Under the pieces are notes generated by a model. That model worked only from the letters and a program-made list of their open reading frames with translations. It was not told where the DNA came from and made no database searches. DNA of 36,520 nt from Clostridiaceae bacterium (lineage in GTDB: Bacteria; Bacillota; Clostridia; Saccharofermentanales; DTU023): assembly GCA_012800435.1 (NCBI GenBank), contig JAAZJH010000050.1, positions 1 through 36,520 of the forward strand, written 5' to 3'. The translations under genes were made by a program, and so were the position numbers. Positions 1-36,520 of the stretch are shown piece by piece; positions within the stretch are counted from its first letter, which is position 1, and every line of letters starts with the position of its first letter.

Positions 1-503
1 ATACCATGTCAGCACTCGCCGTGTTGCATGCTGAACTGGTCATCGAACGTGACGGAGAAGAACGTGTCGAACCTATGACGGCAATTTTCACGAAACCGTA
101 CAAAACGAACCTCGCGCCGAATGATCTCATCACGACGATCCGTGTTCCCAAGCAGTCACCCAACGTCCGCTACGACTACATCAAAGTCGGACGTCGCAAA
201 GTCCTCTCCATTTCCCGTATGACGGTCGCTACACTTCTTGAAATGGACGATGATGGCGTCGTCACGCGCTTTGACATGACGGTCGGCGCAACGTTCCCGC
301 GACCTATGCTTTTCCCGGACATCAGCGCGATGCTCGTCGGCAAGCGCCCGAGCGAACAAGACATCTTGGACGTCGCGAAAGCCCTGTCGGACAAAATTCC
401 TGAAATCGCAGGCATTCGCAAATCGACCATCTACAAGCAGCCCGTCTGCCGCAACATCAGTGAGCGCTCCTTGCGCAAGCTGTGTGCCGATATACTAGAG
501 TGA
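1..503 (+). CDS. FAD-binding subunit of a xanthine dehydrogenase-type molybdo-hydroxylase (3' part only)
   Basis: This is the C-terminal portion, about 165 residues, of a CoxM/XdhB-like FAD subunit that passes electrons from the 2Fe-2S subunit to FAD. The frame is open to the left window edge, so the ATG at 6 is probably internal. Whole subunits of this family are usually about 270-300 residues. The visible part has a family-like ALAVLHAELVIE strand, then the YIKVGRRKVLSISRM segment and the C-terminal helical domain that precedes the 2Fe-2S gene in such operons. Its TGA stop lies 10 bp before the next ATG, and the ribosome binding site of the next gene overlaps this stop. The substrate cannot be read from this subunit: xanthine, purines and other N-heterocycles are all possible. 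The molybdopterin subunit is not downstream, so it must lie upstream of the window or elsewhere. Confidence 0.88.
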   Translation, partial: TMSALAVLHAELVIERDGEERVEPMTAIFTKPYKTNLAPNDLITTIRVPKQSPNVRYDYIKVGRRKVLSISRMTVATLLEMDDDGVVTRFDMTVGATFPRPMLFPDISAMLVGKRPSEQDILDVAKALSDKIPEIAGIRKSTIYKQPVCRNISERSLRKLCADILE

Positions 504-513
504 GGATCATCCC

Positions 514-987
514 ATGGCTAACATCAAACTGTCATTTATCTTGAATCGAAAACCGTACACCGTCGAAACCGACCCGGGGAAGCGGATGCTGGATGTGCTT
601 CGGGAAGATCTTGGTCTTATGGGTACGAAAGAAGGCTGTGGCGTCGGTGAATGCGGCGCCTGCACGGTCATTCTGAACGGGAAAGCCGTCACAAGCTGCC
701 TCGTACTCGCAGGCCAGATGCAGGACGCAGAGATCCTGACCATCGAAGGCATGCGCGACGATGAGATCGGCCGCGTCATTCAGGACTGCTTCGTCGAAGG
801 CGGCGCCGTCCAGTGCGGCTTTTGCACGCCGGGATTCATCATGAGCGCCTATGCGCTTCTGTTGGAAAATCCGAATCCGACACGTGAAGAAATTCGACTT
901 GCAACGGCCGGAAATCTCTGCCGCTGCACCGGTTACATCCCGATCACAGACGCCATCGAGAAGGCCGCCAAAATATTGGCAAAATAA
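514..987 (+). CDS. 2Fe-2S subunit of a xanthine dehydrogenase-type molybdo-hydroxylase
   Basis: A 157-residue small iron-sulfur subunit of the XdhC/CoxS/PucE type, which relays electrons between the molybdopterin centre and the FAD subunit. All eight cluster ligands are visible. The plant-ferredoxin-type N-terminal domain has the CGVGECGAC motif followed by a further Cys after LNGKAVTS. The C-terminal four-helix domain has QCGFCTPG and CRCTGY. Length and domain order match the family. The ATG at 514 follows GAGG at 502-505, which overlaps the stop of the FAD-subunit gene, so the two are translationally close and surely co-transcribed. The adjacent CodA-like amidohydrolase downstream hints at purine or hydroxypyrimidine-like substrates, but this is inference from context only. 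Confidence 0.95.
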   Translation: MANIKLSFILNRKPYTVETDPGKRMLDVLREDLGLMGTKEGCGVGECGACTVILNGKAVTSCLVLAGQMQDAEILTIEGMRDDEIGRVIQDCFVEGGAVQCGFCTPGFIMSAYALLLENPNPTREEIRLATAGNLCRCTGYIPITDAIEKAAKILAK

Positions 988-1326
988 CAATGCCGTCTTT
1001 CGGTGTTGATCCCTATCTTACTAGGAATGAGGTCACGCCGACGACAGCCCCTAAATGAAAGACCATGACCGCCGCTCATTTTCAAGCTGGGCGGCGGTTA
1101 TGATCACAACAGTGATTGAACGCATGACCGCCACCATTGTAAAAGATGCGGTAATCATAAAGAAAGCGTTAAGATCCATGACCGCTGCGCTTACTCTAAA
1201 GCAAGAGATAATCGTGATGGTTTAAGAGTGTAAAATTGGTTGCCGAATATGCTTCACGGTGAATGGCGGCCATAACAATAAAAAACAAAAACACAATACG
1301 CGAGCGCAAAGAAAGGAGCTCCCCTA
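988..1326 (+). promoter_or_regulatory. Leader with repeated CATGACCGC dyads upstream of the amidohydrolase gene
   Basis: This 339 bp gap carries no convincing ORF. CATGACCGC occurs at 1064, 1123 and 1177, spaced 59 and 54 bp apart. The first copy forms a long dyad: positions 1064-1075 pair with 1091-1102 (GCGGCGGTTATG) with one mismatch. The second pairs imperfectly with GCGGTAATCAT at 1148-1158. A related ATGGCGGCCAT lies at 1263-1273. There is no U-tract after the hairpins, so they are not obvious terminators. They could be operators for a regulator of the deaminase gene, or hairpins of a structured 5' leader. A strong AGGAG at 1314-1318 precedes the ATG at 1327. Confidence 0.5.
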
Positions 1327-2562
1327 ATGTCACTACTGATTAAGAACTGCACATTAAGAGATAAAGAAGGTCTTTATGACCTTTTTTGTGAAGGCAAGAC
1401 CATCACCAAGGTCGGACCGTCGCTTGATGTGAGCGCTGACAAAGTCATCGACGCCAAAGGCAAACTCGTCGTGCCGGCACTGATCGAGCCTCATATTCAC
1501 CTTGATAAGGTCAACATCCTTGATAACGTAAAAAAGAACGTCAGCGGCACTCTGACGGAGGCGATCGAAATCATCTGGGATCGCAAACGCACCTACACCA
1601 ACGAAGATGTTCTGGTGCGCGCAAGTGACGTCATTGAACGAGCGCTCGCCGCGGGAACACTGGGTATGCGCACCCATGTCGACATTGATACCATCGGCGG
1701 ATTGAAACCGTTGAACGGTGTACTTGCTCTTCGCGATAAATACGATGGCATCATGAAACTCCAGCTCGTCGCTTTTCCGCAAGAAGGCATCATCAAAGAT
1801 CCCGGTTGCGACAAGCTGATGGATGAGGCGATGAAGATGGGCTGCGACATCGTAGGGGGCATGCCCGCAAACGAGAACAACCCGGAAGACAGCCTCGCAC
1901 ACGTCAAGTTCTGTTTCGATCTTGCGGAGAAGTACGACGCCGACATCGATATGCACGTCGATGAGACCGACGATCCTTTCTATAGGACGCTTGAAATGGT
2001 CGCTGATGAGACGATCCGTCGCGGTTGGGAAGGTCGGGTCACCGCGGGACACACCTGTGCACTCGCCGCCTATGACGATCACTATGCAAGCTACGTCATT
2101 GAGAAAGTCGCCCGGGCGGAGATGACCATGTGCACCAACCCCTGCACCAACCTCCTGCTCCAAGGCCGTCTTGACAAACAGCCGATCCGTCGCGGCATCA
2201 CCCGCGTCAAGGAGCTCCTTGACGCCGGCGTCAATGTTGTGTTCGGTCAGGACTGCGTTAACGATACATTCTATCCTCTTGGGTCGGCCGACATGCTGAT
2301 GTGCGCCAACGTCACCGTTCATGCCGCACAGATGAGCCTGCCTCCGGAACTTGAAACCGTATTCGACATGATCACCGTAAACGCCAACAAGCTCCTGAAG
2401 TTTGACGGATACGGCGTCGACGAAGGCTGCACCGCCAACCTCGTCGTCATCGACGCGAAGAACATCCGCGAAGCCATGGCTTTCGCGCCGAACCGCCCCT
2501 ACGTCATCCGTGAGGGCAAAGTGATCGTCGAGAACACCCGCGAGACGGTCTTCAAGTTTTAA
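1327..2562 (+). CDS. CodA-like amidohydrolase (cytosine deaminase family)
   Basis: A 411-residue metal-dependent amidohydrolase with a TIM-barrel fold, related to Escherichia coli cytosine deaminase CodA. Aligned by eye, the active-site residues are present: metal-binding His56/His58 in EPHIHLDK, Gln152 in AFPQEG, His210 and catalytic Glu213 in DMHVDE, His242 in TAGHT, and metal-binding Asp309 in FGQDC. CodA has Asp314 next to the metal-binding Asp, a residue that contacts the substrate; here the position is Cys310, and the preceding His of CodA is Gln. This points to a deaminase of another heterocycle rather than cytosine itself, which is inference. Start is supported by AAAGGAG 10 nt upstream. 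A truncated paralogue lies at 21981-22757. The upstream molybdo-hydroxylase subunits suggest a purine or pyrimidine salvage or breakdown setting. Confidence 0.87.
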   Translation: MSLLIKNCTLRDKEGLYDLFCEGKTITKVGPSLDVSADKVIDAKGKLVVPALIEPHIHLDKVNILDNVKKNVSGTLTEAIEIIWDRKRTYTNEDVLVRASDVIERALAAGTLGMRTHVDIDTIGGLKPLNGVLALRDKYDGIMKLQLVAFPQEGIIKDPGCDKLMDEAMKMGCDIVGGMPANENNPEDSLAHVKFCFDLAEKYDADIDMHVDETDDPFYRTLEMVADETIRRGWEGRVTAGHTCALAAYDDHYASYVIEKVARAEMTMCTNPCTNLLLQGRLDKQPIRRGITRVKELLDAGVNVVFGQDCVNDTFYPLGSADMLMCANVTVHAAQMSLPPELETVFDMITVNANKLLKFDGYGVDEGCTANLVVIDAKNIREAMAFAPNRPYVIREGKVIVENTRETVFKF

Positions 2563-2716
2563 TATCACCAAACGAACCGGCTCTCGACGTTTTTCGTGAA
2601 TCCGAAAAATAAAATCGATCACGTATCGAAAGCCGGAATAACAAAAGGGCGAACTTGGGCTTGCGAACAACCCGTAGCGCACCTCCATAAAGTGAAAGCC
2701 AAACGTCCGTTTCTTT

Positions 2717-2753
2717 AGAAAACCCGGCGACCGCGTACGGTTGCCGGGTTTTC
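2717..2753. terminator. Bidirectional intrinsic terminator
   Basis: AGAAAACCCGGC at 2717-2728 pairs with GCCGGGTTTTCT at 2742-2753, with an inner ACCG/CGGT extension around a CGTA loop. The stem ends in A/T runs on both sides, so it can end the amidohydrolase transcript on the plus strand and the ECF gene transcript on the minus strand, whose stop is 4 bp away. Confidence 0.85.
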
Positions 2754-2756
2754 TCC

Positions 2757-3383
2757 TTAGTGGTTACCGCGTGTTCCTGATCGAACATTTCCCGCCGCAT
2801 GTTTCTTTCGAATAGCGATTATCCGCATAATGATCGGGTTCAATACAATGTTAGTTAAGAGCTCGAATAAGAAATTCGCTCCGACCAACCCGCCGAACAT
2901 AAACGCTACAGCCGATGCGAATTGAAGCTGTTCAGCCATTGTGCGGATCCACCCCATGAAAAACAAATAACAGCCGATAAGAAAGATGCCCGTGTTGACA
3001 ACAGGACAAACGACCGAGGCGGCAAGTGTCGCAAAGAAAGTATTTTTCGGCGCCAATATCTTATAGACCGCGCCCGCCGCTAAGCCGGCAAGCAAACCCT
3101 TTAGAAGGACGATCAAAATGGTCGCCAATGGATTGATCGCAAGAAAAATAGTAGAGTCACGAAAAAGTACGACCACTCCGAAGATAAAGCCAAGCCAACC
3201 GCCTGCCCACACACCATAAAGTGCCGCGCCAATCACTATCGGCGCCAAAACGAGTGAGATAGAAAACTGCCCGAATCGTATAAAGCTTCCCAGCACCTGA
3301 AGCACGATGACAAGTGCCGTTAAAAGTCCTAGACCCGCTATAGTCACCGCATCAAGATGCTTATGTTTTTTAGCATGTTCCAT
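2757..3383 (-). CDS. ECF transporter S component (substrate-binding membrane protein)
   Basis: A polytopic protein of about 208 residues with roughly five or six hydrophobic segments starting near residue 13 (VTIAGLGLLTALVIVLQVLGSF). The sequence LVLAPIVIGAALYGVWAGGWLGFIFGVVV has the pattern seen in S components of energy-coupling-factor vitamin and cofactor importers. These work with shared EcfA/EcfA'/EcfT subunits, which are not in this window. The start was placed at 3383 because GAGGAG lies upstream at a good distance; a longer open frame to 3569 overlaps the neighbouring gene and adds a non-family N-terminus. It follows the DUF1847 gene by 19 bp and is probably co-transcribed with it. 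The substrate cannot be deduced from sequence here. Confidence 0.8.
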   Translation of the reverse strand: MEHAKKHKHLDAVTIAGLGLLTALVIVLQVLGSFIRFGQFSISLVLAPIVIGAALYGVWAGGWLGFIFGVVVLFRDSTIFLAINPLATILIVLLKGLLAGLAAGAVYKILAPKNTFFATLAASVVCPVVNTGIFLIGCYLFFMGWIRTMAEQLQFASAVAFMFGGLVGANFLFELLTNIVLNPIIMRIIAIRKKHAAGNVRSGTRGNH

Positions 3384-3402
3384 GCCGTGCTCCTCATGAA
3401 AA

Positions 3403-4050
3403 TTAACAGTGTTTATGTTTTCCCTGCTCCGGGAAAACACGCTTTCTATAATAACCGTCGGCAAGATAAATCGCGGCAAGCGGATTGTGTCCCGTTCGGC
3501 GATCTTTGACGGCAAGCACAGTGGCAGGAGCGTCAAGATATTTGAGACACAGCGTATCATGGCCGACACAAAGACCTAATAGAATGTTGAAGTCCACATT
3601 CTCTTGGTTCATGATCAGCGCCTGGCCAATGGGATTACACATAACCTCGCTGTCATCTCCTGAGAGTGTTTCCTCACACGTTAATCCAATAGATGATTTC
3701 GGTTGCGATCCGTTCTTGCAAATGACCGACGCGACTTCAAAACCATGGTGACGTAAAATGCGGCTGACGGTGACTGCCTCTTTTGAAAGGCCGGTACAGA
3801 AAATAAGTCCCAGCTTTTGAAAATCGAGCTTCTGGCAGAACAGAATAATTTCTTCCATACGGCAAAGTTGACCGTAACCCTCAACTTCAACTTGTGCCGC
3901 CGCACGCGCCATACGAAGATTGTCCGATTCTTGAATCAGCGCTGCAGCTTGTTCCTGAATTGACTTGTCCTTTCCCGGACAATCGCGCAGCGTCTTCTCT
4001 TCTTCGTATGTTTTACAGCCTACAAGGTCGCATTCCGCACAGTGTGGCAT
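3403..4050 (-). CDS. DUF1847 family Cys-rich, probably metal-binding protein
   Basis: A 215-residue protein opening with MPHCAECDLVGC followed by DCPG, a cluster of four Cys that could bind zinc or an iron-sulfur cluster. Further Cys occur in LCRMEE, IFCTGLSKEA, VICKNGSQ, MCNPIGQA and GLCVGHDTLC. This layout is typical of DUF1847, whose function is unknown. The start at 4050 is preferred over the Met two codons upstream because GGGAGG lies 7 nt before it. The gene sits 19 bp upstream of an ECF S component on the same strand, which suggests a joint role in uptake or handling of a metal or cofactor; this is inference from adjacency. Confidence 0.8.
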   Translation of the reverse strand: MPHCAECDLVGCKTYEEEKTLRDCPGKDKSIQEQAAALIQESDNLRMARAAAQVEVEGYGQLCRMEEIILFCQKLDFQKLGLIFCTGLSKEAVTVSRILRHHGFEVASVICKNGSQPKSSIGLTCEETLSGDDSEVMCNPIGQALIMNQENVDFNILLGLCVGHDTLCLKYLDAPATVLAVKDRRTGHNPLAAIYLADGYYRKRVFPEQGKHKHC

Positions 4051-4483
4051 GGTCATACCTCCCGTCACTGTTATTATCTTTTTCCTGTTAACAGCACACT
4101 CCATATGCTAGTCATCAGATGTCTCTTTCTTCGAAAAGTTTTTGTATAGACAGCGTGACCAAAAATGATTGTTGATTTGTTTTTTCTCTAGCGTCCAGCA
4201 TATCACAATCAAATATAATCGCTCATACTATTTTCCATGAAGATATTGAAAGCAAAAAGAGGAAGAACGATTACGGTCTTCACACAAGTGCTGAACTGAT
4301 TTAGCACACTCACACGATACTGAAATCACTACTCTGCCTTATAGGCAATGATCTGATACAATATTTTGATAGGGCGCTTTTTTAATGAAAAGCGCCCATT
4401 ACGACAAAAACAGCCCGTCACTTCATGTTGATCAACGAAACATCAACAACGATTAAGACGGTGAAGTAAAAGGAGACTTCGCA
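4051..4483 (+). promoter_or_regulatory. Intergenic region with candidate pheST promoter and 5' hairpin
   Basis: This gap separates the divergent DUF1847 and pheS genes. An extended -10 element TGATACAAT lies at 4354-4362 without a clear -35. Transcription would begin near 4369, just before a perfect hairpin: GGGCGCTTTT at 4372-4381 pairs with AAAAGCGCCC at 4388-4397 around a 6 nt loop. No U-tract follows, so it may protect the mRNA 5' end rather than terminate. I looked for a T-box (specifier stem and the conserved TGGNACCGCG bulge) and for a Phe-rich leader peptide and saw neither. A good AAGGAGA precedes the pheS ATG at 4484. Confidence 0.4.
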
Positions 4484-5521
4484 ATGAAAGAACAACTCGA
4501 AGCGCTGCAAACCCAAGCGCTTTCCGATTTTTCTCTGGCGACGGATGCACAGAAGCTGGAAGTGTTGCGCCAACATTATTTGGGTAGAAAAGGCACACTG
4601 ACACAGATTTTGAAAGGGCTTGGCAGTCTGCCGCATGATGAGCGCCGCACGATCGGCGCGTTGGCCAATCAAATGAAAGAAACGTTTTCCGATGCGATCG
4701 AAGAACGAAAGCGTGAACTGCTTGATCAGGCCTCTTTGTTGCAGCATCCCATGGATCTCACCATTCCGGGAAAAGGCATCACAAAGGGCGGACTGCATCC
4801 CACCACCCAAATGTGTTATGACCTGAACGACGCGTTTCGGTCACTGAATTTCGATATTTACAATGAAGACGAGATTTCAAGCGAACATTACGCATTTGAT
4901 GTCTTGAATTTCCCGCCGGGTCATCCGGCGCGCGAAACAATGGACACCTACTGGATTTCCGGCACCGAAAACCTTTCCGGCAAAGAACGTCTTTGCCTCC
5001 GCCCGCATCTTACAGGCGCCAGTGTCCGCTATCTGCAACAGCATGGCGCCCCGGCGCGCTTTGTGTACCCTGGTCCTGTTTTTCGAAATGAAAACACCGA
5101 CGCGCAACATGAGCGGGCATTTTATCAGTACGAAGCGCTGATTGTTGATCGCGATTTCTCTTTTTCTTCGGGGCTTCTGCTCGTCGAGACCATTCTGGAA
5201 TGTGTATTCGGGCGCGACATTCCCGTTCGCATGCGTACAGGCTTTTTCCCGTTCGTCGAACCGGGATTTGAAATCGACATGCGCTGTCAAATTTGTGACG
5301 GAAAAGGCTGTCCCGCCTGCCACGGCACGGGATGGGTCGAAGTTATGCCGGGCGGTTCGCCACATCCGAACGTGCTGCGTGCCGCTGGTCTTGACCCCGA
5401 CATCTGGAGCGGCTTTTACATCAATATCGGGCTTGATCGCCTCGTCATGATGCGCTACGGCGTTAATGACGTCCGCCTCTTTCACAGCGCCGACCTGCGC
5501 TTTCTGGAGCAATTCAAATAA
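4484..5521 (+). CDS. pheS: Phenylalanyl-tRNA synthetase alpha subunit
   Basis: A 345-residue class II aminoacyl-tRNA synthetase catalytic subunit that charges tRNA-Phe as an alpha2-beta2 enzyme with PheT. An N-terminal coiled-coil (residues 1-85) precedes the catalytic core starting at GGLHPTTQ. Motif 2 is near PARFVYPGPVFRNE with the partner HERAFYQYEALIVD, and motif 3 is GLDRLVMMRYGVNDVR. Between motifs lies a four-cysteine insert (CQICDGKGCPACHGTGW), a knuckle found in a subset of bacterial PheS and probably zinc-binding. The ATG at 4484 follows AAAGGAGA. pheT follows after 121 bp, a rather wide gap but with no convincing terminator, so a pheST operon is likely. Confidence 0.97.
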   Translation: MKEQLEALQTQALSDFSLATDAQKLEVLRQHYLGRKGTLTQILKGLGSLPHDERRTIGALANQMKETFSDAIEERKRELLDQASLLQHPMDLTIPGKGITKGGLHPTTQMCYDLNDAFRSLNFDIYNEDEISSEHYAFDVLNFPPGHPARETMDTYWISGTENLSGKERLCLRPHLTGASVRYLQQHGAPARFVYPGPVFRNENTDAQHERAFYQYEALIVDRDFSFSSGLLLVETILECVFGRDIPVRMRTGFFPFVEPGFEIDMRCQICDGKGCPACHGTGWVEVMPGGSPHPNVLRAAGLDPDIWSGFYINIGLDRLVMMRYGVNDVRLFHSADLRFLEQFK

Positions 5522-5642
5522 CCCTATGTCTGCTCCTTCGAAATCATAAGAGCGTCGCCGGCAAAGCACGTAATATCTTGTAGAACAACAACGACAAGAT
5601 AAGCATCCGAGCAAAAGCAACAATAAAAATAAAGGAACCGCC

Positions 5643-8108
5643 ATGAAAGTATCACTCAATTGGATTCGAGAATATGTGGATCTTCCGGAGGATCTCTCTT
5701 CGGAAAAACTGGCATACGAACTCACTATGCGCACTGTAGAAGTAGAGGATGTCACCAATCCGGCTGATCTCGTACACGGGATCGTTGTCGGTCGAATCTT
5801 GAAGATTCTTCCTCATCCGAATGCTGAAAAATTGCACGTCTGCCATGTCGATTGCGGCCTTGACAAGACGAAGCAAATCGTCTGCGGCGGCATCAACCTC
5901 TACGACGGCCAAGTCGTAGCGGTCGCGCCACCCGGTGCGGAAGTTATGTGGCATGGCGAAGGCGAACCCGTCGTACTCAAGGCGACGAAACTTCGCGGGG
6001 TGCTAAGCGAAGGCATGATCTGCAGCTCATCTGAAATCAATCTCGAAGACCTTTTTCCCATGACGGAAGAAGCTGAAATTCTCGATTTGACCTCCCTTTT
6101 CCCCGATGCAAAACCCGGCGTCACACTGGCTGAACTGCTGGAGTTGGACGATGTGATCCTTGAAATCGACAACAAATCGATGACGAACCGCCCCGACCTT
6201 TGGGGACATTACGGGATAGCACGCGAACTGGCCGCGATTTTTGACGGGAAATTGCGCCCGCTTCCTGAGTTCACACCACCCGAAGACGTGCCCGCTTACC
6301 CTGTCGAGATACTCGATCCTGACCGTTGCGACCGCTACGACGCGACCCTCTTCGAGGGCGTTATGCCCGAAAAAGCGCCCTTCTGGATGCAACGCGCCAT
6401 CTGGTCGGTAGGCATGCGTCCGCACAACGTGCTCGTTGACATCACGAACTACGTCATGCTCGCGCTGGGACAGCCATTGCACGGTTTTGATCAGGATCAC
6501 GTCGAAGACGGTATCCGCGTCCGTACGGCTCACCAAGACGAAACACTTGAACTCCTGGACGAAAGCGTCCTCCATCTCTCTGAAAACGATCTTCTGATCT
6601 GCGACGGCCACGACAAGCCAATCGGGCTTGCCGGTGTCATGGGCGGTGCGCGCGATTCGATCCTGCCCGAGACGACAAACATGCTTCTTGAAATCGCCCA
6701 TTTTGACGCTCAGACAATCCGTAAAACTGTTATGCGTCACCATTTGAGGACCGAAGCGTCTAACCGCTTTGAAAAAGCGATCGACACCCAGCGATGCGAC
6801 CAAGCGCTCGGTCTCGCACAATATCTCATGGCGACCTTACAGCCCGGCGCGCGAATCGCTGCGTACGGTTCAGCGCGAACCGGCCAAACAGAAACGTTGA
6901 CTGTCGATGTCCCGCTCGAATTCCTATGCGTTCGTTCCGGCAGCGATCTTTCAGCAGAAGATGTTCGCGACACACTGGAATCGCTCGGTTTTGAGGTCAA
7001 AATCCATCACCGATCTTCCGATGACATTAAGTTGCAAGTCACCGTACCGACTTGGCGCGCGACGGGCGATGTCAGCATGCGCGACGATATTTTAGAAGAA
7101 GTCTGTCGGATGATCGGCTATCACCATATCAAATATCAGCCGCCTGTCATCACGCTCAATGAACCTGTTCGTCAACTTCGCCTTGACCGTTTGCGCGCCA
7201 TGAAAGAGTATTTAGCGTTTCGCGCAGATCTTCAGGAAATATTCACTTATCCTTGGGTAAGTGACACGTTCTTGAAAGCAGCAGGCGGAGATGATGCACT
7301 CATCTCCGAGTCTTATGTCAAATTGGCAACGCCGCCGGCGCCTGATCGCTCAAGGCTTCGCCATTCACTTATTCCTGTTTTGCTTGAAGCCGTCGTAAAC
7401 AACTTGCGCTATTACGATTCTTTCGGACTTTTCAACACTGAAACGGTATTCTTACCCTGCAAGGACGACAAATCATCGTCCGCTTCACAAGATAATGGGA
7501 TGCCCGAGCAGCGCAAACACTTAGGGATCGCGCTTGTAGGCGATGATGCTGTCGCTCTTTTCCTTAAATTGAAGGGCATCTTGGAAGACCTGCCGCGCTT
7601 TTCGGGTGTTGAACCTTTCCGACTGATCGAAGACAAGGAACAACCGCCTTGGGCCGACCGTCATGCCTGGATGGCAATCACTGATCTAAACGACAATGTC
7701 ATGGGCACCATGGGACTCCTTGCGCCAAAAGCATTGAGCCTTGCCGGGATCAAACAGGGCATCGTAGCGCTTGCGGAGCTGAATCTCGATTATCTTGTAC
7801 CTTTGCCGAGTCGTGAGAATCAATTTAAGGCGCTGCCGTACTTTCCTCTCGTCGAACAGGATCTTTCCATGGTCGTGGATCGAGAAGTAACATGGGGAGA
7901 TATCGAGGAGGCGATCGGAAAATCCGTCCGAAAACTTGAATTTATTGAGGAATACCACGGCGCACAAGTACCTGATGGCAAAAAATCGTTGATGTTCCGT
8001 TTCTGGCTTGGGTCGGATGAGGGCACGATGACGCCGGATCAGATCGAAAAAGCGCGCTCTCGTGTCATAAAAAAACTGACCTATACATTAGGCGCCAAAA
8101 TGCGTTAA
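5643..8108 (+). CDS. pheT: Phenylalanyl-tRNA synthetase beta subunit
   Basis: An 821-residue PheT of standard length, needed for tRNA-Phe binding and editing of misacylated Tyr. Domains in order: N-terminal part, a tRNA-binding (EMAP-like) domain from about residue 44 (IVVGRILKILPHPNAEKLHVC), the B3/B4 editing domain around 205-370, a B5 domain around 430-500 (SAEDVRDTLESLGFEV and DILEEVCRMIGY), the catalytic-like core, and a C-terminal ferredoxin-fold anticodon-binding domain from about 725 (FPLVEQDLSMVVDREVTW). The ATG at 5643 follows AAAGGAA with 8 nt spacing. It lies downstream of pheS on the same strand. No oddity beyond the wide intergenic gap. Confidence 0.97.
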   Translation: MKVSLNWIREYVDLPEDLSSEKLAYELTMRTVEVEDVTNPADLVHGIVVGRILKILPHPNAEKLHVCHVDCGLDKTKQIVCGGINLYDGQVVAVAPPGAEVMWHGEGEPVVLKATKLRGVLSEGMICSSSEINLEDLFPMTEEAEILDLTSLFPDAKPGVTLAELLELDDVILEIDNKSMTNRPDLWGHYGIARELAAIFDGKLRPLPEFTPPEDVPAYPVEILDPDRCDRYDATLFEGVMPEKAPFWMQRAIWSVGMRPHNVLVDITNYVMLALGQPLHGFDQDHVEDGIRVRTAHQDETLELLDESVLHLSENDLLICDGHDKPIGLAGVMGGARDSILPETTNMLLEIAHFDAQTIRKTVMRHHLRTEASNRFEKAIDTQRCDQALGLAQYLMATLQPGARIAAYGSARTGQTETLTVDVPLEFLCVRSGSDLSAEDVRDTLESLGFEVKIHHRSSDDIKLQVTVPTWRATGDVSMRDDILEEVCRMIGYHHIKYQPPVITLNEPVRQLRLDRLRAMKEYLAFRADLQEIFTYPWVSDTFLKAAGGDDALISESYVKLATPPAPDRSRLRHSLIPVLLEAVVNNLRYYDSFGLFNTETVFLPCKDDKSSSASQDNGMPEQRKHLGIALVGDDAVALFLKLKGILEDLPRFSGVEPFRLIEDKEQPPWADRHAWMAITDLNDNVMGTMGLLAPKALSLAGIKQGIVALAELNLDYLVPLPSRENQFKALPYFPLVEQDLSMVVDREVTWGDIEEAIGKSVRKLEFIEEYHGAQVPDGKKSLMFRFWLGSDEGTMTPDQIEKARSRVIKKLTYTLGAKMR

Positions 8109-8230
8109 TGAGTGTCATATAGCAGCTAAGGAACCGGCAGCCAGAACACACATTGAACATGTAAAATTACATTCACGAACGGGCACAAACGACACCATCT
8201 ATCGTTCGTCTTCATGCTATGAATAAAGAT

Positions 8231-8246
8231 AACGTTTAACAACGTT
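8231..8246. promoter_or_regulatory. AACGTT double repeat upstream of trxB
   Basis: The self-complementary hexamer AACGTT occurs twice, 10 bp apart (8231-8236 and 8241-8246), in the 287 bp gap between pheT and trxB. One helical turn of spacing suits a protein-binding site, possibly an operator for trxB. No clear promoter hexamers stand out. The same gap holds an ACGAAC/GTTCGT dyad around 8175-8205 that could belong to the end of the pheT transcript. Confidence 0.25.
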
Positions 8247-8395
8247 TGTCTTGTGTTATTTTCAAAGCGGCTTGCCGAGTCCTTCGAACATCAACGTAAG
8301 ATAATGTGAGCGAACAATGCCTGATAAAGCGCACACAACTACGAATAACTGAAACAGAAAAAATCAACTTAAACATAAAGGACAGGTTCATCAAT

Positions 8396-9352
8396 ATGAA
8401 AAATTCATACGATCTTATCATCATCGGCGCCGGGCCGGCAGGGCTCTCTGCGGGGCTTTACGCGGGACGCGCGCGCCTTAAAACCATTATCGTCGAGCGC
8501 GGTCAGACGGGAGGGCAGATCGCCACGACGTCTGAAATTGAGAACTACCCCGGCGGACTTTCAGAACCAGGCAATCCGGAAAGCGGCCAGGAGCTAACCG
8601 ATCGCATGGCGCGCCAAGCTGAAGGTTTCGAAATAGAACGCCTTAACGCGAACGTCCAAGCCATTGATCTAGAAGGCTCCGTCAAGCGTGTACACACGCG
8701 CGATGTCACCCTAGAAGCTCCAGCCGTTCTCATCGCGACCGGTACACATCCGCGCCTTCTTGGCGTGCCGGGAGAACAAGAATTCACCGGTCGAGGCGTC
8801 TCTTATTGCGCCACATGTGACGGCGCTTTTTTCAGAGATTTAGAAGTCTATGTGGTTGGCGGCGGCAACGCGGCCGTAGAGGAAGCATTGTTTCTCACGA
8901 GATTTGCGCGCAAGGTCACTATCATTCATCGTCGTGACGAACTTCGCGCAGATAAGGCAATTCAGGAGCGCGCTTTCGCGAATGAAAAAATCCACTTCAT
9001 GTGGAATACGGTTGTCACTGAGTTGTCAGGAGAACATGTCCTCTCATCCATCACCGTGCGTGACACCAAAACGGGAGAAGAGCGCATTGTGAACGCCGAC
9101 GAAAAAGACGGCATCCTCGGAGTATTTATGTTCGTCGGACTGAACCCAAATAATGAACTTTTCAAGGACAAAGTGGCGACAGAAAACGGCTATATCCTCA
9201 CCGACGATGTTATGCGAACTAATCTGTCCGGCGTCTATGCGGCCGGCGACATCAGGAAGAAATCTCTCCGCCAAGTGGTCACGGCCTGTTCCGATGGAGC
9301 AATCGCCGCAGTGCAGGTTGAACGCGACCTCGCCGCCGGATTGATCGGCTAG
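8396..9352 (+). CDS. trxB: Thioredoxin-disulfide reductase
   Basis: A 318-residue low-molecular-weight thioredoxin reductase that moves electrons from NADPH through FAD to thioredoxin in the cytoplasm. It shows an N-terminal FAD site (IIIGAGPAGLSAGLYAGRA), the redox-active SYCATCDGAFF (CxxC), an NADPH site (VVGGGNAAVEEALFLT with downstream HRRDELRA), and the C-terminal FAD motif VYAAGDIRKK. Length matches the family. The start at 8396 was chosen because the family N-terminus begins MKNSYDLIIIG; an open frame upstream to 8306 adds 30 unrelated residues. AAGGA lies about 13 nt upstream, a slightly long spacing. It is followed 16 bp later by a DUF2156 gene and probably co-transcribed with it. 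Confidence 0.96.
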   Translation: MKNSYDLIIIGAGPAGLSAGLYAGRARLKTIIVERGQTGGQIATTSEIENYPGGLSEPGNPESGQELTDRMARQAEGFEIERLNANVQAIDLEGSVKRVHTRDVTLEAPAVLIATGTHPRLLGVPGEQEFTGRGVSYCATCDGAFFRDLEVYVVGGGNAAVEEALFLTRFARKVTIIHRRDELRADKAIQERAFANEKIHFMWNTVVTELSGEHVLSSITVRDTKTGEERIVNADEKDGILGVFMFVGLNPNNELFKDKVATENGYILTDDVMRTNLSGVYAAGDIRKKSLRQVVTACSDGAIAAVQVERDLAAGLIG

Positions 9353-9368
9353 GAGCGACATTGACCAT

Positions 9369-10292
9369 ATGCTTTCTTTCAAAAAACTGAATCTTGAGGA
9401 TATAACGATTGTTCGACCGTACCTTCGGGAGAACCCTCAGCTGCTTTGCGACCTCACCGTCGGCGCCACATTCATTTGGCGTGATTTTTTCGAATACGAG
9501 TATACTATCGCCGCCTCCTGCCTCATCTTTCGCATGAAAATCTTCGGGACGCATAAAGCGTATACCGTCCCGCTTGGAGAAAACCGCGACGAAGCGCTCG
9601 ATCTTCTCGACGCGTATTGTATAGAACAAAATGAGCCGCTCGTCTTCTGTATCGTTGGCGATTTGGATTTGCCGTATTTATCGGCGCGTTACCCGGGTTT
9701 TCACGCCGTCACCGAGCGCGATTATTTCGATTACCTCCACGAAGCAAAAGATCTCCTCGAACTTAAAGGAGGAGGACATAAGGCGACGCGCAACAACATC
9801 AGCCGATTTATGCGGAGCGTCTCTGACTGGAGATTTGAAGCCATTACCAAGGACAACCTCAATGATGTCCGCCTTTTCTTTGAAGAACAGGTCGACGAGA
9901 TCCCAAAAGACAATATCGCCCTCCTCGAAGAAGCCGCCAAAATCATCGAAATTTTCGATCACTGGGAACTTTACGGTATGTTCGGCGGCGCGCTTTATGT
10001 CGGAGATAACGTCATCGGGTTTTCTCTAGCTGAAAAGGTAGGCAACACCCTTTACAATCACGTCGAAAAAGCTGATACGAGCTACCGCGGGGTTTACCAG
10101 ATGCTCGTCTCTGAATTTATGAAAAAATTCGGAGATGATCCCGATATCGCGTTTATAAATCGTGAAGACGACAACGGCGATCCCGGTCTTCGCCAATCAA
10201 AAATGACGTATCGACCCTGCGCGCTTATTTCAAAATATACGGTGTATACAACCTCCGAGCATCCGGAGGAATGGCGCATGCGCCCATATTAA
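9369..10292 (+). CDS. DUF2156 (GNAT-fold, phosphatidylglycerol lysyltransferase C-terminal-like) protein
   Basis: A 307-residue soluble protein of the DUF2156 family, which has a tandem GNAT-like fold related to the C-terminal part of MprF. The first half contains DLTVGATFIWRDFFEYEY and a central DYFDYLHEAKDLLELKG followed by a basic stretch (HKATRNNISRFMR), typical of the family. The second half ends with INREDDNGDPGLRQSKMTYRP, the usual family signature. There is no transmembrane domain, so it is not a full MprF flippase-synthase. A role in aminoacyl or acyl transfer is a family-based guess. The start at 9369 has AGGAG upstream and lies 16 bp after trxB. The gene is convergent with tldE, whose stop is 88 bp away. 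Confidence 0.85.
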   Translation: MLSFKKLNLEDITIVRPYLRENPQLLCDLTVGATFIWRDFFEYEYTIAASCLIFRMKIFGTHKAYTVPLGENRDEALDLLDAYCIEQNEPLVFCIVGDLDLPYLSARYPGFHAVTERDYFDYLHEAKDLLELKGGGHKATRNNISRFMRSVSDWRFEAITKDNLNDVRLFFEEQVDEIPKDNIALLEEAAKIIEIFDHWELYGMFGGALYVGDNVIGFSLAEKVGNTLYNHVEKADTSYRGVYQMLVSEFMKKFGDDPDIAFINREDDNGDPGLRQSKMTYRPCALISKYTVYTTSEHPEEWRMRPY

Positions 10293-10380
10293 TGAGAGCT
10301 GCACACGGCGACATTGCAGTCATTCGATGGAACGCGCGGCACCGTCTGTAATCAGTCTTCGAAAGGCGTCGCCTCGCTCT

Positions 10381-11769
10381 TTAGAAACTCTGATTCGACA
10401 ACTCGATGTTGATGTTATCGACGCAGGCAAGCACGGGAACGATGGTGGCGCCGGGATTGCGTGATCTGTAATGGGACGATTCTCCCCACGGCACCGTTTT
10501 TTCGGACACCAGCCGCAGGTTATCCCCAAAAAGATCCTTTAAAGACATGGTAAAGCGCACATTATAGGGAACGGCAATCGAACCGTCTTTTTTGAGCCAG
10601 AGCGGGCCGAAGCGAGATGTGCCTGTAACAATGCCTTTTGTGGGGTTGACAAGACCGGTGTAATGCAGATAAGGAATATAGAGTACGTCACGATCACGCG
10701 GTAGAGCCGCAAATTCTTGGATTGTATTGACCTTCCAATCGCCACCTTTCAACGCGACAGAAAGGGACGTCACGTCGTGCCCTGTCGCTTTTTCTCCGAA
10801 TTCATCGGCGTCCGATTGTCGCCAAACAAACCCATGGAATACACCTTTGTCGAAAATCGGACGAGGCGCGCGTGCACGACCGAATTGGTCAACCGGACGC
10901 GGATATGTCTCGATTAGCGTCGGATCTTCCATGAGCGTGAACTTGTCGGACAGAACTTTTTGTCCGATATCATCGGCATTCATCATAGCAAATCCACGTT
11001 TAAGGGCACCGCCGTTAAATCCGATCCATGAAAAGTAGTCGAGATATGTGGCAAGCGCCGCAGGTCCGAACACAACGGTAAACGGTTGTTCCGGGACACG
11101 CTCCGAGGGAGCTGTCGTGTACTGTTTAGTAAGCCATGAAAGTCGGTTATGCAACGCACCAGCGTCAAGATCTTTTACCCAGCCTGTAAACTGCTCGGCA
11201 TTTACTTCCCACTTGTCCTGAAGCGATGACAAAACGAGCGTTATCCCGATATCAGTCGCTCTCCAGTAAACGGCCTCCGTTGATTCAGTCGACATGAACG
11301 CCTGTTCCGTGACACCCGAGGAGATATTGCCTGAAAGAAGAATATCCTCCGTTTCCAAACCGGCGACTGCCTCTTCGACAAAGGCGATAATATCAGAACT
11401 TGTCATAGATACGACAGCAGAATCATAGGCTTCTTCGCTTACAACCGTTTCCGGAATAGCGGATACTATCGGCTGATACGTCAACGGAGCAGCAAAAGGA
11501 AGCATCTCAACGGCTTTGTCGACCGCTTTTTTCATTGAGTCGAGATCTTCCGCATCTGTCATGATGGATGACGAAGCCTTTTTACGATCGCCATAGACCG
11601 TTACGTTAAGCTTTGTAAGGATTTCTCTTGTGTTGAGTGAGACAGCCGAATTGGCGTAGCGAACGAAACGACTGTCTTCCGATTGCCAAAAAAACATTGC
11701 CCGCGCGTTTTTGAGCCGTGCATACGCCGCCAATTCCTGCAACACTTTAATCGCGTTTTCTTTTGCCAT
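10381..11769 (-). CDS. tldE: TldE/PmbA-like subunit of the TldD/TldE peptidase complex
   Basis: A 462-residue member of the TldD/PmbA (U62) family, the partner subunit of TldD. The TldD/TldE heterodimer is a metalloprotease known from microcin B17 and RiPP maturation and from general peptide degradation. This subunit lacks an HExxxH motif, as expected for TldE. It has family-like features such as an N-terminal strand region, GFNGGALKRGFAMM, FDKGVFHGFVWRQSDADEFG and a C-terminal NPTKGIVTGTSRFGPLW. The start ATG lies 2 bp after the tldD stop with a weak GGTGAG in the end of tldD, so the two are translationally coupled. No RiPP precursor gene was seen next to the pair. Confidence 0.9.
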   Translation of the reverse strand: MAKENAIKVLQELAAYARLKNARAMFFWQSEDSRFVRYANSAVSLNTREILTKLNVTVYGDRKKASSSIMTDAEDLDSMKKAVDKAVEMLPFAAPLTYQPIVSAIPETVVSEEAYDSAVVSMTSSDIIAFVEEAVAGLETEDILLSGNISSGVTEQAFMSTESTEAVYWRATDIGITLVLSSLQDKWEVNAEQFTGWVKDLDAGALHNRLSWLTKQYTTAPSERVPEQPFTVVFGPAALATYLDYFSWIGFNGGALKRGFAMMNADDIGQKVLSDKFTLMEDPTLIETYPRPVDQFGRARAPRPIFDKGVFHGFVWRQSDADEFGEKATGHDVTSLSVALKGGDWKVNTIQEFAALPRDRDVLYIPYLHYTGLVNPTKGIVTGTSRFGPLWLKKDGSIAVPYNVRFTMSLKDLFGDNLRLVSEKTVPWGESSHYRSRNPGATIVPVLACVDNINIELSNQSF

Positions 11770-11771
11770 GG

Positions 11772-13226
11772 TTACTCACCCACTTTCACATTGTCGAAGC
11801 GACAGACCGGTACACCGTGTCCAAGTTGCATCTCCTGCGACGGAGCGCCCTTGCCGCAATTGTCTACAAATTGTACTTCCCATGTTGACTCGTCACCGAC
11901 TTTTGACAACGACCGGTAAAAATCAAGCGTCATCCCTTCGTAGGTACAGTTGCGAAGCGCGCTCTTCTTTTCGCCGTCTTCAACGAGCCAGCCGATGTCG
12001 GTCGCGAAGTGGAACTGTTCACGGGTTGAGCCGATGGACCAGCTCTTTTCACCAGACAGGATAACACCGCGCTCCGTGTCCTTAATGATATCTTCCAACG
12101 TGCCGTCCTCTCCGGGATCGACATTGATGTTCGTCATCCGCTCAATAGGAACACGGTAAAATGAACATGCGCGACTTGTACCGCCGGAGTCGGAGAAGAT
12201 CTTGCGCCCCGCACGGTCGTTGGCTTCCATGACCATCTGTCGCGACGTAATAGCGCCAGTCAAAATGCCTTTTTCAATCAGCATTCTATTTTTAGCGACG
12301 ACACCATCGTCATCAAAACCGAAACTGCCCGGCGAGTTGATCAGTGTCGCATCGGCTCGCACGTTCAGTTTTTCAGAACCGTATTTGAGTTTTCCGAAAT
12401 CATCGAGCCGGACAAAAGAGCCTCCGGCAAACGAGAGTTCATAGCCGAGAATGCGGTCAAGCTCCAATGGGTGGCCGATTGTCTCATGCACTTGAAGAAA
12501 CATCATGTCCGGCATGAGAATGACCGAGTAATTTCCTGAAGGACAGGAAGGCGCAGCGATCACTTCAAAGAGTTCACTCACAACGCGATCCGATTCGCGT
12601 TTCCAGTGCTCCTTATCCATCAATTCCCAGCCGCGAGTCGGGCCGAGGCGCGGCGGTCGATAGCCGCGTTGCTGCATAACGCCTTCCGGATCAAAAGCAC
12701 CGACTTGAATCGAAGGGAATATCTCAATGATATATTTCTCTATTTCAGCGCCTTCGGAATCCGTATATTGAATTGTTTTGCGCGTCGTACGGAACGCGAC
12801 AACACGTTGCAGAACATCTTTGTGTTGAAGCGTGCTGTCGATTTCCTTCATGGCCTCCACGCGTTCAAGGAGCGGCACTTCAAATGGATCCACTCCGCAC
12901 GGGCTTTCGAAGCGAGCTCTTACAATGTCCTTATCGGCAAGCCGAATCGGGCGCCGGCTTCGCTTCGCCGCAGCTGCCGCATTGTCAAAAGCACGATCAA
13001 AGACGGCTTTTGCGTCCTCATTGCAAGATGAAGCCGCGAACCCCCAAGCGCCGTTAACGAGTACGCGAACGCCATATCCTCGCTCTTCAGAACGATCAAA
13101 TGTCATGAGATTGCCGTTCCACATGATCAGTGTGTCATTTTCTTCTTTCGGAACATAGCGGACATCGGCATATTCGGCACCGCGATCCACCAGTCGTTTT
13201 ATCAGCTGTTTCCAATCAACGTCCAT
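11772..13226 (-). CDS. tldD: TldD-like catalytic metalloprotease subunit
   Basis: A 484-residue TldD homologue, close to the 481 residues of the E. coli protein. The zinc motif HETIGH is at residues 247-252 within FLQVHETIGHPLELDRILGYE, with downstream conserved glycine-rich segments (SRQMVMEANDRAGR, SWSIGSTREQFHF). It forms the active half of a TldD/TldE heterodimer that cuts unfolded peptides. The start at 13226 has AAGGAG upstream; an open frame to 13310 adds 28 residues that do not fit the family. It is the first gene of a tldD-tldE operon. An extended -10 of the form TGCTAGACT lies on the minus strand at about 13321-13329, a plausible promoter giving a leader of about 90 nt. Confidence 0.93.
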   Translation of the reverse strand: MDVDWKQLIKRLVDRGAEYADVRYVPKEENDTLIMWNGNLMTFDRSEERGYGVRVLVNGAWGFAASSCNEDAKAVFDRAFDNAAAAAKRSRRPIRLADKDIVRARFESPCGVDPFEVPLLERVEAMKEIDSTLQHKDVLQRVVAFRTTRKTIQYTDSEGAEIEKYIIEIFPSIQVGAFDPEGVMQQRGYRPPRLGPTRGWELMDKEHWKRESDRVVSELFEVIAAPSCPSGNYSVILMPDMMFLQVHETIGHPLELDRILGYELSFAGGSFVRLDDFGKLKYGSEKLNVRADATLINSPGSFGFDDDGVVAKNRMLIEKGILTGAITSRQMVMEANDRAGRKIFSDSGGTSRACSFYRVPIERMTNINVDPGEDGTLEDIIKDTERGVILSGEKSWSIGSTREQFHFATDIGWLVEDGEKKSALRNCTYEGMTLDFYRSLSKVGDESTWEVQFVDNCGKGAPSQEMQLGHGVPVCRFDNVKVGE

Positions 13227-13391
13227 ATTCTTCTCCTTGTTGCCCTTTATCTTGATCGACTCTCGTTGATGCGATGTCGATAAGGCGGCGTCAATCTCCA
13301 TCGGGGACACATTGCTTTTCAGTCTAGCACGCTTCTAGTAAAAAAACGAGATTTTCTTCATTTTTTTGGAAAGTATGCCAAGACGTTTACG

Positions 13392-13400
13392 TGGTATACT
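13392..13400 (+). promoter_or_regulatory. Extended -10 promoter almost abutting the MFS gene start
   Basis: TGGTATACT at 13392-13400 is an extended -10 element, with only a poorly placed TTGGAA upstream (13367-13372). Transcription would start near 13407, three bases before the ATG at 13410 and twelve before an in-frame ATG at 13419. No Shine-Dalgarno sequence precedes the first ATG. A leaderless or nearly leaderless mRNA is therefore possible. Confidence 0.4.
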
Positions 13401-13409
13401 TTTTCCCGG

Positions 13410-14954
13410 ATGGCTACGATGGAAAGAAAAAACAAGCCACTAAGTTGGCGCGTCATCACAGCTTTTTTGAGTGGTCAAGCAGTTTCCCTGCTTGGGTCGT
13501 CGCTTGTTCAATTTGCGATCATCTGGTACGTCACGTTACAGACGAACTCCGCTACCGCGATGATGATCATCACCGTTACCTCACTAATTCCGCAATTGAT
13601 CGTCGCTCCTTTCGCCGGTGTCTGGGCAGACCGCTATGATCGCCGCTGGCTCATTATGTTGTCCGATGGCGGTATTGCGCTTGTCACCGCTTGGCTGATG
13701 GTGATGGCGCTTTGCAATATGCTACAAATGTGGATGATCTACCTCGTATCAGCGATCCGTTCTCTGGGCGGCGGCATTCAAAGTCCGGCTAACCAAGCTC
13801 TTATTCCACAGATAACACCTGAAACAAAGCTCGTTCGGATCAACGGTGTCTACAGTACGATCAGCAATATGCTGATGTTGCTCTCGCCGATTTTTGGCGG
13901 CGTTTTGTTGTCGCTCACTCCCATTTGGTCTGTCTTCCTCGTCGATGTCGTTACGGCGATCATCGGTATTTCCATCATGTTCTTTATCCCCATCCCGCAT
14001 CAAATCAGCGGTAAAATCGTCAATGCCCTCGGACGTACGCCCCAACTTAAAGAGGGCGATAGCTGGGGTTTCCCGGAACCACGTCATGACACCGCATCCT
14101 CGGAAGGAACACTGTCGCATAAAGAGATAATCTCAAGTCGCGAAGTGATCGAGTCAGGACTCTCGAAATTCCGTGAAGGCTTTTCATATATTAACAAGAT
14201 CGAGCCGCTTCGCAATCTCATGTTGACGTACGCCGGTTTCATGCTGATGCTTTCTCCGGTCATCACCCTCATCCCGTTGTTTATCTGTCGCCATTTCGGG
14301 ACGGACGTGTGGTATATCACGGCGACACAGACGGCCCTTTTTGCCGGCATGGCCATCGGCGGTCTGCTCGTTTCATTCAAGGGATATTTCAAAAGTTGTC
14401 TGCGTACCGTCCGGTCTTCCGGCTTATTAGTCGCAGGAACCATGCTCATCGTTTCCGTGCTGGCTCTCTTTCAGTCGATTTTCTTTTCAGTCTTCGCCGT
14501 GCTGGCGCTTATCTTAGGTATGATCGTCCCCTTTTATTCAACGGCGGTCACCACACTTTTCCAAAAGGAAGTGGAATCTGAATATCACGGGCGTGTATTT
14601 TCGCTTTTGTATATGATCGGTTCAGCCGCAATACCGTTGGGCTCCATTCTTTTCGGTCCGGTAGCGGATGTGATCGCCATTGAACACATTCTTTTTATCT
14701 CGGCTATAATTCAAATTGCCCTCATGTTGATGTCACTGAAGACCGTTCCGAACACATTTGAAACGTTAACTGCGCCGGCACACATCAAAAAAGATTCACA
14801 GAATAACGGCGATATGGCGACAGAATCCGCCGCCCAAAAATTACAAAGTGATAGTGAAATCAAAGATGCTTTAAACGATCGAAATCTAGAAAACAATAGC
14901 AAAACGACTGATGAACCCATTCCTAAAAACAAGGTGCCAAACGCCCGCGAATAA
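13410..14954 (+). CDS. MFS transporter, probable drug exporter of the DHA3 type
   Basis: A 514-residue major facilitator protein with about 12 transmembrane segments in two halves. The loop between segments 2 and 3 reads GVWADRYDRRW, the classic MFS motif A form, and AIRSLGGGIQSPANQALIPQI matches the MefA/DHA3 group of macrolide-type efflux proteins. Two features are unusual: a hydrophilic central loop of about 60 residues (around 190-265), and a charged Ser/Asn/Lys-rich tail of about 55 residues after the last segment. The substrate is unknown. The start is uncertain between 13410 and 13419; neither has a good ribosome binding site, and a -10 element lies immediately upstream. The gene is divergent from tldD. 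Confidence 0.88.
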   Translation: MATMERKNKPLSWRVITAFLSGQAVSLLGSSLVQFAIIWYVTLQTNSATAMMIITVTSLIPQLIVAPFAGVWADRYDRRWLIMLSDGGIALVTAWLMVMALCNMLQMWMIYLVSAIRSLGGGIQSPANQALIPQITPETKLVRINGVYSTISNMLMLLSPIFGGVLLSLTPIWSVFLVDVVTAIIGISIMFFIPIPHQISGKIVNALGRTPQLKEGDSWGFPEPRHDTASSEGTLSHKEIISSREVIESGLSKFREGFSYINKIEPLRNLMLTYAGFMLMLSPVITLIPLFICRHFGTDVWYITATQTALFAGMAIGGLLVSFKGYFKSCLRTVRSSGLLVAGTMLIVSVLALFQSIFFSVFAVLALILGMIVPFYSTAVTTLFQKEVESEYHGRVFSLLYMIGSAAIPLGSILFGPVADVIAIEHILFISAIIQIALMLMSLKTVPNTFETLTAPAHIKKDSQNNGDMATESAAQKLQSDSEIKDALNDRNLENNSKTTDEPIPKNKVPNARE

Positions 14955-15039
14955 GGTAACATAATGAATAGACATGCCGACATTGGCTGATTTATTTTGG
15001 AAAAGAGCCGCGCTTTATGCGGCACGGACATATAAATAG

Positions 15040-16398
<1,359 letters not shown>

Positions 16399-16490
16399 TA
16401 GGGCATCACAAAGCGCGATCAAAGAACAAAACCGCTCTTTTTAACCGACACTTTCAGTTAAAGAGCCTAACTCAAAGAAAAGTTCACAGT

Positions 16491-16543
16491 AAAAAAGACG
16501 TCGTTTCATGATCACAGTGAAATGGCGTCTTCTTTGTTTTTTT
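16491..16543 (+). terminator. Intrinsic terminator after eno
   Basis: A stem beginning AAGACG near 16495 pairs with CGTCTT near 16526-16531, extended through a TTTCA/TGAAA inner stem, and is followed by a T-rich run to 16543. A second, weaker hairpin lies just upstream at about 16434-16465 (CTCTTTTTAAC with GTTAAAGAG). Confidence 0.8.
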
Positions 16544-16570
16544 GAGTCAAAATAATGGTGTTATTTTTAT

Positions 16571-16584
16571 TTACGTATACGTAA
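16571..16584. promoter_or_regulatory. 14 bp perfect palindrome TTACGTATACGTAA
   Basis: A perfect palindrome in the AT-rich gap between eno and the brnTA operon, about 90 bp upstream of the brnT promoter. It has the form of an operator for a dimeric regulator, but there is no direct evidence for which one. The remainder of the 310 bp gap holds the eno terminator, a T-rich stretch and the brnT promoter. Confidence 0.35.
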
Positions 16585-16670
16585 TCTGATCCTGTCAAAA
16601 CTGTAGAAAACCAACTCCTTTTTTTTCATGTAAATACATTTTTTAAGGATAGATTTAGAAAATATACAGC

Positions 16671-16701
16671 TTGACAATAATTATAATATAATTATAATAT
16701 A
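16671..16701 (+). promoter_or_regulatory. Consensus promoter and repeat operator of brnTA
   Basis: TTGACA at 16671-16676 and TATAAT at 16693-16698 are perfect consensus hexamers with 16 bp spacing. The spacer and -10 consist of two adjacent copies of ATTATAATATA (16680-16690 and 16691-16701). BrnA is known to repress its own promoter together with BrnT, so these repeats are a likely binding site. Transcription would begin at about 16705, only about 4 nt before the brnT ATG. Confidence 0.75.
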
Positions 16702-16708
16702 TGTACGC

Positions 16709-17011
16709 ATGGAAATGATTCGATTTGAATGGGATGAAGATAAAAACAAACTAAACCAAAGAAAACACGGTTTGTCTTTCGAAGAAGCCTCAACGGTATT
16801 TGCTGATCCGGGAGCCATTCTTTTTGACGATCCAGACCATTCTCTTGAAGAGGAACGTTTTCTCATCATTGGATTATCGGAAAATGAACGTTTCTGCGTT
16901 GTAAGCCACTGTTATAGAGATAAAAATTCCGTCATACGATTGATTTCCGCCAGGAAAGCGACAAAGAATGAACGGACAACCTATTTGAAATGGCAAGAAG
17001 GTAAGTTATGA
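16709..17011 (+). CDS. brnT: BrnT-family toxin (type II toxin-antitoxin, RelE-like ribonuclease)
   Basis: A 100-residue BrnT (COG2929) toxin. BrnT toxins have a RelE-like fold and cut RNA to inhibit translation. Family signatures are clear: FEWDEDKNKLNQRKHGLSFEEA at residues 6-27, VFADPGAILFDDPDHSLEEERFLIIG, and the C-terminal RLISARKATKNERTTY. The stop overlaps the brnA start by four bases (ATGA), so the pair is translationally coupled in the usual toxin-first order. The ATG at 16709 has no Shine-Dalgarno and lies about 4 nt after the expected transcription start; the Met at 16715 is an alternative. The promoter is consensus, so autoregulation by BrnA is probably essential. Confidence 0.93.
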   Translation: MEMIRFEWDEDKNKLNQRKHGLSFEEASTVFADPGAILFDDPDHSLEEERFLIIGLSENERFCVVSHCYRDKNSVIRLISARKATKNERTTYLKWQEGKL

Positions 17012-17223
17012 GAAAAGAATACGATATTAAAAATCTCAATCCGCGGCAGAATCCTTATTCCAACCGCGTGAAGCAGCAAGTTACTATTAATCTTAACAAG
17101 AACACGGTTGAGTATTTTAAGGCAGAATCTAAGCGAACCGGTATGCCATATCAGACGCTGATTAATCTCTACTTGGACGATTGTGTAACCAATAAACGTC
17201 AGATCAACCTTACTTGGAAGTAA
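17008..17223 (+). CDS. brnA: BrnA-family antitoxin (ribbon-helix-helix)
   Basis: A 71-residue antitoxin with the BrnA core NPYSNRVKQQVTINLNKNTVEYFKAESKRTG followed by MPYQTLINLYLDDC, a ribbon-helix-helix DNA-binding domain. It should neutralise BrnT and repress the shared promoter at 16671-16701. The start ATG overlaps the brnT stop, and AGAAGGTAAG just upstream provides a ribosome binding site. BrnTA modules are known in mobile and chromosomal accessory loci; this one stands alone at the edge of the accessory segment. Confidence 0.92.
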   Translation: MRKEYDIKNLNPRQNPYSNRVKQQVTINLNKNTVEYFKAESKRTGMPYQTLINLYLDDCVTNKRQINLTWK

Positions 17224-17270
17224 CTTGCATCCGCGATTTGCGTCTACGACCTAAAAAATTATATTAATAG

Positions 17271-17297
17271 AAAAATCGCCGTAAAAAGCTCGATTTC
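17271..17297 (-). terminator. Weak intrinsic terminator after fabG
   Basis: Read on the minus strand, AAATCG and CGATTT form a 6 bp stem around a 12 nt loop, followed by a short T run, just downstream of the fabG stop. It is weak, and this DNA could also serve the end of the convergent brnA transcript. Confidence 0.4.
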
Positions 17298-17304
17298 CCC
17301 TCGC

Positions 17305-18048
17305 TTATCCGATAAATCCGCCATCGACTCCAAGCACCTGCCCTGTTATGAACGACGCTTTGTCCGACACGAGAAAAAGCACTGTTTCGGCGACCTCTTC
17401 CGGACGTCCTAAACGTCCGAGAGGCGTTCTTTCGGCGATGTCATCAAGTTCTTCTTCTGTAAAATCAGCGAGCATATCTGTCAGAATAACGCCCGGAGCG
17501 ACAGCATTCACACGAATGCCGCATGGCGCCATTTCACGCGCAAGAGCGCGCGTCAATCCGATGACACCGGCCTTGCTCGCAGAATACGCAGCTTCACAAG
17601 AACCGCCCATTACACCCCAAACCGACGACACATTGACGATGCTGCCGCTTTTCTGCTGAACCATCATAGGGAGTACTGCGCGGGAAAGACGGTAGTTTGA
17701 ACTCAAATTTGTAGAGATGATGCGATCCCACATCGATTCTTTTGTTTCTGTCAAAAGACCCCATTGGTTGATCCCTGCGTTATTAACGAGTACATCAATG
17801 GATGATGACGAAAGAAGCGCCTGTGTCACCATCTTGCGCACTTCATTCGGATCAGAGACGTCGGCGCGCAAGAATTCGGCATCAAGACCTTCATCCTCAA
17901 TGACACAACGCAGTGATTCCGCTTCTGTCCTTGAACGATAATAATTGATCAGCACACGATAACCGGCGCGCGCCAACGCTAAAGAAATAGCACGCCCGAT
18001 ACCGCGCGCCCCACCTGTTACAAGCGCTGTCCTCTTTTCCTGATCCAT
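17305..18048 (-). CDS. fabG: SDR-family 3-oxoacyl-ACP reductase-like oxidoreductase
   Basis: A 247-residue classical short-chain dehydrogenase/reductase, the size of FabG. It has the cofactor motif TGGARGIG, the structural NNAG, a Ser in NVSSVWG, the catalytic YSASK, and a C-terminal TGQVLGVDGGF. NADPH-dependent reduction of 3-oxoacyl-ACP or 3-oxoacyl-CoA is the family default; the true substrate may differ because no other fatty acid synthesis genes are here. The ATG at 18048 was chosen because GAGGAG lies 11 nt upstream; a GTG at 18060 is in frame but sits on the ribosome binding site. It starts 8 bp after the thioesterase gene ends and is clearly co-transcribed with it. Confidence 0.85.
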   Translation of the reverse strand: MDQEKRTALVTGGARGIGRAISLALARAGYRVLINYYRSRTEAESLRCVIEDEGLDAEFLRADVSDPNEVRKMVTQALLSSSSIDVLVNNAGINQWGLLTETKESMWDRIISTNLSSNYRLSRAVLPMMVQQKSGSIVNVSSVWGVMGGSCEAAYSASKAGVIGLTRALAREMAPCGIRVNAVAPGVILTDMLADFTEEELDDIAERTPLGRLGRPEEVAETVLFLVSDKASFITGQVLGVDGGFIG

Positions 18049-18056
18049 ACGTTTAT

Positions 18057-18452
18057 TCACTCCTCGTTTTTCGCGTTCGCTTTTTGTTGGAACGCTTCTG
18101 CATTGACGATGAAGCGCTCATGCAGGCCTTTGCCGATAATACCTTTGTCGTCAAAGAGCTCGACCTTAAAAACAAGTCGCCTGCGGTCAATCTCGATGAG
18201 CTCCGATTTGCACGTAACTGTCATGCCAAGCGGTGTTGGCGACAAATGCTCGATATCGATCTTCGTTCCGACTGTTGTCATCCCTTTCTCAAGATCACCT
18301 TGCACGCTTTCCATGCACGTCGCCTCAGCCAGCGCGATCATGGCCGGCGTCGCCAAGATATCCATCAGTCCGGATCCCCACTTGCTCGCCGTGTAATCCG
18401 AAGTCACCACAAGCTGCTTCTTCCCTCTGCTATGTTCCACTATGCAGCTCAT
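18057..18452 (-). CDS. Hotdog-fold thioesterase, FlK-like
   Basis: A 131-residue single-domain hotdog protein. By eye Thr35, Glu43 and His69 have exactly the spacing (8 and 26 residues) of the Thr42-Glu50-His76 triad of fluoroacetyl-CoA thioesterase FlK, within LATPAMIALAEAT and DIEHLSPTPLG. The family hydrolyses small acyl-CoA esters, and most FlK-like bacterial members have unknown substrates. It is the first gene of a two-gene operon with fabG, which suggests a joint role in acyl-CoA or acyl-ACP handling. The ATG at 18452 has GGAG about 12 nt upstream. The gene ends the core-like GC block; the AT-rich large gene begins 34 bp upstream. Confidence 0.8.
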   Translation of the reverse strand: MSCIVEHSRGKKQLVVTSDYTASKWGSGLMDILATPAMIALAEATCMESVQGDLEKGMTTVGTKIDIEHLSPTPLGMTVTCKSELIEIDRRRLVFKVELFDDKGIIGKGLHERFIVNAEAFQQKANAKNEE

Positions 18453-18485
18453 TTATCTTTATTACTCCATTAATTTCCCTCTGCA

Positions 18486-21400
18486 TTATGGAAGCAAGCC
18501 CGTTTGCTTCATATACAGATGAAGGAGTAAGCCACCCGCAAACTGAGAAAAAACATCTATAATGATCGTGCCTGTTTTGCTTAGTGCTGCTTTAAACTTA
18601 CTCTCGTCTTTATTATTGATAGCTGAAAGTGCTTCTAAAAGTGCTTCTAGGATAGCATTCTTGATTTCTTCATTAGACCGAGATAATATTCTCTCCCACT
18701 CTTTAGTGGACTGAAAAAGTATTTCCTCCAACTCTTCTTTGAAACGTTTGAGGTATGTATCAAATTCGAGCCTAATCCCTTCTACTATATAAATAAAAAC
18801 AGGCGTATCCCCGCCATTTTGTTCGAAGATTTCCGACAGCATACGAACGCGCGAATCGACATTCGAGGATTCGATGGGTTGCAGTAACATGTTGTTACGT
18901 TGAGCAAATTCTCGAAGCTCCTTTGGGCTTATATAAAACATCTCTCCTGCATCCAAATCAAGTTTCTGAAAGTTCTCTGTTACCTGATTAATCTTTGACG
19001 CTAACTCTAACCCTGTGCTTTCTTTTCCAATTTGGAGAGCACCGTAATTTGAATTACTTAAATCAAGAATATAACTTCTCAACGGTGATGAACAGCTAAT
19101 CCCCGCAGTGTATAAAATCTTTGCTAGTTGAATGTTGATATCCTTTTCTTCAGTAAACCCGAAAATCCGTATGCATTCTCTATTTTTAATACCATCTAGT
19201 AGGAGTTCGTTCAATTCAGCTGACGCAATTTCGGGAAATTCCCCTGTTCTTGAATAGAGAATTAAAACTTTTTCAAAAAAAATGTAGTTCGATATTCCTC
19301 TATTGGACAGAATTGCATCACACACATTTAACTGACTTCTTGCTTCTTGTTTTATTTTAGACAACTTATTTTCACACCATGTGATAAAGTCATCTTGTTT
19401 AGCACGCACCCGAACACTTTGTTCAATTTTATGGCGTATTTCTACTATTCTTTTATCTTTGTTATAGTAACTTCCCAAAGTAAAAATCGTTTTGCGTGAC
19501 GAACTTCCATTTAACTTGCTTGATTTATAAATGCCGTCTTTTGTCATTAATTTTGAATGAGCATTCAGAGCGGTCAATACTTCATTAATGAAAAAGGCAC
19601 TCCGATAGAGAAGTTCTCCTGCTTTATCAATTGCCACCTGCCAATTTGAATGTTGGTCGAAAACCGGTTCTTGTTCGAATAGCAACAATGTACCTGCTCG
19701 TTGATCTATTTCGAATATATTATTCGTTGTTTTTTCCAATGCTTCATTTTTATAACACCAATATTTCCAGATACCACTATTAATCCCTGATAATATCCTT
19801 TCAACACTATCTCGATTATCTTCCATAAAAGAGAAAAGGTTGGATGGTAACTGAACAATTTGATCTAGCTCGGCACATAATGATAAAAACTGATTTTTTT
19901 TGTTATTTCCTATAGCACGAAGAGTAAGGTATTGAATATAAGTACGTACAAACATATTCCATTTGGTTTTGCTCTTTTTTTCGGGAACTGCTGTATTATG
20001 CTTGGAAAACACCTTTCGTAAATAAGAATATGTGTAGGCAAACGCAGTTGTGTAGCTCTTATACTTTTGCTCTTGGCCAATAGGATGAATAATATATTTT
20101 CCATGTTTTTGACTTACTAGTATTCTTTTCTTATCATCTATATTGCAAAAGTCCGTTATAAGTGCTGAGTCTGCGCCGACTTTATATGATACATTACTCG
20201 TTGAAACTCTAGGTCCATACAGAGAATAACAGATGCTGTAACAACCGTCTTCAAATGTCTCTTGCTGGGGAAAAATTCCTTTGTTTTGCAACATTCTAAA
20301 AAAAAGAACACAGAGTTTTTCAAACTCCGTTTTATTTAAAACATCTTCGATCATAGTTTGATATTCATACAACATTGCAGCGAAAGCTTCAATCTGACTC
20401 CTAGTAAGCTTAGAATACTCCCCCATCTTATACGCTCGGAGAATCCCATTCTCTGTATGGACAATCGAAGGAACAATCACACCACGATCAATTAATACGT
20501 CAACAACACTTGAAGCTAATTGTAATCTGCTTTTTGTGTCGAGCGAAATACATTCGCAAATCGCACCGTAAGTCACAATTATTTCATCGTCTATTCTTTT
20601 TTTCTGAGAATTTGTATATGATTGTAGCTTGGGATTGATTTGAGATATCATTTGATAGCAATTAGAAAGAATAGAAGGAAACTGATATTTGCTATATTCA
20701 ATGCTTATCGCTGAAATGTGCATCAACACATTATTAAACTCATCATACACATCAGATAAAATATTTGAAAACAAGTTTTCCGTGCTGTTAGAGAACAGGT
20801 ATAAGTCATATTCTGTTTGTTTTCGCGCATACATCTCATTTTTAGAAAAAAATACATCTGCCAATAATTCCGACAAAAAATAACTAACAATCTTCATCAT
20901 GTTTTCACGAGAAATGAATTCATTTTCAACATATGCAAGAGACGCTAACTTATCCGTAGATATATATCGGAACAGTTTTTCAAGCTCTGCATTCGAAATT
21001 TCTGGCAAGAGAACAAACGGGATCACAGTTATGCAATTGTCCTTTGATAAAAACCTGATTTTAAGGACACTATCGTTTAACAAATTAAATGATCTTGTAT
21101 TGATAAGATCATTTTTTTGTAAGCCAAAGTAAACTACATTACTATGAATATCAAACTTTTCTTGGATTCCACTTGTAATATCTACCGAATGATTATGATA
21201 AAGAAACTTATTTAACAGGTCGCTTTCTAATGACATAGTATAGATTGGTTGATCTATGTTGAAGGGACACATAGATGCTTCGATATATTCTGTTATCATT
21301 CCTGCAAATGCATAAATATCTTTTTTAGATAAAGCAACATAGCTTCCCATCAAAGTGAAACCCGAGTCATCTCGAAATGCATTTAAGTAGTCTTTTTCAC

Positions 21401-21743
21401 ACGCGACCACCAGAACATTAGCATGGATTTTGTGTTTCTTAAGTCTTGACACAACGTGTTTTAAGGAATCGCCCTTGACTACAACATCATCAATGACAGC
21501 TAATTCTTTTCCAACACAACCAGACAACACATTATAATCTGTCGTACGACTCGAAATAACTTTGCAATTGGTCGGGGTAATTACTCCATTCAAAACCATG
21601 GCTTCATAAAAGCACACTGCTTTTCTGGCCATGAACATTACTATCTCATATTTGTTTAAAATATCTTGAATCTGCTCACTATATTTCGTGATATAACTAA
21701 AAAATTCACCAGGAAAAATATCAGCAAATGATGGTTTTCTCAT
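18486..21743 (-). CDS. Large uncharacterised protein with N-terminal phosphoribosyltransferase-like domain
   Basis: A 1085-residue protein. The N-terminal 150 residues look like a type I phosphoribosyltransferase fold: EIVMFMARKAVCFYEAM at 33-49, VISSRTTDY at 62-70, then LAVIDDVVVKGDSL at 81-94, which fits the PRPP-binding loop pattern (hydrophobic run, two Asp, Gly-x-Ser/Thr-Leu). The remaining 930 residues match no family I recognise; they appear mostly helical, with a charged amphipathic region near the C-terminus (FKEELEEIL and following) and a final hydrophobic stretch (TIIIDVFSQFAGGLLLHLYM). The start at 21743 follows GGAGG by 9 nt; the open frame goes on to 21806 but lacks a ribosome binding site. 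Codons are clearly more AT-rich than those of fabG or eno, suggesting transfer. It is transcribed alone. A role in defence or stress is speculative. Confidence 0.8.
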   Translation of the reverse strand: MRKPSFADIFPGEFFSYITKYSEQIQDILNKYEIVMFMARKAVCFYEAMVLNGVITPTNCKVISSRTTDYNVLSGCVGKELAVIDDVVVKGDSLKHVVSRLKKHKIHANVLVVACEKDYLNAFRDDSGFTLMGSYVALSKKDIYAFAGMITEYIEASMCPFNIDQPIYTMSLESDLLNKFLYHNHSVDITSGIQEKFDIHSNVVYFGLQKNDLINTRSFNLLNDSVLKIRFLSKDNCITVIPFVLLPEISNAELEKLFRYISTDKLASLAYVENEFISRENMMKIVSYFLSELLADVFFSKNEMYARKQTEYDLYLFSNSTENLFSNILSDVYDEFNNVLMHISAISIEYSKYQFPSILSNCYQMISQINPKLQSYTNSQKKRIDDEIIVTYGAICECISLDTKSRLQLASSVVDVLIDRGVIVPSIVHTENGILRAYKMGEYSKLTRSQIEAFAAMLYEYQTMIEDVLNKTEFEKLCVLFFRMLQNKGIFPQQETFEDGCYSICYSLYGPRVSTSNVSYKVGADSALITDFCNIDDKKRILVSQKHGKYIIHPIGQEQKYKSYTTAFAYTYSYLRKVFSKHNTAVPEKKSKTKWNMFVRTYIQYLTLRAIGNNKKNQFLSLCAELDQIVQLPSNLFSFMEDNRDSVERILSGINSGIWKYWCYKNEALEKTTNNIFEIDQRAGTLLLFEQEPVFDQHSNWQVAIDKAGELLYRSAFFINEVLTALNAHSKLMTKDGIYKSSKLNGSSSRKTIFTLGSYYNKDKRIVEIRHKIEQSVRVRAKQDDFITWCENKLSKIKQEARSQLNVCDAILSNRGISNYIFFEKVLILYSRTGEFPEIASAELNELLLDGIKNRECIRIFGFTEEKDINIQLAKILYTAGISCSSPLRSYILDLSNSNYGALQIGKESTGLELASKINQVTENFQKLDLDAGEMFYISPKELREFAQRNNMLLQPIESSNVDSRVRMLSEIFEQNGGDTPVFIYIVEGIRLEFDTYLKRFKEELEEILFQSTKEWERILSRSNEEIKNAILEALLEALSAINNKDESKFKAALSKTGTIIIDVFSQFAGGLLLHLYMKQTGLLP

Positions 21744-21980
21744 AATAATCAACCTCCAGCAAGTTAACAATTTTTCATAAGAATTGTATATTGTATTATT
21801 ATACACTTCATTATAGAAAATAGGTCACGTGGACTTAAATTCCCAACTTAGAAATGGGATCATGAGAAATCATTTGGACTCCTATAGAATGATAATTAGC
21901 AAAACGACTTCAATGAGGCACACCAATGGCAGAGAAAAAAGATAGCACGGATTTGATAAAATTATTATGTGAATCTTTCT
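21744..21980. other. AT-rich intergenic region at the accessory gene boundary
   Basis: This stretch has no ORF. Next to the large gene it is AT-rich with several TATAAT-like hexamers on the minus strand (for example GTATAATAAT near 21795-21805), a likely promoter zone. TTTGGACTCCTATA at 21873-21886 is the exact reverse complement of 14 bases at 23090-23103 inside the mobile remnant. The two inverted copies bracket the truncated deaminase gene. Confidence 0.4.
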
Positions 21981-22757
21981 TTAATGGCATGTGATTGATT
22001 CTGATACGTAATCGATGTGCAGTGACCCTCCCGTTACCCGAGGCCCCCAACCCTTCTGCAACGCGAGCCAAGCCGTATACTCCAGAGAGCGGTCAAAGGC
22101 ATCTTTTGATTGATCGATGTGCATATCGATCAACGCGTCGTATTGTTCAGCCAAATCGAACACAAAATCTACGTGCTGAAGTTTGTGGTCATCGAGCCAT
22201 TCCGCCGCCGGCATACCGCCCACGACATCACAGCCCATATCCATCGCTTCCTTCATGAGCTCTGCCGTTCCTTCATTGCGATAAATCCCCTCCTGCGGGA
22301 AAGCAATAAGCTGAAGGTCACAGAGATCCTTTGTCTCCTCTTTGGCAGCGATTACTCCTTTCAGCGCAACAAGATCAGGATCAAGATTGCTGATATCAAT
22401 ATTCGTGCGAAGCTTCGTTGTGCCAAAAGCGACACATTCGCGGATAGCACGCACAGCGCGCGCTTTAACGTCTTCGACGGTATACGCGCGAATCCGATCA
22501 TGCATAATGCTGATTGAATCTTCTAACGTTTCCGTGCTGTCTTCACGTCCTCCGAGCGACGTATACGATTTGTCAAAGTGCATATGCGTATTGACAAAAG
22601 TAGGCGCCGTCAACATGCCCTTAGCATCAATCACCTCTACTGAAGTATCTGTTACATTGAGGTTAGGTTCGATTTTGGCATATTTCCCCTGATCGTCGAT
22701 GAGAATATCCACAGGAGCAGGCCGATTTACTACATTTGCATTTTTGATGAGTAACAT
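21981..22757 (-). pseudogene. Truncated CodA-like amidohydrolase
   Basis: A 258-residue fragment of a second cytosine-deaminase-family amidohydrolase. It is collinear with the gene at 1327 from the N-terminus through NTHMHFDKSY (metal His58/His60), AFPQEG, DMHIDQ and WGPRVTGGS, then ends in an unrelated tail (LHIDYVSESITCH). About 150 C-terminal residues, with the metal-binding Asp and the barrel end, are missing. The general acid/base Glu of CodA-type DMHxDE is Gln here, so even the intact ancestor may have had altered chemistry. The start has GGAGG at a good distance and the reading frame is otherwise clean, so the truncation is probably recent. It breaks off facing the AT-rich large gene, consistent with an insertion or deletion junction near 22000-22020. 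Confidence 0.8.
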
Positions 22758-22800
22758 GATTTTGACCTCCGATTTGTGTCATCCGGTTGAATAGAAACGA

Positions 22801-22812
22801 TACAGTACTGTA
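22801..22812. promoter_or_regulatory. 12 bp palindrome TACAGTACTGTA upstream of the truncated deaminase
   Basis: A perfect palindrome about 45 bp upstream of the deaminase start, in the position of an operator over its promoter. A TTTCAC-TAT-GTGAAA dyad lies further upstream near 22880-22894. Both belong to the 567 bp gap 22758-23324, which has no coding capacity and also holds the repeat element at 23022-23182. Confidence 0.4.
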
Positions 22813-23021
22813 CACTTTCACGATAACATCTGGCGGTTATTTTATGGCGTCTTTGAGTTTTAGCTCGTGAGAAACTGTTTTCACTATGTGAAAGGAAGAT
22901 TCTATTTTTGTCTATTTTTGCGATTCATGTGTATAAAAGAGCTGAAAATGAATAAAATGCGATAATCATTTTGTCTACTATGGAGAGAATCATCAAAAAT
23001 GACAGTGTTCGTTAGCCTTAT

Positions 23022-23182
23022 TTGTCAACTGAAAATAGTCCGCTCAATTAGTCGATAATAATTGAATAAAACAACAACTACGACTTAAGTATAGGAGTCC
23101 AAAGTTGCGAACTTTAGTTGACAGTACTTCAGTTCATAAGTCCAAAGTTGCGAACATTAGTTGACAGTACTTAAGTTGACAA
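23022..23182. mobile_element. 161 bp inverted-repeat-ended element, probable transposon remnant
   Basis: The segment begins TTGTCAACT (23022-23030) and ends AGTTGACAA (23174-23182), perfect 9 bp inverted ends that include TG...CA termini. The AGTTGACA motif recurs inside at 23116 and 23159, so the right half holds several copies of the end sequence. Multiple end repeats of this kind are seen in some IS families such as IS21, which makes a deleted insertion sequence or a small non-autonomous element the simplest reading. No transposase fragment and no clear target duplication were seen. Confidence 0.5.
23096..23177. repeat. Two tandem 39 bp direct repeats, 43 bp period
   Basis: AGTCCAAAGTTGCGAAC begins a 39 bp unit at 23096-23134 that recurs at 23139-23177 with two mismatches and a 4 bp separator. 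Each unit contains TTAGTTGACAGTACTT. The separator is far too short for a CRISPR spacer. The repeats lie inside the inverted-repeat-ended element and probably are transposase-binding end repeats. Confidence 0.75.
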
Positions 23183-23324
23183 TAGGGGGTGCCGGACAAA
23201 AAGAACAGCTCAATTGGCATTCCGGAATCTAATAATCATTCTAGAAAGACGAACAAACGCCGTACGACGCCGGAATAATCATTACGATTGAATACTTGGT
23301 GGATTCAATAGAAGTCAGATAATT

Positions 23325-24134
23325 CTAATTGACTAGTTCTCTTACTTCTGATGCCGTATAGAATCTTAAATTGTTTTCAGCAGCATATTTTAGAATTGCT
23401 TCAAGAATATTACTGGAAAGAACATACTTTTCATCATGGTATGGTTTCTCTTTGATCGCATGGGAGTAAAGTATGAGAACTTCGCTATTCTTTTTTGCTC
23501 TATCCATACCTTCAATAATTTCATCCAGCGTATTGCCGTAACTGTCGTCTATGCCTACGCCGTTAATAATCTTACTCCTATTCTTTTGAGAAAAGTAGAC
23601 CTTATTAAGATTTTTTATTCTTACGCCCGAAGTCGTCGCAACCGTTGCTCTTAGTATCAAAAAATACTTTAACAGTGCTTTATCCAATTCCTTTGTGCGA
23701 GCACCAAACGGATAGGAGAAACTGGTAGGCGCAAAACCTTTTTCTGTCATGAGTTGAATTGAAGGAGAGACCTCTTCGTTTATATAGTCGTCTAAAGAGT
23801 TTGTTTTTAAAAAGTCGATAGCGTTCTTATGGTCGTAACCATGACTCCCAAACTCGTGTCCATCTTCTTTCAGTTTATTCATCATATCGAGTTCTTCCTC
23901 GGTAAGAAGATATGGTCGAGTAATAAAGAAAGTCACCTTAGCATGATATTTGTTAAACACATCACGAACTGAATACCAGTCCTTAATCTCTTTATCGTCG
24001 AAAGTTAGCATGATTCCAGGTTCAATCTTTCGATAAGAACACGAAGTAATGCTTGTAAAACTACAGAAAGCTGTAAATAGCAGAGCTGATGCCAGAAACA
24101 AAACGCACACTGTCCGGATTAATCTTTTCCACAT
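23325..24134 (-). CDS. Polysaccharide deacetylase (NodB/CE4 family), exported
   Basis: A 269-residue carbohydrate esterase family 4 protein that removes N-acetyl groups from peptidoglycan or another polysaccharide. An N-terminal hydrophobic segment (residues 8-25) acts as signal or anchor; it lacks a good lipobox. Catalytic motifs are visible: TFDD (base and metal Asp), SHGYDH (metal His pair), SYPFG, and LILYSH near the C-terminus. The start at 24134 follows AGAGAGG. The gene is AT-rich relative to the core genes and stands alone between the mobile remnant and the serine hydrolase operon. Its target is unknown. Confidence 0.88.
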   Translation of the reverse strand: MWKRLIRTVCVLFLASALLFTAFCSFTSITSCSYRKIEPGIMLTFDDKEIKDWYSVRDVFNKYHAKVTFFITRPYLLTEEELDMMNKLKEDGHEFGSHGYDHKNAIDFLKTNSLDDYINEEVSPSIQLMTEKGFAPTSFSYPFGARTKELDKALLKYFLILRATVATTSGVRIKNLNKVYFSQKNRSKIINGVGIDDSYGNTLDEIIEGMDRAKKNSEVLILYSHAIKEKPYHDEKYVLSSNILEAILKYAAENNLRFYTASEVRELVN

Positions 24135-24554
24135 ATAGAACCTCTCTTGAAAACAAGACAGTTTTAGACTCTGCTTAGTCTCTTTTAGGCTTATTAATCT
24201 TTTATAAAAATCAGACAGTTCTCTATTAAATAACGTATTACTTTTTTATTCAAAAATCAACAAGCATATTCCCCCTATTTGCCAACAATCTGAGATAACA
24301 AAGAGAACTGCTACAACCGAACCGTTTTTTATCAGTTACAAGGTGTCAAAAGACACTTCCCAAAAACTGTTAATCCTCGCTTGTTGGAACGGGGATGACT
24401 TGACCCTGACAGTAATCATAACGATATTGTTATATAGTTATGATTCAATATTAATTTGAAATTATGTTTTGTTTGATGTTTAATAAATCTACTTATCGAT
24501 TCTTTTACTTCTGCTTCGAGAAAATATCCGAAGACATCTAAGAAGGAGGTTCAC
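24135..24554 (+). promoter_or_regulatory. Promoter region with dyad upstream of the serine hydrolase operon
   Basis: This 420 bp gap separates divergent genes. TTGACC at 24400-24405 and GATATT at 24423-24428, with 17 bp spacing, form a plausible promoter. AATCATAAC at 24414-24422 and GTTATGATT at 24437-24445 form a perfect 9 bp inverted repeat flanking the -10, well placed for a repressor. A small GTGTC-AAAA-GACAC hairpin lies near 24346-24359. The ribosome binding site AAGGAGG is at 24543-24549. No ORF was seen in the gap. Confidence 0.5.
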
Positions 24555-26012
24555 ATGTATTCGCAAAAACCAAGTACACCACTAAAGAAAAGCACACCCG
24601 AACAACAGGGAGTATCATCTCGAGGCCTGCTGGAATTCTATAAAAGTTGCGTTGCTTCCGGATATGAGTTCCACCATCTGAGCATCGCGATCCACGGGTA
24701 TAAGATCGCACAGGGTTCATGGGTGCCATACCGCGCAGAATTCCCGCATATGTCGCATTCTCTGACAAAAATGTTCACCAATACTGCCGTAGCAATGGCT
24801 TGTGACGAGGGGCTTATTTCGTTGGATGACAAAGTGATATCTTTTTTCCCGGACGAGCTCCCGGAAGTAGTCAGTGATAAACTGGCTGCTATGACGCTTA
24901 GGGATGTTATTCAAATGCGAAGCGGCCACGCTCACATGATCAGCGGCAGCAAGTGGCGTCAAATAAAGACGAGCTGGGTCGTGGAATATTTTAAGGAGCC
25001 GGTCGAGTACTGGCCGGGAGAGTACTATAACTACACCAGCGCAGGAAGTTACATGCTTAGCGCGATAGTACAAAAGGTCACCGGCAAGTCAATCGATGAG
25101 TACCTAAAGGAGAAGCTTTTTGTGCATCTCGGTATAGAGGGGCTGACATGGGACAAGTGCCCTAACGGCATTTGCTCGGGCGGCAACGGCATTACCGTTC
25201 GCAACGAGGATGTCCTCAAGATGGGAGTCCTGTATATTAACAACGGTGTATATGAAGGGAAAAGATATATCTCGCCCGAATGGTGTCATGATGCCATGTA
25301 TGAGTCATGCAAACTGAACGAATCCGGATATGGCTATCATTTCACTAATTATGACGGCGCGATCTCCGCCGGAGGACTGTTTGGACAAACTCTGGTGATG
25401 ATACCGGAGTACGATGTCGTTATCGCTCTTAATGCTGCGTATCAGGAGAACAATCAGGATGCTCTGGATCATCGCGTTCTTGATTTACTCAAGGAGCATC
25501 TATATCCGGCGATCAGTGATTCGCCACTGCCTGAAGATCCCGAGGGATATAAAGCTCTCGAAGACTACACTGCGGGACTCAAAATATCCGTTCCCGTTGG
25601 GAGCGTGCATTCACCCAAAGAGGATGCGTTCTCCGGTACATACGTATTCGAGGACCCCACCGACAATATCAGCTCCATGACCTTTGAGTTTCACGCTGAA
25701 GGCTGTTCCGTCGCAATAACGGATCATCGAGGAACGCATCAGATTGAATGCGGAGCCGGTAAATGGGTATATGAATACAGCTCTATGACCGGCAACTACC
25801 TGCACCACCAGTATCAGCCCGACAGCACTCTTTGCGGCGGATACGGTTATTGGGAGGATCCGGAAACGTATGTCATGAAGTGGGCATGGGTTTATATGAC
25901 TTTCATCGACACGTGCGTCTGCAAATTTGCGGACGGCAGTATGTCATTCAAGAGGAGCGTCAACGTCAACACCCAAGACAAAGAAAGACCCCTGATTTAC
26001 GGCAAAAAATAG
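24555..26012 (+). CDS. Serine hydrolase of the class C beta-lactamase fold
   Basis: A 485-residue serine hydrolase. The nucleophile motif SxxK is SLTK at residues 69-72, and the second motif is YTS in WPGEYYNYTSAGSY. The C-terminal part from about residue 330 is an extra beta-rich domain. There is no signal peptide, so the enzyme is cytosolic and unlikely to act on cell wall or give antibiotic resistance; relatives of this kind hydrolyse esters or small amides. The start follows AAGGAGG with ideal spacing. It is the first gene of an apparent operon with the AtuA-like and DUF4387 genes (62 bp to the next start), suggesting it releases an acid or acyl substrate that they process; this is inference. 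Confidence 0.85.
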   Translation: MYSQKPSTPLKKSTPEQQGVSSRGLLEFYKSCVASGYEFHHLSIAIHGYKIAQGSWVPYRAEFPHMSHSLTKMFTNTAVAMACDEGLISLDDKVISFFPDELPEVVSDKLAAMTLRDVIQMRSGHAHMISGSKWRQIKTSWVVEYFKEPVEYWPGEYYNYTSAGSYMLSAIVQKVTGKSIDEYLKEKLFVHLGIEGLTWDKCPNGICSGGNGITVRNEDVLKMGVLYINNGVYEGKRYISPEWCHDAMYESCKLNESGYGYHFTNYDGAISAGGLFGQTLVMIPEYDVVIALNAAYQENNQDALDHRVLDLLKEHLYPAISDSPLPEDPEGYKALEDYTAGLKISVPVGSVHSPKEDAFSGTYVFEDPTDNISSMTFEFHAEGCSVAITDHRGTHQIECGAGKWVYEYSSMTGNYLHHQYQPDSTLCGGYGYWEDPETYVMKWAWVYMTFIDTCVCKFADGSMSFKRSVNVNTQDKERPLIYGKK

Positions 26013-26074
26013 AACCCGAATAGGCCGGCTGCGGAACTCCAAGAATAACCTCGTTAGCGATCAGGAGATAGCTT

Positions 26075-27424
26075 ATGAAAAGAGAGCTGCGGATACTTAC
26101 TCCACTGGGTATGCTCGGGTATGGATTCCCCATTCAGTGGTTCGAAAAAGGACTGGAAATGGAGCCTCATGCGATAACCGTTGACGCGGGCTCCACTGAC
26201 AGCGGTCCTCAGAAACTTGCGCTTGGCTTGATGACCTGCTCCTATGAAGCGTACTACGAGGAAATCGAGATTTTGCTTCTTGCGGGTCAACGCAAGCATA
26301 TCCCGGTATTTATCAGTTCGGCAGGCGGCGACGGGTCAAATATCCATGTCGACTTGTTTGTGCAAATTGTTGAGGATATATGCGCCAAGCATGATCTTCA
26401 CTTAAAGTTGGGAGTGATCTACTCCGAGCCCGGCAAAGATCTCATCCGAGAACGCCTTAAAGAGGGTAGAATTTCTCCTTGCGGTCCTGTTCCCCAGCTT
26501 ACAGAAGAGGATATCAACGACGCGACTGTCATCGTCGCACAGATGGGCGTAGAACCGTATCTGAAAATGCTGGACGAACACCCGGACATCGATGTGATTA
26601 TTTCCGGGCGCACATACGATCCCGTGCCGATAGCGGCATTCGGCATCAAAAACGGCTATGACCCGGCACTCTGCTGGCACATGGGTAAGATCATGGAGTG
26701 TGGTGCCCTGTGCGCCACACCCGCCGGGAAGAGCATACTTGGCACGCTAACGGAGGACTCCTTTACCCTCGAACCGCTTAACCCAAAAGAAAGATGTACT
26801 CCCTATTCCGTCGCAGCTCATACGATGTACGAGAAATCTCACCCGTATTATCTGCCCGGACCGGGAGGAAGGCTGGATTTATCCGGTTGTTCCTTTGAAC
26901 AGGTCAACGATCGTGTTGTAAGAGTGAGCGGGAGCAGGTTTGAGCCGACAACTTACACCGTCAAATTGGAGGGCAGCAAAGTTGCAGGCGAGCGCGCAAT
27001 ATGCGTGGGCGGCATACGCGACCCCATATTAATATCCCAAATCGATCCGTTTCTGGATAAAGTGAAGAAGGATGTCCTTGAAGAGTACGCTGAGATGGGC
27101 GGAGTACTCCTATTCCACATATATGGTAAGAACGGCGTTATGGGCGTGTTGGAGCCTAACAAGGATCATGTTCCTCTTGAACTGTGCGTCATCATTGAAA
27201 CCGTGGCTCCAACGGAGAAAATCGCAATCAATATGTGCAACCGAGCTCGAGTGAATATGCTGCATTACGATTATGAGGGGCGCATCGCCACAGCAGGTAA
27301 TATTGCGCTTCCCTTTACTCCGCTTGAGATCCCGTTGGGCAAGGTCTGTGAGTTCAACGTATACCACACGATGGAATTGAATGATTCATGTGAAGTCTTT
27401 CCAATGAAAGTGCTAGAAATATAA
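26075..27424 (+). CDS. AtuA-like (DUF1446) protein
   Basis: A 449-residue member of the DUF1446 / acyclic terpene utilisation AtuA family. Visible family features are an N-terminal ITVDAGSTDSGP, SSAGGDGSN, VIISGRTYDPVPIAAFGI near the middle, HMGKIMECGALCATPAGK, and TTYTVKLEGSKVAGERAICVGGIRDP in the C-terminal half. The biochemical activity of this family is not established; members occur in operons for terpenoid and organic acid breakdown. The start at 26075 has AGGAG upstream. A DUF4387 gene follows 45 bp downstream; in many proteins that domain is fused to or paired with AtuA, so the two probably form a functional unit. Confidence 0.87.
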   Translation: MKRELRILTPLGMLGYGFPIQWFEKGLEMEPHAITVDAGSTDSGPQKLALGLMTCSYEAYYEEIEILLLAGQRKHIPVFISSAGGDGSNIHVDLFVQIVEDICAKHDLHLKLGVIYSEPGKDLIRERLKEGRISPCGPVPQLTEEDINDATVIVAQMGVEPYLKMLDEHPDIDVIISGRTYDPVPIAAFGIKNGYDPALCWHMGKIMECGALCATPAGKSILGTLTEDSFTLEPLNPKERCTPYSVAAHTMYEKSHPYYLPGPGGRLDLSGCSFEQVNDRVVRVSGSRFEPTTYTVKLEGSKVAGERAICVGGIRDPILISQIDPFLDKVKKDVLEEYAEMGGVLLFHIYGKNGVMGVLEPNKDHVPLELCVIIETVAPTEKIAINMCNRARVNMLHYDYEGRIATAGNIALPFTPLEIPLGKVCEFNVYHTMELNDSCEVFPMKVLEI

Positions 27425-27450
27425 CAAATGAAAGTAATGGAAATATAACA
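27403..27450 (+). repeat. 24 bp tandem duplication at the 3' end of the AtuA-like gene
   Basis: The 24 bases at 27403-27426, which contain the final codons and stop (AATGAAAGT...GAAATATAAC), recur at 27427-27450 with three mismatches. The second copy is non-coding and lengthens the gap to the DUF4387 gene. Replication slippage is the likely origin. Confidence 0.8.
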
Positions 27451-27469
27451 GCGGAGATAATCGACTGCC

Positions 27470-27784
27470 ATGAAGAATATTTTTCTAAAAGATTTTGCCA
27501 AAGTCATCCGGAGTAAAAATGCCGGACCTTTTGAGATGACAATGGATATCGTTCTTAAGAACCAAGAGGATTACCTGTACATCAAAGAGAACAATATCAT
27601 TAATAGAGAGCTGATCTCTGAGCTGTACCGGATACCTCAGGAAGAAATAATCACACTATGCTACTTCGATAACGCACATGGCATCAAGATAACTATTCCT
27701 CGACCGCGCCCTCAGGGTGCCGCCGGAGAGACTGATATGCACGCTGCTCAGCAGCACGTTCCGCTCATGTATATTATGATTTAA
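27470..27784 (+). CDS. DUF4387 protein, AtuA partner
   Basis: A 104-residue DUF4387 protein. The N-terminal LKDFAKVIRSKNAGPFEMTMDIVL and the C-terminal HGIKITIPRPRPQGAAGETDMHAAQQHVP are near-diagnostic. The family has no proven function but is found next to or fused with DUF1446/AtuA, as here. The start has GGAG about 13 nt upstream. It is the last gene of the serine hydrolase operon; a strong terminator lies 66 bp after its stop. Confidence 0.88.
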   Translation: MKNIFLKDFAKVIRSKNAGPFEMTMDIVLKNQEDYLYIKENNIINRELISELYRIPQEEIITLCYFDNAHGIKITIPRPRPQGAAGETDMHAAQQHVPLMYIMI

Positions 27785-27850
27785 AGTGCGCTAAGCGTTA
27801 ATATAAACAAAGAGCAATCAAGAAAGAGATTTACATATCAAGACAGCAAA

Positions 27851-27895
27851 AAAGGATACCCCTTGTGACCCAGTGTCACGAGGGGTATTCCTTTC
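27851..27895. terminator. Strong bidirectional terminator
   Basis: GGATACCCCT plus GTGAC (27854-27869) pair with GTCAC plus AGGGGTATTCC (27875-27891) around a CCAGT loop. The minus-strand copy ends in six T, the plus-strand one in CTTTCT. It can stop both the DUF4387 transcript and the convergent glp-type operon. Confidence 0.88.
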
Positions 27896-27930
27896 TAGCC
27901 GGCAATTCAAAGCCCGAACGCCTAGGATGC

Positions 27931-28006
27931 GACTTCGTCAGAAGTGTCTCCTGCTCGTTGCTACATGAATTCGGTAGCAATGTCTTTCGCAAGTTGCCTA
28001 TGCGAA
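27931..28006. other. Run of three short hairpins in the convergent gap
   Basis: Within the 263 bp gap between DUF4387 and DUF1667, three small dyads follow each other: ACTTC-GTCA-GAAGT (27932-27945), TTGCTAC/GTAGCAA (27958-27964 and 27974-27980), and TTCGCA/TGCGAA (27986-27991 and 28001-28006). They could be part of the 3' untranslated region of the minus-strand operon. Confidence 0.3.
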
Positions 28007-28047
28007 CCTATTAGCAATGTATTGAGTCAGCTTCCGACAGAAATCCG

Positions 28048-28404
28048 TCAGCACTTTATTTCGCCCGTTGCGACAATATCGATGCCTGTATCAAGAATGT
28101 TATTGACAAGGACATCGCCGCGGTTGACAGGAGCGTCAACGACCAGTTCGCGAATGAGTTCCATGGCCGAAAAAAGAAGCTCTTTCGGAAGGGGTTCAGC
28201 AGAACGAACCGGTACGAGGATCTGATCACCGCCGTGCACTTTGACGGTTGTCGTCAAAATGCGCACAGGATGGAGATATTCGTCTGTCGCAAAGGTAAGA
28301 CCACGTTTACATTGATTGCCTGCAATAATAAGCTCATTGTTTTCCTCACGGACTGTGATGTTGCAGCCGATAGGACAAACGGTACAGATAACTATCTTTT
28401 CCAT
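28048..28404 (-). CDS. DUF1667 Cys-motif protein of the glp-type operon
   Basis: A 118-residue DUF1667 protein with CTVCPIGC at residues 7-14 and a further Cys in GNQCKRG, a likely metal or iron-sulfur site. The family regularly accompanies GlpA/GlpB-type dehydrogenase genes in Bacillota and probably serves in electron transfer; this is by association. Its ATG directly abuts the stop of the preceding flavoprotein gene, and GGAGG lies inside the end of that gene. It is the last gene of the operon before the bidirectional terminator. Confidence 0.88.
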   Translation of the reverse strand: MEKIVICTVCPIGCNITVREENNELIIAGNQCKRGLTFATDEYLHPVRILTTTVKVHGGDQILVPVRSAEPLPKELLFSAMELIRELVVDAPVNRGDVLVNNILDTGIDIVATGEIKC

Positions 28405-29664
28405 TTAGATCGCCTCCTTCATCACTTCTACCGTGAGATCCGGGGACGTAATTTCTTTTGCATCAAAGCGTATGTGTTCCATCTCTCCGGGATTGACCCG
28501 AAGCGCTCTTTTCTGCACGATTACCTTATCCCCGGTTTTGACAAGGATTCTCACTTTTTCTTCCGGGCTTGTGACTCGGAAATAAAGATTGATCTCACCG
28601 CCATCACCCGAATTCACGATCTCTTGTGGACAGATATAGCGCACATTTCGACCCGGTTGAACCTGAATGACATCTTCCGCTTTCTTAAGCCTGCCGAGCG
28701 CGTATTTCGCCGCGCATTGGCCTGCGCGTTCACTCTCCAAAGACACATTGTCGACCAAGTCGTTAACATGGACAACGTTGCCGCAGGCAAATACATCTTC
28801 GCGACTTGTCTGCATATACTGATTCACAACCGGCCCGTTCGTGATCGGTGAAATCTCAATCTCCGCTTTGTGCGTCAATTCATTCTCCGGAATTAAGCCG
28901 ACGGACAGCAGCAACGTATCACAAGGGTACTCGACAGCCGTCTCGGGGATGGGTATGTTCTCAGCGTCTACTTCGCAGACGGTCACACTTTCAACGCGTT
29001 TCTTGCCTTTAATATCTGTGACGGTATGTTTCATCAAGAGCGGAATCTCAAAGTCATCGAGACACTGAACTTTGTTGCGGGTCAGGCCTGCCAGGTAGTC
29101 GTTGAGCTCAACGACCGCGATCACTTCGGCGCCTTCGAGCGTTATGCGACGCGCCATAATCATCCCGATATCGCCCGAGCCTAGAATGACAACCCGACGT
29201 CCGACCATGGCATTTTCACGGTTCATCAGACGTTGCGCCGTGCCTGCGGTAAAGACGCCGGATGGACGCGATCCGGGGATGGTGAGCTGGAAACGTGTGC
29301 GTTCACGACATCCCATGGCGAGCACAACACTTCCTGCCTCAATGATGGAGAGACCGTCCTTTGAGCTCATGCAGACGACACCCGTGTCCCCAATATCAAG
29401 TACCATCGTATTTAACAGGACTTCAACTCCGAGTTCCAGCGCTTTGTCGGCGAAACGAGCGTAATATTCCGGCCCGGTAAGTTCTTCTTCGAAGTAGGAC
29501 AGACCGAAGCCGGGATGAATACACTGCTGCAGAATACCGCCAATCGATTCGTCGCGTTCCACGATGAGAACCTTCTCAGCGCCTTCTTGCTTTGCCGCGA
29601 TAGAGGCAGCGAGTCCGGCAGGTCCTGCTCCTATGACTAATACATCACATGTGATCTTTTGCAT
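28405..29664 (-). CDS. FAD/NAD(P)-dependent oxidoreductase, GlpB-type partner of GlpA
   Basis: A 419-residue two-dinucleotide-fold flavoprotein. The FAD site is VLVIGAGPAGLAASIAA near the N-terminus, then IGGILQQCIHPGFGL; the NAD(P) site is VVILGSGDIGMIMARR; and the second FAD motif is VFACGNVVHVNDLVDN. GCRERTRFQLTIPGSRPSG is typical of the small-subunit oxidoreductases that pair with BFD-containing GlpA proteins. It lacks the thioredoxin-reductase CxxC. It would pass electrons from the dehydrogenase to NAD or another acceptor. The start has AGAGGAGG overlapping the stop of the dehydrogenase gene 13 bp upstream. Confidence 0.87.
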   Translation of the reverse strand: MQKITCDVLVIGAGPAGLAASIAAKQEGAEKVLIVERDESIGGILQQCIHPGFGLSYFEEELTGPEYYARFADKALELGVEVLLNTMVLDIGDTGVVCMSSKDGLSIIEAGSVVLAMGCRERTRFQLTIPGSRPSGVFTAGTAQRLMNRENAMVGRRVVILGSGDIGMIMARRITLEGAEVIAVVELNDYLAGLTRNKVQCLDDFEIPLLMKHTVTDIKGKKRVESVTVCEVDAENIPIPETAVEYPCDTLLLSVGLIPENELTHKAEIEISPITNGPVVNQYMQTSREDVFACGNVVHVNDLVDNVSLESERAGQCAAKYALGRLKKAEDVIQVQPGRNVRYICPQEIVNSGDGGEINLYFRVTSPEEKVRILVKTGDKVIVQKRALRVNPGEMEHIRFDAKEITSPDLTVEVMKEAI

Positions 29665-29677
29665 ACGCGGACCTCCT

Positions 29678-31114
29678 CTAACGCATGTCCCCTACAACGT
29701 AATAGGAACCCTTCTCATTTTTCATGATTTCCGAAGCCGGCATTTTGAGCTCTCTTGCCAGAATCTCAATCACTTTTGGTGTACAAAAACCTGCCTGACA
29801 TCTGCCGGTGCCCGCGCGAACACGCCGTTTCACCGCATCCACGCTCCTCGCTCCCAGGGGACGATGAATCGCGTCGAGAATCTCCTGCTCGGTCACTGTC
29901 TCACAGCGGCAAACAATATTGCCGTAGAGCGGCTGTTTTTCGATCAGAGAGGCTTGTTGCTCAACGGAAAGATCAGCGAATCGCGTGATGCCCTTGCGTT
30001 TTTCAACAAAGTTTTTCTTGAACGGCGCATTCATGCCCAGAGAGATCATCAGTTGCGCGACGTACTTGCCCATGGCAACCGAGAGTGTCAGCCCTGTGGA
30101 ACGAACGCCCGAGAGATTGATGTATCCATTAAGGTCTTCGTAAGTATCTACATGAAGTCCTTCAGGAACACGATTCGGCCTCAGACCGCTATACTGAGTG
30201 ATCGCATCACGCCAGTTTACTCGCGGAACGAGTTTTTCAACGTCGATCCGGATCGATTCCAGTCCGTCGGCCGTCGTCTCCGTGGCAGACTTATCGTCCA
30301 AATCTTCCGCCGTCGGTCCGATAAGCATGTTGCCGTGCACCGTTGGGCACATGAGCCTGCCTTTTGTGGTCTTAGTCGGAATGGGCAAGACAATGTGTTT
30401 CACCTTGCAGGACGTGTTTTTATCAAGAATGTAAAATTGTCCGCGGCGCGGAACCACGTCGTAACAGCGCTTCCCGACCATGCCCGCAATTTCATCACAA
30501 TATAGAGCCGCGGCATTGATGACCCACTTCGTCTCAATTTCTCCTCCCGTCGTGATGACGGACTGAACGCAACCGTCGCCTGTCCTAATGTCCGTCACTT
30601 TAGTGGAGAGCAGAAAATGAACGCCGTTAGCATACGCGTTTTCTGCGTAGGCCTGAACCAGAACAAAGGGGTCAATAATGCTTTCACGCGGAATATAGAG
30701 GGCGGCACGAACCTCCGGATTGATCTCCGGCTCCATTCTCAGCACATCTTCCCGTGTCAGATATTCGACATCATAAACACGATTCCTCATGGCCTTATCT
30801 TTGATGGCGGGAAGCTGCTCAAGCTGCTCATCTGTGATGGCCGGAAGAATGGCTCCGACAGGCTCAAAATGCACGTCCAGATCACGTACAATTTTGTCAT
30901 ACATGGGATTGGCGGCAACGACCAATTCCGATTCCAAAGAGCCCGGGCTGGCATCATAGCCCGTATGAATGATGGCACTGTTGGATTTAGAAGCGTCGCC
31001 GCCAATATCCTCGTTTTTTTCCACCACGGTAATGTCAAGTTCGTATTTCGACAATTCGCGGGCGATCGCGCAGCCGACAGCGCCCGCACCGATTACGACT
31101 ACATCCGTTTTCAT
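29678..31114 (-). CDS. glpA: FAD-dependent glycerol-3-phosphate dehydrogenase-like protein with BFD [2Fe-2S] domain
   Basis: A 478-residue GlpA-like protein. The N-terminal FAD-binding motif is VVVIGAGAVGCAIARELS. The DAO-type oxidase domain runs to about residue 370 and includes GYINLSGVRSTGLT. A C-terminal BFD-like [2Fe-2S] domain has CRCETVTEQEILDA followed by GRCQAGFC. It would oxidise sn-glycerol-3-phosphate or a related polyol phosphate to the ketone. The start at 31114 gives the family N-terminus MKTDVVVIGAG and has AGGT upstream; an open frame to 31150 overlaps the kinase gene and adds 12 residues. It is located 23 bp after the kinase. Because the kinase shows a changed pocket, the substrate may not be plain glycerol-3-phosphate. 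Confidence 0.87.
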   Translation of the reverse strand: MKTDVVVIGAGAVGCAIARELSKYELDITVVEKNEDIGGDASKSNSAIIHTGYDASPGSLESELVVAANPMYDKIVRDLDVHFEPVGAILPAITDEQLEQLPAIKDKAMRNRVYDVEYLTREDVLRMEPEINPEVRAALYIPRESIIDPFVLVQAYAENAYANGVHFLLSTKVTDIRTGDGCVQSVITTGGEIETKWVINAAALYCDEIAGMVGKRCYDVVPRRGQFYILDKNTSCKVKHIVLPIPTKTTKGRLMCPTVHGNMLIGPTAEDLDDKSATETTADGLESIRIDVEKLVPRVNWRDAITQYSGLRPNRVPEGLHVDTYEDLNGYINLSGVRSTGLTLSVAMGKYVAQLMISLGMNAPFKKNFVEKRKGITRFADLSVEQQASLIEKQPLYGNIVCRCETVTEQEILDAIHRPLGARSVDAVKRRVRAGTGRCQAGFCTPKVIEILARELKMPASEIMKNEKGSYYVVGDMR

Positions 31115-31137
31115 TTTATCTACCTGACTTTCCTCTA

Positions 31138-32628
31138 TTATTCTTCCCAATTCTTGGATCTTTCAACAGCGCGATACCAATCGTGGAGCAGTGATTCCCG
31201 CTGGTCGCTGGACATCTTAGGCTCAAAGCGTTTCTTGAGTTTCCAGTTCTTTTTCAGTTCATCAAGATCCTTAAATTCCCCGATTCCGTAGGCCGCCACG
31301 TATGCCGCACCCAACGCCGTCGTTTCGTTGATGACCGGTACTTCGACCGGGATACCCAAAATATCCGCTTGGAACTGCATCAGAAAATCATTCTCTGTCG
31401 TTCCGCCATCAACCGCCATACGATCAATTTTAATGCCGGAATCCAATTCCATAACATCGAAATTGTCTTTCACCTGATAGGCAATGCTCTCAAGTGTTGC
31501 GCGGACAATGTGCTCACGCGTCGTGCCGCCGGTAATGCCGATCATCATACCACGGGCGTATTGATCCCAGTGAGGCGCCGCAAGTCCTACGAAAGCAGGA
31601 ACGAAGTAAAGGCCATTCGTGCTGTCGACAGACGTCGCGAGCTTTTCCGACTCCGCTGCCGTTTCAATGATCTTAACGCCGTCGCGCAACCACTGCACAG
31701 CCGCGCCGGTGATATAAATGCCGGCATCAAGAGCGAAGCTGAGTTTGCCGTCAAGGCCCCAAGCTACTGTCGTGAGCAGGCCGTTCTCGGAGTAAACGGG
31801 CTTATCGCCTGTGTTCATCAACATGAAGCTCCCTGTGCCGTAAGTCGTCTTGACAGATCCCGCATCGAAGCAGGTCTGACCAAAGAGAGCCGCCTGCTGA
31901 TCGACGACGGAACCGGAGATTGGAATTTTCGCTCCAAAGAAATCCAAGGGATCCGTGTATTCGTAAATTTCGGCACTGTTGCGGATCTCAGGCAAAATGC
32001 TTCTGGGAATGTCAAAGATCTGGAGAATATCGTCATCCCAGTCCGCTTTGTGAATGTTGAAAAGCATCGTACGGGATGCCGTCGAGGGATCCGTGACAAA
32101 GACTTTTCCGTGAGTCAGCTTCCAGATCATCCAGGTATCCAGTGTACCCGCATGGATACGATTCTCACTGATTTTCTCTTTCACGCCTTCAACATTGTCA
32201 ATAATCCACTTAATTTTTGCGGCACTGAAATAAGCGTCCGGAACAAGACCCGTTTTCTGACGAATGGTGTCACCATGCGTCGCAGCAACTTCATCAATCA
32301 TGCGCGCCGTGCGGCGATCCTGCCACACAATCGCATTATACACAGGCTGGCCGGTTCTGTTGTCCCACAACATCACGGTTTCACCTTGATTGTCGAGGCC
32401 GATACAAGCTAAGTCGGCCGGTGTGATCCCTGCCTGATTCGTGGCCATCTTGATCGTTTCAAGAATAGCGTACCAAATCTCGATCGGATCGTGCTCAACC
32501 CAACCCGCTTGCGGATAATACTGCTTATGCTCCTTATATGCCCGAGACACATTCTCCCAATTTTCATCAAAGATGAGAGCGGATGTGCCGGTCGTACCCT
32601 GATCAAGACCTAAATAATATTTCTTCAT
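31138..32628 (-). CDS. glpK: Glycerol kinase-like FGGY carbohydrate kinase
   Basis: A 496-residue FGGY kinase highly similar to GlpK over its whole length: GLDQGTTGTSALIFD, GWVEHDP, NAIVWQDRRT, VDQQAALFGQ, TYGTGSFMLMNTG, DGGTTENDFLMQFQADILG. By eye, glycerol-binding residues equivalent to Glu84, Trp103, Tyr135, Asp245 and Phe270 of E. coli are kept (Glu83, Trp102, Tyr133, Asp243, Phe268), but Arg83 is replaced by Gly82 in NQGETVMLWD. The fructose-bisphosphate loop GGKGGTR is absent, and the His that HPr phosphorylates in many Bacillota enzymes appears to be Asp229. Start supported by AAAGGA. It lies downstream of the EutH-like permease (177 bp) and upstream of the dehydrogenase genes. The substrate may be glycerol or another short polyol. 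Confidence 0.88.
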   Translation of the reverse strand: MKKYYLGLDQGTTGTSALIFDENWENVSRAYKEHKQYYPQAGWVEHDPIEIWYAILETIKMATNQAGITPADLACIGLDNQGETVMLWDNRTGQPVYNAIVWQDRRTARMIDEVAATHGDTIRQKTGLVPDAYFSAAKIKWIIDNVEGVKEKISENRIHAGTLDTWMIWKLTHGKVFVTDPSTASRTMLFNIHKADWDDDILQIFDIPRSILPEIRNSAEIYEYTDPLDFFGAKIPISGSVVDQQAALFGQTCFDAGSVKTTYGTGSFMLMNTGDKPVYSENGLLTTVAWGLDGKLSFALDAGIYITGAAVQWLRDGVKIIETAAESEKLATSVDSTNGLYFVPAFVGLAAPHWDQYARGMMIGITGGTTREHIVRATLESIAYQVKDNFDVMELDSGIKIDRMAVDGGTTENDFLMQFQADILGIPVEVPVINETTALGAAYVAAYGIGEFKDLDELKKNWKLKKRFEPKMSSDQRESLLHDWYRAVERSKNWEE

Positions 32629-32805
32629 GTTCTCTTCCTTTCAACTCCTCAAGATGTCTGTTTCTTTCTTTAATCTCAGAAAAGATGACCGAACTAATTC
32701 AATTGAATGCCGTTTCTTTCTTCTCCATTACAATCAGCTAACGAATGGTGCTTACAACGGCACTTCCATGACGCAAGACCTGTGAACTCGTTGAACCGAT
32801 AGTGC

Positions 32806-33930
32806 CTAATCAGCATTCGCTTCTTCTTTGACTACCGGCGCTTTCTCCGGCTCCGGACTCATTTTCTTGGTCATCGCAAGGGCGAGCAGTACCGCGAGAA
32901 TACCTCCGATAATCTTACTGACGACAACCGGCGTGATAAATTCAGGCGCAACACCTGCGGTAAAGCCGAGGTGATCGCCAAGCGCCGCGGTTGCGAGCAC
33001 TAGCCACGCAGTATTGACGATGATGCCTTTCTTGTTCATGTCTTTCATCATTTTGTAAACAGGGATCGAGTTGGCAAGTGTAAATACAAGTCCGGCGGCA
33101 CTAGTGGAATCCAGTCCGATCTTCTTGCCAAGCGCCGTGAGCGGTTTATCGAGTACGCGCATCAGCAACGTCAAAATCGGGAAGGTTCCCAACAGGACGA
33201 CACCGATGGATCCGATGATAGACAGACCTTCGGAAATGGGCGCCATACCCGGAATGATGACGACACCCGTCAACGCTTCAAACGCCGAGCAGACAAGTCC
33301 GATGGTGATGATGATGGTTATGATTCTTCCGAATACCAGACATCCCTTAGCCATGCCGTCGGGTATGAAGTACAGCCCGATCGCGATCAGCACGGTGATG
33401 ATAATGACCGGAATGGTGTTCATAAAGACCATTCCTGCGTTAAAGCCGGCCATAAGACCGCCGAGGATGCTCGCGACAGGAATCGGCAAAAAGCCGATGA
33501 GCAGTCCGCGTGCGAAATAGGGTCTGTCCTCCTTTTCAATGAGCCCCAATCCGACCGGAATCGAAAAAGTAATCGTGCAGCCAAGCATTGCGGCAACAAT
33601 GAGTCCCGCGTACTGGCCGGCTTGCTCGTTTTGCGCAAGCTGCATAGCCAATGGGTAACCACCCGTATCATTTGGCAGGATGGCGCCAAAGAGAGCCGGG
33701 TCAGAGCCTATCGCATTAAAAGCGGGCACGAGCGCAGGACCCAGAACTCTGGCAATGACCGGTGATAGAGAGACCATTCCGACCATACCCAGAGCCAAAG
33801 GCCCCATGGCATTGAAACCTTCATCGAATTGCTCGCCCAGACCGAAGCGATTCCCGATGATCTTGTCCAACGCGCCGATTACGGCTCCGGCAGCCATAAT
33901 CCAGATGATGATTTGATCAAACGATGGCAT
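32806..33930 (-). CDS. eutH: EutH-like permease
   Basis: A 374-residue membrane protein with about 10-11 hydrophobic segments matching the EutH ethanolamine transporter family: FGLGEQFDEGFNAMGPLALGMVGM at residues 30-53, the NDTGGYPLAMQLAQ motif, IPVGLGLIEKEDRPYFARGLL, and ALGDHLGFTAGVAPE near the C-terminus. EutH is known as an ethanolamine permease. No other eut gene (eutBC lyase, eutA, microcompartment) is in the window; instead it heads a glycerol-kinase operon where a GlpF facilitator would be expected. It may therefore carry a polyol or another small neutral or cationic solute. The start follows AAGGAGG. The C-terminus is a short charged tail. A long 5' leader precedes it. Confidence 0.88.
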   Translation of the reverse strand: MPSFDQIIIWIMAAGAVIGALDKIIGNRFGLGEQFDEGFNAMGPLALGMVGMVSLSPVIARVLGPALVPAFNAIGSDPALFGAILPNDTGGYPLAMQLAQNEQAGQYAGLIVAAMLGCTITFSIPVGLGLIEKEDRPYFARGLLIGFLPIPVASILGGLMAGFNAGMVFMNTIPVIIITVLIAIGLYFIPDGMAKGCLVFGRIITIIITIGLVCSAFEALTGVVIIPGMAPISEGLSIIGSIGVVLLGTFPILTLLMRVLDKPLTALGKKIGLDSTSAAGLVFTLANSIPVYKMMKDMNKKGIIVNTAWLVLATAALGDHLGFTAGVAPEFITPVVVSKIIGGILAVLLALAMTKKMSPEPEKAPVVKEEANAD

Positions 33931-34298
33931 GATAATTCCTCCTTTTTGTTCTGTTTTTTTAAACCGGAATGTTAGATCCGGTTACACCCCTTCACTCAAA
34001 TATTTCCCGAAGATGCTGTTTCAAACATTCAAGAAATAAAAAACAAATACGTCGTCTATCCGCCGCACGACCTTGTTGATTCAAATTGATTTCTGGCTCT
34101 TTTGTCTGAAAACTTCTCCGCAAATGCTTGTCATCCTGTAAGAAAGATCAAAGCGGAGCTGATGGATTGTTACCGTTTTGTTGGTTTGTGTGTGTTTTGA
34201 AATCACGGTAGCACAGAAAAAATCGTTTGTCAAACGATTTTTGGTAATTTTATCCATTATTTTCGCTTTAATTCGTTAATTATTTATCGATTATAACA
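33931..34298 (-). promoter_or_regulatory. Promoter and long 5' leader of the eutH-glpK operon with 25 bp dyad
   Basis: On the minus strand an extended -10 TGTTATAAT lies at 34298-34290, so the transcript would start near 34283 and have a leader of about 350 nt. Just downstream are TCG-containing repeats (near 34263, 34273 and 34287 on the plus strand) of the sort DeoR-family regulators bind, and a perfect dyad: AAAAATCGTTTG, one base, CAAACGATTTTT at 34218-34242. In RNA the dyad is a hairpin followed by a T run, so it could also act as an attenuator. A second hairpin ACCGGA/TCCGGT lies near 33964-33983, just before the ribosome binding site. No known riboswitch was recognised. Together with 34299-34458 this covers a gene-free stretch of about 530 bp. 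Confidence 0.5.
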
Positions 34299-34352
34299 AT
34301 ATTTCAAAATAGCACATGTTGCCTTTTGTGGGATTTTAAATTTAATGTGTGC

Positions 34353-34420
34353 CTATTTGAGGACATTCATTGCGACTCAAATAGAAAAAGGCGGTGTGGA
34401 AAATGTCCATCCGCCTCTGT
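34353..34420. terminator. Terminator after the DeoR gene, next to an inverted repeat
   Basis: On the minus strand GAGGCGGATGG pairs with CCACACCGCCT around ACATTTT and is followed by TTTTTC (34384-34417), a good terminator for the DeoR gene. The plus strand also has T6 after the stem. Immediately beyond, CTATTTGAG (34353-34361) and CTCAAATAG (34376-34384) form a perfect 9 bp inverted repeat. Confidence 0.75.
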
Positions 34421-34458
34421 TTTTTACGCATATCTTTAACAAGGACCGCCGGCAGCGT

Positions 34459-35229
34459 TTATTTGGCGATGACGAGATCCGCTCCGGCTTCCGCGGCAAT
34501 ACGCTTATAGGGATGTGGGGTTTTCTCATCGGAAATTAGGATATCCACGCTTGAAAGCGGGCATATTTGATTCAGCGCGGTGACATCAAACTTACTGTAG
34601 TCAGCAAGCGCGATGACACGTCTGCTGCGCTGGATCATTTTCCGTCTGGCATTAGCTTCTTCCGTATGATAATCCGTAATCCAACCCTCGCGGTTAACGC
34701 CGCCGACACCCATGATGAGTTTGTCAACGTTGAACTGATCAATGGTTTGCTCCGCGAGGAATCCGGAGGTTGCTCTATCACCTATCCGTACATGCCCGCC
34801 GATCATCAACACATTAAATTTCTCAAAATTTATAAGAACATCCGCGATCGGAATGGAGTTCGTTAGAATGATCAGATCATTGTGCGTATAGAGCAATCTC
34901 GCGAATTCAAGAGTCGTTGTCCCAAGTTCAATAAAGAGAGAATCACCGTCGTGGATAAATTGCTGCGCTGCCCGCGCAACCAGCTTTTTCTCAGTCAGGT
35001 TAATAATTTCGCGCATCTCATAACGCGGTTCCACGCCGTACATATTGGGCAACGTCGCGCCTCCATGAACCCGCGCCAAATAACCCGCACGTTCAAGACT
35101 GCTCAGGTCGCGACGTATTGTCTCATCGGAGACATCAAAGCGCTCGACAAGATCACGAAGCCGCACCGTTTTCTCTTTCTTGATCAAATCGAGTATAGCG
35201 GATCTTCTTTTCTCGAGCACGGAAGACAT
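34459..35229 (-). CDS. DeoR/GlpR-family transcriptional regulator
   Basis: A 256-residue DeoR-family repressor. The N-terminal winged helix-turn-helix has the signature VRLRDLVERFDVSDETIRRDLSSLERAGYLARVHGGA. The C-terminal sugar-phosphate-sensing domain contains LFIELGTTTLEFARLL, MIGGHVRIGDRATSG and VIALADYSKF. It most likely senses a phosphorylated intermediate and controls the adjacent eutH-glpK operon, with binding sites in the leader at 34218-34290. The start is uncertain: the ATG at 35229 has AGGA 5 nt upstream, while an in-frame GTG at 35253 lies 1 bp after the cpsB stop but lacks a ribosome binding site. It lies downstream of the capsule-type genes on the same strand, so read-through from there is possible. 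Confidence 0.92.
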   Translation of the reverse strand: MSSVLEKRRSAILDLIKKEKTVRLRDLVERFDVSDETIRRDLSSLERAGYLARVHGGATLPNMYGVEPRYEMREIINLTEKKLVARAAQQFIHDGDSLFIELGTTTLEFARLLYTHNDLIILTNSIPIADVLINFEKFNVLMIGGHVRIGDRATSGFLAEQTIDQFNVDKLIMGVGGVNREGWITDYHTEEANARRKMIQRSRRVIALADYSKFDVTALNQICPLSSVDILISDEKTPHPYKRIAAEAGADLVIAK

Positions 35230-35254
35230 CTCCTTCCTATAATGCTTCTCCACG

Positions 35255-35944
35255 CTAATAGATGTTGCTAAGTTCTTCTGGTGTTAGCCTTGCCGTCAAC
35301 TGTGACCTGTACTTCTCGACTTCGGGTCTTCGCTTACCCGTCATTCGGTGACAGTCAGTACCCAAAAACTGAACATGGCCTTGTCTAATGTACTTCAGAC
35401 ACTTTTGTCTTGTTAAATAATCTGCATCCAAAAAATCTAAGTTAAGTTGCATGTGAACACCTAAATCCACAAACTGCTTAAATATTTTCCGTCTCATCAT
35501 GAAGGGGTAACGGTCAATGTGAGCCAAGAGCACCTCAACCGAATATCTCGAGTAAATCTCCTTGACTAATTTTATAACGTGCTCCGGCTCTGACTTCGGT
35601 GAAGACATCTCGAGAAGAAGCAGATCCGTTCCATCAATACAAAGGTCGTCTAAATTAGTGTAATTGAAGATAGCAGGAACAGCGTAGACTTCAGCTCCCA
35701 GCCGATGCTTCATGCTGTAATGCTCCAGCACCGGTTTCAGCAGTCGGAATGATCTTTTTCTTCTTTGCAGAAATTTATCAACGGCTTCTCTATGTGAATA
35801 ATAATGTGAGGTTAAAAAAACTTCTTCAATTCCCTGCTCTCTAAGAGAGAGAACCATCTGCTCTGACTCCTTAACATTCTTCGCACCATCATCCATTCCA
35901 GGAAGAAGATGTGTATGGGAATCAATAAACTTGAAGCCGTTCAT
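35255..35944 (-). CDS. cpsB: CpsB/CapC-type tyrosine-protein phosphatase (PHP family)
   Basis: A 229-residue manganese-dependent PHP-family phosphatase of the CpsB/YwqE type, which dephosphorylates the BY-kinase CpsD and so adjusts capsule or exopolysaccharide assembly. Metal-binding motifs are clear: DSHTHLLPGMDDGAK near the N-terminus, TSHYY, LGAEVY, LLAHIDRYP, and GTDCHRM near the C-terminus. The length is slightly below the usual 240-255 residues. The start at 35944 has AAAGGA 11 nt upstream and AGGAG right before it. It follows the CpsD gene by 15 bp. The rest of the polysaccharide cluster would lie beyond the right window edge. Confidence 0.92.
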   Translation of the reverse strand: MNGFKFIDSHTHLLPGMDDGAKNVKESEQMVLSLREQGIEEVFLTSHYYSHREAVDKFLQRRKRSFRLLKPVLEHYSMKHRLGAEVYAVPAIFNYTNLDDLCIDGTDLLLLEMSSPKSEPEHVIKLVKEIYSRYSVEVLLAHIDRYPFMMRRKIFKQFVDLGVHMQLNLDFLDADYLTRQKCLKYIRQGHVQFLGTDCHRMTGKRRPEVEKYRSQLTARLTPEELSNIY

Positions 35945-35959
35945 TCTCCTAGAATTCCT

Positions 35960-36520
35960 TTATTTGGGATCGCTTCTGCCTCCGTCATCTCCATAGCCGT
36001 AGCCGTATCCGTAACCGTAGCCCTGTTTTGTATAATCGACGCCATTCAGTATAACACCTAGAATTGTTGCCTGAGCTTTTTCTAAGGTTTCTATCGTCTT
36101 TTTCAATTCCGGCTTTGTCGACTCTCCCGCCCTGGTCACAATAACAACACCATCCGTATGCGAGGCAAAGGAGCTGACATCTGTCACTTGTAAGACCGGT
36201 GGAGTATCTATAATGATGTAATCAAACTGCTTTTCTAACATCTTAAGAAAATTTTGAAACAGCTTACCGGACAAAAACACCGTCGAATTGGGCACCCTCG
36301 TACCGCAAGTCATCACATAGAAATTTTCTTTTTGGTTATAGACACAGGACTCAGAAAAACTGTTTTTATCAGATAGAAAATCTGTTAAACCCGGCTTGCT
36401 CGGAAGATTCAAGTAGCGGTGCAACTTCGGAGCATGTAAATCACAGTCAATGACAATTACTTTGTTTTCATAAATATTGCCAAAGGCTCTCGCCAAATTC
36501 AAAGAGCAAAAAGTCTTCCC
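35960..36520 (-). CDS. cpsD: CpsD-type BY-kinase (tyrosine autokinase), C-terminal part
   Basis: A partial gene running off the right window edge; 187 codons are visible. The first residues, GKTFCSLNLARAFG, are the end of a Walker A motif. The Walker A' is VIVIDCDLHAPKLHRYL and Walker B is YIIIDTPPVLQVTD, the set that defines bacterial BY-kinases. The C-terminal tail carries five consecutive Tyr-Gly pairs (residues YGYGYGYGYG), the expected autophosphorylation cluster and target of CpsB. The apparent start near 36502 is an internal TTG. The kinase works with a membrane activator (CpsC/Wzz-like), expected upstream outside the window, to control polysaccharide chain export. Confidence 0.92.
   Translation of the reverse strand, partial: GKTFCSLNLARAFGNIYENKVIVIDCDLHAPKLHRYLNLPSKPGLTDFLSDKNSFSESCVYNQKENFYVMTCGTRVPNSTVFLSGKLFQNFLKMLEKQFDYIIIDTPPVLQVTDVSSFASHTDGVVIVTRAGESTKPELKKTIETLEKAQATILGVILNGVDYTKQGYGYGYGYGYGDDGGRSDPK

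Follow-up and report, generated by a model that had tools for sequence, protein, structure and literature searches.

The minus-strand gene at positions 18,486 to 21,743 of the window, i.e., of the whole analyzed stretch of 36,520 nucleotides, was apparently acquired horizontally and may well encode a probably self-sufficient defense protein of the abortive-infection type, in which a phosphoribosyltransferase (PRTase) head is placed under a sensor body. A role in defense is suggested by a gene that is conserved over its full length across phyla, patchily distributed and of foreign composition, and by defense genes beside both other intact copies. It is proposed more tentatively that the protein represents an undescribed single-gene immune family, spread between phyla and combining a PRTase effector, whose basic PRPP loop is PurF-like, with a sensing body of about 900 residues. 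The features of the gene are as follows:

18486..21743, minus strand: coding sequence of 1085 residues plus stop codon, here the founding member of a family of PRTase-headed giant proteins (open reading frame, ribosome site, full-length homologues L050 and L051)
21267..21743, minus strand: type I PRTase-like head, residues 1–159 (NCBIfam PRTase models, AF2 model of residues 1–198, PDB fold matches)
21606..21635, minus strand: FMARKAVCFY, residues 37–46, candidate pyrophosphate loop (alignment, model secondary structure)
21462..21503, minus strand: PRPP-loop motif LAVIDDVVVKGDSL, residues 81–94, at the position of the PurF loop (three-way alignment)
21243..21287, minus strand: nearly invariant signature YIEASMCPxNIDQP at the head–body junction, residues 153–167 (alignment)
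20406..20489, minus strand: DRGVIVPSIVHxxNxIxxAYKMGExSKL, residues 419–446 (three-way alignment)
19728..20333, minus strand: conserved body core, residues 471–672, KTEFEKLCVL ... YSLxGPRVS ... QYLTLxAIGxxxKNQxLSLCAE ... GIxSGxWKYxCYxxxxLEKT (alignment)

Coding Sequence and PRTase-Like Head

The 1085-residue reading frame is real. It starts with ATG preceded by a GGAGG ribosome-binding site (start region ...CTGGAGGTTGATTATTATG), and its full-length relatives, at 35–38% identity, make it more than a chance frame. As stated in the first-pass annotation, the gene is AT-rich: its GC content is 34.7% and its GC3 0.316, compared to 48–53% and about 0.48–0.64 for most neighboring genes, and its composition is foreign relative to the surroundings. 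Further AT-rich neighbors are the polysaccharide deacetylase (GC3 0.36) and BrnT (GC3 0.35) genes.

The head had been recognized previously from a PRPP-loop sequence at residues 81–94 and an upstream VISSR, located at residues 62–66, and its PRTase-like character was corroborated by three lines of evidence, namely weak NCBIfam matches, retention of the loop in relatives and a fold search. Over the loop, the PRTase models NF002620 (E 5.7e-4) and NF004689 (E 3.5e-3) matched below curated cut-offs; NF004689 and NF005592 each matched two of the three family members, likewise below these cut-offs. An AF2 model of residues 1–198, built from five alignment rows, reached a pLDDT of 70.6 and a pTM of 0.68. 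In the Foldseek search of this model against the PDB, HGPRTases ranked first (E 7.4e-5, probability 1.00), and SIS-type sugar-phosphate domains and other alpha/beta folds appeared lower in the list. The modest TM-scores of about 0.4–0.55 support a PRTase-like fold of the modeled head and do not prove activity.

Within the three-way alignment of intact copies, VIDDVVVKG is identical in all three (VIDDVIVKG in a fourth, decayed copy), and D85, D86, K90, G91 and S93 are invariant. This invariance is partly built in, as the scan pattern used to find the relatives itself required the VIDDVVVKG core and KG; the other ~1,070 residues were unconstrained. R40 and K41 are also invariant and follow strand 1 of the head in the model secondary structure, and the surrounding FMARKAVCFY is a candidate pyrophosphate loop. 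Canonical PRTases carry TGxT in the PRPP loop. The head loop reads DDVVVKG[DE]S, with KGDS or KGES in the three-way alignment where the canonical (T/S)Gx(T/S) 5'-phosphate loop would be expected. PurF of host relatives shows [IV]DDS[ILV]VRGTT at the same position and thus also features a basic residue before G, so that the KG of the head appears compatible with PRPP binding.

Conservation of the Body

The body was described in the first-pass annotation as matching no recognized family, which was borne out: sequence searches in Pfam, NCBIfam, PADLOC, PHROGs and the PDB yielded no convincing family match, including none to a housekeeping family. A DapD/DapH match at residues 978–1063 was confined to the window protein, absent in the relatives and therefore set aside. 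The structure check suggested for the remainder was carried out as a full-length AF2 run, and the resulting model was poor (pLDDT 36.6) and used for secondary structure only. A helix at residues 403–419 appears only in this low-confidence model. Residues 419–446, which no profile matched, possibly form a winged-helix wing.

In total, 284 of the 1085 residues are invariant among the intact copies. The most conserved stretches are the head (1–200) and residues 401–520 and 601–680; residues 841–1040 are weakly conserved. Since residues 401–520 and 601–640 are about half invariant in the three copies and KG[DE]S replaces the canonical loop, the head might also represent a catalytically dead PRTase-like sensor of a nucleotide or PRPP, with catalytic or toxic activity located in the body. 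This arrangement is considered unlikely: in its acid pair and in the basic residue preceding G, the loop resembles that of PurF, which is an active PRPP enzyme; conservation at head residues ranks among the highest in the protein, and neither of the known catalytic motifs looked for (Walker A, conserved HEPN RxxxxH) is common to all three bodies. An effector head controlled by the body is preferred.

Relatives and Distribution

To identify relatives, 84,980 species were scanned with the pattern [VI][IV]DD[VI][VI][VI]KG, and matches were confirmed by tblastn with P0001. The pattern originated from alignment A2, in which P0001 is aligned with short invented peptides varying the PRPP loop; A1, A3 and A4 were likewise constructed artificially and do not count as biological evidence. 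As the pattern finds only relatives keeping KG, the family is under-sampled. Two full-length relatives were obtained, one in a Dysgonamonadaceae (Bacteroidota) MAG (L050, 38% identity) and one in a Christensenellaceae MAG (L051, 35% identity); within the set of candidate stretches, their E-values were 0 and 6e-164. A Lachnospiraceae MAG (L052) contains residues 1–164 only, at 54% identity and with a frameshift and a stop; this copy is a decayed remnant of the head.

A family profile run over 188 host-order genomes, including that of the host, detected a full-length member only in the window copy and none in the 187 others. The other matches listed for the host order were short and located in or near the loop region, and the two inspected were PurF. 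Searches with the single protein revealed no relative in 391 genomes of the class, 118 relatives and 398 genomes of the phylum, and back-translated 8-mers of the single protein likewise found none. No record with a relative was present in the plasmid and phage collections, including IMG/VR. Weak matches to AcrB-type efflux pumps (L002, L004), an aldolase-like locus (L003), a histidine kinase (L049) and Bartonella TraA were judged to be due to chance.

The family is thus very rare and patchily spread over at least two phyla, and it is missing from the rest of the searched host order. This agrees with the patchy distribution for which a profile search had been advised; conserved synteny and a normal phylogeny were not observed, the relatives being scattered over at least two phyla.

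Genomic Setting of the Window Copy

Two further features describe the surroundings of the gene:

21981..22757, minus strand: truncated amidohydrolase, homology ending at 22026, last ~170 C-terminal residues missing
18452..28035, no strand assigned: variable segment of 9.6 kb; in G393, the closest congener, 465 bp stand in its place

On the minus strand, the order of genes is amidohydrolase remnant, 1085-residue gene, FlK thioesterase and SDR. The FlK gene starts 33 bp downstream of the stop codon on the same strand, so that cotranscription is possible and the monocistronic organization stated previously is not established. Similarly, the gene does not directly adjoin the toxin–antitoxin locus, as had been stated, since the SDR and FlK thioesterase genes separate them. 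This locus is an AT-rich BrnT/BrnA pair at 16709–17223 (PF04365 E 3e-28, PF14384 E 2.7e-7). The broken gene reported nearby was verified as the amidohydrolase lacking its C-terminus, which likely represents the upstream junction of the acquired DNA. The transposon-like repeats described with it reduce to one 43-bp tandem duplication (23083–23168), whose copies are 86% identical and lie in the AT-rich intergenic region that separates the amidohydrolase remnant from a polysaccharide deacetylase gene, and no transposase was found among the window genes scanned.

The flanks of the 9.6-kb segment share 83–88% DNA identity with G393, and another genome (G401) carries other genes after FlK. Accordingly, the contig is host DNA on either side of the segment, which is itself variable. 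Within the G393 replacement (L037:1640–1780), several copies of a ~36-bp repeat were observed (gctgacaggatcgcgtcggcaactagcgaagtacaa). The mobile setting assumed in the first-pass annotation is supported by the foreign composition of the gene and by the absence of the segment from G393.

Neighbors of the Related Copies

Inspection of the homologues' neighborhoods, also advised earlier, revealed a bSEFIR/TIR gene at one locus and a weak PDC-S31 match at the other (n = 2). The Christensenellaceae copy is located head to head with a gene for a 940-residue protein, whose C-terminal part matches TIR_2 (E 9.5e-8) and PADLOC bSEFIR (E 7.1e-22). This divergent gene (L051:2061–4880), whose predicted start overlaps that of the PRTase giant, also encodes a GKT-like P-loop, SCSGKT, recognized by eye. 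Upstream of the Dysgonamonadaceae copy is a group of three genes, the last of which encodes a DUF2971 protein about 1 kb away that matches PDC-S31 weakly (E 1.1e-4); a gene for a transposase-like ISL3 zinc ribbon follows downstream of the copy. Hence, known or candidate defense genes adjoin both other intact copies, and near the window copy only BrnTA occurs; three copies are too few for statistics. The three intact loci have no partner gene in common, a point in favor of an autonomous, self-sufficient gene.

Beside the decayed Lachnospiraceae head, a cluster (L052:7723–14533) encodes proteins of 508, 328, 609 (HEFYH motif) and 641 residues with few or no family matches; the last contains DUF2325 and weakly matches LmuB. 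Possibly, this cluster is a conflict locus in its own right that has not been described before.

The mobile and patchy occurrence, the foreign composition and the ISL3 zinc ribbon would also suit a conflict protein that is toxin-like or selfish, uses the same PRTase head as effector and serves element maintenance or inter-bacterial competition instead of acting against phages. PRTases also occur in toxin–antitoxin pairs (PMC9122126). Nevertheless, such a function is rather improbable: no secretion or delivery domain was found, no dedicated antitoxin or immunity gene recurs at all three loci, and neighbors at the two other loci match PADLOC defense profiles.

Proposed Function

Defense against phage and the making or sensing of a nucleotide, both considered possible in the first-pass annotation, are inferences. 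For the favored anti-phage function, the following course is conceivable. The type I PRTase-like domain (residues 1 to about 160) would bind PRPP via the D85-D86 ... K90-G91 loop, and the conserved body would act as sensor and regulator keeping the head off until phage infection. Once activated, the head may use up PRPP or transfer phosphoribosyl groups to a cell component, so that growth stops. Several points count against this interpretation, namely the small sample of three intact copies underlying defense adjacency at two loci, the weakness and distance of the DUF2971 match, BrnTA, two genes away, as the sole conflict-type neighbor in the window, the absence of the gene from phage and plasmid records in the collections searched, a body without an identified mechanism domain and the low quality of the full-length model.

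A cellular regulator or nucleotide-metabolism enzyme exchanged horizontally by chance, as might be suggested by the PRTase head and the putative winged helix at residues 419–446, is very improbable given its absence from congeners, extreme rarity, variable genomic position and lack of any link to nucleotide genes at the loci seen.

PRTase effectors recur in bacterial defense, i.e., in type III retrons, DprA-PRTase and ShosTA-like systems. If the anti-phage interpretation is true, a PRTase effector encoded by a single gene would offer a simple setting for asking how PRTases act on infection, and the conserved body may contain a new phage-sensing fold. As the protein falls outside the families of Pfam, NCBIfam, PHROGs and PADLOC, pipelines relying on these libraries would miss it.

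Comparison with Known PRTase Systems

The head shares with type I PRTases an HGPRTase-like fold and a DD....G loop, whose basic residue before G corresponds to that in PurF ([IV]DDSxVRGTT). It differs from them by KG[DE]S instead of TGxT, by the ~900 further fused residues and by the lack of full-length similarity. PRTase-CE (PF24390) and wHTH-PRTase_assc (PF24409) were considered as candidates and tested by profile. The PRTase-like loop IDDV..SGE of PRTase-CE can be likened to the head loop; however, PRTase-CE proteins comprise about 330 residues, PF24390 had no match above its curated cut-off in the window genome, and profile comparison covered 26 columns at a probability of 8%, so that identity with this family was rejected. 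One PRTase-CE example (L011) follows a DNA-methyltransferase-like gene, as recognized by eye. PF24409 was likewise rejected, since it did not match the 1085-residue gene even at E 10; it also had no match in 348 phylum genomes.

Typical type III retron effectors are PRTase and winged-helix proteins (PMC12548924), a combination possibly shared by the protein described here. Assignment to a type III retron was rejected: no reverse transcriptase was found among the Pfam-scanned neighbors, which gave one sub-cut-off PF14529 match (E 0.027). According to PMC9122126, it is unknown how retron PRTases act. ShosT of ShosTA is a PRTase in a defense/toxin system (PMC9122126) and was the only PADLOC profile touched (residues 76–117, E 0.14, not significant); the 1085-residue protein is much longer, and no DprA-like gene was present among the neighbors scanned in the window, L050 and L051, so that this identity was discarded. 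PRTase proteins are also part of the DprA-PRTase phage defense system, and DprA-like antitoxins occur in shosTA, syrTA and rqlHI (PMC9122126), which supports the idea of a PRTase effector.
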